The notes under the pieces were generated by a model that was given only the letters and a program-made list of their open reading frames with translations, made no database searches and had not been told where the DNA came from. Source: Bacteroidaceae bacterium (lineage in GTDB: Bacteria; Bacteroidota; Bacteroidia; Bacteroidales; Barnesiellaceae_A). Taken from it: a DNA stretch of 64,000 nt. The stretch is taken from the NCBI GenBank assembly GCA_017522135.1, contig JAFXAB010000033.1:1-64000 (forward strand). The letters are read 5' to 3'. The position numbers were made by a program, and so were the translations under genes. Positions 1 to 64,000 of this stretch are shown here, piece after piece (the stretch's first letter is position 1; every line of letters starts with the position of its first letter).

Positions 1-14
1 AGACTGCAACCTTA

Positions 15-126
15 TTAAGGTGGTTATAGCACCGGGGATCCACCTCTTCCCATCCCGAACAGAGAAGTTAAGCCCGGTCACGCCAATGGTACTGCGCAAG
101 TGGGAGAGTAGGCAGCCGCCACTTAA
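15..126 (+). rRNA. rrf: 5S ribosomal RNA
   Basis: The stretch from about 18 to 124 has the standard bacterial 5S core: the GGTGGTTATAGC 5' arm, the loop around CCCATCCCGAACAGAGAAGTTAAG, and the GGGAGAGTAGG 3' section. The ends (TTAAGGTGG and CCACTTAA) pair to close helix I. Only 14-17 bases precede it, so the 23S gene of the same operon presumably lies just outside the window. Exact ends are approximate. Confidence 0.95.
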
Positions 127-128
127 AT

Positions 129-167
129 CGCCTCGACAACAGAAGTTGCCGGGGCGATGTTTTTTTG
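129..167 (+). terminator. Terminator of the rRNA operon
   Basis: CGCCTCGACAAC and GTTGCCGGGGCG pair around an AGAA loop (one A-C mismatch, one T-G pair). A run of seven T follows a few bases later. It lies directly after the 5S gene. Confidence 0.85.
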
Positions 168-310
168 TATACCTGCCACATATCTTCCACACACCTCTAC
201 GCCTTGCTCACACGCCACCTGTCGGCATCACTCACCAAGGTAGAGCAGCAGTGATCTTATACCTTGCGCATTCGTTAGCGTTGTGGATGATATCATATTG
301 ATAATCTATA

Positions 311-342
311 TTTGCAAACTATTTTTTTTTGTTTTACCTTTG
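311..342 (+). promoter_or_regulatory. Promoter of the pullulanase gene
   Basis: TTTG at 311-314 and TACCTTTG at 335-342 are separated by 20 bp, matching the Bacteroidetes -33/-7 consensus TTTG...TAnnTTTG. A second -7-like match, TATATTTG (307-314), overlaps the -33 element. The start codon is 43 bases downstream. Confidence 0.75.
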
Positions 343-384
343 TGCATCTATCGGTGAATTAATACACTAACTATATTATTAACA

Positions 385-2394
385 ATGAAACAATTCAAAA
401 ATCTTGTGTTGCCTATAGTGGCAATAGTTGCATTTATGACAAGTTGCCAAACTGTTCCTGTCACTGAAGGCGATTATGATAGCTATCCTGCCTATAAAGG
501 TGATGACTTGGAAATGACCGTAAGTGATAGCGAGACCAATTTTACTCTTTGGTCGCCTACGGCCGATAGTGCTGTGGTGAGAATTTACAATGAAGGTATT
601 GGAGGAGAGGTAATAGAGGCTCGTTATATGGATCGTAAGAGTAGCAATGAGCCTTGGCGTGTTGCTTTCGATAAACCTCTTTATGGCAAGTTTTATACAT
701 TCAGTATTTTTCATAATGGCGAGTGGCTTGCCGAGACTCCCGGAGCTTATGCCCGAGCAACCGGTGTAAACGGTCGTCGTGCCGCTATTATAGATTTTGC
801 AGCCACCAACCCCGAAGGATGGGATGAAGATGTTCGCCCTGCTCTCGATAAGTTTACCGATATTATTATATATGAGATGCACCATCGCGACTTCTCGATA
901 CATGCTTCGGCTGGTAACAAGTATGCCGGTAAGTTCCTTGCTCTCACTCAAGAGGGTACTCGTTCACCCGAGGGCGAGATGACAGGTATTGATCACCTTA
1001 AGGAGTTGGGTGTAACGCATGTACACATTCTTCCTTCGTATGACTATGGCTCGGTAGATGAGAGCCGTCCCGACAGTGCTCAATATAATTGGGGTTATGA
1101 TCCTGTCAACTATAATGTGCCCGAGGGCTCATATTCGACCAATGCCTTTGATCCTTCTACCCGTATACGCGAGATGAAAGAGATGGTGCAAGCCATGCAC
1201 CGCCATGGTATACGTGTAATTCTCGATGTTGTGTATAATCACACTTACATCAATGATGGATCAAACTTCAGTCTTACAACTCCCGGTTATTATTATCGTC
1301 ACAATGAAGATGGCAGCTATGCCGATGCCTCGGCTTGTGGCAATGAGGTGGCAAGTGAGCGCGAAATGGTGCGCGACTACATAGTAAACTCTGTTAAATA
1401 TTGGGCTGAGGAGTATCATCTTGATGGTTTCCGTTTTGATTTGATGGGTATGATAGATATTGAGACGATGAATGCTGTTCGTGCCGAGTTGGACAAGATC
1501 GATCCCTCTATTTTTATATATGGCGAGGGATGGGCAGCAGGAGCTCCCGTTATACCCAATGAAGAGTGTGCCATGAAGGCCAATGCCTATAAGATACCCG
1601 GTGTAGCAGTATTCAGCGACGATTTGCGCGATGGTGTCAAGGGACACTTCAGCCAAGCCACAGGTCGTGGTTTTGCCACCGGTGCCGAGGGTTGTGAAGA
1701 GAGTGTGAAGTTTGGTATTGTTGGTGCTATCGAGCATCCTCAAATCAACTATGAGCTTGTAAACTATTCGAAAGCTCCCTATACCAATCATCCTACACAA
1801 GTTATCAACTACGTTTCATGTCACGATGATATGTGCTTGACCGATAAGTTGCGTGCTTCAATGCCCGATGCAGATGAAAATACTTTGCAGCGTTATGCCC
1901 GTCTGGCTCAAACCATTGTGTTTACTTCTCAAGGTATCCCCTTTATGTTTACCGGTGAAGAGATTTTCCGCGACAAGAAGGGTGTGCATAACAGTTACTG
2001 TTCGCCCGATGAGATCAATGCAATCGACTGGAGTTTGAAGCATAGCAACCGAGAGCAATTTGACTATTATCGCAATCTTATCCAATTGCGCAAGTCGCAT
2101 CCGGCATTCCGTTTGGCAACAGCCGAGGAGGTGCGCGAGCATTTGCAATTTATCGAAAACACTCCTGCACAAGTCGTGGCCTATACACTTAACGATAATG
2201 CCGGTGGAGACGAGTGGAAACAAATAGTTGTAGCCTTTAATGGAAGTAACGAGGCGGCTGAGATAGAGATACCCGATGGAGACTGGATGGTGATAGCCAA
2301 TGATGGTCGTATAGATCTTGCGGGAAGCGAGAAGATAAAGGGTGCAAAAGCCACTGTTGCTGGCAGCTCGGCACTCATATTGGCACGTCAATAA
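385..2394 (+). CDS. pulA: Type I pullulanase, lipoprotein (GH13)
   Basis: A 669-residue debranching enzyme predicted to cut alpha-1,6 links in pullulan, glycogen or starch. The N-terminus is a lipoprotein signal with Cys21 in TSC, so it should be anchored in the envelope. An N-terminal beta-sandwich resembling CBM48 (about residues 40-130) precedes the GH13 barrel. The type I pullulanase signature YNWGYDP is present. The catalytic set is visible: nucleophile Asp352 in DGFRFD, acid/base Glu381 in GEGW, and Asp481 in SCHDD. The usual HDN at the last site reads HDD here. It has its own promoter and terminator, so it is probably a single-gene unit; no sus-type transporter genes are next to it. 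Confidence 0.93.
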   Translation: MKQFKNLVLPIVAIVAFMTSCQTVPVTEGDYDSYPAYKGDDLEMTVSDSETNFTLWSPTADSAVVRIYNEGIGGEVIEARYMDRKSSNEPWRVAFDKPLYGKFYTFSIFHNGEWLAETPGAYARATGVNGRRAAIIDFAATNPEGWDEDVRPALDKFTDIIIYEMHHRDFSIHASAGNKYAGKFLALTQEGTRSPEGEMTGIDHLKELGVTHVHILPSYDYGSVDESRPDSAQYNWGYDPVNYNVPEGSYSTNAFDPSTRIREMKEMVQAMHRHGIRVILDVVYNHTYINDGSNFSLTTPGYYYRHNEDGSYADASACGNEVASEREMVRDYIVNSVKYWAEEYHLDGFRFDLMGMIDIETMNAVRAELDKIDPSIFIYGEGWAAGAPVIPNEECAMKANAYKIPGVAVFSDDLRDGVKGHFSQATGRGFATGAEGCEESVKFGIVGAIEHPQINYELVNYSKAPYTNHPTQVINYVSCHDDMCLTDKLRASMPDADENTLQRYARLAQTIVFTSQGIPFMFTGEEIFRDKKGVHNSYCSPDEINAIDWSLKHSNREQFDYYRNLIQLRKSHPAFRLATAEEVREHLQFIENTPAQVVAYTLNDNAGGDEWKQIVVAFNGSNEAAEIEIPDGDWMVIANDGRIDLAGSEKIKGAKATVAGSSALILARQ

Positions 2395-2437
2395 GAAGAA
2401 GTGCGATAAAATAAATTCAGCATTAAAAAATCATAAT

Positions 2438-2475
2438 AAACCCGAGGAAGTCGTAAGATTTTCCTCGGGTTTTGT
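2438..2475 (+). terminator. Terminator after the pullulanase gene
   Basis: AACCCGAGGAA (2439-2449) pairs perfectly with TTCCTCGGGTT (2461-2471), followed by TTG. The last bases of the hairpin tail are also the TTTG -33 element of the next promoter. Confidence 0.85.
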
Positions 2476-2503
2476 CATTATTCAAGTAATATTATTATCT
2501 TTG
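2471..2503 (+). promoter_or_regulatory. Promoter of the coiled-coil/zapA/rny unit
   Basis: TTTG (2471-2474) and TATCTTTG (2496-2503) lie 21 bp apart, a good Bacteroidetes promoter. The first gene starts 20 bases downstream, giving a very short leader. Confidence 0.75.
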
Positions 2504-2522
2504 TAGCAAAATTTGGTGTAAT

Positions 2523-2837
2523 ATGGCCGACAATTCAATGGTAATACTCACATCACTGCGAGCGCATATCAATGAGCTGACCGTGCAACATGCTAATTTA
2601 CAAGCGCAATGTAAGGCGTTACAAGCGCAATGCGATAGCCTGAAGCAAGAGATAGAGAGCCGTGATAGGAGTATAGAAAAGCTTACCAATGAATTAGCTC
2701 AACGCGATGTCCGCTATAAAAATCTTCAAATCTCGCAACGAGCAGAATTAGATGCCCGACAATTGCAAGAGAATAAAGAGCGATTTGCCAAATTGGTGCG
2801 GGAAATAGATAAGTGTATCTCTTTACTAAACGAATAA
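2523..2837 (+). CDS. Small coiled-coil protein upstream of zapA (ZapB-like position)
   Basis: A 104-residue, highly charged protein with no signal peptide or membrane segment. Residues 10-85 show heptad spacing of Leu/Ile/Ala, including near-repeats CKALQAQ and CDSLKQE, so it is almost certainly a long coiled coil. It is the first gene behind a strong promoter and ends 4 bases before zapA, so the two are cotranscribed. By size, fold and position it could be a partner of ZapA, comparable to ZapB, but I see no diagnostic motif and no sequence-based family assignment. The function is an inference from context. Confidence 0.75.
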   Translation: MADNSMVILTSLRAHINELTVQHANLQAQCKALQAQCDSLKQEIESRDRSIEKLTNELAQRDVRYKNLQISQRAELDARQLQENKERFAKLVREIDKCISLLNE

Positions 2838-2841
2838 TATC

Positions 2842-3150
2842 ATGGATGTTTCGGAGTATTTCAAGATAAATGTGAAACTCAACGATATTGAGCACCCTTT
2901 CAGCCTCACAGTTAAGCGTAACACCGAGGAGGAAAAGATATTTCGTGATGCTACAAAGATGATAAACGCATACTATAATGAGTATAAAAGCCGTTTTAAG
3001 GGGATGGATAGCACTTCTTACTATGGCATGGTAGCACTACTCACAGCAAGATTATATATAGAGACTTCTAATGCCAAGAAAAACATAGAAGCCACTCTGA
3101 GTGAGTTGGAAAAAGAATTAGCTGCTTATCTTGACCAGAATAAGTTATAA
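2842..3150 (+). CDS. zapA: Cell division protein ZapA
   Basis: A 102-residue protein with the ZapA layout: an N-terminal beta-strand section (FKINVKLNDIEHPFSL), a helix with the FRDATKMINAYYNEYK stretch, then a long C-terminal helix forming the tetramer coiled coil. ZapA binds FtsZ and bundles filaments at the Z-ring. It directly follows the small coiled-coil gene and precedes rny, a conserved Bacteroidetes order. A terminator-like hairpin separates it from rny. Confidence 0.85.
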   Translation: MDVSEYFKINVKLNDIEHPFSLTVKRNTEEEKIFRDATKMINAYYNEYKSRFKGMDSTSYYGMVALLTARLYIETSNAKKNIEATLSELEKELAAYLDQNKL

Positions 3151-3193
3151 TAGTCATAAAGATATTATTATAATATAGTTACAAACCTTACCG

Positions 3194-3240
3194 CACCATG
3201 TGGATAGCTTTTTTATAGGGCTATGCAGTGGTGTTTTTTT
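3194..3240 (+). terminator. Terminator or attenuator between zapA and rny
   Basis: CACCA (3194-3198) pairs with TGGTG (3229-3233), and an inner ATAGC/GCTAT stem closes a T-rich loop. Seven T follow (3234-3240). No TAnnTTTG element is seen between this hairpin and rny, so rny may depend on read-through, making this an attenuator. Confidence 0.6.
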
Positions 3241-3264
3241 ATATAACCAATTAATTAAACAAAA

Positions 3265-4806
3265 ATGAGCATTATACTGACTGTCAGTTTGGTGTTGGTG
3301 GCATTGGTAGCGGGAGTCGTTGTGACTCACGTAATCAATAAAACTGTGCTTGCCAATCGCGCCAAAACAATTATTGAAGAAGCACAAAAAGAGGCCGAAG
3401 TTCTTACCAAAAAGAAATTGCTTGAGGTAAAAGAAGAGTTCTTGCAGAGAAAATCTGAGCTTGAGAAACAGGTAAATACAAGAAACTCGAAGTTGCAGTC
3501 GGCCGAGGCCAAACTCAAGCAACGTGAAATGCAACTCAATCAACAACAAAGTGAGGTGCAACGTCGCAAGAATGAGGCTGATGTGGCAAAAGCCAACTAT
3601 GAGAAGCAACTTGAAATAGTAGAGAGAAAAGAGCAAGAGCTTGACAAAATGCACAAGGCCGAGATTGAAAATCTCGAGCGTATCTCGGGACTTTCGGCCG
3701 AGGAGGCCAAGGAACGTCTTATACAGTCGCTTGTAGACGAAGCTAAGACCTCGGCTGCATCGTACATCAACGATATTATGGACGACGCCAAACTTACTGC
3801 CAACAAGGAGGCAAAGCGCATCATAATACAAAGCATTCAGCGTGTAGCCACAGAGACCGCAATAGAAAACTCGGTGACAGTGTTCCATATCGAATCGGAC
3901 GAGATGAAGGGTCGCATTATCGGCCGCGAAGGTCGCAACATTCGAGCTCTTGAGGCTGCTACAGGTGTAGAAATAATTGTAGATGATACACCCGAGGCAA
4001 TAGTGCTTTCGGCATTTGACCCTGTTCGTCGCGAAATTGCCCGATTGGCATTGCATCAACTTGTGACTGACGGTCGTATTCACCCTGCCCGCATCGAAGA
4101 AGTTGTTGCCAAGGTCAAGAAGCAAATCGAAGAGGAGATTATCGAAACAGGAAAACGCACAGCAATAGACCTTGGTATTCATGGCTTGCACCCCGAGCTT
4201 ATACGTCTTGTAGGTAAGATGAAATATCGCTCGTCGTATGGTCAAAATCTCTTGCAACACTCGCGTGAGACAGCCAACCTTTGTGCAGTAATGGCATCGG
4301 AGTTGGGTCTCAATCCCAAGAAAGCCCGTCGTGCCGGTTTGTTGCACGATATAGGTAAAGTACCCGATGAGGAACCCGAATTGCCACACGCACTCTTGGG
4401 TATGAAAATGGCCGAGAAGTATAAGGAGAAACCCGATATATGCAATGCAATAGGTGCTCACCACGACGAAACCGAGATGAACAGCCTTTTGGCTCCCATT
4501 GTGCAAGTGTGCGATGCTATCTCGGGTGCACGTCCCGGTGCACGTCGTGAGATTGTTGAAGCCTACATCAAGCGTCTTAATGACTTGGAACAACTTGCAC
4601 TCTCATATCCCGGTGTTACCAAGACCTATGCCATACAAGCCGGTCGCGAACTGCGCGTAATTGTAGGTGCCGATAAGATCGATGATCTTGAGACAGAGCG
4701 TTTGTCGGGCGAGATAGCCAAGCGTATACAAGACGAAATGACATATCCAGGACAAGTGAAGATTACTGTAATACGTGAAACACGTGCTGTGAGCTTTGCA
4801 AAATAA
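3265..4806 (+). CDS. rny: Ribonuclease Y
   Basis: The 513-residue endoribonuclease that starts decay of many mRNAs. The order of parts is canonical: an N-terminal membrane helix (residues 3-25), a long charged coiled coil to about 195, a KH domain with IIGREGRN near 218, and an HD domain with the metal-binding HDIGK at about 361-365. Length is normal for the family. It lies 115 bp after zapA, with a hairpin in between. It should sit on the inner face of the cytoplasmic membrane. Confidence 0.96.
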
Positions 4807-4835
4807 AGTTTTTCGCTTAACCAATCTATAGCATC

Positions 4836-6125
4836 ATGGACAATTCCATTAACGAAAATATAGAGAAAAGCGAATTTGACACCCGAGAGTATCGTCGCAA
4901 GGAGACCAAGCTCGAAGTCTATGACTGGCTGAAGGACTTGCCTGAGGCGCAACAAGAAAACGACCTCGTAGAGGTGCGTTTTAAGAACACGCGCAAGGGG
5001 TATTATCGCAATACGGCTCACCTGAAACTTGAGGTGGGCGATATTGTCGCTGTAGAGGCTTCGCCCGGTCATGATATAGGAGAGGTAACCTTGATGGGAC
5101 ATCTTGTACCGTTGCAAATGCGCAAACATGCCCCCAAACACGAAGTAGAACTGAAGCGCGTGTATCGTAAAGCCAAGCCCAACGATATAGAAAAATATGA
5201 GGAGGCCAAAGCTCGCGAGCATAGCACCATGATACGCGCACGTAAGATTGCCGAGGACTTGGGGCTGAATATGAAAATAGGCGATGTAGAGTATCAAGGT
5301 GATGGTAACAAAGCTATATTCTACTATATTGCCGACGATCGTGTCGACTTCCGTCAGCTCATCAAGGTGTTGGCCGAAGTATTCAGAGTGCGCATAGAAA
5401 TGAAGCAAATAGGTGTGCGTCAGGAGGCCGGTCGCATAGGTGGTATTGGACCTTGCGGTCGCGAGCTGTGTTGTGCCGGATGGATGTCAAATTTTGTTTC
5501 GGTAGCTACCAGTGCTGCGCGCTATCAAGATATTTCGCTCAATCCGCAGAAGCTTGCCGGTCAATGTGCCAAGCTCAAATGTTGTCTCAACTTTGAGGTC
5601 GATGCTTATGTTGAGGCTCGCAAGAAGATGCCCTCGAAGGAGATGGAACTTGAAACGAAGGACAATGTGTATTACTTCTTCAAGTCGGATATTTTTGCAC
5701 GCAAAATTACCTATTCGACCGATAAAACCATTCCGGCCAACCTTGTTACGATAGATGCCGGTAGAGCTTTTGAAATTATCGCCCTCAATCGTCGCGGAAT
5801 AAAGCCCGATAGATTGGAGCGTGAAGAGCAGCAACGCGAGCAAACGCGCAAGGAGTATCAGGATGTGGTGGGGCAAGATAGCCTTACACGTTTTGATAAC
5901 AAAAAGCGCAGAAAAAAAGGCGGCGGAAATAATGCTCAATCAGGTAATGGTAAAGGCGAACGCCGAAAGAGTAATGGCAACAATCATGCACCTAACACCA
6001 ATGGCAATGTTGCTAATACTGCCAATAGTAATGCACCCAAAAAACGACGTTTTACACCTTCAAATAACAATGTAAACAATGAAGGGCGACACAATAGTGA
6101 AAACAGACCTACGACCGAAGAGTAG
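4836..6125 (+). CDS. ricT: PSP1-domain protein RicT (YaaT)
   Basis: A 429-residue PSP1 protein. In Bacillus, RicT forms the Fe-S Y-complex with RicA and RicF that assists RNase Y, which fits its place 30 bp after rny. The core (about residues 30-300) keeps the cysteine motifs GPCGRELCCAG near 207 and QCAKLKCC near 245. After residue 345 comes a long low-complexity tail rich in Asn, Lys, Arg and Gly, probably disordered and possibly RNA-binding. The last 47 bases overlap the start of gldH, and the stop codon lies in the arm of a strong hairpin. The RNase Y link is by analogy. Confidence 0.88.
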   Translation: MDNSINENIEKSEFDTREYRRKETKLEVYDWLKDLPEAQQENDLVEVRFKNTRKGYYRNTAHLKLEVGDIVAVEASPGHDIGEVTLMGHLVPLQMRKHAPKHEVELKRVYRKAKPNDIEKYEEAKAREHSTMIRARKIAEDLGLNMKIGDVEYQGDGNKAIFYYIADDRVDFRQLIKVLAEVFRVRIEMKQIGVRQEAGRIGGIGPCGRELCCAGWMSNFVSVATSAARYQDISLNPQKLAGQCAKLKCCLNFEVDAYVEARKKMPSKEMELETKDNVYYFFKSDIFARKITYSTDKTIPANLVTIDAGRAFEIIALNRRGIKPDRLEREEQQREQTRKEYQDVVGQDSLTRFDNKKRRKKGGGNNAQSGNGKGERRKSNGNNHAPNTNGNVANTANSNAPKKRRFTPSNNNVNNEGRHNSENRPTTEE

Positions 6126-6570
6126 CCTTTTGCTACTCTTCGGTTTGTTGCTTCTCATATCGTGTACGGGCAACGTAGTGTACAATGATTATGTTGCAAT
6201 ACCCGGTCAAGGATGGGAGAGTCACGATGGTAAAGAGTTTGTCATAACGCTGCCGGCCAACGACAGCTATGATATCAATCTTTTTGTTCGTCATGGCAGT
6301 CTCTATCAGTATAGCAATTTGTGGTTGTTTGTCGATCATATTTCGCCCGATAATGTTGTTACTACCGATACTGTAAATATTATCTTGGCCGATGCTTATG
6401 GAAATTGGCAAGGTAAAGGATGGGGAAACTCACATCAAGTAGAGGTAAATATAGCGCATAAGCAACCACTTGATAGTGGAGTGCATGTTGTCAGGCTCAA
6501 TCAGGCTATGCGCGAATATAAGTTGCGAGGTATTGCCAATATCGGTGTCTCGGTTGAGAAATCGAGATAG
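6079..6570 (+). CDS. gldH: Gliding motility lipoprotein GldH
   Basis: A 163-residue lipoprotein of the GldH family. The signal peptide has a Leu-rich core ending in LLISC, and the mature part has the family features YNDYVAIPGQGW and YGNWQGKGWG. GldH is needed for gliding in flavobacteria; in non-gliding Bacteroidales it persists as an envelope protein, sometimes considered with T9SS/gliding genes. The start at 6079 is the in-frame ATG inside ricT; a GTG at 6097 would give a shorter, more typical signal peptide. Any start must lie upstream of the hairpin at 6114-6144, since the signal core is encoded by its loop and 3' arm. Confidence 0.85.
   Translation: MKGDTIVKTDLRPKSSLLLLFGLLLLISCTGNVVYNDYVAIPGQGWESHDGKEFVITLPANDSYDINLFVRHGSLYQYSNLWLFVDHISPDNVVTTDTVNIILADAYGNWQGKGWGNSHQVEVNIAHKQPLDSGVHVVRLNQAMREYKLRGIANIGVSVEKSR
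6114..6147 (+). terminator. Strong hairpin across the ricT stop and gldH signal-peptide codons
   Basis: ACCGAAGAGTAGC (6114-6126) pairs perfectly over 13 bp with GCTACTCTTCGGT (6132-6144) around a CTTTT loop, followed by TTG. The ricT stop TAG (6123-6125) is in the left arm, and the gldH reading frame runs through the whole element. It looks like an intrinsic terminator but lies inside a coding sequence, so attenuation or translation-coupled control is likely. Confidence 0.6.
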
Positions 6571-7004
6571 TATTAATAGTCGTGTTCTACTTATCTGTGT
6601 ATGAGTGTGTTGTACTGTTGACTATGATATGCGTTATTGATGCTTTGGCCGAGTGCTTTTATAGACTTTGTTTTCTTCTATTTCTCCATAATTAATATAT
6701 TGTCAAACTCTATAGACCGACTGTTGCTGTGTCGAAGACTTCATTTCGACACAGCATTTGTTTATATATTCAACAGGTGGTTGTAGTCGGGTACTGTCGT
6801 ATGGGATGTAATAGGTGTATAGTTATATATCTATATATAGCAATATGTATATAATGTAGAAAATCAATAAATTACAAATTGTTTTAGGTGTATGTGTGTT
6901 GTTGGTGTATTGAATATTTTCGCAATACGTGTTATTGAATGGCTTGGTTTTAGATATTTTTTCTTGAAAAGATAAAAAAATAATAGCAAAAATCAATCAA
7001 ATAT
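6571..7004. other. AT-rich gap after gldH
   Basis: No gene is supported here. It holds the 12-bp hairpin at 6725-6756 and otherwise AT-rich sequence with T and A runs up to the promoter at 7005. Confidence 0.6.
6725..6762 (+). terminator. Terminator-like hairpin, GCTGTGTCGAA family
   Basis: TGCTGTGTCGAA (6725-6736) and TTCGACACAGCA (6745-6756) form a perfect 12-bp stem with an 8-base loop, followed by TTTGTTTA. It lies 154 bp after gldH. Related hairpins occur after serS, aqpZ and the lipoprotein gene ending at 57576. Confidence 0.65.
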
Positions 7005-7035
7005 TTTGCTAATTTATATAAAATTCATATATTTG
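7005..7035 (+). promoter_or_regulatory. Promoter of the secreted two-gene unit
   Basis: TTTG (7005-7008) and TATATTTG (7028-7035) are 19 bp apart. Transcription would start near 7040, at or after the ATG at 7038, so that ATG cannot serve as a normal leadered start. Confidence 0.75.
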
Positions 7036-7058
7036 CGATGAATATAAAACCTATTAGT

Positions 7059-7550
7059 ATGAGAATAAAGTATTATCCCATGATTGCCGTTGCGTTGATG
7101 TTGTCAGTCGCAACGCTGTCGAAGGCCGATAAAGTTATTCAAATTCACTCTTATGACACTGAAGCTGTACCGGTGGAGTTTGCTATAGCAGATATAAGCA
7201 AAATTCAGTTTGGAGAGGGAAACTTCAGTGTGCTATTGGGTGAAAGCGAAACCGGAGGGTCATTCGATTACAAGAATGTAAGCAGAATTTCATTTGCAGA
7301 AAGTGCTGCAGTTAATTCGGTAGAGAGTACAACTGCAATGGTAGTTACTCCCAACCCAGTGAGAAACAACCTTGTTGTCAAAGGCGGTCAAGAATTGTAC
7401 GGAAGTGATATGAACATATATTCCGTTACAGGTATGCACGTATTGCGTGTTGTCGCATGGCAAGGCGAGACTATCGATGTGTCGCAATTGCCCGCAGGTG
7501 TTTATGTTATCAATATCAAATCAGAAACTATTAAATTTGTGAAATTATGA
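7059..7550 (+). CDS. Small secreted protein with T9SS type A sorting domain
   Basis: A 163-residue exported protein from the chosen start. The ATG at 7038 is only 2 bases past the -7 element; the ATG at 7059 leaves a short leader and gives a clean signal peptide (MRIKYYPMIAVALMLSVATLSKA). Residues about 25-85 are a short beta-rich segment ending in ISKIQF and VSRISFAES motifs common in Bacteroidales surface proteins. The last 75 residues are a C-terminal sorting domain: a TPNP start, then IYSVTGMHVL, a LPAGVYVINI strand and a final FVKL. Such a tail directs export through T9SS. It overlaps the next gene by ATGA. The function beyond targeting is unknown. Confidence 0.82.
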   Translation: MRIKYYPMIAVALMLSVATLSKADKVIQIHSYDTEAVPVEFAIADISKIQFGEGNFSVLLGESETGGSFDYKNVSRISFAESAAVNSVESTTAMVVTPNPVRNNLVVKGGQELYGSDMNIYSVTGMHVLRVVAWQGETIDVSQLPAGVYVINIKSETIKFVKL

Positions 7551-8830
7551 AAAAGTTCTTCTTAACTCTATTATCAACTATATTGTGCCTTAGTGTATTT
7601 GCACAAGATATCGAGCCCAACCGTTTTGTGCTAGTCGAAAAGTCGGGTAATTTTAAGAGCTATGTTGTTGACAAACTCGACTATGTAGAATTCAAAACAG
7701 TAGAAGGCGAAGTTGCTGCCGATATAGAAATATTGGATGTGACTCTTGAGAGTGTTACCGTAAAAGTTATGCGTACACAATCGTGTCAAGCATTTAAGCT
7801 CTCATGCTACCCTACAGCACGTATAGCATCGGCCTCTGACGATGCCTTGGCTGCACAAGTCGATAGCGAACCGTCTGATATGTACTGGCAAGACTACGAG
7901 CAAGCCACTATGTCGGGTGCTGACTTGGAGCCCAAGACCGATTATACTATCGTAACAGTAGGTTATGACTCGTACGGTACAGTATGTGATGTACGCAAGG
8001 CCGAGTTTACAACTCCTGCAATTCCCCTCGTAGGTAATCCTGTAGTTGAAGTTGAAGAGGTGGATGTACAAAAGTATGAGTTTACACTCAAGTTTAAGCC
8101 CAATGCCGATGTTTCAAAATACTCTGTAGTTGCAGGTGCTGCCGGCGAAATGCAATCGCAATACGAAATGTTTGCTCCCATGTTTGGTTTCAGCAATTTC
8201 GGTGAAATGATTGCTATGTGGGGTGTATCTTTCGAGGCTGAAGGTGAGTTTACTTGGAATAACATGCAACCCAATACTCAATACGAAGTATTTATCCAAG
8301 CCTATGATGCTGCCGGTACAATGGCCGATTATACTGTTTACAACCTTACAACTAAAGCATTAGGTGGTGAAGGTGTTGCTGAAGTAACTGTGACTTTGGG
8401 CGAGTATGTAATGGCCGACTGGTTTGGTGAAATGTTGCCCAGCCAATACGTAACCTTTACACCCAACGATCAAAGTAGCGCATATCGTTTCGGCGTTTAT
8501 AAAGCTGAGAACTATGATGCCGATCCCGAAGCTATCAAGGCCGAACTTTGCTCAGAACCTCCCATGCCTATGTCAAATTGGTTCTTCTACGAAGAGATTA
8601 CAACCGATTATCAAATCGATCCTAATACAGAGGCTGTAGTAATTGCTGCTGCAAAGAATGTCAACAATGAGTGGGGTCCTGTTACCGAAGTTCGTTTCAC
8701 CACTCCGGCCGAGGCTGCTCCTGTTGCAGCTCCTGCCAAGGCTGTAAGACTCGGTGCTCCCAAGGCTGTGAAACAAGCCGGTGTAGTACCCGCTATTAAG
8801 AACACACAAATAAAACTCAAAGCTTTGTAA
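7547..8830 (+). CDS. Exported protein with fibronectin type III-like repeats
   Basis: A 427-residue protein with a signal peptide ending near FAQ (residues 1-19). After a short segment like that of the preceding gene (FKSYVVDKLDYVEF), there are probably three Fn3-like beta-sandwich units (about 60-150, 160-270, 275-395), each closing with an FTTP, LTTK or FTTP linker and containing PNTQYEVFIQAYD-type strands. The C-terminus is Ala/Pro/Lys-rich and has no T9SS tail. It is translationally coupled to the T9SS-tail protein before it. No enzyme motif is seen; an adhesive or surface structural role is inferred. Confidence 0.75.
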   Translation: MKKFFLTLLSTILCLSVFAQDIEPNRFVLVEKSGNFKSYVVDKLDYVEFKTVEGEVAADIEILDVTLESVTVKVMRTQSCQAFKLSCYPTARIASASDDALAAQVDSEPSDMYWQDYEQATMSGADLEPKTDYTIVTVGYDSYGTVCDVRKAEFTTPAIPLVGNPVVEVEEVDVQKYEFTLKFKPNADVSKYSVVAGAAGEMQSQYEMFAPMFGFSNFGEMIAMWGVSFEAEGEFTWNNMQPNTQYEVFIQAYDAAGTMADYTVYNLTTKALGGEGVAEVTVTLGEYVMADWFGEMLPSQYVTFTPNDQSSAYRFGVYKAENYDADPEAIKAELCSEPPMPMSNWFFYEEITTDYQIDPNTEAVVIAAAKNVNNEWGPVTEVRFTTPAEAAPVAAPAKAVRLGAPKAVKQAGVVPAIKNTQIKLKAL

Positions 8831-8855
8831 AAAGCTGTATGAATATAGTTGCTTG

Positions 8856-8888
8856 GGAGGGTGGCCACTGACGGCCACCCTCCTTTGC
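8856..8888 (+). terminator. Terminator after the Fn3-like gene
   Basis: GGAGGGTGGCC (8856-8866) pairs perfectly with GGCCACCCTCC (8873-8883) around a 6-base loop, followed by TTTGCTTG. It starts 26 bp after the stop. Confidence 0.88.
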
Positions 8889-9217
8889 TTGTATGAAGGG
8901 CGTGTGATAAAATGACATTCGTGCGCGATGAATTTTTATGTAAACAAGAAATAATCGTATAATGGTATTAGTGGCCTAAATATAGAGCTGGCAATATATG
9001 AAGTAACGATATAGGATTTCCAACCCCTTCCCACTGCGGGATGTTTTTTATCGACCAAGTTACTCTTGCTCGGCACAGCTCATGCAGGCACGATTCTGCG
9101 CACGTTCAGTCACAACACCCCCTATTTTGCTAACACTCGCATGGGCAGAAAAAGTTACTGTTTGCCGAAGGGTATACTTTGTCGCGGCTGTGCTTATTTA
9201 TCGCAAGGAGTAATAAA
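8889..9217. other. Unassigned gap with a GC-richer block
   Basis: Between two converging transcription units. The part from about 9020 to 9217 is richer in G and C than other gaps here and carries short open frames in several phases but no convincing gene. It could be a decayed gene or a structured RNA; neither can be shown by eye. Confidence 0.4.
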
Positions 9218-9247
9218 CGGAGTCTCTTCGATTTTTATCGGACTCCG
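9218..9247 (-). terminator. Probable terminator of the O-acetylation operon
   Basis: CGGAGTC (9218-9224) pairs with GACTCCG (9241-9247), and an inner CGAT/ATCG stem closes the loop. Read on the minus strand it follows the acyltransferase stop by 28 bases and is followed by TTTATTA, a weak T tract. Confidence 0.5.
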
Positions 9248-9275
9248 ATAAGAATAAGTTGAGCCTGGCAATTGC

Positions 9276-10772
9276 TTAGAATTGCAGGTATATGAATGGT
9301 ACGACTTGGCTTGAGCGCAGTTGTAATACTATGTAAATAAATAAAGAGAATATAATGACCTTGACTGCAAAAGGTGTTTTCTCAAGTATCTTTTGTAGTG
9401 CCAAAGACCATTTGTGCGGGGTGTAGTGCAACAGATAACCTACAATCATAGCAAGGATGACGTAGCGATAGCCATCGACAAGTTGACCCAGCACCTCGGG
9501 GTGGAATTGGGTGAATATCTGTGTGGCCATTTCGCCTACCGTCGATAATGAATCGGCACGGAAGAACACCCAGCCTACAGCCACAATGTTGAAGGTAATA
9601 ATTATGTTGATAATGTGCAGCAAGTGTGCTTTCACACCGCTATGTTCCTGAACCGAGAACAGTTTGCGGTAAATTTTGTGTAGTACGAGCATGATACCGT
9701 GCCAAGCCCCCCACAAGACGAAAAGCCAAGATGCTCCATGCCATAGTCCACCTATTACCATTGTAATAAAAAGATTGAAGTAGTTGCGCCAAAGAGGAAC
9801 TCGGTTGCCCCCTAACGATATGTAAAGATAGTCGCGAAGCCAAGACGACAAAGTAATGTGCCAGCGTCGCCAAAATTCGGTGATGGATGCCGACTTGTAG
9901 GGCGAGTCGAAGTTGATAGGAAAGCGAAAACCTAAAAGTAAGGCTATACCTATGGCCATATCGGAGTATCCCGAGAAGTCGCAGTAAATCTGTAAAGTAT
10001 AGCCATATATGCCCAGTAGATTTTCAAGTCCGGTATATAGAGCCGGTGCGTCAAATATGCGGTCGACAAAATTGATGCTGATGTAGTCCGAGATAACAAC
10101 CTTCTTGAAAACACCTGTCATAATCAAGAAAAGTCCTTCGGCAAACATTTGGCTCGTTACCACCGGTCGGCGACGTATCTGAGGCAGCAGGTCGATAGCA
10201 CGCACAACGGGCCCGGCTACCAACGGCGGAAAGAATGAGAGGAAGAAGAGATATTCGAGCGGATTGGTGGTAGGTTGTAACTTGCCTCGATATATATCTA
10301 TAATGTAACTGAGAGAGCGAAAGGTGAAGAATGATATACCTATGGGCAGTGCTATATCCCACAATTCGATAGGCTTGCTTATAAAAGAGTTGATGGTGTC
10401 GACAATGAGTGTGGTATACTTGAAGTAGCACAGCATACCCATATTGATGATGGCACTTGTGGCAACACACCATTTGCGAGCAGCAGTGTTGCGCACTTGT
10501 CCCAGGATGAGGCCGATGCAATAATCGGATATTGCAACCGACAGTAGACACAGTACATATACTCCGCTCGACTTGTAATAGAAATAGAGCGAAAAGAGGA
10601 TGACAAAAATCATGCGCCCCGGGTTGTAGCGATAGAGTGCGCGATAGATGATGATAAATATCAGAAAGAGAAAGAGAAACAGTCCGCTGTTGAACATGAG
10701 CGGATGTCCCGGCGAGTATGATAGCAACTCGCCTATCTTCGAGAGGTCGATGTTATCGAATATATTCTTCAT
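9276..10772 (-). CDS. MBOAT family O-acyltransferase (AlgI/PatA-like)
   Basis: A 498-residue membrane protein with about 10-12 hydrophobic helices and the MBOAT signature: the conserved sections FPPLVAGPVVR, ITEFWRRWHITLSSWLRDYLYI and MVIGGLWHGASW with its catalytic-type His. Proteins of this family move acyl groups, usually acetyl, across the membrane to polysaccharides, as AlgI does for alginate and PatA for peptidoglycan. It is the last gene of a minus-strand operon with two SGNH hydrolase-like genes, overlapping the upstream one by 20 bp. The acceptor (peptidoglycan, exopolysaccharide or other glycan) cannot be told from sequence. Confidence 0.9.
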   Translation of the reverse strand: MKNIFDNIDLSKIGELLSYSPGHPLMFNSGLFLFLFLIFIIIYRALYRYNPGRMIFVILFSLYFYYKSSGVYVLCLLSVAISDYCIGLILGQVRNTAARKWCVATSAIINMGMLCYFKYTTLIVDTINSFISKPIELWDIALPIGISFFTFRSLSYIIDIYRGKLQPTTNPLEYLFFLSFFPPLVAGPVVRAIDLLPQIRRRPVVTSQMFAEGLFLIMTGVFKKVVISDYISINFVDRIFDAPALYTGLENLLGIYGYTLQIYCDFSGYSDMAIGIALLLGFRFPINFDSPYKSASITEFWRRWHITLSSWLRDYLYISLGGNRVPLWRNYFNLFITMVIGGLWHGASWLFVLWGAWHGIMLVLHKIYRKLFSVQEHSGVKAHLLHIINIIITFNIVAVGWVFFRADSLSTVGEMATQIFTQFHPEVLGQLVDGYRYVILAMIVGYLLHYTPHKWSLALQKILEKTPFAVKVIIFSLFIYIVLQLRSSQVVPFIYLQF

Positions 10773-12000
10773 AGGCTTTCAAGATGCTTTGATATAGAAG
10801 ATTTCCTTGTAGAGCATACCCTTTTGTAGTGTAATGGATATGGTCTTTTTTCATGCCGTCTTCCTTTACCCATATATCGCAAGAACCTTTTCCACCACCT
10901 ATGGTATACCAGTCCCATACGGCAATATTGTTATCCGAGCCATAATCTTTGATGGCTTCTATGATGGTGGGAAGTTGGTTGTTGTGGGTGTAATAGGTAC
11001 GTCGTTTTCCGTTCTTGCGGTATCGTTTTCGCAATTTGTTGTCGGCCGGTGTAGTGAGCAAAATAAGAGCATCGGGGCTTTTCTCGCGTATCTCGGTGAC
11101 AAGTGTGTGTATCTGCCGGTACATTGTCTGGTAGGTTATATGGCTTGATACCGATTCGTTTGTACCCATCGAGATGATTACCAAATGTGGCTCTAATAGT
11201 GACAATTTGCTGCCATAGTTTTCTATGCGATTGTAAGATTGGTATGTGGCACTGTTGTTGCCTATGGCGTGAAGCAGAATACCGTTGCTGTCATTCTCAA
11301 GCGATGCACCATATATGGTGGCATGCTCATTGCTATGATTATTCACTCCTTGCAGATGAATAATATGTGTCGTGTCGCTCCATGTATAGTAGGTTTCGCC
11401 CGGATGCAATGAGTAAGTGTTGAGATTGGTGGGCGTTTCGGTAGGCATGAGTTGAGGAAATTTGTCGGAGGGTGTATGAAAGAGTCGTACTCTGTTGAAT
11501 CCTATCTCTTCGCCATATCTGCTCATGGTTTCTATTGTTATGTCTACCTTCCGAGCGGTGGGTGTTATAGAAATGCCACTAACACCCACAGTGTTACTGA
11601 ATTTTTTACCTCTGATGCAACGTTTATACAGCCAAGAGTGAGGCGATGTGAATTTATAATCGGCCGGCTCATTGGTCTTGCTTAAGCGTAGCGGAGCAAT
11701 AAGGCCACGCCCGGCATTTCCCCAATATTGTTGTAATGACAATCGCAATGCTTCGCTGAAATATCCGGCTTGTACATGTGAGTCGCCCAAGTGTACTATT
11801 GATACGATGTTGCGCTCGGCATGGGTAGTATCTTGTAATGAGCGCATACGGTCGAATACAGGCGACCAATCGGAGCCGTTGAAGATTATGGTGTCGGCAT
11901 CCCAATTGATACATGAAATTGTGTCGATCTCAACGGCATGAGAGGAGGCTGCCGTGTTACACAAGATGGTGATGAGTAATAGTATTATACTTCTATTCAT
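10753..12000 (-). CDS. SGNH/GDSL hydrolase-like protein, O-acetylation operon gene 2
   Basis: A 415-residue exported protein. A longer frame reaches 12063, but the ATG at 12000 gives a clean signal peptide (residues 1-21, ending SHA) and an 8-bp overlap with the gene before it, so I chose it. SGNH blocks are visible: GDSHVQ with the nucleophile Ser (block I), GTNES (block III) and DHIHYTTKGY with the Asp-x-x-His pair (block V). With the MBOAT partner it probably acts as the extracytoplasmic acetyltransferase or esterase, as PatB/Ape1-type proteins do. Confidence 0.82.
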   Translation of the reverse strand: MNRSIILLLITILCNTAASSHAVEIDTISCINWDADTIIFNGSDWSPVFDRMRSLQDTTHAERNIVSIVHLGDSHVQAGYFSEALRLSLQQYWGNAGRGLIAPLRLSKTNEPADYKFTSPHSWLYKRCIRGKKFSNTVGVSGISITPTARKVDITIETMSRYGEEIGFNRVRLFHTPSDKFPQLMPTETPTNLNTYSLHPGETYYTWSDTTHIIHLQGVNNHSNEHATIYGASLENDSNGILLHAIGNNSATYQSYNRIENYGSKLSLLEPHLVIISMGTNESVSSHITYQTMYRQIHTLVTEIREKSPDALILLTTPADNKLRKRYRKNGKRRTYYTHNNQLPTIIEAIKDYGSDNNIAVWDWYTIGGGKGSCDIWVKEDGMKKDHIHYTTKGYALQGNLLYQSILKAYEEYIR

Positions 12001-13432
12001 ATATGCAACTTGCTGTCTCTTGCGATTGAGTGATGATGGGTTGGGATAGGTTGTTGAGTGCATGATTGATGGCCTTTACAAACTCCTCGGCAAGTGGCGC
12101 ACCTCCTTGATGATTGATGTGGGTGTAGTCTTTGCCGGCCCATTTGTTGTTGACAAAAGTGTTCATGCCTCCTATTTGCCTCATGGCTTCGTAGCAGTCC
12201 CAAAAGAGGCACTGTGCCTCTTTTGCCGCATTGCGTTGAGCCTTGCGCATGCCATATATGGCCGGCATGGTTTTTATCTCGCCATTTTCGTTTTGACAGC
12301 GGTCGCCTATACCCATAATGAGGATGTCGGTGTGAGGTAGTGCGTGGCGTAGATGAGCTACGGCATCGACCATTTGTTGCGTATAGGATGTATAGTCGGT
12401 AATACCCTGACTCATGCGGTTGAGTCCGTACTGCAAGACAATAAGGTCGTAGGGAATGGCTTGATATAGTTCCTGTAGACGGTTGCTTGAAATCATCTCC
12501 AATGATGTACCGCTATAACCGCGCATCGAGATATTATCGACAGCAATACCGCTTGTCCCGTCGAGCCAGGCACCCCACATAGCTACATGATTGTTGTTGC
12601 ATCGTATCTCTATATTGCTTGTCGGCTCACAGATTGTAATGAATTGCGCAACATCTTTTCCTTCGATGTTGTATGTATGGCTTGCCGAGTCGGTCTTGAG
12701 AGTTATTACAGCAGAGTCTTGAGCAATAAATCCGATGGTAGAGATATCCCAACGGTCGATATGACGCAACTTATTTACACCCCTGAAGCGGGTGTATGCT
12801 TCGTTCTCGGCACGGTGATATTGTAGAGGCAGTGATATGAGATTATATTCCGGATCTTGAGTGATGACATTGATGCTTTTCCACCCTTTATCGACCTGAA
12901 CTATAGAGCGACGAAAGCCCGGAAAGTCGCTGTGCATAGCCATATATCCTACACCGCAACCGCCAAAGAGGTCTTGCAAAAGCATACGGATGTTTTGTGT
13001 AAAGATGTCGGCCTCGATAAAGGAATCACCCAGGAATGCTATGCGAATAGGACGTTGTAGGTTGTTGCGATTTTCAACAGCCGATATGAAGTTTTGCAAG
13101 CCGTTTTGCCGGGTTGTATAGTCTTCAATGAGAGTTGTGTCGCCTTCTTTGCGCTTTACGTTTTTTATAATCAGTTCTCTTGCAATAGAGTCGGGTAGGG
13201 GAAATGAGTCGGATAACGTTGTTGTAGGGTAGGCAACAACGGTGTCGGCCGTATGGTATAGAGTCTCTTCGTCGACAAGAATATCGTTGTTCTTGATGCG
13301 CAAGTCGCTGAGAATATCTATCGGCTTGGTTGTAAAGATACTTTCGATAGGAGGAATGGCGGATAAAACCATCAGCAAGATGATGGTAAGGCCAACCAGC
13401 CACGCGACCTGCGAAAGGTAATTTTTATTCAT
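11993..13432 (-). CDS. Membrane-anchored SGNH hydrolase-like protein, O-acetylation operon gene 1
   Basis: A 479-residue protein with an uncleaved N-terminal membrane helix (about residues 9-30) followed by a periplasmic part. SGNH elements are FLGDSFIEADIF near residue 130 (Ser nucleophile), YGLNRMSQ as a degenerate block III, and KDYTHINHQGG near 440 (Asp and His). It is clearly different in sequence from the second SGNH protein, so the two are not a recent duplication. First gene of the operon, divergent from cls, with a candidate -7 TACTTTTG at 13468-13475 on the minus strand. Confidence 0.82.
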   Translation of the reverse strand: MNKNYLSQVAWLVGLTIILLMVLSAIPPIESIFTTKPIDILSDLRIKNNDILVDEETLYHTADTVVAYPTTTLSDSFPLPDSIARELIIKNVKRKEGDTTLIEDYTTRQNGLQNFISAVENRNNLQRPIRIAFLGDSFIEADIFTQNIRMLLQDLFGGCGVGYMAMHSDFPGFRRSIVQVDKGWKSINVITQDPEYNLISLPLQYHRAENEAYTRFRGVNKLRHIDRWDISTIGFIAQDSAVITLKTDSASHTYNIEGKDVAQFITICEPTSNIEIRCNNNHVAMWGAWLDGTSGIAVDNISMRGYSGTSLEMISSNRLQELYQAIPYDLIVLQYGLNRMSQGITDYTSYTQQMVDAVAHLRHALPHTDILIMGIGDRCQNENGEIKTMPAIYGMRKAQRNAAKEAQCLFWDCYEAMRQIGGMNTFVNNKWAGKDYTHINHQGGAPLAEEFVKAINHALNNLSQPIITQSQETASCIYE

Positions 13433-13467
13433 TTCAGAAATGGTTCTTATTGTATGTTGAACAGAGG

Positions 13468-13475
13468 CAAAAGTA
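13468..13475 (-). promoter_or_regulatory. Candidate -7 element of the O-acetylation operon
   Basis: TACTTTTG on the minus strand, 36 bases upstream of the ATG at 13432. No clear -33 TTTG is seen, so support is moderate. Confidence 0.45.
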
Positions 13476-13573
13476 ATAAAAATGAGTGAAATAAAATAAA
13501 TTTGGTCATTTGAAATAATAGTGTATTGATATTATTTAGTAAATTAGAGCCCGAATAATGAATAGAAAATAAA

Positions 13574-15013
13574 ATGTTGTTGCAAATGCACATATCGGCT
13601 TGGCTCCTGAATGGCCTTTATATTACTTATGTAGTGCTTGTATTGAGTAGTATAATTGTCGTTATTTCGGAAAACCGAAATGCCTCTAAAAGCCTTGCAT
13701 GGATACTTGCACTTATATTTTTACCTGTCATAGGGTTGCTTCTCTATTTACTGTTTGGACAAAGTTTGCGACACGAGACCCTTTTAACCAAAAGCAACCG
13801 AGCCAAATTGTTTAATAGCAACAAACTGCCCGATGTGGATATAGAAAGTCTTCCCTTCAGCGAAAACAACAAGCAACTCATCAAGATGTGCAATCGCCTG
13901 GAGTCGTCGCGTTTTTATCCCAACAATGATGTGCGTATATATGTACGCGGAAAGGATAAGTTTGACGACTTGTTGTACGATATACGGCAGGCACAGAAGT
14001 TTATTCATATACAATATTTTATATTTCGTGACGATGTATTGGGGCGTAGTATTCGCGATGCCCTGGTAGAGGCTGTTGAGCGTGGTGTAGAAGTACGACT
14101 CCTGTATGACGATATGGGCTGTTTCACGGTCAATCGTCGTTTCTTTAAGAATATGGCCAAACGAGGTGTCGAAGTGCAAGCCTATATGCGCATATTTCAG
14201 TTTCGTCCATCCTGGAGGCTCAATTTCCGCAATCACCGCAAGATAGTCGTTATAGATGGTATTGTGGGTTATATAGGCGGGATGAATATAGCCGACCGCT
14301 ATGTCAATGGTGACAAGGATTTGAGTTGGCGCGATACGCACATGCGCATTGCCGGGCAGGCAGTACATGGATTGCAAATGTCTTTCGCGGTAGATTGGTG
14401 CTTTGAAAATAAAAATGTGCTCTCTGACGAAAAATATTTTCCTCGTTTATCGCCGGTAGGCAATACGGGCGTGCAGATAATCTTATCGGGTCCTATAGGC
14501 CCATGGAATACCATAGCTATGATGTGCGAAAAGATTGTGTCGATGGCACATGACTATGTGTATATACAGACACCCTACTTCCTGCCCACCGACTCGCTGG
14601 TATATGCCTTGCAAGTAGCGGCACTCTCGGGAGTGGATGTGCGTATCATGATACCCAATCGCACCGATTGGGTGGTAATGCGTTGGGGGTCATTCTCTTA
14701 TATCTCGCAAATGCTCAGTGCGGGCGTGAAAATATATCTCTATCAACCGGGTATGCTTCATGCCAAGACTATTGTAGCCGACGATGAGTTGGTTTCGATA
14801 GGGTCGGCCAACTTCGATTTTCGCAGTTTTGAACACAACTTTGAGACCAATGCACTTGTATATTGCAAAGACCAAGCCTTGCGTGTCAAGGAGGACTTTA
14901 TGATAGATGCACAGCACTGTGTGTTGATAGACAATCTTGAGCAATGGCGACAACGACCCTTTATACAGAAACTATTTGAGTCGGTGGTGAGGTTGATAAG
15001 TCCTGTTTTGTAG
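13574..15013 (+). CDS. cls: Cardiolipin synthase (phospholipase D family)
   Basis: A 479-residue membrane enzyme that joins two phosphatidylglycerols to make cardiolipin. Two N-terminal membrane helices (about residues 8-30 and 40-60) include the family stretch ASKSLAWILALIFLPVIGLLLY. Two HKD motifs follow: NHRKIVVIDG with His221 and MLHAKTIVADD with His396, each followed by the GG/GSxN-type residues of the family. Length matches ClsA-type enzymes. It stands alone between the divergent O-acetylation operon and the M16 peptidase gene. No clear consensus promoter was found in front. Confidence 0.93.
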   Translation: MLLQMHISAWLLNGLYITYVVLVLSSIIVVISENRNASKSLAWILALIFLPVIGLLLYLLFGQSLRHETLLTKSNRAKLFNSNKLPDVDIESLPFSENNKQLIKMCNRLESSRFYPNNDVRIYVRGKDKFDDLLYDIRQAQKFIHIQYFIFRDDVLGRSIRDALVEAVERGVEVRLLYDDMGCFTVNRRFFKNMAKRGVEVQAYMRIFQFRPSWRLNFRNHRKIVVIDGIVGYIGGMNIADRYVNGDKDLSWRDTHMRIAGQAVHGLQMSFAVDWCFENKNVLSDEKYFPRLSPVGNTGVQIILSGPIGPWNTIAMMCEKIVSMAHDYVYIQTPYFLPTDSLVYALQVAALSGVDVRIMIPNRTDWVVMRWGSFSYISQMLSAGVKIYLYQPGMLHAKTIVADDELVSIGSANFDFRSFEHNFETNALVYCKDQALRVKEDFMIDAQHCVLIDNLEQWRQRPFIQKLFESVVRLISPVL

Positions 15014-15115
15014 CCATTTGGGGGGTGCTCGATTGCGTATTATGGCAGTAGCAATGGTCGGTGGGCTCTACATTGCGCTCTGCGGTAGGTTGTAAAGAAT
15101 AATTTGCTGTGAGAG

Positions 15116-15147
15116 TTTGGTGTGTCGTGCGATAATTACTAATTTTG
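15116..15147 (+). promoter_or_regulatory. Promoter of the M16 peptidase/dusB unit
   Basis: TTTG (15116-15119) and TAATTTTG (15140-15147) are 20 bp apart; the ATG is 22 bases downstream. Confidence 0.75.
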
Positions 15148-15168
15148 CACACCAATTAAAGTCAAAAA

Positions 15169-16395
15169 ATGAACACATATCTGACACATAGACTATCCAA
15201 TGGCCTGCAGGTAGTACATTGCCCGCATGCCGGTAATGTGTCGTATTGTGGCTTTATTGTCAATGTAGGTACGCGAGATGAGGCGGTTGATGAGTATGGA
15301 TTGGCGCATTTGGTCGAACATACAATTTTCAAAGGAACAGCTCGTCGTCGAGCCTATCACATTCGCAACCGTATGGAGCTGGTGGGAGGCGAGCTGAATG
15401 CGTTTACCTCCAAAGAAGAGACTGTCATATACAGTATATTCCCATCGCAGTGTCAAGAGCGTGCGATGGAGCTGCTTGGAGACTTGGTAGCCAACGCCTC
15501 TTTTCCCGACGTAGAGTTTGAAAAAGAGCGGGAGGTGGTAGTGGAAGAGATAGAAATGTATCGCGACACACCGTCCGAATTGATATACGATGAGTTTGAG
15601 AATCGTTTGTTTGCCGGCCATGCCTTGGGACATAACATATTGGGAACACCCGACGATTTGATGCAAATATCGCCCGAAAAAGCAAGAGCTTTTTTAAAGC
15701 GTTTTTATGTACCGCAACAGATGGTCTTCTTTTCATTGGGAAGTATGGCATTTGATAAGGTGGTTCGCTATGCCGAACGTTATTTCTCTACGCTGACAGA
15801 TGCACCCGATGTGCGTCATAGAGTAGTGCCGCAACCCATACAGCCTTTTGCCGAGCGACTCTCCTGCGATACCCATCAGACACATGTGGTGTGGGGACGT
15901 CGCACATATAGTCTTTATGACAATTTGCGCCTGCCCATGTTGTTGATGAATAATATATTGGGCGGTCCTTGCCTGAACAGCCTGCTGAATGTTGCGTTGC
16001 GAGAGCAACGAGGATATGTATATACAGTAGAATCGGCCATAACAAACTATACCGATACCGGTATTTTCTCGGTGTACTTTGGTACCGATGTGCGTCATGT
16101 GGACAAGTGTATGCAACGAGTGCGCAAAGTACTTGATAGTGTCAGGCGCACGTATCTTACCGGAGCACGTCTTGTCGCCGCCAAGAAACAATATCTGGGA
16201 CAACTGCAAGTGGCCGAGGACAATAACGAAGGATTGGCCTTAGCTATAGGAAAGGGTTTTTTGCGGCACGGCACAATTCTCGCGCCCGACGAGCAGAAGA
16301 GTCGCATAGAGGCCATCTCGCTTGATGAGATGCGACAAGTGGCCGAAGAAATGCTTGATGCCGATAGCTGGTCATTGTTGATTTTTGAGCCTTAA
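15169..16395 (+). CDS. M16 family zinc peptidase (insulinase/processing peptidase type)
   Basis: A 408-residue cytoplasmic-looking protein without signal peptide. The inverted zinc motif HLVEH (His47, Glu50, His51) sits in the typical GLAHLVEHTIFKGTARR context, and the third ligand region (EREVVVEEIEMYRDTPSE) follows about 75 residues later. The second half holds the M16 C-terminal domain. Length matches the short bacterial M16B class (YmxG/PqqL-like). The substrate is unknown. It shares a transcript with dusB, 13 bp downstream. Confidence 0.9.
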   Translation: MNTYLTHRLSNGLQVVHCPHAGNVSYCGFIVNVGTRDEAVDEYGLAHLVEHTIFKGTARRRAYHIRNRMELVGGELNAFTSKEETVIYSIFPSQCQERAMELLGDLVANASFPDVEFEKEREVVVEEIEMYRDTPSELIYDEFENRLFAGHALGHNILGTPDDLMQISPEKARAFLKRFYVPQQMVFFSLGSMAFDKVVRYAERYFSTLTDAPDVRHRVVPQPIQPFAERLSCDTHQTHVVWGRRTYSLYDNLRLPMLLMNNILGGPCLNSLLNVALREQRGYVYTVESAITNYTDTGIFSVYFGTDVRHVDKCMQRVRKVLDSVRRTYLTGARLVAAKKQYLGQLQVAEDNNEGLALAIGKGFLRHGTILAPDEQKSRIEAISLDEMRQVAEEMLDADSWSLLIFEP

Positions 16396-16408
16396 AAAGG
16401 GGAAATAT

Positions 16409-17404
16409 ATGAAGATAGGAGCTGTAGATTTGGGTAAACAACCCGTGTTGCTTGCACCGATGGAAGATGTTACCGATGCCTCTTTTCGTCTGCTTTGCAA
16501 GGAGTTTGGTGCTGATATGGTCTATACCGAGTTTGTCAGTGCCGATGCTTTGGTGCGCAGTATAGAGGCTACTCGTCGCAAGTTGCATATATGCGATGAG
16601 GAGCGACCTGTGGTAATACAAATCTATGGTCGATATATAGAGTCGATGGTAGAAGCTGCCCGATTGTGTGAAGAGGCAGCCCCCGATATAATAGACATTA
16701 ACTTTGGTTGCCCAGTAAAGAAAGTAGCCGGAAAAGGTGCCGGAGCAGGAATGTTGCGAGATGTTCCCAAGATGTTGGATATAACACGTGCGGTAGTAAA
16801 AGCGGTAAAAACTCCGGTTACGGTAAAGACCCGTTTGGGCTGGGATTGTGAGTCGAAAATCATTGTTGAACTTGCCGAGCAACTGCAAGATTGTGGTATA
16901 GCCGCATTGGCCATCCATGGACGCACACGAAGTCAGATGTATACCGGCGAGGCCGATTGGACCTTGATAGGAGAGGTAAAGAACAATCCTCGTATGCACA
17001 TACCCATCATTGGAAATGGCGATATTACTACACCGCAGCGAGCCAAGGAGTGTTTCGACAGTTACGGTGTTGATGCCATCATGGTGGGACGTGGCTCGAT
17101 AGGTGCACCGTGGATATTTAAGGAGATAAAACACTATTTACAAACGGGCGAGACCATGCAGCCTCTTACGGTGGCCGAATGTATGAGTGTGATACGTCGT
17201 CAACTGCAAGAGAGTGTGGCACGTCTTGACGAGCGTCGAGGCATTACTCATATACGTCGACACTTGGCGGCTACCCCTTTGTTTAAGGGTATACCCAATT
17301 TCCGTGACACACGCATTGCCATGTTACAGGCATCGACTATGCCCGAGTTGCTTGATATTCTGTATAGAATAGAAACCGAAATCTTGTGCGAAAGTTGTCG
17401 ATAG
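16409..17404 (+). CDS. dusB: tRNA-dihydrouridine synthase
   Basis: A 331-residue FMN enzyme that reduces uridines in the tRNA D-loop. The ATG at 16409 is preceded by AAAGGGG and was preferred to an upstream TTG at 16385 that overlaps the peptidase gene. Family marks are PMEDVTDASFR near the start, INFGCPVKKVAGKGAGAG with catalytic Cys101, AIHGRTRSQMYTG and the FMN phosphate loop IIGNGDI...MVGRGSIGAPWIF. Length and motifs fit DusB-type enzymes. It ends 1 bp before the stop of the converging WG-repeat gene, with no visible terminator between. Confidence 0.92.
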   Translation: MKIGAVDLGKQPVLLAPMEDVTDASFRLLCKEFGADMVYTEFVSADALVRSIEATRRKLHICDEERPVVIQIYGRYIESMVEAARLCEEAAPDIIDINFGCPVKKVAGKGAGAGMLRDVPKMLDITRAVVKAVKTPVTVKTRLGWDCESKIIVELAEQLQDCGIAALAIHGRTRSQMYTGEADWTLIGEVKNNPRMHIPIIGNGDITTPQRAKECFDSYGVDAIMVGRGSIGAPWIFKEIKHYLQTGETMQPLTVAECMSVIRRQLQESVARLDERRGITHIRRHLAATPLFKGIPNFRDTRIAMLQASTMPELLDILYRIETEILCESCR

Positions 17405-17405
17405 C

Positions 17406-18494
17406 CTACTTTATTTGTAGTGTCGACATGCTACAACCCAACCCCAGTGCTTGGTATAGATAGTCTTGCGAGATATAGTCGTATTGCGGATTGACTGTAA
17501 AGCTCCCCTTTGTATCTATAAAGCCCCATACTGTACCGGTTTTTACAGCAGCGCAATTGTCGATAAACGGGTATGCCTCTGTAAATTGTCGTTTGATTAC
17601 AACTTTTCCACTGCGGTCGGTATAGCCCCATTTCCCTCTTATCTTTACAGGAGCCAAGTCGGCTTGACCAAATGCCCTGCACTCTTCAAATTGAGGCGCA
17701 ATAATGATTTGTCCGGCCTCATCGCACCACCCCCACAATTTGTCACTGCGTACTCTTGTCCACAATCCATCGGGTATCATTTCGTCATAGGTGTGCGATT
17801 GGGCAATAGTTCCGTCTCGGTTGATTGCGTGATATCCATTGTCAGTTCTAACGATAGCCAATCCGCTGTCATTAAATGGAAATGCTGCATTGTATTGACA
17901 CTCGATGACCGATTCTCCGTTGAGATTGATGTATCCCCATTTACCATCCATGTTTTGTACTGCGGCAAGTCCCAGACGGAAATCGCTTACAGTTTTAAAC
18001 TGTGGTTTGATAATTTCATTGCCATTCTTGTCTATAAATCCCCACAGGACTTGTTTTTTCTTAACTATAGCTATAGCTGCACGACCTTCTATAAAGACGC
18101 GTACAGCATGCGAGTCACGAAGAGATATTTTTATATCACCTTTCTCATTGATAGCACCGGGCATGTCACCTTGTTTCATAACCCAGGCCATACCCTCACT
18201 GAATACTGTAGCTCGATTGAATGTGGCCGATAGTTTGGGCTCTCCTTTACGGTTGATATACCCCCAAGCCCCGTCGCAATTTTGTACCGTCGCAATATCG
18301 TTGTAAAACAACGAAGAGTTGGTGTTGTCGGTAGAAAATATCGGTGTGTCGTCGTAAGTGATACAATGACAACTGTCATCGCCAAAAACCAACAAGTAGC
18401 CGGTTTGTGGTCGCATGGCATTTTCTTTACTTCCACAGCTATATAACGATAGTGCAAGTGTGCTTATAAACAGAAGGTTGAGTACTCTTTTCAT
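17406..18494 (-). CDS. WG-repeat lipoprotein
   Basis: A 362-residue lipoprotein with signal peptide and Cys in YSCGS. The start at 18494 was chosen because the upstream ATG at 18518 lies inside the -7 element. The body consists of about six to seven WG/KWG beta-repeats of roughly 50 residues, visible as GAWGYINRKGE, LWGFIDKNGN, KWGYINLNGE, LWGWCDEAGQ, KWGYTDRSGK and VWGFIDTKGS. Such repeats form beta-propeller-like or solenoid folds; no catalytic role is known to me. It is convergent with dusB and divergent from the division cluster. Confidence 0.85.
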   Translation of the reverse strand: MKRVLNLLFISTLALSLYSCGSKENAMRPQTGYLLVFGDDSCHCITYDDTPIFSTDNTNSSLFYNDIATVQNCDGAWGYINRKGEPKLSATFNRATVFSEGMAWVMKQGDMPGAINEKGDIKISLRDSHAVRVFIEGRAAIAIVKKKQVLWGFIDKNGNEIIKPQFKTVSDFRLGLAAVQNMDGKWGYINLNGESVIECQYNAAFPFNDSGLAIVRTDNGYHAINRDGTIAQSHTYDEMIPDGLWTRVRSDKLWGWCDEAGQIIIAPQFEECRAFGQADLAPVKIRGKWGYTDRSGKVVIKRQFTEAYPFIDNCAAVKTGTVWGFIDTKGSFTVNPQYDYISQDYLYQALGLGCSMSTLQIK

Positions 18495-18515
18495 ATCATT
18501 TGATTGGTTGATGCA

Positions 18516-18523
18516 CAAAGTTA
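18516..18523 (-). promoter_or_regulatory. -7 element of the WG-repeat gene
   Basis: TAACTTTG on the minus strand. Transcription would start near 18508, which rules out the ATG at 18518 and supports the one at 18494. Confidence 0.6.
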
Positions 18524-18650
18524 ATAATTCTGTTCCAAAAAAAATGAATTTTGAAATGAAAAAAGTCTATGAGCTATACGTGTCGATAGAATGTTTTTTT
18601 TTAACTTTACACAGAAATATAAAACTTGAAGCTATAGTAGTAAGAAGATT

Positions 18651-19565
18651 ATGCAATCTCCTGTATATCATATACCTGCATTGTTGAAAGAGTGTATGGA
18701 TGGCCTGAATATCAAGCCTGCCGGAACGTATGTCGATGTGACTTTCGGTGGTGGTGGTCATTCGCGTGAGATTTTGAAAAATTTGAATGCTGAGGGACGT
18801 CTTTATTCCTTTGACCAAGACGAGGATGCGCAGCGCAATATAGTCAGTGACGACCGATTTAGGTTTGTGTACAGCAACTTCAAATATCTCAAGAACTTCA
18901 TGCACTATCATGGTGTAGAGGGTGTAGATGGTGTTTTGGCCGATTTGGGAGTGTCGTTTCATCACTTTGATGACTCAGAGCGGGGCTTTTCGTTTCGTTT
19001 TGATGCACCGTTGGATATGCGTATGAACAGAAAAGCACGTTGTTCGGCAGCCGATATTTTGGCGACATACGACGAGAAACGTCTGTCGCAAATATTCTCT
19101 TTGTATGGCGAGTTGCGCAATGCACACCGCATGGCTTCGGCCATAGTAGCACGTCGCGATAAAGGTGGTGTAAAGACAACCGGGCAGCTGCTGGAGGTAG
19201 TTTCGCCGTTTATTAATCGCAAGCAAGAGAAGAAAGAATTGGCACAGTTGTTTCAGGCATTGCGCATAGAGGTCAATAATGAAATGGATAGTTTGCGCTG
19301 TATGTTGCGTCAAGCATCGGAGCTGCTCAATCCCGGAGGACGATTGGTGGTAATAACATATCACTCGCTTGAAGATCGTATAGTCAAGAATTTTATAAAG
19401 AGCGGCAATGTAGAGGGTGTTCTGGAGAAAGACTTCTTTGGTCGTGTCAATGCGCCATTGCGGGCTGTCAATAATAAAGTGATAGTACCTACCGATGAGG
19501 AGGTAGAGTGTAATCCGCGTGCACGTAGTGCCAAGTTGCGTATAGCTGAGAAAGAGGAGCAATGA
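18651..19565 (+). CDS. rsmH: 16S rRNA (cytosine-1402 N4)-methyltransferase RsmH
   Basis: A 304-residue SAM-dependent methyltransferase. YHIPALLKECMDGL opens the protein, the SAM loop DVTFGGGGHSREIL is at about residue 25, and DGVLADLGVSFHHFDDSERGFSF and GGRLVVITYHSLEDRIVK are diagnostic. It heads the division and wall cluster here; no mraZ gene precedes it. A -7-like TAACTTTA (18602-18609) upstream is the probable promoter, one base off consensus. The stop overlaps the next ATG (ATGA). Confidence 0.95.
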   Translation: MQSPVYHIPALLKECMDGLNIKPAGTYVDVTFGGGGHSREILKNLNAEGRLYSFDQDEDAQRNIVSDDRFRFVYSNFKYLKNFMHYHGVEGVDGVLADLGVSFHHFDDSERGFSFRFDAPLDMRMNRKARCSAADILATYDEKRLSQIFSLYGELRNAHRMASAIVARRDKGGVKTTGQLLEVVSPFINRKQEKKELAQLFQALRIEVNNEMDSLRCMLRQASELLNPGGRLVVITYHSLEDRIVKNFIKSGNVEGVLEKDFFGRVNAPLRAVNNKVIVPTDEEVECNPRARSAKLRIAEKEEQ

Positions 19566-19963
19566 TGAAAACAGAGCAGAAGGAAAGAGAGACGAAGAAA
19601 AAGAGTCGTCGAGAGCGGTTGGAGCGTTTCATAGGCTTGGTGCTGAATGGAAAGTTTTTTCCGCGAGACTTCTTTGCCCGCAATTGGGGTCTGTTGTTGG
19701 TTCTGGTTACACTTTTTGTAGCCTCAATAGCGCATCGCAATATGTATATGGTGCAACTGAATAAAATCAAGAAACTCGAAACTCAGTTGATAGATCGTCG
19801 TACCGACCGTATATTGCTCGAATATGAGCGAGATGAAAACTTGAGATTGCATGAAATTTCGGAAGCGATAGAACGTCATAATCTGCCTTTGATATATTCG
19901 CCCGAGCCCAAAGTGGAGATTGTTGTTTCAACCCCCAAAGAGACTGTTCAAGATGAAAAGTAA
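19562..19963 (+). CDS. ftsL: FtsL-like cell division protein
   Basis: A 133-residue bitopic protein: a basic, charged cytoplasmic end (residues 1-38), one membrane helix (about 44-60, NWGLLLVLVTLFVASIA), then a short periplasmic coiled coil (QLNKIKKLETQLIDRRTDRILLEYERD). Size, topology and place between rsmH and the transpeptidase gene fit FtsL, which joins FtsQ and FtsB at the septum. The assignment rests on topology and position because FtsL sequences diverge fast. Confidence 0.82.
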   Translation: MMKTEQKERETKKKSRRERLERFIGLVLNGKFFPRDFFARNWGLLLVLVTLFVASIAHRNMYMVQLNKIKKLETQLIDRRTDRILLEYERDENLRLHEISEAIERHNLPLIYSPEPKVEIVVSTPKETVQDEK

Positions 19964-22199
19964 TAAGACAACGAAGAAGAAAATAAACAGCCCATATTGG
20001 TTTGTCATGACCATATCGTTGCTTATTGCTTTTGCAATATTCTATGCTATGGTCAAGGTGAGTATCGTAGAGGCTCCGCAATGGAATAAAAAAGCCGAGA
20101 AGATGTGGAAACTCAATGCAGTCGAAGAGGCAGTGCCTCATCGTGGAGATATATTGGCGCATGATGGAACAGCTTTGGCTCAAACAGTGGCCCTGTATAC
20201 GGTTTATGTCGACTTTAAAGACCCTCGTATAGATATGCTCATCTATAAAGATATTGTCCATCCCAAGGGTAGCAACCTGCCCGATACACTGAAGTTGGAC
20301 TCTCTCTGCAACTATTTGGCCCGAAAATTTCCGGTAAAAACAAAGGATGAGTACTACACCTATATAAGCAAAAAACGAGATGCAAAGTCGAGTAGCTGTA
20401 TCTTGGCAGAGAATGTTACCGATATGCAGTACAAAGAGATGCTGGAATATTCGGTTTTTAAGAATAGACGCAAAGGCAAATATACGGGTTTGACACGTAT
20501 CAGGGCATACAAACGCTTTTATCCCTACGACTCACTTACGTCGGTTGTGTTGGGAAGAGCCTCATTGGCAACCGAAGAGATGTTGGCCAAACACCCCGAA
20601 TATAAACGCAACGAATGGCATGGATCTTCGGGGTTGGAATATGCTTTAGACACAATGCTATTTGGCCAGTATGGAACACAACAGCGTAGGCAGGCTCATT
20701 GGGGATATAGTGTGTATGAAGTAGAGCCACCTGTAAGGGGCTATGATGTGGTGACAACTCTCGATATGACCATGCAGGAAATTGCCGAGCGCAATCTTAT
20801 GGATATGGTAAAGTCGCAAAGTGCCGAGTATGGTACTGCCATTATCATGGAGGTGAATACCGGAGAGATACGTGCCATGGCCAATGTTGAGCGCAACGAA
20901 TCGGGTGGATACACTTTTAAAACCGGTCGCAACTATGCCGTTACCGCGATAGAACCGGGTTCGGTGGTGAAGACCTTGTCGATGGTGATAGCTATGGAAA
21001 ATGGTCGGGTAAATCCTTATGCCGAAATCAATTCGGAGGGTGCGATACCCGAAATCGGAGGCTATAAGAAGATTAGCCACTATAAAAATCCGCTAACAGT
21101 GCAAGAAGTTCTTATCAAGTCGGACAACCGTGGTATATGTAAAATAGTGGGAGATGTATATCGTGGACGCTATAATGACTTTGTTGAGGATATACGCAAT
21201 TCCGGTATTATGCACACCGCCGATTTGCCTCTGCCCGATGCACAATCACCACATGTGAGTCCTATGCAGTTTGAGAAGCAGTGGCAATATTATGCCTTTG
21301 CCCAGATGATATTTGGCTATCACAACCGCTTTGCACCTATTACAACCCTATCGGTGTATAATGCAGTAGCCAATAATGGTAGATTGATGAAACCTTCACT
21401 CGTAAAAGGACTGATGAGAGATGGACAGATCGACACCATATATGCGCCGGTGTGCCTCAATGAGCATTTCTGTACCCCCGAGCATGCACAGCAGGTAAAA
21501 GAAATGTTACATGGTGTGGTTTACTCTCCGGCCGGTACAGCAACTGTTTTGAAAAATGGTCGTGTAGAGATAGCCGGTAAAACCGGTACGGCAAATGCTA
21601 TATGGGAGAGTAGTAAAGTGCTCTCTAAGGGCAGTGTGTATAAAGGTCGGGTTCTTGAGAAGGACAGTACCATCTATCGTACCGATTATGCCGATGGTTT
21701 GTGGCGATTGGCTTTTGCAGGCTTCTTTCCGTATGACAAGCCACAGTACTCGTGTATTGTTGTTATAGACAAGCCTCGTAAGCACAAGGCGTGGGCTGGT
21801 GGTGTGTCGGGCGGTGTATTCAGGGCCATTGCTGAGGAGATGTACAGTCGCAATCTGATAGAATGTGATGTAGAGTATCAAGCGATGGAGGATGTGAAAA
21901 ATCCGCCTCGCAATCAAGTATATACACCATCCGATAATGTTATATATAATTATCTTGGCCAATATCCTCAGCCCGATACGGCTCAAACTCAGCGATTGTT
22001 GGCAGAAGAGGTGTCGGCAATGTATGCAGCCAATGTTGTTCCTTCGGTTGTTGGACTCTTGGCGGCTGATGCTATGTATATACTTGAAAAAATGGGATTT
22101 GAGGTAGACGTAAATGGTATGGGGTGTGTTGTAGAGCAATCGATAGAGCCCGGTATACCGTTGCAAAAAGGTATGAAAATGAAACTTACATTGAAATAA
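19953..22199 (+). CDS. ftsI: Division-specific transpeptidase (penicillin-binding protein 3 type) with PASTA domain
   Basis: A 748-residue class B PBP that cross-links septal peptidoglycan. The ATG at 19953 overlaps ftsL by 11 bp; an upstream TTG gives only an odd extension. Layout: membrane helix (about 12-34), pedestal domain with [11 protein letters not shown], transpeptidase domain with SVVK (Ser337), SDN (Ser390) and KTGT (Lys543), and a C-terminal PASTA domain from about 685 ([20 protein letters not shown]). It is followed 4 bp later by murE. Confidence 0.93.
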
Positions 22200-22203
22200 T
22201 TTA

Positions 22204-23658
22204 ATGATGAAAGTAAAAGATTTGTTGTCGGCAGTAAAGGTCATACAGTTGCAGGGTGTGTTGCCCGATACTGTAGCCGCAGTAGAAGCTGACTCACGTA
22301 AGATTAAGGCCGACTATCTGTTTGTTGCCGTAAGAGGTTCGCAAGTGGATGGCCATCAATATATCGATAAGGCTGTAGAGCTGGGAGCTACAGTGGTGGT
22401 TTGTGAAGAGTTGCCGGTGTCGTGTGCATCGGGTGTAGCTTATGTCAGGGTGGCAAACACTGCCGAGGCATTGGGTCGTCTGGCATCGCAATGGTATGGC
22501 AATCCTTCGGCTGCACTCACACTTGTGGGTGTTACCGGCACCAATGGAAAAACCACTACAGCCACACTGCTGTATGAGATGTTTCGACTCTATGGTTACA
22601 AGGTAGGACTGCTCTCGACAGTGTGCAATTATGTCGATGATGAGGCCGTACAAGCAACCCACACAACCCCCGACCCTATATCGCTCAATGCGCTATTGCG
22701 CCGTATGGTAGATGCCGGTTGTACTTATGCCTTTATGGAAGTAAGCTCGCACTCGGCACATCAGCACCGTATAGCCGGATTGCAATTTGCCGGAGGTATC
22801 TTTAGCAACCTTACTCGCGACCACATGGATTATCACAAGACCGTCGATGCTTACCTGCAAGCCAAGAAAATGTTTTTCGATGCTCTTCCGGTCGGCTCCT
22901 TTGCCCTCACCAATATAGACGATAAGGTAGGAGAGGTGATGTTGCAGAATTGTCGCGCTCGCAAGTATACATATTCATTGCGTGCAATGGCCGACTTTAA
23001 GGCTCGTACCATTGAGAGTCGCTTGGATGGTACCTTGGTGGCTTTTGATGGGCGTGAGGTAGAGACACATTTTGTGGGTCGATTCAATGTATATAACCTT
23101 CTGGCAGTATATGCGGCAACATGCTTGTTGGGGCAAGACAAGGAACAAACATTGATAAATATGAGCCTGCTAACACCTGTAGCTGGTCGTTTCCAGACAG
23201 TATATTCGCCTCGTGGATATGTGGCTGTTATCGACTATGCCCATACGCCCGATGCACTAACCAATGTGTTGTCGACCTTGCGTGATGTTCTGAGTAAAGA
23301 TGGACATATCATTACAGTAGTGGGTGCCGGAGGTAATCGTGACAAGGGTAAACGCCCGATAATGGCGCGAGAAGCTGCCAAGTTGAGCGATGAATTGGTG
23401 CTGACATCCGATAATCCCCGCTTTGAAAATCCCGATGAGATACTTGCCGATATGCAAGCAGGACTTGATGTGGAGGCAATGAAACATACGCTCGCTATAA
23501 CCGATCGTCGTCAAGCCATACGTGCAGCTGTGCGGCTGGCACAACCCGGCGATGTGATATTGATAGCCGGTAAAGGTCATGAGGATTATCAGGAGATACA
23601 GGGTGTGAAGCATCACTTTGATGATCGAGAGGAAGTAGAGATGATTTTTGCCGAATAA
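22204..23658 (+). CDS. murE: UDP-MurNAc-tripeptide synthetase MurE
   Basis: A 484-residue ATP-dependent ligase adding the third residue of the stem peptide. The ATP loop [11 protein letters not shown] is near residue 110, the [12 protein letters not shown] and [10 protein letters not shown] segments are typical, and SDNPRFENP contains the DNPR motif (Asp403) linked with meso-diaminopimelate as substrate. It has two possible adjacent ATG codons (22204 and 22207). Part of the uninterrupted wall cluster; mraY follows after 18 bp. Confidence 0.95.
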
Positions 23659-23676
23659 TAAATAAAAAACAGAATT

Positions 23677-24930
23677 ATGCTATATCACTTTTTTCACGAT
23701 TTAAATATAGAAATGCCCGGCGTGGGACTATGGAATTATATCTCGTTTCGTGCCGGTTTGGCTCTTATATTATCGCTTTTCATATCCACTATTATAGGTA
23801 AGCGTATTATAGACTATCTCCGACAAAAACAGATGGGCGAGTTGGTGCGTAATTTGGGTCTTGAAGGCGAAAATACCAAAAAAGGAACTCCCACAATGGG
23901 TGGTATTATCATTATTATCTCTATACTGCTCCCCTGTTTTCTGGTAGGTCGTTTCGATAGTCTGTATATGATATTGATGCTCATCACAACCGTGTGGCTG
24001 GGCTTGCTTGGATATGCCGATGACTATATCAAGGTTGTCAAGAAAGACAAAGAGGGTATGCATGGCAAATTTAAGATTATCGGTCAGGTGGGATTGGGTC
24101 TTATCGTAGGTCTTACACTATACTTCAATCCCGATTTCGTTATAAGAGAAAATGTTGAAGTTGTAGGAACCAATGGCACTGAGATAGAGTATCAGAAAGA
24201 AGATATCAAGTCTATTACAACCACAATTCCTTTTGTGAAAAATCACAACTTTGATTATGCCGACTTGGTTCCTTTCATGGGCGAGTATCAAGAGATGGCG
24301 GGATGGGTTATCTTTATATTGGTTATTATCTTGGTGGTAACTGCCGTATCGAATAGTGCCAACCTCACCGATGGATTGGATGGTCTTGCTACCGGAACCT
24401 CGGCTATAATAGGTGTGGCTTTGGGTATATTGGCTTATTTTTCGGGTCACATCGAATATGCTTCTTATTTCAACATCATGTATATACCCGGCAGTGGTGA
24501 GTTGGTAGTATTTATGGCAGCCTTTATTGGAGCAACAATAGGATTTCTTTGGTACAACTCGGCTCCGGCGCAAGTTTTTATGGGTGATACCGGCAGCCTT
24601 ACGTTGGGTGGAATTATTGCAGTATTTGCAATACTTATACACAAAGAATTGCTTATCCCTATTTTGTGTGGAGTGTTTTTTGTGGAGGCTCTGTCGGTAA
24701 TTATTCAAACAACCTATTTCAAGATAACCAAGAGACGTACCGGTGTGGGGCGTCGTGTGTTTAAGATGTCTCCTTTGCATCACCATTTTCAAAAACCCGG
24801 CAATGCCGGTATAGATGCTTTGATACAGAAACCCATACAAGTTATTCCCGAGACCAAGATTGTTGTCCGATTTTGGATTGTGGGTATAATATTGGCTGTA
24901 ATTACATTGGTAACCTTGAAGATACGATAA
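23677..24930 (+). CDS. mraY: Phospho-MurNAc-pentapeptide transferase MraY
   Basis: A 417-residue integral membrane enzyme that makes lipid I from UDP-MurNAc-pentapeptide and undecaprenyl phosphate. Motifs: GTPTMGG, the DDYIK aspartates, NSANLTDGLDGLA and GDTGSLTLGG, and the HHHFQ signature near the end. A periplasmic or loop insertion of about 45 residues (around 160-205) accounts for the length above the 360 of E. coli; it is known in other Bacteroidetes MraY. murD follows after 10 bp. Confidence 0.96.
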   Translation: MLYHFFHDLNIEMPGVGLWNYISFRAGLALILSLFISTIIGKRIIDYLRQKQMGELVRNLGLEGENTKKGTPTMGGIIIIISILLPCFLVGRFDSLYMILMLITTVWLGLLGYADDYIKVVKKDKEGMHGKFKIIGQVGLGLIVGLTLYFNPDFVIRENVEVVGTNGTEIEYQKEDIKSITTTIPFVKNHNFDYADLVPFMGEYQEMAGWVIFILVIILVVTAVSNSANLTDGLDGLATGTSAIIGVALGILAYFSGHIEYASYFNIMYIPGSGELVVFMAAFIGATIGFLWYNSAPAQVFMGDTGSLTLGGIIAVFAILIHKELLIPILCGVFFVEALSVIIQTTYFKITKRRTGVGRRVFKMSPLHHHFQKPGNAGIDALIQKPIQVIPETKIVVRFWIVGIILAVITLVTLKIR

Positions 24931-24940
24931 AGAAGAAGTT

Positions 24941-26281
24941 ATGAAAAAAAACAAAATAGTGGTACTGGGTGCCGGAGAGAGTGGAGCCGGAGCAGCCGTG
25001 TTGGCCAAGGTAAAAGGCTTTGATGTCTTCGTGTCGGATATGTCTTCAATCAAAGACAAGTATAAACAAATGCTTGATGAGTATGATATTGCATGGGAAG
25101 AGGGCAAGCATACTCCCGAGCGTATTATGGATGCCGATGAGGTTATAAAGAGTCCCGGTATCCCCGATACAGCACCGCTTATAGTGGCACTTGTAGAGAA
25201 GGGAGTGCCTGTCATATCGGAGATTGAGTTTGCCGGCAGATATACCAATGCCCGCATGATATGTATTACCGGAAGTAATGGCAAGACTACCACGACATTG
25301 CTTACATACCACATCCTCAAGAGTGCAGGACTCAAGGTGGGATTGGCCGGTAACGTAGGTCAAAGTTTGGCCTATCAAGTAGCTACCTGTGACTACGAAT
25401 ATTATGTGGTTGAGTTGAGCAGTTTTCAGCTCGACAATATGTATGACTTCAAGGCCGATATAGCTGTGTTGCTCAATATCACACCCGACCATCTCGATCG
25501 TTACGATCACAAGATGGAGAACTATATAGATGCCAAGTTCCGCATTACACGTAACCAAACAGCCGATGATGCCTTTATATATTGGAATGATGACCCCATT
25601 ATCAACGAGAAGTTGCACTCTTTGCAACTCCACTCGCAACTATATCCTTTCTCAGAGGCACCCCAGCCACAATCAAGGGCCTATACGCACGACCGCAAAG
25701 TGGTGATAAATACACCCGATGATGTCTTCACGATGGAGGAGGATGAGTTGGCATTGCCCGGTCGACACAATCTATACAACTCGTTGGCTGCGGGTATATC
25801 GGCCAACTTGCTTCATATCGAGAAGGAAGAAATAAGACGAGCTTTAAGTGACTTCCAAGCTGTCGAGCATCGTCTTGAGCCGGTAGCCACCGTACGAGGT
25901 GTACGTTTTATTAATGACTCAAAGGCTACCAATGTCAACTCTTGTTGGTATGCCTTGGAGAGCATGGTGACACCGGTAGTGCTCATATTGGGCGGAAAAG
26001 ACAAGGGTAATGACTATACCGAGATAGAACAACTTGTACATGATAAAGTGAAAGCTATTGTGTGTATGGGTGTAGACAATAGTAAGTTGCATACCTTCTT
26101 CGATGGTAAGGTGTCGCATATAGAAGATGCCCGGTCGATGCAGGAGGCTGTTACTAAGGCTTATGCCGTAGCCGAGGCCGGTGACACCGTCTTGCTTTCG
26201 CCTTGTTGTGCCAGCTTCGACCTTTTTACAAGTTACGAAGACCGTGGTGCGCAATTTAAGGAATGTGTGCGCAATTTATAA
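24941..26281 (+). CDS. murD: UDP-MurNAc-L-alanine:D-glutamate ligase MurD
   Basis: A 446-residue cytoplasmic ligase adding D-Glu. The N-terminal Rossmann section starts with VVLGAGESGAGAA, the ATP loop GSNGKTTTTLL is at about 108-118, and the central ELSSFQLDNM and NITPDHLDRYD stretches are MurD-specific. The C-terminal domain has NDSKATNVNSCWYAL and LLSPCCASFDLF. Start ATG is 10 bp after mraY. Confidence 0.95.
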   Translation: MKKNKIVVLGAGESGAGAAVLAKVKGFDVFVSDMSSIKDKYKQMLDEYDIAWEEGKHTPERIMDADEVIKSPGIPDTAPLIVALVEKGVPVISEIEFAGRYTNARMICITGSNGKTTTTLLTYHILKSAGLKVGLAGNVGQSLAYQVATCDYEYYVVELSSFQLDNMYDFKADIAVLLNITPDHLDRYDHKMENYIDAKFRITRNQTADDAFIYWNDDPIINEKLHSLQLHSQLYPFSEAPQPQSRAYTHDRKVVINTPDDVFTMEEDELALPGRHNLYNSLAAGISANLLHIEKEEIRRALSDFQAVEHRLEPVATVRGVRFINDSKATNVNSCWYALESMVTPVVLILGGKDKGNDYTEIEQLVHDKVKAIVCMGVDNSKLHTFFDGKVSHIEDARSMQEAVTKAYAVAEAGDTVLLSPCCASFDLFTSYEDRGAQFKECVRNL

Positions 26282-26287
26282 TGAACT

Positions 26288-27625
26288 ATGGCTGCAATAG
26301 AAACAAATAGAACTCCTAAAAAGAAGGTAAAATACACCTCCGATTGGACATTGTGGGCGTGCTATATCATATTGTGTGCGGTGTCGGTGGTAGAAGTATT
26401 CAGTGCTAGTAGTCTTGAACTCAAGAATGGTAATGTGTATCTACCCATTACATCGCATGTACAATGGTTGGGCTTGGGCTTCTTATTGGTTTTCGGGCTG
26501 GAGCATCTGCACTATAAGTATACCAAGGCAATAATGGTATTGGTTGCCGGAGTATCTATCTTGTTGGCTATTCTCACGCCATTGATAGGAGAGAATGTCA
26601 ATGGTGCTGTGCGTGCAATCAACTTGGGCTTTATTTCTGTACAAGCAGCCGAGCCATGTAAGTTGGCAAGTGCCATGTTGCTGGCCTATGTATTGTCGCG
26701 CATGCAGAAACCCGATGGAACAGGATTGTCGAGCAAAGGTGTATGGCTGGGTATAGGTATAATATTCATGTTTGTATTATTGCTTATTACCCAAGGAGGC
26801 TCCAATGCACTTCTTGTGCTGTTGGTGGGTGGTACGCTAATGATACTCTCTGTATTGCCACGTAAACTTGTGTGGGGTGGTATAATATCACTTGTTGTGT
26901 TGATAATAGCAGCTGTGTCGCTTGTAATCATAACCCAGACAAGCGATGAGAAGGAGCAAGACTCAGAACAGCTTGCATCGACGATAGTTGTTAAGGAGGA
27001 GAAATCAAATAGTGGTATTACGAAAATGTTTCGTGCCGGAACGTGGAAAAATCGCATAGATGATTGGTTGCCCGACTCTGTTCCCGAGTATGAAAAGCCA
27101 ACGAGTTATGCCGCTGGAGGAAACTCGCAGAAGCATCACGCCTTTATGGCTATTGCCCATGGCAAAGGTATAGGTGTGATGCCCGGCAACAGCCGTGAGT
27201 GTTCACGATTGCAATTAGCTTTCTCGGATTATATATATGCTATAATTCTCGAAGAGTTGGGACTATTGGGTGGTGGTATTGTCTTGTTGTGTTACTTAGG
27301 TATTATCATACGAGCCTGCATGATAAGTAAGAAGTGTAAGAGTGCCTATGCTTCGTTGCTTATCATGGGTATGGCTTTGGTAATTGTATATCAAGCATTT
27401 TATCACATGTGTATATCGGTGGGTGTATTGCCTGTATCGGGTCAGACACTGCCTTTCATCAGCAAGGGAGGTACGTCTATCCTTGTTATGAGTATGGCAA
27501 TGGGCATGATGTTGAGTGTGAGCCGATTTGCTGTAGAACGTACCGACTCGGGCTTGAAAACCATCGACGACGATGACGAGTTGCCCGATGATTTGAGAGC
27601 CGACAATCCTGCCGGAGGATTTTAA
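26288..27625 (+). CDS. ftsW: Septal lipid II polymerase FtsW (SEDS family)
   Basis: A 445-residue membrane protein with about ten helices. SEDS marks include an ASSLE stretch near helix 1, NGAVRAINLGFISVQAAEPCKLA, and the FISKGGTSILVMSMAMGM segment close to the end. A long extracytoplasmic loop lies at about 215-300 and holds the HHAFMAIAHGKGIGVMPGNS section. FtsW works with the transpeptidase encoded upstream to make septal glycan. The C-terminal cytoplasmic tail is acidic. Confidence 0.94.
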   Translation: MAAIETNRTPKKKVKYTSDWTLWACYIILCAVSVVEVFSASSLELKNGNVYLPITSHVQWLGLGFLLVFGLEHLHYKYTKAIMVLVAGVSILLAILTPLIGENVNGAVRAINLGFISVQAAEPCKLASAMLLAYVLSRMQKPDGTGLSSKGVWLGIGIIFMFVLLLITQGGSNALLVLLVGGTLMILSVLPRKLVWGGIISLVVLIIAAVSLVIITQTSDEKEQDSEQLASTIVVKEEKSNSGITKMFRAGTWKNRIDDWLPDSVPEYEKPTSYAAGGNSQKHHAFMAIAHGKGIGVMPGNSRECSRLQLAFSDYIYAIILEELGLLGGGIVLLCYLGIIIRACMISKKCKSAYASLLIMGMALVIVYQAFYHMCISVGVLPVSGQTLPFISKGGTSILVMSMAMGMMLSVSRFAVERTDSGLKTIDDDDELPDDLRADNPAGGF

Positions 27626-27643
27626 TTTCAAAATGTAAGGTCT

Positions 27644-28759
27644 ATGAAAGATAACTTGAGAGTATTGATAAGTGGAGGAGGAACGGGAGGTCATATTTTC
27701 CCGGCTCTCTCTATAGCCAATGAGATAAAAATACGTTTTCCGCAGGCCGAGATTCTCTTTGTGGGCGCGGAGAGTCGTATGGAGATGGAAAAAGTGCCGG
27801 CAGCCGGATATAAAATAGTAGGCTTGCCGGTGTATGGTTTTGACCGTCGCAACATCCTTCGCAACTTCAAGGTGCTGTGGAATTTGGGCAAGAGTATTAC
27901 TATGGCTCAAAAGCTGATCAAAGAGTTTTGTCCCGATGTTGCAGTGGGCGTAGGTGGATATGCAAGTGGCCCTACACTATGGGCTGCATCGCACAAGGGT
28001 GTACCTACTCTCTTGCAAGAACAAAATGGATATGCCGGCGTTACCAATAAATTGTTGGCACATAGGGCCAATGTTATATGTGTGGCATACGAAGGAATGG
28101 AACGTTTTTTTCCTGCCGATAAAATCGTAATGACCGGTAATCCGGTACGTCAAGATTTGCTCAACCCTATGCTCACACGCAATGCAGCTGCCGAGTATTT
28201 TGGTCTCGATATGTCCCAAAAAACAATATTGGTGGTTGGCGGTAGTTTGGGTGCACGCACTATCAATGAGAGCATTGCACAGCAACTCGATGTTATCAGG
28301 GAGAGCAATGTGCAGGTAATATGGCAGACCGGAAAACTCTATGATAAGCAAGCGCAGGCTCTGCTTGAAGCGCAACCCTCTCCCAATGTGAAACAGATGC
28401 CGTTTATATCACGAATGGATATGGCATACAAGGTGGCCGACCTTGTTATTTCGAGAGCAGGAGCCAGTTCGATATCGGAATTGTGCTTGCTGGAAAAGCC
28501 TGTGATTTTGGTGCCTTCGCCCAATGTGGCCGAAGACCATCAGACGAAGAACGCCTTGGCATTGTCTTCGCGCAATGCCGCACTTCTTATTACCGATGAT
28601 AAGGCGCGAGAAGAGCTTGTGCCTCAAGCCCTGCGCTTGATAAACGATGATGTGCAGCTCTTGTCTATGTCAAATAATATTTCTAATATGGCACAACACA
28701 ACTCGGCACAGCGCATAGTCGATGAGTTGTGTCGCGTAGTAGAGGAGAATGAGAAATGA
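27644..28759 (+). CDS. murG: UDP-GlcNAc:lipid I N-acetylglucosaminyltransferase MurG
   Basis: A 371-residue GT-B enzyme that makes lipid II on the inner membrane face. The first loop ISGGGTGGHIFPAL (about 9-22), the YASGPTLWAA and LQEQNGYAG segments, and the C-domain SRAGASSISEL with UDP-GlcNAc contacts are all present. The stop overlaps the murC ATG by 4 bp, indicating translational coupling. Confidence 0.96.
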   Translation: MKDNLRVLISGGGTGGHIFPALSIANEIKIRFPQAEILFVGAESRMEMEKVPAAGYKIVGLPVYGFDRRNILRNFKVLWNLGKSITMAQKLIKEFCPDVAVGVGGYASGPTLWAASHKGVPTLLQEQNGYAGVTNKLLAHRANVICVAYEGMERFFPADKIVMTGNPVRQDLLNPMLTRNAAAEYFGLDMSQKTILVVGGSLGARTINESIAQQLDVIRESNVQVIWQTGKLYDKQAQALLEAQPSPNVKQMPFISRMDMAYKVADLVISRAGASSISELCLLEKPVILVPSPNVAEDHQTKNALALSSRNAALLITDDKAREELVPQALRLINDDVQLLSMSNNISNMAQHNSAQRIVDELCRVVEENEK

Positions 28760-30132
28760 AAAGATTGGAGTTGTATAAATCGGTATATTTTGTGGGTGCC
28801 GGAGGTATAGGTATGAGTGCGTTGGTGCGCTATTGTTTGTCGAAAGGCTTGCGTGTGGCAGGCTACGATCGTACGGCTACACCGCTTACGGCACAATTGC
28901 AACAAGAGGGAGCAGAGTTGTTTTTTGATGAGTCGGCTTCGCTCATACCCTTGTATTGTCGCAATGCCGAAGATACACTGGTTGTATACACACCCGCAAT
29001 ACCCAGCAATCATGAGGGCCTGAACTATTTTTTAGAGAACCACTTTGAAGTTATCAAACGAGCCAAACTGTTGGGACTTATTACTCATTCACTCAGAGGA
29101 TTGTGTTTTGCCGGTACACATGGCAAGACAACAACGTCGAGCATGGCGGCACATATATTTGCCCAGTCGCCAGTAGGGTGCAATGCCTTTCTTGGAGGTA
29201 TCTTGCGCAACTACGATAGCAACTTGGTCTTGTCGGAGCATAGCGAGTATGCTGTGATAGAGGCCGATGAGTTTGATCGCTCGTTTCATCAACTTTTGCC
29301 CTACATAGCAGTAGTTACCTCAACCGATGCCGACCATCTCGATATATATGGTACAGAGGAGGCCTATTTGGAGAGCTTTGCGCACTTTACCTCATTGGTG
29401 CAACCCGGTGGTGCGCTCATTGCCAAGAAGGGTATAAAGATGCAACCACGACTGGAAGAGACCGTGCGATTGTATAGTTATTCGAAAGATGAAGGTGACT
29501 TTCATGCCGAGAATATTCGCATAGGCGATGGTCGTATCGTGTTTGACTTTGTAGCCCCCGATGCACGAGTAGATGATGTAGAGTTGGGTGTTCCGGTAGA
29601 GATAAATATCGAGAATGCAGTAGCGGCTATGGCTGTAGCATGGTTGTGTGGTATATCCGGTGACGATATGCGTCGAGCTGTGGCTTCATATATGGGTGCC
29701 AAACGTCGTTTTGAATTTTGGCTACGCTCTTCACAATGTGTCATGATAGACGATTATGCTCATCATCCCGATGAGTTGAAAGCCTCTATTCGTTCTGTAA
29801 AAGCACTCTATCCTGAACGCCGTCTGAGTGTGATTTTTCAACCACACTTGTACACCCGAACACGCGATTTTGCACCTCAGTTTGCCGAAGCTCTTTCGTT
29901 GGCCGACGAGGTAATTTTGCTCAATATATATCCGGCTCGTGAGCAGCCTATCGAGGGAGTTACTTCCCGAATAATTTTTGATAAAATTTTATCACCTCGC
30001 AAAGAACTTTGTGACCGTGAAATGTTGCTTGAACGGATAAAAGAGTATAACTTTGAAGTTTTATTAACGATGGGTGCCGGTGATATAGACCGCTTGTTGC
30101 CTCAGATATGCAATATTGTACGTGCTGTATGA
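28756..30132 (+). CDS. murC: UDP-MurNAc:L-alanine ligase MurC
   Basis: A 458-residue ligase adding L-Ala, the first stem residue. VYFVGAGGIGMSALVRY forms the N-terminal nucleotide fold, GTHGKTTTSSMAAH the ATP loop near 118-128, EADEFDRSFHQL the central motif, and DDYAHHPDELKASI with QPHLYTRTRDF the C-domain. Its stop codon overlaps the ftsQ start as ATGA. Confidence 0.96.
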   Translation: MKRLELYKSVYFVGAGGIGMSALVRYCLSKGLRVAGYDRTATPLTAQLQQEGAELFFDESASLIPLYCRNAEDTLVVYTPAIPSNHEGLNYFLENHFEVIKRAKLLGLITHSLRGLCFAGTHGKTTTSSMAAHIFAQSPVGCNAFLGGILRNYDSNLVLSEHSEYAVIEADEFDRSFHQLLPYIAVVTSTDADHLDIYGTEEAYLESFAHFTSLVQPGGALIAKKGIKMQPRLEETVRLYSYSKDEGDFHAENIRIGDGRIVFDFVAPDARVDDVELGVPVEINIENAVAAMAVAWLCGISGDDMRRAVASYMGAKRRFEFWLRSSQCVMIDDYAHHPDELKASIRSVKALYPERRLSVIFQPHLYTRTRDFAPQFAEALSLADEVILLNIYPAREQPIEGVTSRIIFDKILSPRKELCDREMLLERIKEYNFEVLLTMGAGDIDRLLPQICNIVRAV

Positions 30133-30914
30133 AACGCTTCTTGAAGATATTGACAGTAATACTCCTCTTAGGGTATCTTGTAGCCTCAGTTCTAATGAGT
30201 GTGTACAAGAGTGAGGAGGTAGTGTGTCAACGTTTCTATATAAGCGTGTGCGATAGTGCCGAGTGCCAATTGATAACAGCCGATAAACTCTATAAGTATC
30301 TCGGCAAGCAACATCTGTTGCCTGAGGGTAAGTTGTGTTGCGACATCAACTTGTCGGCTATTGAGCAGAGTGTGGGTCGTATAGACCTACTTACCAATAT
30401 AGATTGCTATTATGAACAGAATGGTGATGTGTATCTTATGGTAGAGCAACGTCGTCCGTTTATGCGCGTCATTACCGATGATGGCGATACTTATTATCTC
30501 GACAGAGAAGGTGTGCGTATAGCGGTAGATACAATGTATGTGGCACAAGTGCCATTGGTGACGGGAAATGTAGATGATCGTGTATCGGCTGCATCGTTGA
30601 TACCATTGATAGAGTATATCGAGGCACATGAGTTCTGGTGTAAACAAGTAGCGCAGATATATGTATCGCCGCAACATGAAATCATGCTATACCCCCGGGT
30701 TGGCAATCATGTAATATTGTTGGGTGCTATCAATGGTTATGAACGCAAGATGGAGAGTGTATTGGCACTATATAATCAAGCATTGCCTCAAGTAGGCTGG
30801 AATACTTATGATGTTATCTCGGTGAAATATAAAGACCAGGTAGTGTGTTCGCGCCGAGATAGAAAATATAGACACAAAACATGGACAAAAAAAACATTAT
30901 CAACATATGAGTGA
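30129..30914 (+). CDS. ftsQ: Cell division protein FtsQ
   Basis: A 261-residue bitopic membrane protein. The ATG at 30129 overlaps the murC stop and gives a short basic end plus one membrane helix (about 5-24); an upstream in-frame start at 30108 is inside murC and less likely. The periplasmic part has a POTRA-like section (about 35-110) with YYEQNGDVYLMVEQRRPFMRVI, then the FtsQ beta domain. It links FtsL/FtsB with the cytoplasmic ring. Overlaps ftsA by 8 bp. Confidence 0.88.
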   Translation: MKRFLKILTVILLLGYLVASVLMSVYKSEEVVCQRFYISVCDSAECQLITADKLYKYLGKQHLLPEGKLCCDINLSAIEQSVGRIDLLTNIDCYYEQNGDVYLMVEQRRPFMRVITDDGDTYYLDREGVRIAVDTMYVAQVPLVTGNVDDRVSAASLIPLIEYIEAHEFWCKQVAQIYVSPQHEIMLYPRVGNHVILLGAINGYERKMESVLALYNQALPQVGWNTYDVISVKYKDQVVCSRRDRKYRHKTWTKKTLSTYE

Positions 30915-32238
30915 ATATATTGTAGCTTTTGAACTTGGCAGCTCCAAGATTGTGGGCGTTGCCGGTTATAGGGACGAAAACGGTATGCTTGTCGTATCGG
31001 CCATAGAGAGTATAAATGCCACTAATATTGTAAAACGTGGTTGCGTGCAGAATGTCGATGAAGTGTATGCATGTATCAATAAGATAAAGATGATGTTGGA
31101 GAACCGTATAGCTCCTGCCAAGATTGCCAAAGTGTATGTTGGTGTGGGTGGCCTGTCGGTATCGGCCGAGGAGCGAGTGGTTAAGCGATCTTTTCACGAA
31201 GATAGCATCATCAAGCAGGCGCACGTGCAGAAACTCAAAGAGGAGTGTCGTGCCATGTTGTCATCGGCAACCGATACCCTCGATATTGTATCTACCGGCT
31301 ATATAATTGATGGTCGTGCCGAGCGTAATGCTATTGGTGTTACCGGTACCACTATCGAGGCGCATTACAAAGCCATTACAGCCAAACCTCTTATACGCAA
31401 GAATATAGATCGTTGTATAATAGAACGCTCAAAGCTACCCGTTGCAGGATATATTACCACTGCACTCGCTACTGCCGATGTGGTATTGACAAAGGAAGAG
31501 CGAATGTTAGGTTGTGTACTTGTTGACTTTGGTGCCGAAACAACAACCGTGTCGGTATATAAAAACGACACATTGGTTTTGCTCGAAACATTGCCTATGG
31601 GAGGTCGCAATATAACACGCGATATAATGAGTCTTAACCTTGTATATACCGAAGCCGAACACTTGAAGATTTCTTCGGGCATGGCATCGGGATTTAACAG
31701 CGAGAACAATGTGGTCTTGAAGCTCGAGAATAACAATATGGTAGAAATAGACCTTGCCAAGCTATCGTCGGTTGTAGAGGCTCGTTCGGAAGAGATTATT
31801 GCCAACGTCGAGGCTCAAATAAAACGTTCTGGTATTGAGTGTAAAGACCTTACAGCCGGTATTGTGGTCGTTGGTGCATCGGCCAAGTTGCGTGGATGGC
31901 TGGAGTTGCTTGAAGAAAGATTTGCCGACATGAAAGTGCGCATGGGATGCCTCCGCAAGGAGATACAGGCTGTAGAAAAGGAGTTTTCGCAAATAAACGA
32001 TTATATACAAGCTATCGCATTGCTTAATGCCGGCAAGGAAGATTGCACAAAGACCCCGGCCAATAGTACAGTTGTTGTCGAACCTCCGGTATCGCAACAA
32101 GCCGAGGAGGAAGAAGAGGTAATAATTATCACAGGCGACAAGAAAGAAGAAGAAAAGCCCAGACGCAGAGGTATCTTCGGTATTCTGAAAGACAAGTTCG
32201 GCAAGATGATCGAAGAGGGTGAAGATGATGATAATTAA
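30907..32238 (+). CDS. ftsA: Cell division protein FtsA
   Basis: A 443-residue actin-like ATPase that ties FtsZ filaments to the membrane. FELGSSKIVGVAG is phosphate loop 1, the 1C domain follows at about 80-165, and VDFGAETTTVSVYKN and VVVGASAKLRGW are the later nucleotide-site motifs. The C-terminal end (RRRGIFGILKDKFGKMIEEG) is an amphipathic helix, the usual membrane anchor, preceded by an acidic Glu-rich linker. ftsZ follows after 30 bp. Confidence 0.93.
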   Translation: MSEYIVAFELGSSKIVGVAGYRDENGMLVVSAIESINATNIVKRGCVQNVDEVYACINKIKMMLENRIAPAKIAKVYVGVGGLSVSAEERVVKRSFHEDSIIKQAHVQKLKEECRAMLSSATDTLDIVSTGYIIDGRAERNAIGVTGTTIEAHYKAITAKPLIRKNIDRCIIERSKLPVAGYITTALATADVVLTKEERMLGCVLVDFGAETTTVSVYKNDTLVLLETLPMGGRNITRDIMSLNLVYTEAEHLKISSGMASGFNSENNVVLKLENNNMVEIDLAKLSSVVEARSEEIIANVEAQIKRSGIECKDLTAGIVVVGASAKLRGWLELLEERFADMKVRMGCLRKEIQAVEKEFSQINDYIQAIALLNAGKEDCTKTPANSTVVVEPPVSQQAEEEEEVIIITGDKKEEEKPRRRGIFGILKDKFGKMIEEGEDDDN

Positions 32239-32268
32239 AAGATGTAGAACGAGTAATAAGATATAGAT

Positions 32269-33588
32269 ATGACACAAGATATAAAAGACTTGACACCTTT
32301 TGTGGGTATGGGTGAGTCTCCTGTCTCAAAGGAAGTTACAACCGAAATGATGATAATCGGTGTAGGTGGTGGCGGTGGTAATGCTGTTCGCTATATGTAT
32401 AATACCCGTAACATTGAGGGCATCAGATATGTGGTGTGCAATACCGATTCGCAAGCACTCGAAAAGTCGGGTATTCCCACTCAGTTGCTACTGGGTCCTA
32501 CTGTAACGAAAGGTGGCGGTGCAGGAAATAAGCCCGATGTGGCTCGAGCCGCAGCCGAAGAGAGTGAAGAGGACATTAAGGCCTTGCTATCAAATGACCC
32601 CAAACCCAATATGGTATTTGTAACTGCCGGTATGGGCGGTGGTACAGGTACAGGTGCTGCTCCTGTGGTGGCTCGTGTGGCCAAAGAGTTGGGTATACTC
32701 ACTGTGGGTATTGTCACACTGCCGTTCCTGTTTGAGGGTTTGCCCAAAATCAAGAAGGCTTTGTCTTATATCGAAGAGATGCGCAAGCATGTCGATGCCT
32801 TGTTGGTCATCAACAACGAGCGTCTGCGTGAGATATATCCCAATCTTACCTTCATGAATGCATTCTCTAAGGCCGATGATATATTGGCTACAGCTGCAGG
32901 CAGTATAATAGAGATTATCATAGAAGAGGGCTATGTAAATTGTGACTTCCGCGATGTGCGTACAACGTTGCTCGATGGAGGCACAGCAATTATCAGTACC
33001 GGATATGGCGAGGGTGAAAACCGTGTTACCTCGGCAATAGAGGATGCTATACGCTCTCCGCTGTTGAAAAATGCCGATGTATATACCTCTCGCAACTTGC
33101 TTATTGTTGTATATCTCTCGCCCGACGAAGACAAGCAGATGACACTTGCCGAGAGTGACGAGCTTACGGCCTTTACATCGAAGTTTGTCAATGCCCCCGA
33201 CGTAATTACCGGTATATACTTCGATGAAAAGATTGGTGATAAAATGAAAATAACCATTTTGGCATCGGGCTTTGATGCTACCGATACTATCACCATCACG
33301 GCTCCTACTCCATCTAAAGCCGACAAGAAAAACGAGCCTGTAACACCGGTTATAGATACTATTCAGCAATTTTACGGACGCGATGTTGTGCGTAAGCATT
33401 TGCAAATAGCTATTCTCTCTCATGAGCAGATGGATAATGATGCCATACTTGAACTATTCGATAGTGAGCCTACATACAATCGCACCTCCGACTTTAAACA
33501 ACGACTTGTGGTGGCTGGTACAGTGCGTCAGAATGAGTCGAATACTTCGTCGGAAAGTGGTGCGAAAACAATAAATTTTGGTGACTAA
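32269..33588 (+). CDS. ftsZ: Cell division protein FtsZ
   Basis: A 439-residue tubulin-like GTPase forming the Z-ring. IIGVGGGGGNAVRYMY near residue 25 and the signature GGGTGTGAAP at about 123-132 define the GTP site; NDFRD-type T7 residues are present as NCDFRDV. After the core (about residue 330) comes a longer Bacteroidetes-type tail. The extreme C-terminus reads NESNTSSESGAKTINFGD and does not resemble the usual FtsA-binding peptide of proteobacterial FtsZ. Confidence 0.97.
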   Translation: MTQDIKDLTPFVGMGESPVSKEVTTEMMIIGVGGGGGNAVRYMYNTRNIEGIRYVVCNTDSQALEKSGIPTQLLLGPTVTKGGGAGNKPDVARAAAEESEEDIKALLSNDPKPNMVFVTAGMGGGTGTGAAPVVARVAKELGILTVGIVTLPFLFEGLPKIKKALSYIEEMRKHVDALLVINNERLREIYPNLTFMNAFSKADDILATAAGSIIEIIIEEGYVNCDFRDVRTTLLDGGTAIISTGYGEGENRVTSAIEDAIRSPLLKNADVYTSRNLLIVVYLSPDEDKQMTLAESDELTAFTSKFVNAPDVITGIYFDEKIGDKMKITILASGFDATDTITITAPTPSKADKKNEPVTPVIDTIQQFYGRDVVRKHLQIAILSHEQMDNDAILELFDSEPTYNRTSDFKQRLVVAGTVRQNESNTSSESGAKTINFGD

Positions 33589-33602
33589 AAATTATACGAT
33601 AT

Positions 33603-34055
33603 ATGAGTCTGTTTGATACTGTCAGCAATGACATAAAGAGTGCCATGATGGCCAAAGATAGAGTTAAACTCGAAGCCCTTCGCGGTGTGAAAAAAGAATT
33701 TATTGAGGCCAAAACGGCCAAAGGCGGCAATGGTGAGTTGAGCGATGATGTGGCTCTGAAAATTCTTGCCAAGATGGTAAAACAACGTCGCGAAAGTGCT
33801 GCAATATATGTTGAGCAAAACCGCCCCGAACTTGCCGAAAGTGAGCTTGCCGAGGCTGCTGTGATAGAGGCTTACATGCCCAAGCAGTTGTCGGACGAGG
33901 AACTTACTGCCGAACTACAAGCTATCCTTGCCGAGGTAGGTGCTGCCGGTCCGCAAGATATGGGTAAGGTGATGGGTGTGGCATCAAAGCGTCTTGCCGG
34001 ACGTGCCGACGGTCGCGCTATCTCGACCAAAGTGAAAGAACTGTTGAATAAATAA
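33603..34055 (+). CDS. GatB/YqeY domain protein
   Basis: A 150-residue protein of the YqeY family, helical, resembling the tail domain of the amidotransferase subunit GatB. Typical features are MMAKDRVKLEALRGVKKEF, the AKMVKQRRESAAIY stretch and EAYMPKQLSDEEL. The role is poorly defined; a tRNA-related function has been suggested for the fold. It lies 14 bp after ftsZ in the same transcript, as often in Bacteroidales. Confidence 0.88.
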   Translation: MSLFDTVSNDIKSAMMAKDRVKLEALRGVKKEFIEAKTAKGGNGELSDDVALKILAKMVKQRRESAAIYVEQNRPELAESELAEAAVIEAYMPKQLSDEELTAELQAILAEVGAAGPQDMGKVMGVASKRLAGRADGRAISTKVKELLNK

Positions 34056-34096
34056 AATTCCACTACTTAAAACGTAAATTATAAATTCTATACGAT

Positions 34097-35368
34097 ATGC
34101 TTACGTTAGACGTTATCAAAAATAAAACCGAAGAGGTTATCGCTCGCTTAGCTGTGAAACACTTCGATGGAAGAGAGAAAATCGAGCGCATCATTGAGTT
34201 GGATAAGACTCGTCGTGCCTCACAAAACGAATTGGATGCCCGCTTGGCTGAGTTGAAGAAACTCGCTGCCGAGATAGGTAAGCTCATGAAAGAGGGTAAT
34301 AAAGACGAAGCTGAGGCTGTTAAAGCCCGCGTTGCCGACATGAAAGCCGGTAATGTGGCTATCGAGGAGGCTATGGTTGCTGCCGAACGCGAAATAACCG
34401 ATATACTCCTTACCATCCCCAACCTTCCTTGCGATGCTGTACCTGCAGGTCGCACAGCCGAGGAGAATATCATTGAGAAAGAGGGTGGCGTGATTCCCGA
34501 TTTGGGTGAGAACCCTCTCCCTCACTGGGAACTTGCCAAGAAATATGACCTTATCGACTTTGAGTTGGGTGTGAAGATTACCGGTGCTGGCTTCCCCGTT
34601 TACAAGGGTAAAGGTGCTCGCTTACAACGTGCACTTATCGCCTTCTTCCTCGACCGTGCTCGCGAGGCCGGTTACTTGGAGGTACAACCTCCTTATGTTG
34701 TTAACGAGGCTTCGGGTTATGGTACAGGTCAGTTGCCCGACAAAGAGGGTCAGATGTATTGTTGCACTGCCGACAACCTATATCTCATACCCACAGCCGA
34801 GGTGCCCGTTACCAACCTCTATCGCGATGTTATTTTCAACGAGAATGAACTTCCTGTCAAGAATGCTGCTTATTCGGCTTGTTTCCGTCGTGAAGCCGGC
34901 TCGTATGGCAAGGATGTACGTGGATTGAACCGCTTGCACCAATTTGACAAGGTTGAGATTGTGCAAATTCAGCACCCCGACCATTCATACGCGGCTCTTG
35001 AAGAGATGAAAGACCATGTGCAAAGCCTTGTTGAGGCACTTGAGTTGCCTTGGCACATCTTGCGACTTTGTGGTGGTGATATGAGTTTCACGTCGGCTAT
35101 TACCTTTGACTTTGAGGTTTATTCGGCTGCTCAAAAGCGTTGGCTTGAGGTTAGTTCTGTTTCAAACTTCGAGAGCTACCAAGCCAATCGCCTCAAGTGT
35201 CGTTATCGCGGTGCCGACAAGAAAACACACCTCTGCCACACCCTCAATGGTAGTGCATTGGCCTTGCCTCGTATTGTTGCTGCTTTGTTGGAGAATAACC
35301 AGACTCCCGAAGGCATACGCATACCTAAGGCTCTTGTGCCCTATACGGGATTTGATATAATAGACTGA
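34097..35368 (+). CDS. serS: Seryl-tRNA synthetase
   Basis: A 423-residue class II synthetase. The N-terminal helical arm (about 30-105) is the tRNA-binding coiled coil. Motif 2 is seen as FRREAGSYGKDVRGLNRLHQFDKVE and motif 3 as NGSALALPRIVAALLENNQ. It is 41 bp after yqeY and ends the long plus-strand run; a strong terminator follows 50 bp downstream. It may also have a promoter of its own, but no TAnnTTTG is obvious in the gap. Confidence 0.96.
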   Translation: MLTLDVIKNKTEEVIARLAVKHFDGREKIERIIELDKTRRASQNELDARLAELKKLAAEIGKLMKEGNKDEAEAVKARVADMKAGNVAIEEAMVAAEREITDILLTIPNLPCDAVPAGRTAEENIIEKEGGVIPDLGENPLPHWELAKKYDLIDFELGVKITGAGFPVYKGKGARLQRALIAFFLDRAREAGYLEVQPPYVVNEASGYGTGQLPDKEGQMYCCTADNLYLIPTAEVPVTNLYRDVIFNENELPVKNAAYSACFRREAGSYGKDVRGLNRLHQFDKVEIVQIQHPDHSYAALEEMKDHVQSLVEALELPWHILRLCGGDMSFTSAITFDFEVYSAAQKRWLEVSSVSNFESYQANRLKCRYRGADKKTHLCHTLNGSALALPRIVAALLENNQTPEGIRIPKALVPYTGFDIID

Positions 35369-35418
35369 TGGGTGTGGGCTCTGTGCTGCCCCAATGATGC
35401 ATAGATACAGAAATAGGT

Positions 35419-35458
35419 GAGGCCGTGTCGAACTTTTGTGTTTCGACACGGCCTCTTT
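35419..35458 (+). terminator. Terminator after serS, GAGGC(C/T)GTG family
   Basis: GAGGCCGTGTCGAA (35419-35432) and TTCGACACGGCCTC (35442-35455) form a perfect 14-bp stem, followed by TTT. It ends the division/serS unit and may serve both strands. Confidence 0.85.
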
Positions 35459-35605
35459 AGGGTTGTAATAATCGACAATATACTTAGCGTTAAGGTTGGA
35501 GTGTAAAGGAGCGTATGCCTGTACTCGGCCACTCTGATATAGTATCGCGGTAGATTGTCAATTATGGTATTCTGCCTCTACTGTATTGATGAGTGTGGTG
35601 TGCGA

Positions 35606-35806
35606 TTAGCACAACACTACTTCAAGATCCGACTCGGTCTCGGTAATAACAATTTTGCCTTCGCGACCCAGCCAGCCGAGTGCCGCATAGATTTCTTTCT
35701 CTTTGAGTTTGGTGGCTTTCTTGAGTCCTTTCATGGTGAGCATTCCTGAAGCATTCAGTGCCTCCCATACAAGTCCGGCCCATGTGCCGATAATTTCTAC
35801 GTTCAT
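35606..35806 (-). CDS. Small winged helix-turn-helix protein
   Basis: A 66-residue winged-helix protein of a family common in Bacteroidetes (DUF2582-like). NVEIIGTWAGLVWEALNASG, MKGLKKATKLKEKEIYAALGWLGREGKI with the recognition helix, and a short wing (IVITETESDLEV) fill the whole chain. The frame extends to 35887, but the -7 element at 35847-35854 excludes that start; 35806 gives the usual family start and 35830 is the alternative. DNA or protein binding is likely; the target is unknown. Paired palindromes lie about 100 bp upstream. Confidence 0.78.
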   Translation of the reverse strand: MNVEIIGTWAGLVWEALNASGMLTMKGLKKATKLKEKEIYAALGWLGREGKIVITETESDLEVVLC

Positions 35807-35846
35807 TTTCTGATACTTTATGTTTGACATATTGGTTATTGCATTG

Positions 35847-35854
35847 CAAATATA
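35847..35854 (-). promoter_or_regulatory. -7 element of the winged-helix gene
   Basis: TATATTTG on the minus strand. It sets the transcription start near 35840 and so limits the usable start codons to 35830 and 35806. Confidence 0.55.
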
Positions 35855-35909
35855 ATGTATGAATTTACAATTTTGTTTGTCAAACAATCGTAAACTCGCA
35901 TTGAATTAA

Positions 35910-35946
35910 TGCAAAGCGTTGCATAGAATTGGTGCAAAACATTGCA
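35910..35946. repeat. Pair of TGCAA-N4-TTGCA palindromes
   Basis: TGCAAAGCGTTGCA (35910-35923) and TGCAAAACATTGCA (35933-35946) are two copies of one inverted repeat, 23 bp centre to centre. They lie between rnz and the winged-helix gene, upstream of the latter's -7 element. A third match is in the tadA leader. Confidence 0.55.
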
Positions 35947-36021
35947 TATTCTCTCTTTGAGCCTACCGCACTATTGGTATCTCTATTGTTGTATGTATGA
36001 TTGATATACAGCTGTTTGCAA

Positions 36022-36942
36022 TTACTTCCTTAGTACGATTTTCATGCATTCGTGTGCAAGAGTTGTATTGGCAAATACTTCTTGTGCCTGAGCAAGAAGT
36101 ACATTCTCATCGCGATACCGCGATGAGAAATGGCCAATGACGAGTTGGCCGACCGAGGCTTCACGAGCCAGTTGTGCAGCTTGCCGTGCGGTGCAATGAT
36201 GTGTTTGTCGTGCCAATGCTTCGGCTTCATCACCATAGGTCGCTTCGTGGTATAGCACGTCGACACCTTCGATATAGGGTATTATGCGATTGCTATACAT
36301 TGTGTCGCTACAGTAGGCATATCGTGCCGGTGGGGTGGGTGGCAGTGTAAGTATGGTGTTGGGAATAACCTTTCCCTCGGGGGTGATATAATTTTCACCT
36401 TGCTTGATGGCCGAGCGACAGTATGTAGGTATGTTGTAGAAGTCCATCATATCGCCACGCAGATGTCGGTCGCCCTCGGCTTCCTCAAAGAGAAATCCGC
36501 ATGTAGGTATGCGATGCTTGAGTGGAATAGTGCGTACGGTTACGCTGCGGTCGGTATAGATAGCTTCGCTTGAATTGGGCGAGATAGAATTGAATCGGAT
36601 ATCAAAAGGGCTTTCTCGGCAGAAGTAGTCAAGCATTGGGCGAAATAGCCGTTCAGCATCGGCGTGTGCGTGGATAACAACCTCGCCTGTGTGTCCCGAC
36701 AGTCCCATCGTTGAGAGCATACCAAATAGACCGAAACAGTGGTCGCCATGCAGATGCGAGATGAAGATATGCCCCAATCGTGTCATATTGAGTCGCGATC
36801 GACAAAAGGAAATCTGTGCACTCTCGCCGCAATCTATCATGAACAGTTTGTCGCGTACATTGACAACTTGTGCTGTAGGTAGATGTCGCAGAGTGGGCTT
36901 GGCAGCTCCACACCCGAGTATGTCTATTTCAAATCGAGCCAT
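36022..36942 (-). CDS. rnz: Ribonuclease Z (tRNA 3' endonuclease)
   Basis: A 306-residue metallo-beta-lactamase fold nuclease that trims tRNA 3' ends. The zinc motif SHLHGDHCFG is at about residue 59-68, with the later ligands in DVLYHEATY and VIGHFSSRY. Length is that of the short RNase Z form. The minus-strand -7 TACCTTTG at 36966-36973 gives a leader of about 15-20 bases. Both tRNA genes in this window need such processing; the tRNA-Met gene has no encoded CCA. Confidence 0.94.
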   Translation of the reverse strand: MARFEIDILGCGAAKPTLRHLPTAQVVNVRDKLFMIDCGESAQISFCRSRLNMTRLGHIFISHLHGDHCFGLFGMLSTMGLSGHTGEVVIHAHADAERLFRPMLDYFCRESPFDIRFNSISPNSSEAIYTDRSVTVRTIPLKHRIPTCGFLFEEAEGDRHLRGDMMDFYNIPTYCRSAIKQGENYITPEGKVIPNTILTLPPTPPARYAYCSDTMYSNRIIPYIEGVDVLYHEATYGDEAEALARQTHHCTARQAAQLAREASVGQLVIGHFSSRYRDENVLLAQAQEVFANTTLAHECMKIVLRK

Positions 36943-36965
36943 GTTACCGTAGTTGTTGTGTATGA

Positions 36966-36973
36966 CAAAGGTA
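36966..36973 (-). promoter_or_regulatory. -7 element of rnz
   Basis: TACCTTTG on the minus strand, 24 bases upstream of the start codon. The -33 element is not clear. Confidence 0.5.
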
Positions 36974-37138
36974 ATAAATTATTGCTGCTTGATAAAAAAT
37001 AGAACAGACTAAAATATGTAGAATGTATTAAGAGTGGGTGTGTTGTGGCTTTATTGTTGATATCGGTGGTGTCAACTATATCGAAGGATGCGATAAATGG
37101 AGCAATTTCAATTTTAATGTGACAGTGATAGTAATAAA

Positions 37139-37176
37139 TAAAAAAAGAAGGTGCGTTCCGATGGATGCACCTTCTT
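37139..37176 (-). terminator. Terminator of rpsA
   Basis: On the minus strand AAGAAGGTGC pairs with GCACCTTCTT (37167-37176 and 37145-37154), followed by a T run (37139-37146). It begins 25 bp after the rpsA stop. Confidence 0.82.
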
Positions 37177-37200
37177 ATATAAAAGTATCAAGGTCAGTGA

Positions 37201-38988
37201 TTATTCACCTTTAGCCATTTTCTCTTTGAGAGCGGCCAAAGCGTCGATATCGCCAAGAGTTGTTTTTTCTACTGCGGGCATAGCAGCCTCTTCAGCGGGT
37301 TTGGCTTTCTTAGCGGGACGTTTAGCGGCAGCCTCTTTCTTTACTTCAGCCTTTGCTTCATCTTCAAAGATGCGGCTGTGAGAGAGAATGATGCGTTTTG
37401 TCTCTTTGTTGAACTCGATAACCTTGAAGTCGAGAGTCTCTTTAACTTGGGCTTGTGAGCCATCTTGCTTAACGAGATGTTTGGGAGTAGCAAAACCCTC
37501 AACACCTTCGGGCAAAGCAACTACAGCACCACGCTCAAGCAACTCCTCGATGGTACCTTGGTGGATAGAGTCAACTTTGTAGATTTCCTCAAATTTATCC
37601 CAAGGATTGCTCTCGAGTTGTTTGTGGCCGAGGCTGAGACGACGGTTTTCCTTGTCTATTTCGAGTACTTGAACGTCGATAGCAGCACCGATTTGAGTGA
37701 ACTCAGAGGGGTGTTTGATTTTCTTGGTCCAAGAGAGGTCGCTGATGTGAATCAAGCCGTCAACACCCTCTTCGATCTCAACGAATACACCGAAGTTGGT
37801 GAAGTTGCGAACTTTGGCAGCGTGACGAGAGCCAACAGCATATTTGGTCTCGATGTTTTGCCAAGGATCGTCTTTGAGTTGCTTGATACCGAGTGACATC
37901 TTACGCTCTTCGCGGTCGAGTGTGAGCACTACAGCCTCTACATCGTCGCCTACTTTCATGAAGTCTTGAGCACTGCGGAGGTGTTGTGACCATGACATTT
38001 CAGAAACGTGGATGAGACCTTCAACACCGGGGAGGATTTCGATGAATGCACCGTAGTCGGCCATAACGACAACCTTACCTTGAACTTTGTCACCAACTTT
38101 GAGGTCGGCAGGAAGTGCATCCCAAGGATGGGGTTGAAGTTGCTTGAGACCGAGGGCGATACGCTTCTTCTCCTCATCGTAGTCGATAACAACCACTTCG
38201 AGTTTTTGGTCGAGCGATACAACCTCTTCGGGGTGATTTACGCGACCCCAAGAAAGGTCTGTAATGTGGATAAGACCATCTATGCCACCGAGGTCGATGA
38301 ATACACCGTAAGAGGTGATGTTCTTGACAGTACCTGCCAATACCGAACCCTTTTGAAGGCTTGCCATGATCTCTTTCTTTTGTGCTTCGATTTCTGCTTC
38401 GATAAGAGCCTTGTGCGAAACAACAACGTTGCGATATTCTTGGTTGATTTTAACAACTTTGAATTCCATTGTTTTGCCAACGAGGATATCATAGTCACGG
38501 ATGGGCTTAACATCGATTTGTGAACCGGGGAGGAAAGCCTCTGTGCCACCGAATACCTCAACAATCATACCACCCTTAGTGCGGCATTTGATGTAACCGG
38601 TGATGATTTCGTTGTTTTCAAATGCAGCGTTTACGCGCTCCCAAGAGTGTGCAACGCGTGCTTTCTTGTGCGAGAGGATGAGTTGACCTTTGCGGTCTTC
38701 TTGGCTCTCTACGTATACTTCTACAGTGTCACCAACTTTCAAGTCGGGATTGTAACGGAACTCGCTCATGGGGATGATACCGTCCGATTTGTAACCGATG
38801 TTTACAACGACTTCGCGTTTGTTCATCGAGATGATGGTACCTTCTTGTACCTCTTTGTCCTTGACAGCGTTCAAGGTTTGGTTGTATGCAGCCTCCAATT
38901 CTTCACGGCTCTTACCACCAAAAACTTCGCCTTTTTCGTAGGCTTCCCAGTCAAAGTTCTCTACCGGGCTGTTAAATTCTTGACTCAT
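37201..38988 (-). CDS. rpsA: 30S ribosomal protein S1
   Basis: A 595-residue protein with six S1 (OB-fold) RNA-binding domains. Domain starts are visible as EGTIISMNKREVVVNIGY, ITGYIKCRTKGGMIVEVF, LAGTVKNITSYGVFIDLGGIDG, VQGKVVVMADYGAFIEI, HAAKVRNFTNFGVFVEIEEGVDG and HQGTIEELLERGAVVAL. The C-terminal 50 residues are rich in Ala, Lys and Pro. In Bacteroidetes S1 is a main route of mRNA contact, since Shine-Dalgarno sites are rarely used. It is monocistronic, with promoter and terminator. Confidence 0.96.
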   Translation of the reverse strand: MSQEFNSPVENFDWEAYEKGEVFGGKSREELEAAYNQTLNAVKDKEVQEGTIISMNKREVVVNIGYKSDGIIPMSEFRYNPDLKVGDTVEVYVESQEDRKGQLILSHKKARVAHSWERVNAAFENNEIITGYIKCRTKGGMIVEVFGGTEAFLPGSQIDVKPIRDYDILVGKTMEFKVVKINQEYRNVVVSHKALIEAEIEAQKKEIMASLQKGSVLAGTVKNITSYGVFIDLGGIDGLIHITDLSWGRVNHPEEVVSLDQKLEVVVIDYDEEKKRIALGLKQLQPHPWDALPADLKVGDKVQGKVVVMADYGAFIEILPGVEGLIHVSEMSWSQHLRSAQDFMKVGDDVEAVVLTLDREERKMSLGIKQLKDDPWQNIETKYAVGSRHAAKVRNFTNFGVFVEIEEGVDGLIHISDLSWTKKIKHPSEFTQIGAAIDVQVLEIDKENRRLSLGHKQLESNPWDKFEEIYKVDSIHQGTIEELLERGAVVALPEGVEGFATPKHLVKQDGSQAQVKETLDFKVIEFNKETKRIILSHSRIFEDEAKAEVKKEAAAKRPAKKAKPAEEAAMPAVEKTTLGDIDALAALKEKMAKGE

Positions 38989-39056
38989 TGTTAATTAATA
39001 ATTAGTTTTGTTTGTGATTAATAAATTAGACATTATATGGTCTGTAAAATCGGGGA

Positions 39057-39064
39057 CAAAGGTA
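39057..39064 (-). promoter_or_regulatory. -7 element of rpsA
   Basis: TACCTTTG on the minus strand. It predicts a leader of about 60 bases before the ATG at 38988. Confidence 0.6.
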
Positions 39065-39148
39065 CACATTTTTTCTGTGCTGACAAGCGTATTCTGTTCT
39101 TTTTTCGTGCAATAGGCTCATTTTTAGTCCGATTGGGGCTTTGCGTGC

Positions 39149-39595
39149 CTATCGTTTCTTTTTGAAAAAGTCTTGCATGAGCGATGCACTTTCTTCGGCA
39201 AGGATTCCGGTTGTGACTGTTGTTTTGGGATGCAGTGCATTGGGTGCAAGTTGGCTGTAGCCTCTGCGGGGGTCGGAGGCTCCATATACAAGTCGCGATA
39301 CTTGTGCCCAACCGATAGCTCCTGCACACATTGTGCATGGCTCGAGCGTTACATATAAGGTGCAGTCGGTGAGGTATTTGCCTCCCATGTTGTTGGCTGC
39401 CGATGTGATAGCTTGCATCTCGGCGTGTGCTGTGACGTCACAGAGTGTCTCGGTGAGGTTGTGAGCACGTGCTATGACTCTGTTGTTGCACACAACAATG
39501 GCTCCTACGGGTATTTCATCGGCTTGTGCAGCTTGTTCGGCTTCTTGCAAAGCCATGCGCATATAGCGCTCGTCGAGTTTTGTATCTTCGTTCAT
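39149..39595 (-). CDS. tadA: tRNA adenosine(34) deaminase
   Basis: A 148-residue zinc deaminase that changes A34 to inosine in tRNA-Arg. The zinc site is HAEMQAI (His and proton-carrying Glu) and PCTMCAGAIGWA (two Cys). YMRMALQEAEQAA opens the fold. The frame stays open to 39694, but the ATG at 39595 matches normal family length. The leader between the -7 at 39722 and this start is about 120 bases and carries several TTGCA elements. Confidence 0.92.
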   Translation of the reverse strand: MNEDTKLDERYMRMALQEAEQAAQADEIPVGAIVVCNNRVIARAHNLTETLCDVTAHAEMQAITSAANNMGGKYLTDCTLYVTLEPCTMCAGAIGWAQVSRLVYGASDPRRGYSQLAPNALHPKTTVTTGILAEESASLMQDFFKKKR

Positions 39596-39635
39596 GATAT
39601 GTGGTTTTGACGTGTTTGATGATGTTGTAACATGT

Positions 39636-39649
39636 TGCAATTTGTTGCA
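39636..39649. promoter_or_regulatory. TGCAA-N4-TTGCA palindrome in the tadA leader
   Basis: TGCAATTTGTTGCA has the same half-sites and spacer length as the pair at 35910-35946. It lies downstream of the tadA -7 element, where a bound protein would block transcription. Confidence 0.45.
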
Positions 39650-39721
39650 CTCTTCTATGTTGCATTGTACTATCAATGTGCTTGTTGCGCTCATCGATAT
39701 TGTACCCTGTTACTTATGATG

Positions 39722-39729
39722 CAAAGATA
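39722..39729 (-). promoter_or_regulatory. -7 element of tadA
   Basis: TATCTTTG on the minus strand, 127 bases upstream of the chosen ATG. Confidence 0.55.
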
Positions 39730-39897
39730 GTGAAATGGGAGGTAAAGAAAATCTCACTGCCGATTTTTTTTTGACTTTGCTTTGCTCATTGATAAGCCCC
39801 ATGCTATCTTGTCCGAGAGCTTACAGTATGTTGTATGATGAATGTGTTTGTTTTTGGAAAAATTCTTATAAAATGCGCTATTTTTATAAAAAATTTA

Positions 39898-39905
39898 TAT
39901 ATTTG
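39898..39905 (+). promoter_or_regulatory. -7 element of aqpZ
   Basis: TATATTTG, 55 bases before the ATG at 39961. The -33 region is AT-rich without a clear TTTG. Confidence 0.55.
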
Positions 39906-39960
39906 CAGTGATAAATATTTCTAATAATTGATTTATATCGTAATTTTAAACAAAATTGTT

Positions 39961-40644
39961 ATGAAAAAGTATTTGGCAGAAATGGTGGGAACTATGGTTC
40001 TCGTGCTCATGGGTTGCGGTACAGCCGTGAGCCTTGCATGCGGTGTAGATGTTGCATCGGTAGTGGGAACAGCAATGGCGTTTGGCTTGTCGGTAGTGGC
40101 TATGGCTTATACTATAGGTGGTATAAGTGGTTGCCATATCAACCCGGCAATCACGCTTGGAGTGTGGTTGTCTAAGCGTATGAGTGGCAAGGATGCAGTG
40201 ATGTATATGCTATTCCAAGTGATAGGTGCATTTATTGGTTCGGCATTGCTATATCTTTTTGTCACACAATCGGGTGCTACATTTGAAGGCACTACTACCG
40301 GAGCCAATACCTGTTCGGGTACTCCTGTAGGAGGTCTTATTGTGGAGATTGTTCTTACATTTGTTTTTGTGCTTGTAGTGTTGGGCACAACCGATGAGAA
40401 AAAAGGTGCCGGTAACTTTGCCGGTCTTGCTATCGGTTTGTCGCTTATCCTCATACACTTGGTAGGTATTCACTATACAGGTACATCGGTCAATCCAGCC
40501 CGTTCTATTGCTCCTGCTGTGTTCCAAGGTGGACAAGCGTTGAGCGAATTGTGGGTGTTTATCGTTGGCCCGTTTGTAGGTGCAATCCTTGCGGCTTTGG
40601 TGTGGAAAGTATTGGGATGTGAATGTGATAAATGCAATAAATAG
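39961..40644 (+). CDS. aqpZ: Aquaporin Z-like channel (MIP family)
   Basis: A 227-residue membrane channel with six helices and two half-helices. The two NPA boxes are HINPAITLG (Asn61) and SVNPARSIAPA (Asn178). An Arg directly after the second NPA and the Ala/Gly-rich helices fit a water channel rather than a glycerol facilitator. The ATG at 39961 was chosen because the upstream frame from 39928 adds a non-typical stretch. The protein ends with a Cys-containing CECDKCNK tail, unusual for the family and possibly metal-binding. Confidence 0.92.
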   Translation: MKKYLAEMVGTMVLVLMGCGTAVSLACGVDVASVVGTAMAFGLSVVAMAYTIGGISGCHINPAITLGVWLSKRMSGKDAVMYMLFQVIGAFIGSALLYLFVTQSGATFEGTTTGANTCSGTPVGGLIVEIVLTFVFVLVVLGTTDEKKGAGNFAGLAIGLSLILIHLVGIHYTGTSVNPARSIAPAVFQGGQALSELWVFIVGPFVGAILAALVWKVLGCECDKCNK

Positions 40645-40747
40645 TATATAGAATAGGGGTTAGGATTATGTCGAGTGCCGGTGCGTGCTCCTTTCCCGAT
40701 AATCATAATACCTCTTCTACATTGCCGATTTTTATAGACCCAAAGGA

Positions 40748-40790
40748 GAGGCTGTGCCAAAAATTGTAAGTTTTGGCACAGCCTCTTATG
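40748..40790 (+). terminator. Terminator after aqpZ, GAGGCTGTG family
   Basis: GAGGCTGTGCCAAAA (40748-40762) and TTTTGGCACAGCCTC (40771-40785) form a perfect 15-bp stem with an 8-base loop, 104 bp after the stop. The T tract is weak (TTA). Confidence 0.7.
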
Positions 40791-40926
40791 GTTTGTATAG
40801 ATTGATAAATTACAAAGCTTTGAGATTTAGGGCAAAAGATGTGTACCTGGGTACATGACCGAGCCCCGATGTTGAAAACAGCACATTCGTGTGTCAATTA
40901 TGACGCACCGCTCTTGGTATGATGCA

Positions 40927-41898
40927 TTACTTGATATAACACTCTAATAGCTCGCAATCGGGGGTGGGAAGTAATGAGACATCGCTTATTGTTGCAGGTA
41001 CAAGACATGTTTCGCCTTGCTTCAACTCTACGCATGTATTATTGCATGCAGTAATGGTGGCAGAGCCTCGCATACACATATATATAACAAACGAGTCGAG
41101 ATAAGTCATTTTGCGCTTACATTCGCTGTTGATGTGAAGCAGATTGGTAGTGAAATAGGGACACTCTGCCAGCATGACGGGTTGGTTGTAGCATGGTTTA
41201 TAGACAGTCTTGAGGTTGTCATACAGCTTGTAGTCTATGGCATCTTGTGCCATGTGGGTGTGCAATTCGCGCGGATTACCGTCTTTGTCTATGCGATTGT
41301 AGTCGTATATGCGATAGGTAATATTGGATGTTTGTTGAATCTCGGCCAATAATATACCCTTGCCTATGGCATGAATACGTCCCGAGGGAAGGAAGTATAC
41401 ATCACCGGGGTAGGCATGGTGAAATTGCAATACATCTATGATGGTATTATTGGCAACGCGTTCTACATATTCGTCGGGTGTAATGGCTTGCGCAAACCCC
41501 GAATAGAGTCCGGCATTTTCTTCGGCATCAATGATGTACCACAACTCGGTTTTGCCAAATGTGTTGTGTCGTTGGCGTGCCAATGTGTCGTTGGGATGTA
41601 CTTGTATTGAGAGGTTGTCGCATGCGTCAATAAATTTGATGAGAAGTGGAAATGTTGTCCCAAAGTTATCCCATACGTGTTGTCCTACAAGGCGAGCACC
41701 ATCGCGAGCCAATATCTCGCTTAAAGATTTTCCGGCATCTTTCCCGTTGGCTACTACCGACACATCGCCCTCGACAGCCGAAATTTCCCAACTTTCGCCT
41801 ACCGTTTCGTAATCAAGACTTTTTCCTTTGTAGGTGCCTATCTTTTTGCCACCCCAAATAGGTCTTTTGTATATTTCGTGAAACTTGAGTATATACAT
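40927..41898 (-). CDS. manA: Mannose-6-phosphate isomerase, class I
   Basis: A 323-residue zinc cupin enzyme interconverting mannose 6-phosphate and fructose 6-phosphate. PIWGGKKIGTY opens the chain, LSIQVHPND carries the first zinc ligands near residue 100, FGKTELWYII the next Glu, and the HAYPGDVYFLPSGRIHAIGKG stretch the cupin core and His ligand. Length equals that of the Bacillus-type short enzyme. The minus-strand -7 TAACTTTG (41927-41934) lies 28 bases upstream. Confidence 0.92.
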   Translation of the reverse strand: MYILKFHEIYKRPIWGGKKIGTYKGKSLDYETVGESWEISAVEGDVSVVANGKDAGKSLSEILARDGARLVGQHVWDNFGTTFPLLIKFIDACDNLSIQVHPNDTLARQRHNTFGKTELWYIIDAEENAGLYSGFAQAITPDEYVERVANNTIIDVLQFHHAYPGDVYFLPSGRIHAIGKGILLAEIQQTSNITYRIYDYNRIDKDGNPRELHTHMAQDAIDYKLYDNLKTVYKPCYNQPVMLAECPYFTTNLLHINSECKRKMTYLDSFVIYMCMRGSATITACNNTCVELKQGETCLVPATISDVSLLPTPDCELLECYIK

Positions 41899-41926
41899 GC
41901 GGTGTGTGTCAGAGTATTTTGGTGGA

Positions 41927-41934
41927 CAAAGTTA
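41927..41934 (-). promoter_or_regulatory. -7 element of manA
   Basis: TAACTTTG on the minus strand, giving a leader of about 20 bases. Confidence 0.5.
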
Positions 41935-41987
41935 AAATAAATGTTCCAATCGAATAACCTATTTAATACTAAAAATAACAAAAACCT

Positions 41988-43436
41988 TTAAAAATGGTTC
42001 ACTTGTTGAGTGGAAAAGTGATATTGAGGAAGGCTTTCGCGACGGTATCTGTCAATGGCTGTGATGGCAAAAGAACGATATTGCGATGCTGGCACTATAA
42101 CGGTCGTGTCGGTAACCCATGTGTGTATGAGTTGTGAAGAGTCCGACGTGTCTATGCTGTCGGTTGCCGATGCATATACGGCATATCGAATAGCATCCTC
42201 TACGGCTTCCCAGCGAATGGTGTCGCCGGTGTGACATCGAGATACTTCTATTGAGTGAGTGGGGGGTATTGTAGATGTGTTGCAATGGCGCATGGGTGGT
42301 ATGAGTGCCGGATATTGGTAGTAGTTGCATGCAAGCAGATGTGCCAAGTCGGGAAATTGGCGAAGATGTTGCATGCGAAAGTAGGCCTGTCCGGCAGTGC
42401 CGTGTTGTCGTGTGGCTGTAATCTGTTCTTTTAGTTCGTCGAGCGACCAATTACCTTCTCGCTTATCCATTCGATAGGCTCCCAATCCGGCTACCATATA
42501 GCCGTTATTGCCCACACGATCTACCCAATCGGCCAAGTATGGAAAATAATTGTGTTGCGAATAGTACATCATGGGTACAATAAAGTCGTTGTAACCATTA
42601 TTGAGCCATGATATAGGATCTTGACAGGCACTACCCGTGCACACCCAATCGGACGATGGCAGTCCGTCGATGATTTCGTATCGGCCTAAAGGGGCAGTAC
42701 TGACCATGATACTGTTGTCGATGGCCTTGACGGTGTTGCTCACAGTGTGTACGATATGGGTGATGTTGTTCATGCGCCACTCTTTGAGTGGAACTCCTTG
42801 TCCATAGGTGGCGTAACTCTTGTCGTCGGGAAAACGGCCATGCTCGCCGGGGTAGCGTATGTAGTCGAGGTGTATGCCGTCTATATCGTAATTAGTGGCA
42901 ATTTCTTTGGCTATTGAGGCCAGATAGGTTGCTGTTTGAGGATTTCCGGGGTCGAGATACCATTCATTCTTGAGTTTGACGCACATTTCGGGATGTCGAG
43001 CCGACGTTGCATTGTTGCCGTGACGTTGCGACTGACGAACACTACCGGCCGGAATGGATATAAGCCATGCGTGACACTCCATACCTCTGCTATGACATTC
43101 ATCGATGACAAAGGCCAATGGATCGTATCCGGGAGAGTTTCCCGGCTTGCCACTGACTATATGACTCCATGGCTCTATTGCCGAGTTGTAAAAAACTTCT
43201 CCGCGTGTGCGTGCCTGAAAAAATATAGTGTTAAATCCCAGCGCGGCAACCTCGTCGAGAATAGCTCGCATTTCTTTTTGTTGTTGAGCTATTTCATGGC
43301 TGTTGCTTGCGGGAGCCGAAGGCCAGTCAAGTCCCCAATTGGTAGTAAGCCATACGGCTCGCATCTCATACTTGGGCGAGGCTGTTGCAATTACCCACGA
43401 GGTGAGTAGTATGATGAGGGTAAAAAGATTGCGCAT
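41988..43436 (-). CDS. Family 10-like glycoside hydrolase (GHL10/DUF187)
   Basis: A 482-residue exported protein. The ATG at 43436 gives a signal peptide (about residues 1-19, ending ATA) and lies after the -7 element at 43460-43467, so a longer frame to 43499 was rejected. The GHL10 barrel (about 24-330) has EMRAVWLTTNWGLDWP, FQARTRGEVFYNS, DIDGIHLDYIRYPG and FIVPMMYYSQHNYF. A C-terminal Fn3-like section (about 390-480) follows. Members are thought to act on bacterial cell-wall or other glycans; the substrate here is unknown. Confidence 0.88.
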   Translation of the reverse strand: MRNLFTLIILLTSWVIATASPKYEMRAVWLTTNWGLDWPSAPASNSHEIAQQQKEMRAILDEVAALGFNTIFFQARTRGEVFYNSAIEPWSHIVSGKPGNSPGYDPLAFVIDECHSRGMECHAWLISIPAGSVRQSQRHGNNATSARHPEMCVKLKNEWYLDPGNPQTATYLASIAKEIATNYDIDGIHLDYIRYPGEHGRFPDDKSYATYGQGVPLKEWRMNNITHIVHTVSNTVKAIDNSIMVSTAPLGRYEIIDGLPSSDWVCTGSACQDPISWLNNGYNDFIVPMMYYSQHNYFPYLADWVDRVGNNGYMVAGLGAYRMDKREGNWSLDELKEQITATRQHGTAGQAYFRMQHLRQFPDLAHLLACNYYQYPALIPPMRHCNTSTIPPTHSIEVSRCHTGDTIRWEAVEDAIRYAVYASATDSIDTSDSSQLIHTWVTDTTVIVPASQYRSFAITAIDRYRRESLPQYHFSTQQVNHF

Positions 43437-43459
43437 ATCTTGTTGATGAGTTTGTCTTA

Positions 43460-43467
43460 CAAAGATA
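43460..43467 (-). promoter_or_regulatory. -7 element of the GHL10 gene
   Basis: TATCTTTG on the minus strand, 23 bases before the start codon. It lies between the end of the membrane-protein gene and the GHL10 start, so the glycosidase can be expressed on its own. Confidence 0.55.
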
Positions 43468-43517
43468 GTGTAAAAAAACAAATAACAAGATATGCGCAAA
43501 TTATCTGTGCGACAAAA

Positions 43518-44666
43518 TTAGAAAATCAATGAATAAAGAACATATACCCAGTGAGAGACGATTGCAGCTACCAGTCCACCAATGGTGTGTGAGAGTATGG
43601 CTTTGGATGTGAGTTCACGGTAGCCGAGAGAGTCGAGCATGGCTGTATGTGTACTTAAGTAACCACTCCAGCACATACCTATTGCAGTAAATACAGCGAT
43701 GGCATTACCGTCAATCCAACCACCGTTGATAAACTCGGGAATGAGGCTGAGAGCTGCGCCTACAGCACCCAATGCGGTGATGGGGAAGGCTACCAAATGC
43801 GGGTCTTTAAAACCAAAGAGCCAATCAAAGATAAAGTTGATTTTTCCGGCCAACCAAGGTAGTAATTCTATACCTTCGTATGCGGCTCCTGTATATATGC
43901 CACCCTCACCGGGGCCAAAAGTTATTATCATTACAAAAGTAGAGATAATGAGCACACCGGGGATAATGGCAATACCTACATCAACACCGGTACGACCACC
44001 ATCGAGCAAGGCGTTAAGGATGCGGGTAAACATAGAACCCTCTTCGGTGTGGGCTTTGGTGTTGCGCTTGACAATCTCTTCAACTACCTCTTCGTTGGCG
44101 TAGTTGGGGTAGGCCTTGAGGATAAAGTATTGCATGCAGCGGGTAGAGACAATGCAACCGCAGAAAGCTCCGAGCAGACCAATGAGTGGCTCGACAAAAT
44201 ATCCAAGTCCTATCATGTATACAATTACCAATAAGCCCATACCAAATGCTGTGCCGAAGTTGGTGAGGGAGATATATTGGTATTTTTTGAAGTAGCTACA
44301 GAAACGCTTGTCTTGCGAGAGTGAGATAATTGCAGGGTTGTCCGACAAGAAAGTCATGACAGCACCCAATGAAGCAACACCCGGAAGGTTGAACAATGGT
44401 TTCATAAGAGGACGCAACAGCTTTTCGAGTAGTTTTACTACGCCAAAGTCCATGAATATACGTCCGATAGCACCGGTGATTACACACACAGCCATGAGGA
44501 AAAATACTGTGTTGAGCAATAGGTCGTGAGCTGTGTTCATAATGGTTTTAAACATCTGAGAAACACCCATTTGACTACCTATTACAGCAAACAGACCTAC
44601 TACGATGAGTAGACAAGGTACACCCGTGGGAATGTACTTTGAGAGATTAGTTTTCAGCTTTTTCAT
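43518..44666 (-). CDS. Membrane protein with nucleoside-recognition (Gate) domain
   Basis: A 382-residue integral membrane protein with about eight to ten helices. The pattern of two Gate-type halves (about 50-175 and 220-380), with LSDNPAIISLSQD and GGWIDGNAIAVFTAIGMCWSGYLSTH loops, matches the CD0519/CD1768 family of uncharacterised proteins related to nucleoside-transport Gate domains. The start overlaps the upstream porin gene by 20 bp, so the two are cotranslated. The substrate is not known; a transport role with the porin is an inference. Confidence 0.8.
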   Translation of the reverse strand: MKKLKTNLSKYIPTGVPCLLIVVGLFAVIGSQMGVSQMFKTIMNTAHDLLLNTVFFLMAVCVITGAIGRIFMDFGVVKLLEKLLRPLMKPLFNLPGVASLGAVMTFLSDNPAIISLSQDKRFCSYFKKYQYISLTNFGTAFGMGLLVIVYMIGLGYFVEPLIGLLGAFCGCIVSTRCMQYFILKAYPNYANEEVVEEIVKRNTKAHTEEGSMFTRILNALLDGGRTGVDVGIAIIPGVLIISTFVMIITFGPGEGGIYTGAAYEGIELLPWLAGKINFIFDWLFGFKDPHLVAFPITALGAVGAALSLIPEFINGGWIDGNAIAVFTAIGMCWSGYLSTHTAMLDSLGYRELTSKAILSHTIGGLVAAIVSHWVYVLYSLIF

Positions 44667-45729
44667 TCTTCTTGAATATTGCGCTTGTTAATGATAGAAT
44701 ATCTACATCCCATTTGAGACCTATGCCCCAGAAGTGCTCGCGGTCTTGTAATGCACCATTGATGTTGCCATTGACACCCCAACTGTAGCTGTAGTAGGCA
44801 AAAAGGCGCAAGTCTTTGCGACCATTGGGTAGCGGATAGTATTCGGCTCCGGTAGCAACGCGGGTAAGTTCTGTGCCCGGCATTACACTATAGTCGCCCT
44901 CTACGCCACTATCGTTGATGTCGTATGTAACCTTTCCAAAGACATTTACTTTGTCTTTGATCATGTATGACAACTCACCCATTACCGAGAAGTCCTTGAA
45001 GAAGAATGTGTGCTCGTCTGTGGCTCGGTTCATGAAGTCAACCTGCAAACGGAAGTTGTCAAATGTAAACTGATTGCCTAATACAATATAATAAATATAC
45101 TTGCCGGAAGCGTATTCCGAGGCATTGAGCGAGTAGATACTGTTGAACCAATCATGCTTGCCAAACCACATAAAGTTGTAGGCAAACAGGTAATCGCGAT
45201 GACCTACGTTGAAGGGGCTCTCACACACTTGAGCCATCAGACGGTCGTTGCCGTCGCCCAAGATATAAGATACACTTGCACCCAATTGGTAGCAGGCTAT
45301 GTTGTTCCAGTATTCTGAGCACAAATAGTGGTCGATAGGTGCACGGTCGTATTCAAAGCCTCCAATACCTACAACTTGCTTACCGGCCGATATATCCCAA
45401 TGCTTGTTGGGGCGATATGATAGATATACCCAATCGGTGGCATCAAAGAAACTTTCAATTTTAGGGGCTCGGTTGAGGCGTTGACGATATGAGTAGTAGA
45501 AGTGTTTGTTGATGTGACCGTCTAATATGAGATTGATATATTTGCCTTTGAATCCCGAAGTCGGTTTGTTCAATTCACCATCCCAATAATCTTGCATAAA
45601 ATCTACTCGTACTTGGGCTTGTACATTTACAACCTTGTTGTGGTCGGCATATTCTTCTCCGACTTGAGACTGTGCCGATGCGCTGACTATGCCCAAAAAC
45701 ATGGCTAAAAATATGAAAGTCTTTTTCAT
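44647..45729 (-). CDS. Outer-membrane porin-like beta-barrel protein
   Basis: A 360-residue protein with a signal peptide (MKKTFIFLAMFLGIVSASAQ). The rest alternates amphipathic strands rich in Tyr, Trp and Phe, with the phosphate-selective porin O/P features GKQVVGIGGFEYDRAP and FDATDWVYLSYRPNKHWDISAGK, and probably 14-16 strands. The ATG at 45729 was chosen for the signal peptide. It overlaps the inner-membrane Gate-domain gene, an arrangement that suggests both act on one small solute. Confidence 0.8.
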   Translation of the reverse strand: MKKTFIFLAMFLGIVSASAQSQVGEEYADHNKVVNVQAQVRVDFMQDYWDGELNKPTSGFKGKYINLILDGHINKHFYYSYRQRLNRAPKIESFFDATDWVYLSYRPNKHWDISAGKQVVGIGGFEYDRAPIDHYLCSEYWNNIACYQLGASVSYILGDGNDRLMAQVCESPFNVGHRDYLFAYNFMWFGKHDWFNSIYSLNASEYASGKYIYYIVLGNQFTFDNFRLQVDFMNRATDEHTFFFKDFSVMGELSYMIKDKVNVFGKVTYDINDSGVEGDYSVMPGTELTRVATGAEYYPLPNGRKDLRLFAYYSYSWGVNGNINGALQDREHFWGIGLKWDVDILSLTSAIFKKNEKAEN

Positions 45730-46075
45730 AGCATATAAGAGAATTTGTATAGTTGACAAAGTATAATGTGTTGATAAACAGTGTTGTATACGGCTATTGT
45801 CTGTGCTGTGGCAATGTTATTCTATTGCATGCCTACAATCAGGGTGTAAAGTTAAGTAATTTTGTTGGTCGATAACGAATTTTAATTGGGAAAAATACAA
45901 TTTACTTTTGCATAGAAACGGTAAAAAAGAGATTGGTACTCGCGAGGATGGCTGTGATTGGGGTACTCACGATAGGTGTGGTATAATAGCCAAATATGTT
46001 TAATAATGGAGTGATTGTTCAACCAAAGAATGTTGTTATGCGTTCTGTGTACATAACCTTAAATAAAAAATAATT
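45730..46075. other. Divergent control region between the porin and hsp20 genes
   Basis: About 346 bp without a gene. On the plus strand TAATTTTG (45857-45864) and TACTTTTG (45903-45910) are -7 candidates for hsp20, leaving a leader of over 150 bases. On the minus strand only an imperfect CAAAGTAT was seen for the porin. No heat-shock repeat (CIRCE-type) was recognised. Confidence 0.45.
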
Positions 46076-46501
46076 ATGACAACTCCAGCTAAGCGTACAC
46101 AGAATTGGCTCCCCGGTATTTTTAATGATTTCTTTGGCAACGAATGGATTGCAAAAACAAGTGCTTCGGCTCCGGCTCTGAACATTGTTGAGACTGAGAA
46201 GGAGTATATTGTGGAGATGGCTGCTCCGGGTGTTACAAAAGATGACTTTTGTGTTACTGTAGATAAGCACGACCAGCTCATTGTTACCGTAGAAAACCGT
46301 AGCCATGATGAGCATGAGAAAAAGGGTAAATTTCTGCGTCGTGAGTTTTCTTACTCGCAATTTCAGCAGACTCTTATCCTGCCGGAGAATGTGAACAAAG
46401 ATGAGATTTATGCCACGCAAAACAATGGCGTTCTTACCATCACTATTCCCAAAAATCATGCTACCGTAACGGCCGAGCCTAAGCGTATAGAGGTGAAGTA
46501 A
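46076..46501 (+). CDS. Small heat-shock protein (Hsp20/alpha-crystallin)
   Basis: A 141-residue ATP-independent chaperone. The alpha-crystallin domain (about 35-125) contains IVEMAAPGVTKDDFCVTVDKHDQLIVTVENR, the GKFLRREFSYSQFQQTLILPENV stretch and the conserved YATQNNGVLTITIPKN. The C-terminal tail lacks an obvious IxI motif except near RIEVK. It is alone on its strand and converges with the ferritin gene. Confidence 0.93.
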   Translation: MTTPAKRTQNWLPGIFNDFFGNEWIAKTSASAPALNIVETEKEYIVEMAAPGVTKDDFCVTVDKHDQLIVTVENRSHDEHEKKGKFLRREFSYSQFQQTLILPENVNKDEIYATQNNGVLTITIPKNHATVTAEPKRIEVK

Positions 46502-46569
46502 GTGTAACGGACACATCCTCTATGCAACAATCGTGCAAGGTGTGTGTGAGGAAGGCTATGTTATGAAGT

Positions 46570-46603
46570 GACCCCAAAAGTTTTTTTCTAAACTTTTGGG
46601 GTC
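46570..46603. terminator. Hairpin between hsp20 and ferritin genes
   Basis: GACCCCAAAAGTTT (46570-46583) and AAACTTTTGGGGTC (46590-46603) form a perfect 14-bp stem with a 6-base loop. It sits between two converging genes and could stop transcription from both sides, although the T tract is poor. Confidence 0.65.
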
Positions 46604-46647
46604 AGTCCATTTTACTACTCAGTTTCCTGAAAATTTATAAATATCGA

Positions 46648-47172
46648 TTACTCTGCAGTGTTAGCAAGAGGTGCCGGTACTGTATAGGTGCGGGCGGCCA
46701 ATTCTTTATCAAACATGTAGAGGCCATATCCATTATCACCTATCTTCTTGAGGGCATCAATGTAGTCGCGAGCTGTCTCTTCTTCCTCTACTTGCTCATC
46801 TATAAACCACTTGAGCATGCTTTGTGAAGCATAGTCTTTCTCTTCAAGGGCGATGGTGTAGAGGTCGTTGATGCGACCTGTTACTATCTTCTCGTGGCGA
46901 AGTGTCTCTTCATAAGCGTGAAGTATCGAGTCCCATGAGGTGTCTACTGCTTCGATAGGCATAAGTTCTACTTTCCCGTCACGAGAGTTTATGTAGTTCA
47001 TAAATATTGTTGCATGGTCTTGCTCTTCTTTGAATTGTACTGCAAACCAATTGGCTATACCTTTGTATCCTTCTTTCTCAAAGTGCATCGACATTGAGAG
47101 ATATAGATAGGCCGACCAAAATTCGGCATTTACTTGGGCATTCATTGCCGCTTCCATTCTTTTGCTTAACAT
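46648..47172 (-). CDS. ftnA: Ferritin (non-haem)
   Basis: A 174-residue four-helix iron-storage protein. Ferroxidase residues are seen in MSMHFEKEGYKGIANWF (Glu, Glu) and FKEEQDHATIFMNYI (Glu-Glu-x-x-His), and in WFIDEQVEEEETARDYID. The length is that of bacterial FtnA. The promoter is good: on the minus strand TTTG at 47264-47267 and TATATTTG at 47237-47244, 19 bp apart, with a 60-base leader. Confidence 0.95.
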   Translation of the reverse strand: MLSKRMEAAMNAQVNAEFWSAYLYLSMSMHFEKEGYKGIANWFAVQFKEEQDHATIFMNYINSRDGKVELMPIEAVDTSWDSILHAYEETLRHEKIVTGRINDLYTIALEEKDYASQSMLKWFIDEQVEEEETARDYIDALKKIGDNGYGLYMFDKELAARTYTVPAPLANTAE

Positions 47173-47236
47173 AGTTGTATTATTTAGATTTTAATTGTTA
47201 TTTTTATTTGGTGAGCTTTGTTGCTCTTTCTCTTTG

Positions 47237-47267
47237 CAAATATAATAAATATTATGAAATAGACAAA
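47237..47267 (-). promoter_or_regulatory. Promoter of the ferritin gene
   Basis: Minus-strand TTTG (47267-47264) and TATATTTG (47244-47237) with a 19-bp spacer, matching the Bacteroidetes consensus. No Fur box was recognised. Confidence 0.72.
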
Positions 47268-47372
47268 GGAAAATATGTAAAATAATTATAAAATTAGAAT
47301 TATTCTAATTTTGTTTGTCTTAGAAAGGGGAAACATTCGTGGGCTCCTCTCACAATTTCTTAGGTGTTTCGT

Positions 47373-48419
47373 TTACAATACAACCTTTGCAGTACCGCCA
47401 TTGTAACGCACCAGATAGATGCCGTGAGCGAGGTGTGAGGCATCTATCATGCGAGTACCTGTACCTACCTGGTATTTTGCAACGAGTACACCGGCGGTGT
47501 TGTATACCGATACGGTTTGCGCCTTATCGAGCTGCGTACATATCATTCCGTTGGTTGCATATACACGATTGTTACTACCGGTTGTGCTCTCGACCGAGCC
47601 GGCAACATAACATTTAAGGCCATCGATACATACAATTGAAGATGTGTTCATGCCATAGTCACTCTTGTCCGATGAGTCCATGGTGATATAGATAATATCA
47701 ACATTGCCGAGGGGCGTGAGGTCGCACCATGACCAGTGGTCGTTGACATAGTTGTCGGCTTCGTTTATTATTCCGTCGCTGTTGCGGTCGTTGTGAAGAT
47801 ACTCGGCAAGGTAAAAATCGACACTTGTTGATGTTTTATTCTCAATGTTTACGCCATGAAATGTTACCTTGTAATAGTCGCCTTCTTGTGTAAGAGGTCG
47901 AGCAAATCCATCACCCTCGGTGCAACCATAGTATCCCCATGGTGAATTGCACACATACACGCCTTGTGGGGTAAAGCCCTTGCTGTTTTTCTCCTTAAGT
48001 GAAATGTAGCTTGTGCCATATTCCGATTCGGTGCTCGAATAAGAACTGTAATAGTTTATCATAAAAGGCTTACCTGCGATGGCATCGGCACGGAAGGTGT
48101 CTTCACTCTCAAGGTTTACACCACCTTGAGCCATGCAACCCCATTGGTTGGCTGTCCATCCCGGTGAGTCGTAATGGTTGGCATTGTTGGTATTGCGGCT
48201 GGGTAAGAAGCCTTCGTAGTAACCGGGTCCATAGGGTGCTGTGTGTGAGAATACAAATCCGTCGGCATCGAAACTGTCGTTGTTATAAATACCATCCCAC
48301 ACGTTGTTTTCGTTGTAGACGATGTTTTCATCACTCAGGTCGAGTAAGTAAACTGCGTTTTGAGCATATAAGGTTGATATGCTCATCACAATTGCTGCTG
48401 TAAGGATACACTTTTTCAT
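47373..48419 (-). CDS. DUF4465 protein with T9SS type A sorting domain
   Basis: A 348-residue exported protein. Signal peptide 1-19 (ending YAQ), then the DUF4465 beta-sandwich (about 35-260) with FDADGFVFSH, GWTANQWGCMAQGG and VYVCNSPWGYYGC stretches; the family is seen in secreted Bacteroidetes proteins and resembles carbohydrate-binding lectin folds. The last 75 residues are a sorting tail (VSVYNTAGVLVAKYQVG, LAHGIYLVRYNGGTAKVVL), so it should leave the cell through T9SS. It follows the SGNH protein gene by 18 bp and is the last gene of the operon. Confidence 0.87.
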   Translation of the reverse strand: MKKCILTAAIVMSISTLYAQNAVYLLDLSDENIVYNENNVWDGIYNNDSFDADGFVFSHTAPYGPGYYEGFLPSRNTNNANHYDSPGWTANQWGCMAQGGVNLESEDTFRADAIAGKPFMINYYSSYSSTESEYGTSYISLKEKNSKGFTPQGVYVCNSPWGYYGCTEGDGFARPLTQEGDYYKVTFHGVNIENKTSTSVDFYLAEYLHNDRNSDGIINEADNYVNDHWSWCDLTPLGNVDIIYITMDSSDKSDYGMNTSSIVCIDGLKCYVAGSVESTTGSNNRVYATNGMICTQLDKAQTVSVYNTAGVLVAKYQVGTGTRMIDASHLAHGIYLVRYNGGTAKVVL

Positions 48420-48437
48420 GATTTTATGTTTTGTTAT

Positions 48438-51170
48438 TTATTTTATATGTCTATACACGCACTCTGCCATTCGTCGATAGCCGTATTGATTGGGGTGTAA
48501 CCAATCGCTGTAGTGTGAATTGGCATTGTAGGGCGTAATACCCGATTTGCTCCATAAATCGATAACTTGTACACCGTAATATTCGGCAATCTCTTTTATT
48601 GCCTCATTTTTGGCACGACGCAAGGCATCGGCCTCTTCCCATGTACCCAATGAATTGTCGTAACGCGAGGAATCGCACTGCATGAGTGTCATGCAATATA
48701 TTCTGGCCAGTGGTGTTTCGGTAAGAAAACGCTCGATAATACCTTTATAGGCCGAGTAGAATGATACAGCTTCGATGGGTGCTACCCAAGCCTCGATGTT
48801 GTTCCATTGCAATGTATCGGCCATATAGTATAGTCGTGGTTTTTCATTTTCCATAATATTGAGCACGGTGTGATTTTTTTTCTTTATGCGACTATTCATA
48901 TATACCAGAGCATCATCCAAAGAGTTGATGTCGCTATATATGGTCAAGTCTACAAGTTGCTCGGGATAAAACGGAGCATCATCTATACTACCCATTCGGT
49001 AATGATTGGTTTTGTCATTTTGTCCACCATACACAATAATGATTTGAGGTGTATATCTGCGCACGTCTAAGCATCGAAGCGAAAGGGCGTTAATATCATT
49101 GGGCATGATCCATGCACCTCCATAGCCCATAGGGGCATATCCGTTGAGTCCTGTCAAAGTCTCTTCGCGACTCCAATTGACACCCGACCATTCGACCAGC
49201 AGTTCTTGCCAATAAGTACTCCTATTGCCACTGTTGGTAGTGAAACTATCGCCCAGAGTCACCAATTTTTGCTCACTGACACAACTCTTTGAGCCTTCGA
49301 GTTCTCCTACACGCGTATATACATTGTTGAGCAAATCGGTAGTTGAATTTCCCGACATAATGACACTCTCTCCCTTGGATGCATAACTGTTAACTACAAA
49401 ATATTCAGCTCCCTCGGGGGCTGTTTCGGCCGAGATAATCAATTCGCCTTGAGTCGTGCGGTCGTCTTGTACAAGTCCCAAGTCATAACCTACCATTGTT
49501 GTAAAACCAATGTCGCTGTAGTATACAACCAACGGAACGATGTTGGTTTCGGTATAACACCCCGTGGCCATTACTTTGTATTGAGAGCCTTGAATGGGCA
49601 TAAAACGCGAATGTCGGTAGTTGGCATCAATTGTGCGTTTTCCGTTTATGCCGACAAATGCCCCCGAGTATGAGAATACCGACTCTTCTTTGTGATACGT
49701 GTAGGGAACGGTTACTTCTATCACGTTATCTATATCACGTCGCATGCTCAACATTGTTTCATCCTTTTTATCCAATAGCATGTTGACCATAAAATACTGT
49801 GCCCCTGAGGGTAATATATCGGTCATGAAATTGACTTCTTGCATTTGCCAGGTGTCATCGTTCACGCTGTCGAATGCGGAGGGGATGCGTGTATGTATGT
49901 CTTTGTCTCTGTAAAAAGACACTCCGGGATAGGTCTTGTTGCCATACGTTTTCACTATCCAATCTTTATTGATGGGTATAAAGTCGGTGTGCACCATATC
50001 GTAGTCGACAACGTTCTCTCCCTGTATATTCACTGCACCTGCTTGCGAGAATTTCTCTTTGTAATCGGTAAAAAACCATGTTCCGGCATTTGACAATTCC
50101 TGTATTCCTTTATTCAGTTTTGTCACTTTCTCGTTTATGCTGTCAACGACATTGCGCATGTATTGCAACTCTTCGAGCATGGCCGATAATGGCATCCACG
50201 ACTCAGGTTTGCTCCACGTCGAGTCGTCAAGCTCTTCTTCGAGATACTGCTCGTTGACAACATGGTTGTCTTTGAAGTAAGTGATGATAACTCCCTGACG
50301 ACGCATATAGTCGGGTACTGAAAGTCGGGTAAGCGAGTCATTGTCGAGATAGGGTATGGTAAGATTGCCAAAACTGCCATAGTTGGTCCACTCATTTATA
50401 TTGTCCCATGAAAGCGAGTCGCTACCAATATATTGTACACTGCGCCAATTGATGCTGTCACATCGGAAGGTTACCACTGTACCGCTTTGTCGCAAGTGTT
50501 TGGGTGTAGCCTCTATGGCCGACTGCAGAGTATGATATTGGCCGGACTTTAGTGGGGCGTAAAGCGTTGCATTATAGAAATTTGCACCCTTCGATATCTC
50601 GGCATCATCTTGCTTTAATTCTGTTATCTGTTCATTGACATACAAACGTAGCGAATCGATATTTTTGCTCAGCGAATCGTCCGTTAGAAATAGTTGTTCT
50701 ATCTTCAACACAGCGTCGTCGAGCAGCAAAGCAGTTTGTGTGTGTTCATAACCCACAGAATCAATCTCATTCCACAGCAAATCCCAGCCCTCTACTTGTT
50801 CGGCATACATCGCATAAGGCACTGCAGTCAGTCGTGTAGTGGCAATAACCTCGCCATCGAGTATTGTGCGCATTACAATAGTGCCGGCACCCCAGTCTAT
50901 TGTATCGAAACTGCCCACAATAGCTTGCCCCTCTCCGGGATGCAACGAGAAATAGCCATTGCCGTTGGTCGTAACATTGTGCTCCTCGCTATACACCACA
51001 GTTGCATCTTGCACAAACTCGAGCTTGAGTGTGGCATGAGTATCAGGGCGAACAGTGCCATTGGGGTTTTTCAACACCCCTTGGTAGTTGAGCACTTGTG
51101 CAGCTTGAGACTGCAATAGGCCTATAACGATGATTATAAGTATAGAGAGTAGTTGTAAAAATCTTTTCAT
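48438..51170 (-). CDS. Multidomain secreted SGNH hydrolase-like protein
   Basis: A 910-residue exported protein. The ATG at 51170, 4 bp after the previous stop, gives a signal peptide (about 1-23). Residues about 24-125 are a Bacteroidetes N-terminal module (LNYQGVLKNPNG... TAVPYAMYAEQ). Then comes a helical/coiled linker with many Asp and Ser (130-390), two similar beta-sandwich units (about 400-520 and 525-635), and a C-terminal SGNH domain with TLGDSFTTNSGN (Ser), YGGQNDKTN and SDWLHPNQYGYRR (Asp and His). It has no T9SS tail of its own. It probably de-acylates a glycan; the substrate is unknown. Confidence 0.8.
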   Translation of the reverse strand: MKRFLQLLSILIIIVIGLLQSQAAQVLNYQGVLKNPNGTVRPDTHATLKLEFVQDATVVYSEEHNVTTNGNGYFSLHPGEGQAIVGSFDTIDWGAGTIVMRTILDGEVIATTRLTAVPYAMYAEQVEGWDLLWNEIDSVGYEHTQTALLLDDAVLKIEQLFLTDDSLSKNIDSLRLYVNEQITELKQDDAEISKGANFYNATLYAPLKSGQYHTLQSAIEATPKHLRQSGTVVTFRCDSINWRSVQYIGSDSLSWDNINEWTNYGSFGNLTIPYLDNDSLTRLSVPDYMRRQGVIITYFKDNHVVNEQYLEEELDDSTWSKPESWMPLSAMLEELQYMRNVVDSINEKVTKLNKGIQELSNAGTWFFTDYKEKFSQAGAVNIQGENVVDYDMVHTDFIPINKDWIVKTYGNKTYPGVSFYRDKDIHTRIPSAFDSVNDDTWQMQEVNFMTDILPSGAQYFMVNMLLDKKDETMLSMRRDIDNVIEVTVPYTYHKEESVFSYSGAFVGINGKRTIDANYRHSRFMPIQGSQYKVMATGCYTETNIVPLVVYYSDIGFTTMVGYDLGLVQDDRTTQGELIISAETAPEGAEYFVVNSYASKGESVIMSGNSTTDLLNNVYTRVGELEGSKSCVSEQKLVTLGDSFTTNSGNRSTYWQELLVEWSGVNWSREETLTGLNGYAPMGYGGAWIMPNDINALSLRCLDVRRYTPQIIIVYGGQNDKTNHYRMGSIDDAPFYPEQLVDLTIYSDINSLDDALVYMNSRIKKKNHTVLNIMENEKPRLYYMADTLQWNNIEAWVAPIEAVSFYSAYKGIIERFLTETPLARIYCMTLMQCDSSRYDNSLGTWEEADALRRAKNEAIKEIAEYYGVQVIDLWSKSGITPYNANSHYSDWLHPNQYGYRRMAECVYRHIK

Positions 51171-51174
51171 AATA

Positions 51175-51639
51175 TTATTTTTTAATCCATCGCACCACAT
51201 ACGGAATGCGCTCCGGCACAACAATCTGCATAATATACACCCCATGGGGTAACAAGCCATAGTTTATATATTGCGTGTCGTCATATACCTCACCTTGCAG
51301 GTATACACGCCCGTCAATGCCCGATATACTATACCGAGGCTTGCGCTCTACCATGTCATGAGTCAAATATAACGTAGCACGTTGTAGTTCATTGTCGAAA
51401 ATTGTCTGTATCGACAATGTATCACACAACTGACTTTCGCTACTTATTGTAGCGTACACCAATGAGGGTAAAAAGCCCATAGATGCCGGAGCAGTATATT
51501 CGGTAACATATTCGCCAAGGACAAAGTCAATAGGCGATGATGTGTCGATATGTGCACCCACAGCAAACACCCCTTGCGCCATGGCACAAGCATGTGACAA
51601 CCCAATCATTAGCAACAACAATCTGCTTCGTGTTATCAT
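51175..51639 (-). CDS. Small secreted protein with T9SS-like C-terminal tail
   Basis: A 154-residue protein. The frame is open to 51693, but a promoter (-33 CAAA at 51691-51694, -7 at 51664-51671, minus strand) lies inside that extension, and the ATG at 51639 begins a proper signal peptide (ending AMAQ). After about 65 residues of beta-rich sequence there is a type A sorting-domain-like tail with YSISGIDGRVYLQG, LPHGVYIMQIVV and a basic end RWIKK. First gene of a three-gene secreted-protein operon, preceded by tandem repeats. Confidence 0.75.
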   Translation of the reverse strand: MITRSRLLLLMIGLSHACAMAQGVFAVGAHIDTSSPIDFVLGEYVTEYTAPASMGFLPSLVYATISSESQLCDTLSIQTIFDNELQRATLYLTHDMVERKPRYSISGIDGRVYLQGEVYDDTQYINYGLLPHGVYIMQIVVPERIPYVVRWIKK

Positions 51640-51663
51640 ATTGTCAATACTTATATCGAAGGA

Positions 51664-51694
51664 CAAAGATAGCGATAAGCGAGAGGAGAACAAA
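51664..51694 (-). promoter_or_regulatory. Promoter of the secreted-protein operon
   Basis: On the minus strand TTTG (51694-51691) and TATCTTTG (51671-51664) are 19 bp apart. The -33 part belongs to the first tandem repeat copy, so the repeat supplies part of the promoter. Confidence 0.7.
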
Positions 51695-51879
51695 ATAAGT
51701 TTACTTATTTTTTATCCCGAGCGGAGCTATCTTGGGCCTCAGCCAAAGTCGCGATAAGCGAGAGGAGAACAAAATAAGTTTACTTATTTTTTATCCCGAG
51801 CGGAACTATCTTGGGCCTCAGCCAAAGTCGCGATAAGCGAGAGGAGAACCCTGTAAGTTTACTTATTTTTTATCCCGAG
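51672..51879 (-). repeat. Tandem 79-bp repeats upstream of the secreted-protein operon
   Basis: Copies begin at 51672, 51751 and 51830 (exact 79-bp period). Copies 1 and 2 differ by one base in the part near GCGGA(G/A)CTAT; copy 3 stops after about 50 bases and has CCCTG in place of CAAAA. Each copy holds the inverted repeat AAATAAGT-TT-ACTTATTT (partly lost in copy 3), and copies 1 and 2 a CCCGAG/CTTGGG stem. Only the gene-proximal copy borders a full TATCTTTG; the others have CGACTTTG. Confidence 0.9.
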
Positions 51880-52032
51880 TTTTGGTTTGGTTTTTGTTCA
51901 ATTTTTGCCGTGTAAAAACCACATGTACTGCCGAAGAATAAAATTTATATAAAATTTAACTAATGAGTTGGAACATTTAGCCCTCTTTCTGGTTTTAATA
52001 TATAAATGCGTAATAAAATCACATAATCACAT

Positions 52033-52251
52033 ATGAAGCACTCAATGAACGTAAAAGAAGATAAGGCATCAGATTATACAGTTGATATGTCAACGTTGGA
52101 ACGCACGCTTGAATGTAGCGATAGTTTGCAACAAAAAGTAGTGTCTATGTATATTGTAGGCTATGAGTTGAACGATATTGCACACGAATGTAAGATTTCA
52201 GTAGAGGATGTCGAAAATATCGTAGATGTATTTGTAAGAGAAGTCTTATAG
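52033..52251 (+). CDS. Small helix-turn-helix protein, sigma region 4-like
   Basis: A 72-residue protein. The second half (LQQKVVSMYIVGYELNDIAHECKISVEDVENIVDVFV) reads as a helix-turn-helix like sigma factor region 4.2 or a LuxR-type output domain; the first half is short and charged. There is no partner domain. The ATG at 52033 is followed by another at 52045. No consensus promoter is clear upstream. It is isolated between the repeats and tRNA-Met. The regulatory function is an inference; it could also be a remnant of a larger regulator. Confidence 0.6.
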   Translation: MKHSMNVKEDKASDYTVDMSTLERTLECSDSLQQKVVSMYIVGYELNDIAHECKISVEDVENIVDVFVREVL

Positions 52252-52710
52252 TTATTGGGGCAACATATTACAGCCTCTTTTCAAAAGAAGAAACCATGAA
52301 ACACAGAGTTAGAGTGCAGATATAACATCTGCATAGGCCCTTCGTGTGTCTTATTCACAACAACTTGTCGGAGCAAAAGCCAATATATGTGTTGAAAATA
52401 ATCGGAGTATAGCACAATTTCATACCCCTGACATTGCAAACTCTTATGGCGCAAGATAAGCTGCAAGCATTGTAACAGGACAATCAGACAATATCCTTTA
52501 GTAGTAAAATAAAGATTTATATGTATAAGATTGATGTTCCCTGTAGGGTAGGCTATAAAAGGAAAGATTGAAGATTTATTGCTCCTAAAAAACGCTTTAT
52601 CAAGAGTATAACTAAATTTTTGCATTTGCTGTTGGACTTTACAAGATAAAAAAACGATAGATTGAAGAAAAAATAACATCGAAAAACTTGCAAGTATCAA
52701 TATAAAGCAT
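52252..52710. other. AT-rich gap before tRNA-Met
   Basis: About 460 bp with no supported gene. A 139-codon open frame on the minus strand (52281-52700) has Phe/Leu/Gln-rich composition and no recognisable motif or promoter. Confidence 0.45.
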
Positions 52711-52718
52711 TAATTTTG
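52711..52718 (+). promoter_or_regulatory. -7 element of the tRNA-Met gene
   Basis: TAATTTTG, 30 bases before the tRNA 5' end, with CTTG about 20 bp further upstream. Confidence 0.55.
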
Positions 52719-52748
52719 CACCCACATTCGGTAATAAACCCGAATATC

Positions 52749-52822
52749 GGTCCTATAGCTCAGTTGGTTAGAGCATCTGACTCATAATCAGGGGGTCCTT
52801 GGTTCAAGCCCAAGTGGGACCA
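52749..52822 (+). tRNA. tRNA-Met (anticodon CAT)
   Basis: A full cloverleaf: acceptor GGTCCTA/TGGGACC, D arm GCTCAGTTGGTTAGAGC, anticodon loop CTCATAA, variable loop, and T arm CTTGG-TTCAAGC-CCAAG. The anticodon is CAT. The body resembles elongator tRNA-Met; an Ile2 tRNA with modified C34 cannot be fully excluded. CCA is not encoded. Confidence 0.95.
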
Positions 52823-52829
52823 CATAACA

Positions 52830-52876
52830 AATCGCTAAGTAGTTGAAATTGCAACACTTAGCGATTTTTCTTTTAT
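52830..52876 (+). terminator. Terminator of tRNA-Met
   Basis: AATCGCTAAGT (52830-52840) and ACTTAGCGATT (52856-52866) pair perfectly over 11 bp, followed by TTTCTTTTAT. Confidence 0.88.
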
Positions 52877-53274
52877 ATTTTTACGACTGAGCGCTTTTAC
52901 AGATATGATTGTCGATTTGGCCGATTTTAGTCATATATTGAGGTTTGATAGCATCTGTTTTCTTACGTGTCATTTTGATTTTATTATCTTTGCAATTGTA
53001 AAATGGTGGGGAAATTGGATATTTCTTTTTATTTTTGTAGACCTTTCCATTCGTGGGTCTGTGTAGTAGATGTGTGTACAAGCTGAATTATTGGACTGTA
53101 TAACCTGGCAAACACTTGAATATCAGTAGTATAGTGCTTGTGTTTGTGGAGTGGACTGGCGATGCGTTGAGCGGCAAGCTCGGGATAAGGCCTGTCGGTC
53201 TTGCGTGTAATGAGTAATGTTAATCTAAAATTAATAAAAACTTGGTTGTATTCCAATAGTAATTTGTAGAAGCT
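52877..53274. other. Gap upstream of the 5'-nucleotidase gene, possible long leader
   Basis: Holds a plus-strand -7 match TATCTTTG at 52985-52992. If used, the 5'-nucleotidase mRNA would have a leader of about 275 bases, whose later part (about 53140-53210) is GC-rich compared with its surroundings. No gene is supported in it. Confidence 0.4.
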
Positions 53275-54810
53275 ATGAAAACCAGATTTCTCATTTTATT
53301 GGGTTGTGTGTCGTTGTTGCTGTCGTTGAGTGCGTGTGTTACAGCCGACAAGCAGGTGGTGATACTCTTTACAAACGATACACATAGTCAGATAGAGCCT
53401 ATTGCCTCTGATGCCAAGCGCAATGCCGATATGGGCGGTGTATTGCGACGCAAAGTGCTCATTGATAGCTTGCGAAGTGTGTATCCGCATGCTCTGTTGG
53501 TTGATGCCGGTGATGCTGTGCAGGGAACGCCCTATTTCAATTTATATGGTGGTGAAGTGGAGAGTATGGTACTCAATGAGTTGGGTTATGATGTGCGCAC
53601 AATAGGCAACCATGAGTATGACAATGGAGGAGATGCTCTTGTGGCTATGTTGCGAGGTTTTGAGGGTGTTACTGTATCGTCAAACTATACTTTCAATCGA
53701 GAGGATATGCAAGAGCTGGTTGTTCCGGCGTGGATGTGTGATGTGGATGATGTTAAGGTAGGTTTTGTTGGTATCAATGTCAACCCCGAAGGATTGCTCT
53801 TTCCGCTCAATGCGCAAGAGGTAAACTATCATGATCCCATAGCCTATGGTGATAGTATGGCTTTGCTATTGCGTCAGCAAGGTGCTGATGTGGTGGTCGC
53901 TTTGTCGCATTTGGGTTGCACCGATGGTGGTGTGAATGTTATCGACTCTGTCTTGGTGCAGAATACTCGTTTTATTGACTTTGTTGTGGGTGGACACTCG
54001 CATACAACTCTTACCGAACCGTTGGTATACACCAATTTGGATGGTCGCAAAGTGTCTGTTGGTCAGACCGGTAAGAGTGGTGTAAATCTGGGTTTTGTAC
54101 GACTTACTATTCCGCAAGACCGTAGTGATGATGTGATCGTAGATTACCGTTTGTTTCCTGTAGATGCTCGATATGACAATCGTTTGGATGTCGATTTTTC
54201 CAACAAGTTGGCTCCTTATAAGAGTCATGTTGATAGAGAAATGAGTGTTGTAGTAGGCAATAGTGCGGTTGATTTGGTTGTTAGTCGTCCGGAGAGTACC
54301 TTGAGTAATTGGGCGTGTGATGCTTTTGTCGATATATCGAGTCGTCGCAGTGGACAAAAGGTTGACTTTGCGGTTATCAATACCGGTGGTATGCGGGCCG
54401 ACATTTCGCGTGGCGTAGTAACACGAGGCGATATATGGCAAACCTTCCCCTTTACCAACTATATGACGTTGCTTCAACTAAAGGGTAGCGATGTGAGAGA
54501 CCTGTTTGAGCAGATTGCCGCTAATGGGGGCGAGGGCGTAAGCCGGGAGGTGCGACTTGTTATTAAAGACAATAGGGTGGCACAGCTTACTATCGGTGGT
54601 AAGCCTATTGATGACAACCGTATATACACCATAGCAACCATAAATTTTGTAGCAGATGGCGGTGATGGGATGGAGGCCTTTCGTAATGCTGTGTCGCGAG
54701 TAGACTATTCGGGGTTTGTGTTTGATTTGTTTGAAGAATATATGACGCGAATGGCACAACAAGGCATCGCTGTGCAGGCCTCATTGGATGGTCGTATAAC
54801 TATAGAATAG
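53275..54810 (+). CDS. 5'-nucleotidase/metallophosphatase lipoprotein
   Basis: A 511-residue UshA-type enzyme with both usual domains. The lipobox Cys21 (LSAC) points to envelope anchoring. The N-terminal metallophosphoesterase domain has FTNDTHSQ, DAGDAVQGTP, IGNHEYDNG and GGHSHT metal motifs; the C-terminal substrate domain has NTGGMRADI and ATINFVADGGDGM. It releases nucleosides and phosphate from external nucleotides. Many Bacteroidales carry the two domains as two adjacent genes; here they are one chain. It is followed by the HIT gene after 27 bp. Confidence 0.92.
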   Translation: MKTRFLILLGCVSLLLSLSACVTADKQVVILFTNDTHSQIEPIASDAKRNADMGGVLRRKVLIDSLRSVYPHALLVDAGDAVQGTPYFNLYGGEVESMVLNELGYDVRTIGNHEYDNGGDALVAMLRGFEGVTVSSNYTFNREDMQELVVPAWMCDVDDVKVGFVGINVNPEGLLFPLNAQEVNYHDPIAYGDSMALLLRQQGADVVVALSHLGCTDGGVNVIDSVLVQNTRFIDFVVGGHSHTTLTEPLVYTNLDGRKVSVGQTGKSGVNLGFVRLTIPQDRSDDVIVDYRLFPVDARYDNRLDVDFSNKLAPYKSHVDREMSVVVGNSAVDLVVSRPESTLSNWACDAFVDISSRRSGQKVDFAVINTGGMRADISRGVVTRGDIWQTFPFTNYMTLLQLKGSDVRDLFEQIAANGGEGVSREVRLVIKDNRVAQLTIGGKPIDDNRIYTIATINFVADGGDGMEAFRNAVSRVDYSGFVFDLFEEYMTRMAQQGIAVQASLDGRITIE

Positions 54811-54837
54811 TAATACCAACAAATAATATATATAATT

Positions 54838-55230
54838 ATGGCATCAATTTTTAGTCGTATTGTAGCCGGTGAAATACCTTGCTACAAAGTAGCCGAGGAT
54901 GAGCGTTTCTTTGCCTTCCTCGATATAAGTCCCGTAGCCAAAGGTCATACATTGGTTATCCCCAAACAAGAGGTGGATTATATCTTTGACCTTGATGATG
55001 AAACTTATTGTGGCCTCATGGCTTTTGCACGCAATGTGGCTCGTGCTCTTGAGGGTGCGGTAGAGTGCAAGCGTGTGGGCGTTGCTGTGATGGGCTTGGA
55101 GGTACCTCATGCTCACGTGCATCTCATTCCTATTACTACCGAGGGGGATATGAATTTCTTCAGAGAGAAACTCTCTTTGCCTGCCGAGGAGATGGCTGCT
55201 ATTGCAGCGCGCATTGCCGAGAAGTTGTAA
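54838..55230 (+). CDS. HIT family nucleotide-binding protein
   Basis: A 130-residue HIT protein. The N-terminal FSRIVAGEIPCYKVAED and the catalytic histidine triad PHAHVHLIP (near residue 95-103) identify it as a Hint/HinT-like purine nucleoside phosphoramidase. The C-terminal half ends with an EEMAAIAARI helix. It probably shares a transcript with the nucleotidase, suggesting nucleotide turnover. Confidence 0.93.
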   Translation: MASIFSRIVAGEIPCYKVAEDERFFAFLDISPVAKGHTLVIPKQEVDYIFDLDDETYCGLMAFARNVARALEGAVECKRVGVAVMGLEVPHAHVHLIPITTEGDMNFFREKLSLPAEEMAAIAARIAEKL

Positions 55231-55322
55231 GATATTGTTGACAACCGTAATGTAGGGTTCTATGATTTTGTTGTCATAAAACTGGCTCGACCTGATTTAT
55301 CGAACCTTATCTTGTGAAAAAT

Positions 55323-55358
55323 AATCCCGCCTTTTGTCTTACTTTTTTGACAAAGGCG
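55323..55358 (+). terminator. Terminator after the HIT gene
   Basis: AATCCCGCCTTTTGTC and GACAAAGGCGGGATT pair with one bulged T, followed by GTTTG. It lies about 90 bp after the stop. Confidence 0.8.
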
Positions 55359-55667
55359 GGATTGTTTGTAGTATCAATATAGGTGCATCCGGTGGCTCGG
55401 TAGAAGTAATAGGCGATAAGAGACATGGCTTGTGTGCGTTGTGGTGTAGGGTATGCACAGAAATTGGCTTTTTTGCAAGCATGGCGTTAAATCTTGAGGG
55501 TGGTTACACTATGGGCGGCTATACATTGGCTGCAGCGGTGTGGCGAATGTAGGTGTTGCGGTATTTATGGCGAGGCATCCAACTATTCAAGCATCTCATG
55601 TTTTTGTCTTTTGTGTGTTTTTTTAACAAATTGTGTGCATAATATTGGTTTTTTTGAATATTATGTT
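55359..55667. other. Gap before the beta-barrel gene
   Basis: About 310 bp with only short open frames that begin inside the preceding terminator; no gene is supported. It turns T-rich towards the promoter at 55668. Confidence 0.5.
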
Positions 55668-55675
55668 TATTTTTG
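55668..55675 (+). promoter_or_regulatory. -7 element of the beta-barrel gene
   Basis: TATTTTTG with a TTG 20 bp upstream (55645-55647). It leaves a leader of about 125 bases. Confidence 0.5.
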
Positions 55676-55805
55676 CAATAAATTGCGATGGTCAATAGCG
55701 ATTTGAGAGATGTAGATGCGATAATTTTTTTGATTTGTATCATCACATACTTTTCCTATTGTACACGTAAAGAGATATTATATTATTAACTAAATACGAA
55801 TAAAG

Positions 55806-56288
55806 ATGAAGAAAGTTTTAACAGTATTGCTCGTTGCCGTATTGGGTTTGACAGCAGGTAGTGCACACGCCAATGGCGTGTTTGCCAAGAATGATTTGTT
55901 GGGATCAATAACACTTGGTTTTGGTAATGGTTTTGGCCAAAGAATAGCAATTGATTATGGTGTTGCCGATGGATGGCTCGATGGAAAAGCTTCATTGGGT
56001 GTAGGAGCATCACTAAATAATACTATTGGTTGGAACTTCAGATATGATGCAATCTCGGTTATTGCCAACTGCTCGTTCCACTATCAATTTGTAGATAAGC
56101 TCGATACTTATGTGGTAGCCGGTTTCGGTGGCGGTATTGCCATGGCCGAAAATCACTTTGGTGGTGGTATCGATTGGACATCGGCTGTAGGTCTTCGTTA
56201 CTATTTCTCTCCCACGATGGCATTCAACTTCGAGGCCGGTCACACAGCCAGTTGCTTTGTAAACTTGGGTTTGACATTCCGTCTCTGA
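55806..56288 (+). CDS. Small outer-membrane beta-barrel protein
   Basis: A 160-residue protein with a signal peptide (MKKVLTVLLVAVLGLTAGSAHA). The mature part alternates glycine/aromatic strands (GSITLGFGNGFGQRIAIDYG, YVVAGFGGGIAMAENHF, LRYYFSPTMAFNFEAGH) and ends with the FRL outer-membrane terminal signature. It is probably an eight-stranded barrel. The function is unknown. A lipoprotein gene follows after 52 bp, possibly in the same transcript. Confidence 0.8.
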   Translation: MKKVLTVLLVAVLGLTAGSAHANGVFAKNDLLGSITLGFGNGFGQRIAIDYGVADGWLDGKASLGVGASLNNTIGWNFRYDAISVIANCSFHYQFVDKLDTYVVAGFGGGIAMAENHFGGGIDWTSAVGLRYYFSPTMAFNFEAGHTASCFVNLGLTFRL

Positions 56289-56340
56289 TTTATAACGAGA
56301 AGTATTTTCAGGACACTCACGCCACTTGATTTTATATTGT

Positions 56341-57576
56341 ATGCGACACTTATTTAAAATAGGAATATTATCGCTATTGGCATTGTGCATAATATCGTGC
56401 GATGACAACGATGATTATCCACCACCAAGTGACAACAACGACATTTGGGGTACGACCTATTCTCACGCTAACTTGGGTGCATATCCCGATATCTATTCCA
56501 AATATTGGGTATATGCCTACGAAACACATGAGAACCCCAACATAGGGCTTCGCATTAGTGGTATTTATCCCCAAGCTCGCTTTTTCAGTTTTTCGATCTA
56601 TAATGATTTGAAGGGCGAAGTTATAGATGGGCTTGACGATGTAAATATTTCTCCCGACGACAGTTATATAAATCCATATAATGTTACAACCAATAGCACC
56701 GACAACAGATTTACAATATATCTTCTAAAGGAGGGTACCAACTTATCTCTATTTCCGGATATAAAGGAAGAAAATGTGTGCTATTTCAGTGACGATGTTG
56801 AGTGTGTGAGTATATGTCTGCGCCAATATCTTGGAGAAGGCGAATATGGTGGCGTAGGGCTACCTGCTATTGAAGGTGTTGATATGACGACGGGAAAGGT
56901 TGTTGCAGCCCCCAAGGCAGTAACATCAAAAGCTACTATCATGAAAGATGGTAATTTTGTGCCACTTGAGTCTGATAAGTCGATGGAAGTGCCATTCCTT
57001 TTGTCACCGCGCGGAGATTATTTCCCCAATAATTCTACCGATTATTTATATTGTCGTACGCAGTTGACCACAGACCAAGTTTTGACATTTAGTTTTATTC
57101 CGGCACCCATACCTGCATGTGTGGAGGAGTATAGAAGTGCTAAAGCCCGATATTGGTCTATATGTATAGGCTCGGTGATGAACACATATTCGTATTGCTC
57201 TTTCTATGATCGCATGTTGGAGTATGAGGATGGTGAAAAGATTACTGTAGCTGTAATTTCTGCCAATAATGCTAAGCTTGCCGAGGTTAAAAATGCTATG
57301 CAAAACATCCCGTATAGTTATCTTATGGAATGGAATGAAGAGCTCCTCGACAACCAAGGGCGAAAGATTAGTGATATAATCACGGTGTTGTATCGCAATA
57401 TTCTCCCTGATAAGACTTGGCAATACTCTATGAGTACCATGACTCCTACGCCCTATGGCGATCCGTATAACAGTATTACCGAACCCGACAAACAGATGGC
57501 TCATAAGGCTCTGGGAGAGTACGGTCCCTTAGGAACAAAGTATTCAACTGACGAATTTTTGCAGATATATAAGTAG
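56341..57576 (+). CDS. Unknown lipoprotein
   Basis: A 411-residue protein with a lipoprotein signal (MRHLFKIGILSLLALCIISC). The ATG at 56341 was chosen over an upstream TTG. After a short acidic linker (DDNDDYPPPSDNND) come beta-rich sections: ARFFSFSIYNDLKGEVIDGL, FTIYLLKEGTNLSLF, and ARYWSICIGSVMNTYSYCSFYDRML. The pattern faintly recalls DUF1214/DUF1254 proteins, but I would not assign it. Its location after a small barrel protein suggests an envelope role. Confidence 0.7.
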   Translation: MRHLFKIGILSLLALCIISCDDNDDYPPPSDNNDIWGTTYSHANLGAYPDIYSKYWVYAYETHENPNIGLRISGIYPQARFFSFSIYNDLKGEVIDGLDDVNISPDDSYINPYNVTTNSTDNRFTIYLLKEGTNLSLFPDIKEENVCYFSDDVECVSICLRQYLGEGEYGGVGLPAIEGVDMTTGKVVAAPKAVTSKATIMKDGNFVPLESDKSMEVPFLLSPRGDYFPNNSTDYLYCRTQLTTDQVLTFSFIPAPIPACVEEYRSAKARYWSICIGSVMNTYSYCSFYDRMLEYEDGEKITVAVISANNAKLAEVKNAMQNIPYSYLMEWNEELLDNQGRKISDIITVLYRNILPDKTWQYSMSTMTPTPYGDPYNSITEPDKQMAHKALGEYGPLGTKYSTDEFLQIYK

Positions 57577-57610
57577 ATTAGCATCTTGCTCGAAAAGCAT
57601 TGACCCCAAA

Positions 57611-57664
57611 AAGTGAGGCTGTGTCAAAATTCTAAATTTCTGGCACAGCCTCACTTCTATTTTT
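57611..57664 (+). terminator. Terminator after the unknown lipoprotein, GAGGCTGTG family
   Basis: AAGTGAGGCTGTG (57611-57623) and CACAGCCTCACTT (57644-57656) pair perfectly; the inner part continues with a T-G wobble, C-G, A-T and AAA/TTT after one mismatch. CTATTTTTG follows. Confidence 0.82.
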
Positions 57665-57735
57665 GTGGTAATGTGGACAAAAATGGTATTACTCAAACAT
57701 GCTTGGTAGATACAAAAAACAAGAGGCTACAATAG

Positions 57736-58218
57736 TTATATGGTGGGGTATATGAGGTTTTTGTCCTCAATAACATCGAGTACTTCGCGTAGGTATTTGT
57801 CGGCCTCCCAGCGTGCCATGGGGAGGTCGTGTAGCAGATAGTTGCCACAGTCGCGGGCGGCTTGTCCGGGAACTTCGCCGTCAAAGTCGCGAATGAAACG
57901 GAATGTCTCGCGCATCAATTCTACGATGTCACGGCTTTCGAGGTCGCCTTGCATGAGGAAATAGTTGCCTGTGCAACATCCCATAGGCCCCCAGAAGACA
58001 ATTTTATCGCCCCATACAGGGTGGTTGCGCAAGAATGTGGCAGCCAAGTGTTCGATAGTGTGCAATGCACCGTATCCCAATGCAGGCTCGCGATTGGGCT
58101 CTTTCATACGAATATCAAAAGTAGTTACAACATGTTCGCCCATATAGTCTTTACGCGATACATATATACCTCGTAGCAGGTTGAGGTGGTCTATAGTAAA
58201 ACTTGGTATTTTCTTCAT
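57736..58218 (-). CDS. luxS: S-ribosylhomocysteine lyase LuxS
   Basis: A 160-residue metal enzyme splitting S-ribosylhomocysteine to homocysteine and DPD, the AI-2 precursor. The metal site is HTIEHLAAT (two His with the catalytic Glu) and GPMGCCTGNYF (catalytic and metal Cys). SFTIDHLNLLRGIYVSRKD opens the chain as usual. It follows mtnN by 11 bp, so both steps of S-adenosylhomocysteine recycling are cotranscribed. Confidence 0.97.
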   Translation of the reverse strand: MKKIPSFTIDHLNLLRGIYVSRKDYMGEHVVTTFDIRMKEPNREPALGYGALHTIEHLAATFLRNHPVWGDKIVFWGPMGCCTGNYFLMQGDLESRDIVELMRETFRFIRDFDGEVPGQAARDCGNYLLHDLPMARWEADKYLREVLDVIEDKNLIYPTI

Positions 58219-58229
58219 TGTTGTGCGAT

Positions 58230-58916
58230 TTATAAATTTTCAATAGTATTACGTAAGATAGCAAAAGACTCTTTAGGTGCGGCTTCCCAGAAGTTGGTGT
58301 ATTGCTCCCAGTGACCTTCTACACCCGGAGTATCGCTGATGATGCGCATAGAGATAAATGGAACCTTGCAAATGTGGCATACTTGCGCTATAGCTCCACT
58401 CTCCATATCGCAAGCCATACCGTCGGGGAAACGGTTCTTGATGTTCTCCAACTCCTCACGGTCGGTAATGAATTTATCACCACTGCATATCAATCCGCCA
58501 TATACGCGCTTGCCTTGGTTGGCCTTCAATACCTTCTCTATAAGTTCTTTATTGCCGGCAAAACGGTCGGGGAGCCCTTGTACTTGTCCATACTCGTTAC
58601 CCTCGCCACACCACACGTCGTGATATACAACATCGGTACCTACCACCATATCCATGATGCGCGTTTCCTTGTCTATACCACCGGCTACACCACTGTTTAT
58701 AACAATGTCGGGGTGGTATTTATCAATCAGCTCAAATGTGCGTATTGCGGCATTTACCTTGCCAATACCGCTCTGAGTGAGTATTATTTCGTGCTTGCCG
58801 GCATGCCCCATGATAAATGTACTGCCACTTTCGGCAACGATACTGTTTTTATTCTCAAGCATTCCCTCGACGCATGCAAGCTCGTCTTGCATGGCAACTA
58901 TTATTCCTATCTTCAT
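58230..58916 (-). CDS. mtnN: Methylthioadenosine/S-adenosylhomocysteine nucleosidase
   Basis: A 228-residue nucleosidase (Pfs) removing adenine from SAH and MTA. KIGIIVAMQDELACVEGML at the start, NSGVAGGI in the middle and the catalytic-region CDMESGAIAQVC near residue 170 plus FISMRIISDTPG are typical. First gene of the mtnN-luxS unit. The -7 at 58940-58947 sits at the edge of a tandem repeat block that repeats the same element. Confidence 0.95.
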   Translation of the reverse strand: MKIGIIVAMQDELACVEGMLENKNSIVAESGSTFIMGHAGKHEIILTQSGIGKVNAAIRTFELIDKYHPDIVINSGVAGGIDKETRIMDMVVGTDVVYHDVWCGEGNEYGQVQGLPDRFAGNKELIEKVLKANQGKRVYGGLICSGDKFITDREELENIKNRFPDGMACDMESGAIAQVCHICKVPFISMRIISDTPGVEGHWEQYTNFWEAAPKESFAILRNTIENL

Positions 58917-58939
58917 AAATCTTTTGTTGTGTTTGGATG

Positions 58940-58947
58940 CAAAGATA
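58940..58947 (-). promoter_or_regulatory. Gene-proximal -7 element of mtnN-luxS
   Basis: TATCTTTG on the minus strand, 23 bases before the mtnN ATG. Further -7 matches lie upstream at 59025-59032 (TAACTTTG), 59110-59117 and 59195-59202 (both TATCTTTG), spaced exactly 85 bp. Confidence 0.65.
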
Positions 58948-59202
58948 ACAACAAACGAGCGAGAAACATGAAGTTTACTTCAATGTTTTTCACAGCGAGT
59001 GCAGTATATCTTCGAGATTTATCTCAAAGTTAAGAACAAACGAGCGAGAAACATGAAGTTTACTTCAATGTTTTTCACAGCGAGTGCAGTATATCTTCGA
59101 GATTTACCTCAAAGATAACAACAAACGAGCGAGAAACATGAAGTTTACTTCAATGTTTTTCACAGCGAGTGCGGTATATCTTCGAGATTTATCTCAAAGA
59201 TA
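58941..59202 (-). repeat. Tandem 85-bp repeats carrying promoter elements
   Basis: Three nearly identical copies start at 58941, 59026 and 59111, with a further AAAGATA at 59196. Copies differ at only a few bases (for example AAAGTTAAG in the second). Each has the inverted repeat AACATGAAGT-TT-ACTTC-A-ATGTT, the AGCGAGTGC and TATATCTTCGAGAT segments, and on the minus strand a -7 TAnnTTTG. Confidence 0.92.
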
Positions 59203-59222
59203 GCCAAAATTTTATCAAAGCA

Positions 59223-59621
59223 CTATTGATCTAACAGACGACCTTTGCAGTAAAGGTCGTAAAACTCCAACTCTTTCTTTACCGACTTGATAATGTATAG
59301 CAAGACAGTAAGGTCGTCTATCAAGCCTCCGATGAGAATGTCGGGAAGAAAATCGACAGGTGTGACAAGGTATATAAGCCCGGCTGTGACAAGCAGTAGT
59401 GCACGTTTGTTGTAGTGTTTATAACGTTGTGTAACTACATCCGACAGATAATGCCATAGCCGAGTGACGTTGTCACGCAACTTCTTTAATCCTCGACGTT
59501 GGGTATATTGCGACACAGTCTTAACCAACTCGCGCATCTGTTGCGGATTGGTGATATACTGACTTGCCAAGTGCAGCCAACGCCCTCGTCGAAAAAACTG
59601 TATAGCTCTTCTTTTCATCAC
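59223..59621 (-). CDS. DUF1232 membrane protein (YkvA family)
   Basis: A 132-residue protein with the DUF1232 core RALLLVTAGLIYLVTPVDFLPDILIGGLIDDLTVLLYIIKSV (about 74-115 in the chain; shown in two adjoining helices), which forms two hydrophobic segments. The N-terminal 70 residues are basic and helical. The function of the family is unknown. It is 33 bp after the glycosyltransferase gene and probably shares its transcript. Confidence 0.85.
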   Translation of the reverse strand: MMKRRAIQFFRRGRWLHLASQYITNPQQMRELVKTVSQYTQRRGLKKLRDNVTRLWHYLSDVVTQRYKHYNKRALLLVTAGLIYLVTPVDFLPDILIGGLIDDLTVLLYIIKSVKKELEFYDLYCKGRLLDQ

Positions 59622-59654
59622 CTATTAGACAATCCTATGGCGTAAGAGTTTAAG

Positions 59655-60554
59655 CTATAGGTGTATAATTTTTCGTATGCGGCGTATGGCTTTGGCCAAG
59701 AATGAGTTGGTGCGACGATAGTATTGTTCAAGAGCCAACCTTCCGATTGTATTCTCCTCAATGGGCGAAATTTTCACCACAGGTAGGGGGTGCATATATA
59801 AAATAGAGTCGTAAAGTCGCTCGTTGCCACAGTGTGTACCACTGCCGTCAAGCCCGATATTGCGTACCAATGACTTGCCAACGTTGAGCGAAAGAATGTC
59901 GTTGAGAAAGAGCGACGTGTTCCAGCGTATAGCCCACGAATTGTTTTTACCCTCTACTTGTTGTTGCAGCATGCGTGTGTAGCGATATGTTCCGTTGAAG
60001 TCAAAGGTGTGTGTGAGTTTGCGTCGTCTCAATTCATCGAGTAGGAATTTTCCATCGGGGTTGAAGTGTTTCCATGCTCTATCCCACGTAGCCCATCCCC
60101 AGCTACCTGTCCATTTGATAAGATAAGTGTCGGGAAGGTTGCTGTCTTGTGTATAATCGCAGGCATAAATGTGTCCTACGCGAGGCTCATCGCGGTAGGT
60201 TGCAAGGGCATCGTTCATAAATTGAAGGAAGTATGGACTGGTAACGAGGTCGTCTTCAAGTACAATTACCTGTCCATATTGATTTACTCTCTCTGTTACC
60301 CCATCGATAATGTTGCGAGCAAGACCCCAATTTTTCTCACGCTCTACAATTATTACCTCTTTAAATCCGTCTATTACACGAATGATTTCTCTTACCTTGG
60401 TTACATTCTCAATATCGGCTTCACTACGTGCAGCGTCGGAGTATATATAGAGAGTGCTCTCGGTCGCTAAAGTGTTTTTCTTGAGTGCATCGAGTGTGTG
60501 TTGTGTGTGATGAGGCCTATTGTATACAAAGAGTAGAATGGGGGCTGTAGTCAT
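59655..60554 (-). CDS. Glycosyltransferase, GT-A fold
   Basis: A 299-residue transferase. It begins with APILLFVYNRPHHTQHTLDAL, has the metal-binding VIVLEDDLVTSPYFL near residue 97 (DxD-type EDD) and an acceptor-site-like IKWTGSWGWATWDRAWKHF stretch near 145. It has no signal or clear membrane helix, though the basic C-terminus may bind membrane. It resembles bacterial GT families related to GNT-I-type transferases. Donor and acceptor are unknown. It is 33 bp after nth on the same strand. Confidence 0.85.
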   Translation of the reverse strand: MTTAPILLFVYNRPHHTQHTLDALKKNTLATESTLYIYSDAARSEADIENVTKVREIIRVIDGFKEVIIVEREKNWGLARNIIDGVTERVNQYGQVIVLEDDLVTSPYFLQFMNDALATYRDEPRVGHIYACDYTQDSNLPDTYLIKWTGSWGWATWDRAWKHFNPDGKFLLDELRRRKLTHTFDFNGTYRYTRMLQQQVEGKNNSWAIRWNTSLFLNDILSLNVGKSLVRNIGLDGSGTHCGNERLYDSILYMHPLPVVKISPIEENTIGRLALEQYYRRTNSFLAKAIRRIRKIIHL

Positions 60555-60587
60555 AGTGAGAGTCGGTTGAGATGTAGGGTAGCGTAA

Positions 60588-61232
60588 TTATTCTTTTGCT
60601 TTGTTGTTGTAATACTTGCATGCCTCACGCAAGCCACATTCGAGGCACAAGGGGCGTCGGGCCATACACACATATCGTCCGTGGAGTATGAGCCAATGAT
60701 GTGCCTTGGGTATCAACTCCTGGGGTATATATTTTACAAGGGTGCGTTCTGTAGAGAGTGGTGTTTTGGAGTTGTTTGTTAATCCTATGCGGTTTGCTAC
60801 GCGAAACACGTGCGTGTCAACCGCCATGGCTGCTTTACCCCATACTACCGATGCCATCACGTTGGCTGTTTTGCGTCCCACTCCCGGAAGGCGTTGCAAC
60901 TCATCAATATCCGAAGGTACCTCGCCACCAAATTCTTCTACAAGCATACGAGCCATTCCGGCCAAATGACGAGCCTTGTTGTTGGGGTATGATATGCTTT
61001 TGATATGCTCATATATCTCCTCGGCTGTAGCTTGTGCCATGTCGTAGACAGTGGGGTAGGCCTTAAAGAGCTCCGGTGTAACAATATTGACACGCTTGTC
61101 GGTGCATTGAGCCGACAGAATTACGGCCACTAACAATTCGTAGGGCGTGGTATAATTGAGTTCGGTCTCAGCTACCGGCATGTTGCGGGTAAACCAGTCG
61201 ATTATGTAGCGATAACGTTGTGCTGTTGTCAT
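60588..61232 (-). CDS. nth: Endonuclease III
   Basis: A 214-residue DNA glycosylase/AP lyase removing oxidised pyrimidines. The helix-hairpin-helix LPGVGRKTANVM contains the catalytic Lys, VDTHVFRVANR the catalytic Asp, and the C-terminus the 4Fe-4S pattern Cys-x6-Cys-x2-Cys-x5-Cys (CMARRPLCLECGLREAC). Length is normal. It begins a minus-strand run with the glycosyltransferase and DUF1232 genes. Confidence 0.96.
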   Translation of the reverse strand: MTTAQRYRYIIDWFTRNMPVAETELNYTTPYELLVAVILSAQCTDKRVNIVTPELFKAYPTVYDMAQATAEEIYEHIKSISYPNNKARHLAGMARMLVEEFGGEVPSDIDELQRLPGVGRKTANVMASVVWGKAAMAVDTHVFRVANRIGLTNNSKTPLSTERTLVKYIPQELIPKAHHWLILHGRYVCMARRPLCLECGLREACKYYNNKAKE

Positions 61233-61315
61233 AGCATGAGGTTGTGGCTCTTTATATCAAAGACCCTAAAACCGTCGGCTTTAAGGTCTTTGCTTATAGT
61301 TGTTGATGTGTCTAC

Positions 61316-62335
61316 TTATTTGGCCGACTCAAACTCTTCCAAGAAGCGAACATCATTTTCCGAGAAGAGGCGTAAGTCTTTTACTTGATACTTGAGGTTG
61401 GTAATGCGCTCGATACCCATACCCAAGGCATATCCGCTATATATCTTGCTGTCGATACCGCAGGCATCCAACACATTGGGGTCGACCATACCGCAACCCA
61501 AAATCTCTACCCAGCCGGTGTGTTTACAGAAACTGCAGCCTTTGCCACCGCAGAGGTTGCAAGATATATCCATCTCGGCACTGGGCTCGGTAAAGGGGAA
61601 GTATGAGGGGCGCAAGCGTATCTTGGTTTCGCTACCAAACATCTCCTTGGCAAAGAATAGGAGTGCTTGCTTGAGGTCGGCAAACGATACGTTCTTGTCG
61701 ACGTATAGAGCCTCTACTTGATGGAAGAAGCAGTGGGCACGAGCCGAAATGGCCTCGTTGCGATATACACGTCCCGGACAAATGATGCGGATGGGTGGTT
61801 GTGTGTGTTCCATTACACGAGTTTGCACCGATGAGGTGTGTGTGCGCAACAATACATCGGGTGAACGTTGGATGAAGAATGTATCTTGCATATCGCGCGC
61901 AGGGTGATCGTCGGCAAAGTTGAGTGACGAGAATACGTGCCAATCGTCCTCAATCTCAGGGCCTTCGGCAATAGAGAAGCCCAAGCGACCGAAGATTTCA
62001 CAAATTTCGTTACGGACGAGCGAGAGAGGGTGGCGTGTGCCACTCCAGATGGGGTAGGCTGTGCGAGTAAGGTCTATATTGTCGCCATCTTGGGCTTTAT
62101 CTTCTATAGCCTCACGCAAAGCATTGAAATGCTCGGTGGCGGCATCTTTCAGTTCATTGATACGTTGACCTACCTCGCGTTTTTGTTCGGCCGGTACATT
62201 ACGGAAGTCGTTGAAAAGTTGAGCAATTATACCCTTTTTCGACAAATATTTGAGGCGGATGGCCTCCAACTCGTCGCTATTTGATGCTGTGAGAGCGACT
62301 ATCTCACGTTTCAGTTCTTCTATTTTGTTAAGCAT
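61316..62335 (-). CDS. pheS: Phenylalanyl-tRNA synthetase alpha subunit
   Basis: A 339-residue class II subunit. The start at 62335 (MLNKIEELKREI) was chosen because an upstream ATG at 62365 overlaps the -7 element TAAATTTG (62363-62370). The N-terminal coiled coil binds tRNA; HPLSLVRNEICEIFGRLGFSIAEGPEIEDDWHVF is the class II opening; motif 2/3 parts include RVYRNEAISARAHCFFHQVE and a GMGIERI close to the end. The CNLCGGKGCSFCKHTGW segment with four Cys is seen in many bacterial PheS. The pheT gene is not in this window. Confidence 0.95.
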   Translation of the reverse strand: MLNKIEELKREIVALTASNSDELEAIRLKYLSKKGIIAQLFNDFRNVPAEQKREVGQRINELKDAATEHFNALREAIEDKAQDGDNIDLTRTAYPIWSGTRHPLSLVRNEICEIFGRLGFSIAEGPEIEDDWHVFSSLNFADDHPARDMQDTFFIQRSPDVLLRTHTSSVQTRVMEHTQPPIRIICPGRVYRNEAISARAHCFFHQVEALYVDKNVSFADLKQALLFFAKEMFGSETKIRLRPSYFPFTEPSAEMDISCNLCGGKGCSFCKHTGWVEILGCGMVDPNVLDACGIDSKIYSGYALGMGIERITNLKYQVKDLRLFSENDVRFLEEFESAK

Positions 62336-62362
62336 AGAGCAATAATTACATATTAAGCGTTG

Positions 62363-62370
62363 CAAATTTA
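62363..62370 (-). promoter_or_regulatory. -7 element of pheS
   Basis: TAAATTTG on the minus strand, 27 bases before the chosen ATG. Confidence 0.55.
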
Positions 62371-62464
62371 ATAATAATGTAGATAACTATGGCCTATTGT
62401 CATAATTATTTTATTGTAATTCTATCTTATATTGTACGGGTATGGTGCAATAGTGAGTTGATGA

Positions 62465-62983
62465 TTACATTGGGTTGGGATTGTTTCCCTTCGACATCGA
62501 TTCGATATCGGCGATGCTAAGTGTGCCGTTGATCTGCATTATATAGTTTTGGGTGGTACCCCATTGAGCAATAATCATTTCGGTTACAATATCTTCCTTC
62601 ATCTTCAGGTATATGCGCATGTTTATGTTTTCGTCGCTTATCTCTGTGACCGGCTCATATTTCTTCAGTGCAACCAACGATATGAGGTTGGCATACTTTG
62701 CTTTATCATCGGGGCTGCATGACGCCATAGCAATGATGCGCATAGACTTTACTTTGTCGAGAAACTCTTTTTCGGCTCCTGTTGCCATGAGCTTGGCCAT
62801 GCCTATCATAAAGGGTGTAACCTTTACGTATTCGGCATTGTCATACTCCTTAATCGTGTCAAATAATTCATTGTCCGACATGAGTATGGTGGTACTGTCG
62901 GGCGTGATGGGAGCTTGAGCTTGTGTGAGTTGGATAGATATTATGGTAGTTATACAAAGTATAATGCTACGAAGAGTTTTCAT
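62465..62983 (-). CDS. DUF4252 exported protein
   Basis: A 172-residue protein with a signal peptide (about 1-22, ending TQA). The mature chain matches the DUF4252 pattern: an N-terminal helix (MIGMAKLMATGAEKEFLDKVKSMRIIAMASC), a strand-rich centre and a VTEMIIAQWGTTQNYIMQINGTLSIADI end. The function is unknown. It lies between tRNA-Leu, whose terminator precedes it, and pheS; no own promoter was recognised. Confidence 0.78.
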   Translation of the reverse strand: MKTLRSIILCITTIISIQLTQAQAPITPDSTTILMSDNELFDTIKEYDNAEYVKVTPFMIGMAKLMATGAEKEFLDKVKSMRIIAMASCSPDDKAKYANLISLVALKKYEPVTEISDENINMRIYLKMKEDIVTEMIIAQWGTTQNYIMQINGTLSIADIESMSKGNNPNPM

Positions 62984-63003
62984 AAAGTGGTAATTTTATA
63001 AAT

Positions 63004-63046
63004 AAAAAACGAGGGAGAATCCGCATTGCGGAGTATCTTCCTCGTT
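63004..63046 (-). terminator. Terminator of tRNA-Leu
   Basis: On the minus strand ACGAGGAAGATACTCCGC and GCGGATTCTCCCTCGT fold into a long, slightly interrupted hairpin, followed by a six-T run (63004-63009). Confidence 0.85.
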
Positions 63047-63048
63047 GA

Positions 63049-63133
63049 TGGTGCGGATGACGGGACTCGAACCCACACGTCTCTCGACACCAGATCCTAA
63101 GTCTGGCGCGGCTACCAATTACGCCACATCCGC
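63049..63133 (-). tRNA. tRNA-Leu (anticodon TAG)
   Basis: A class II tRNA on the minus strand: acceptor GCGGATG/CATCCGC, anticodon stem CCAGA/TCTGG with loop CTTAGGA (anticodon TAG), a long variable arm TGTCGAGAGACGT, and T arm GTGGG-TTCGAGT-CCCGT. The CCA end is encoded (63049-63051). Confidence 0.96.
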
Positions 63134-63143
63134 TTTGGTGGTG

Positions 63144-63175
63144 CAAAGATAATAGAAGTTTGTCTATGTAGCAAA
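63144..63175 (-). promoter_or_regulatory. Promoter of tRNA-Leu
   Basis: On the minus strand TTTG (63175-63172) and TATCTTTG (63151-63144) are 20 bp apart, 11 bases before the tRNA 5' end. Confidence 0.72.
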
Positions 63176-63249
63176 TTTACATTTCACTTTTCTTGCACAA
63201 TGTGTGTAAAATTATTGAAAACGGCATTGTACCATGGTTGAGGAGGGTG

Positions 63250-64000
63250 TCAATGGGTAGATTGAATGAGATGTTCGATAGCACAATCGAGAATGGCATC
63301 GTGGCCGGTTTGTTGTGCATCAGATGCCATATCTACTTTTATATCGGGCTCTATGCCCCACTCGGTGTCGTTGCCTTCGGCATCGAGAATGGGCGATGCC
63401 GATAAACGAATGTTCCATCCGTTTGGCAGGTTGTATGTAAAAGGCAGACCACTGCCTCCGCCTGTCTTGTCACCTATAATGGTTACTTGTGGAAGAGACT
63501 TCATCACTTGTACAAAGTTATTGGCTGCGCTGAATGTGTGACGGTTGGTGAGTACCACAACACTCTTGCCGTATAGGATGTGTTCCATGGTAGGATTGAA
63601 ATAGAAGGGGTAGGGCTCCGATATGTCGCTATGTGCAGGACCTGTTTTGTGCAAGATATATCCTGCCAAAATGGGCTCGGTGATAAATCGTGACGCTATG
63701 ACCTCGACGTTGTTCAATGAGCCACCACCGTTGTTGCGCACATCAATAATAAGTCCGTCGCATGTGGTGAAATGTGCCAATATATAGTCGAGTGTTGTGG
63801 GACTGATGCTGCTGTTGAAACTATCGTAGTGTATGTAACCAATGTTATCGCGTAACTTTTTATATGTGATGCCACCTGCCATGTAATAGTCAAATTGCAG
63901 ATAATTCTCATGTATAATGCGTTCATCGTAGTTGACAGGATAGTCTTGAAACCACTTCCAATAGTATGTAGAACCAAAAGCACTGGACAGATTGACATGA
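63250..64000 (-). CDS. S41 family peptidase, 5' end outside the window
   Basis: The last 249 residues of a tail-specific protease-like protein; the frame stays open to the window edge, so the N-terminus is missing. The S41 domain is clear: IGYIHYDSFNSSISPTTLDYILAHFTTCDGLIIDVRNNGGG, the serine in NRHTFSAANNF, and IIGDKTGGGSGLPFTYNLPNGWNIRLSAS with the following GIEPDIKVD. Catalytic Ser and the GGG loops are present. It is probably exported, as most Bacteroidetes S41 proteins are, but the signal is not visible. Confidence 0.9.
   Translation of the reverse strand, partial: HVNLSSAFGSTYYWKWFQDYPVNYDERIIHENYLQFDYYMAGGITYKKLRDNIGYIHYDSFNSSISPTTLDYILAHFTTCDGLIIDVRNNGGGSLNNVEVIASRFITEPILAGYILHKTGPAHSDISEPYPFYFNPTMEHILYGKSVVVLTNRHTFSAANNFVQVMKSLPQVTIIGDKTGGGSGLPFTYNLPNGWNIRLSASPILDAEGNDTEWGIEPDIKVDMASDAQQTGHDAILDCAIEHLIQSTH

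Follow-up and report, generated by a model that had tools for sequence, protein, structure and literature searches.

The window analyzed here is a 64,000-nucleotide stretch of DNA in which mtnN (PNP_UDP_1 family, PF01048; 58230-58916) is followed 11 bp beyond its end by luxS (PF02664; 57736-58218) and preceded by a codirectional DUF1232 gene (PF06803; 59223-59621), all on the minus strand. The initial annotation had described three 85-bp units plus a fourth edge between DUF1232 and mtnN, and this arrangement is present: Tandem Repeats Finder (TRF) places an array at 58940-59202 (period 85, 3.1 copies, 96% matches, score 498), and a repeat search returns copies that are 96-98% identical without gaps, at spacings of 85 and 85 bp. 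Both methods delimit a gene-proximal unit 1 (58940-59024), an internal unit 2 (59025-59109), and an internal, distal unit 3 (59110-59194), likewise on the minus strand. The element TAnnTTTG, said to recur on this strand at exact 85-bp steps, is found at each of the four positions, as TATCTTTG in unit 1 (58940-58947), TAACTTTG in unit 2 (59025-59032), TATCTTTG in unit 3 (59110-59117), and a further TATCTTTG at the distal edge, outside any full unit (59195-59202); this fourth, -7-like box is possibly an original or duplicated promoter box. In Bacteroides, sigma-ABfr promoters carry the -7 consensus TAnnTTTG and a -33 TTTG, and the 5′ UTRs of B. thetaiotaomicron peak at 23 nt (PMC7366714). The unit 1 box ends 23 nt ahead of the mtnN ATG, and unit 1 most likely supplies the mtnN-luxS promoter.

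Read in gene direction, the basic unit (∼70-85 bp) consists of an arm (AAGATAGG or AATATAGG), CTCGG, an imperfect hairpin (H), CTCGC, a spacer that can accommodate a -33 position, and the box TATCTTTG (or TATATTTG), and arrays hold one to six such units. At mtnN, family covariation places hairpin H at 58959-58993 in unit 1 (minus-strand loop TAAA; RNA fold of -12.0 kcal/mol) and at 59044-59078 and 59129-59163 in the other two units. A junction hairpin (J), in which the -7 box of one unit pairs with the arm of the next, lies between units 1 and 2 at 59007-59032, where it includes the internal -7 box, and again at 59092-59117 and 59177-59202, all on the minus strand. Across all junctions, the mean fold of J is -6.9 kcal/mol, versus -4.3 kcal/mol for chimeric junctions, and its two sides co-vary between subtypes. 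The 7-bp arms AAGATAG/CTATCTT, which were examined as terminal inverted repeats, pair and covary, and may serve hairpin J.

The pairing of H and the outer arms is maintained by compensating changes, with 92.7% of cells paired; doubly changed cells number 37, and shuffles give 11.8. The covariation score is 0.333, compared with 0.119 when shuffled; none of 500 shuffles scored as high, and slid partners reached at most 0.07. In a sequence-only alignment of 160 distinct units, single stem pairs alternate among GC/AT, TA/CG/GC, and AT/GC/CG, and a T-C mismatch is frequent near the base of the H stem. G-T pairs outnumber A-C pairs within H stems (43 versus 8), and this asymmetry was considered as a sign of a sense-strand RNA hairpin; this reading was set aside, as the asymmetry is in part an alignment artefact (a bulge) and in part the contribution of one lineage.

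Two further members of the family in the window, and the genome-wide family itself, were overlooked in the initial annotation. A second minus-strand array, of 2.7 units of a 79-bp subtype (51664-51879), was recovered by TRF and a covariance model; its proximal box alone reads TATCTTTG, and its internal boxes read CGACTTTG. This array stands ahead of a 154-aa ORF, and its sole intact -7 box is the proximal one. A decayed single unit (CAAAGATAGTGAAATGGGAG ... CTATCTTG) was located by pattern match and sequence at 39722-39812 of the minus strand (approximate boundaries); it ends in TATCTTTG and CTATCTTG, and its central hairpin is poor. The sequence AAGTTTACTT occurs six times within the window, compared with 0.19 expected. 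As read from the sequence, the 79-bp subtype has an exact -33 TTTG with a 19-nt spacer, and the 85-bp subtype has only a weak one or none.

A covariance model built on 22 diverse units (R1) has 68 matches in the window's own 2.1-Mb genome (G000), 29-78 in each of eight congeners (G001 and G003-G008 among them), and 35 in a genome from another family (G035). It also matched 20 of 218 sampled Bacteroidales genomes, several of them with many copies, and in a phylum-wide draw of 296 genomes, in which the order was represented by the window's own genome and no fewer than two others, R1 matched the window's own genome alone. Based on these counts, the repeat family is patchy within the Bacteroidales and R1 is specific. 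A pattern for the 75-bp subtype yields 58 matches in G000 (reversed control: 0), and one identical 70-mer unit occurs at four G000 loci, on separate contigs and ahead of different genes. The mtnN array is one cluster of a dispersed hairpin-repeat family, and is not specific to mtnN-luxS. Rfam searches, judged by gathering score and E-value, returned only 5S rRNA, tRNAs, and sub-threshold chance matches to mir-71; the phage, plasmid, and viral collections gave no match, and no account of the family was found in the open-access literature searched.

Other sequences adjoin the repeats at some loci. A second, GC-richer subtype with other hairpin stems (AACC..GGTT) adjoins some of the G035 arrays (L148, L151, L155, and L157). 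In G000, genes for a KilA-N protein and a Vsr endonuclease (L012, 3-1011; contig C24, about 29310-30318) are flanked by two near-identical hybrid units (C24:29024-29095 and 30785-30859), as if this segment had been inserted into an array or had moved along with one. Contigs C6, C18, and C39 of G000, as well as the L046 contig, terminate inside arrays, and the unit counts there may be lower bounds. That contig ends so often hold arrays is what an artefact of metagenome assembly would produce, but the repeats occur in independent assemblies of nine species, with subtype-specific covariation, and many arrays are internal to long contigs, which makes such an origin extremely improbable.

The position of the arrays relative to genes points to a promoter role. 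For 68 of 90 arrays in G000, G008, and G035, a correctly oriented ORF starts no more than 100 nt downstream of the proximal box; the distance is usually 20-45 nt (medians of 26, 24, and 45 nt, respectively). In the window, 19 of 49 long ORFs have TAnnTTTG on the sense strand in the 120 nt ahead of them and 3 of 49 have it on the opposite strand, and the sense-strand occurrences cluster 21-28 nt ahead of ORFs, at distances similar to those of the repeat boxes. Both the consensus of the repeat box and the leader length agree with the B. thetaiotaomicron data (PMC7366714). The repeat family seems to bring a promoter with it, and its units would direct sigma-ABfr-like promoters toward housekeeping genes of unrelated function. 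The genes served include thyA (thymidylate synthase), polA (DNA polymerase I), a ClpP-type protease, pdxJ, ispD, RpiB, Rpe, dapA (dihydrodipicolinate synthase), shikimate kinase, pantothenate kinase, transporters, and (by eye) a tRNA. The array as a device specific to AI-2/SAH was rejected as a candidate, given that the same family precedes thyA, polA, dapA, pdxJ, ispD, the tRNA, and many others.

Two other roles upstream of genes were weighed. The units are palindromic, repeated, and directly upstream of promoters, and could in principle be operator or enhancer repeats that bind the regulator of a dispersed regulon. This is decidedly unlikely: the stem bases vary in compensating pairs and are not conserved, the genes downstream of the arrays are unrelated in function and form no common regulon, and, among the loci read around matches, G000 and G008 have in common only about 5 of the roughly 32 genes with arrays. 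It is more improbable still that each unit is an intrinsic terminator or insulator ahead of a promoter. Although the RNA hairpins are stable (-8 to -15 kcal/mol) and many arrays come after codirectional genes, a T-run follows the hairpin in the 75-bp subtype and in neither G035 nor the 85-bp subtypes, and many arrays sit between divergent genes.

The boxes within an array are not equally preserved. Boxes were counted in 88 arrays from G000, G008, and G035, together with the mtnN relatives. In multi-unit arrays, TAnnTTTG is intact in 52 of 53 proximal units versus 39 of 86 internal units (Fisher p about 5e-12), although one locus is counted twice in these unit totals (only there), because REL_L049 and G008, whose MtnN proteins are identical, probably represent a single genome. 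The asymmetry recurs in each genome (proximal versus internal: 19/20 and 17/30 in G000, 19/19 and 15/29 in G008, 10/10 and 3/21 in G035). As the units inside one array are related, the per-array count is safer: 16 arrays combine an intact proximal box with a broken internal one, 1 is reversed, and 16 are without difference (sign test p 0.0003). In G035, one-base deletions (CACTTCTTTG, CACTAATTTG) are shared among the internal boxes and recur across many loci. At mtnN, every internal box has survived in the window, L046, and L049, and one is broken in each of the relatives L047 and L048.

These counts bear on the proposal that the array is a row of duplicated promoters, which is only partly supported: promoter elements do face mtnN-luxS, but the activity of all copies is not supported as a general rule, with TAnnTTTG intact in only 39 of 86 internal units. 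Because the boxes at mtnN all still fit TAnnTTTG, several transcription starts are possible at this gene. The stronger form of the proposal, in which every copy fires and the number of units sets mtnN-luxS expression, draws on these four of four fitting boxes, on the differing unit numbers at mtnN among species, and on the roughly half of internal boxes that are intact in G000 and G008. It is nonetheless unlikely, considering that breakage is far more frequent among internal than among proximal boxes (via the recurrent deletions in G035) and that some mtnN orthologs lack any array.

The variation in copy number anticipated by the initial annotation is borne out between species. Unit numbers upstream of mtnN differ between species (0, 0, 2, 2, 3, and at least 3); the sources are metagenome assemblies in which units may have been collapsed, and all comparisons are between species. 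L046 (92% aa identity in MtnN) has at least 2.9 units of the window's subtype at a contig end. L047 has two units of another subtype, L048 two of the 79-bp type, and L049 three of a further type, and there is no unit in L050 and L051 (93% aa identity). For dapA, G000 has three units; G006, G004, and G001 (98-99% aa identity) have none, nor do G008 and G007, and a single unit is present in G005 and in one of the two G003 copies, of differing subtypes. For pdxJ, G000 has two units, G005 has one, G004 has a single diverged unit, and five others have none. At a given gene, arrays come and go quickly between close relatives. The dapA leaders of G000 and G004 are alignable from the -7 box (TATATTTG) to the ATG and not upstream, so that at this one locus the gene-side boundary of the unit is the -7 box. 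Congeners whose DapA proteins are 98-99% identical do not have the same genes in the same order upstream of dapA (L210-L218), which suggests rearrangement near the repeat sites at this gene.

We consider it probable that the mtnN array is a locus of a dispersed, non-autonomous, hairpin-forming Bacteroidales repeat that behaves like a mobile promoter. A unit would be gained beside a gene with the -7 box as its gene-side edge, presumably through an insertion event and not because repeats recombine, and transcription from this box would maintain or replace the gene's promoter. Tandem copies would arise afterward, probably through slippage or unequal recombination. Selection would keep the gene-proximal box functional, and in most arrays that box only, while the upstream copies, their boxes drifting or disabled, would remain as repeats that form structures.

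With respect to the gain of units, 26 of 60 full-length arrays have TAnnTTT at the distal edge, compared with 2 of 60 for a control position, and some of these distal boxes are remnants of further degenerate units; an excess of this kind is expected if insertion happens beside a -7 box. More speculatively, and with considerable doubt, the element may spread by targeting host -7 boxes, with the arm AAGATAG pairing with the target TATCTT as a guide; each insertion would then rebuild a working promoter, and expression could be rewired genome-wide with genes unharmed. No insertion with target duplication at a clean empty/filled site was shown, because divergence of the intergenic flanks is too great and synteny at dapA is not constant. 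The repeats could alternatively move when copies at separate loci recombine, and the upstream synteny at dapA does differ.

A further possibility considered was that the repeat is a REP/REPIN-type element mobilized by an IS200-like transposase such as a RAYT. Like REP/REPINs (PMC8049555, PMC3733652), the repeats are dispersed, intergenic, non-autonomous, imperfect hairpins with covariation and a frequent stem mismatch. Unlike them, the unit is without a GTAG or CGTC tag and without RAYT dependence, and it carries a promoter box at its edge. Y1_Tnp (PF01797), the sole enzyme family searched for, is absent from the repeat-rich own genome as well as from G001, G004, G006, G007, and G035, and the four Y1 genes that were found have no repeats nearby. 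The distribution of the repeats is not matched by that of an IS200/RAYT-type transposase, and mobilization of this type is quite unlikely. If mobile, the family would point to some mobilizing activity by which units are copied.

If the mobile-promoter reading is correct, mobile DNA may be exchanging the promoters of this lineage: a noticeable share of the promoters in these gut Bacteroidales would come from a fast-moving repeat, and orthologous genes in sister species would run on different promoters. The family would then be a natural experiment on promoter turnover, and arrays in which a kept -7 box stands beside disabled ones would be one on the minimal needs of a promoter. They also carry a warning, in that arrays break short-read assemblies.

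Putative mobile promoters, which are discussed in PMC8049555 and PMC4596501, were reportedly defined by Matus-Garcia, Nijveen and van Passel in 2012 (NAR 40:10032) and by van Passel et al. in 2014. These are near-identical promoter-bearing sequences before unrelated genes, with quick gain and loss. Correspondingly, highly similar predicted promoters precede non-homologous genes here (the 70-mer at four loci), they are placed and oriented as promoters of the gene would be (68/90 arrays), and presence or absence varies among close relatives (mtnN, dapA, and pdxJ). The BrickBuilt MITE of Porphyromonas gingivalis is likewise intergenic, dispersed, and tandem, with predicted hairpins and a Bacteroidales host (PMC4596501). 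It has promoter activity, as is predicted for the present repeats, and differs in its 23-nt unit (AGAYCATARTATCCTCTCRTRTG), leader, tail, IS-like terminal inverted repeats, bidirectional promoters, and restriction to one species (PMC4596501); no sequence resemblance to the repeat unit was seen. The units also resemble the sigma-ABfr promoters of Bacteroides in their -7 TAnnTTTG, -33 TTTG, and short 5′ UTR, although ordinary promoters of this class sit outside any repeat family (PMC7366714). Compared with putative mobile promoters, the units described here are distinguished by covarying H and J hairpins, tandem arrays, and the keeping of only the proximal -7 box.
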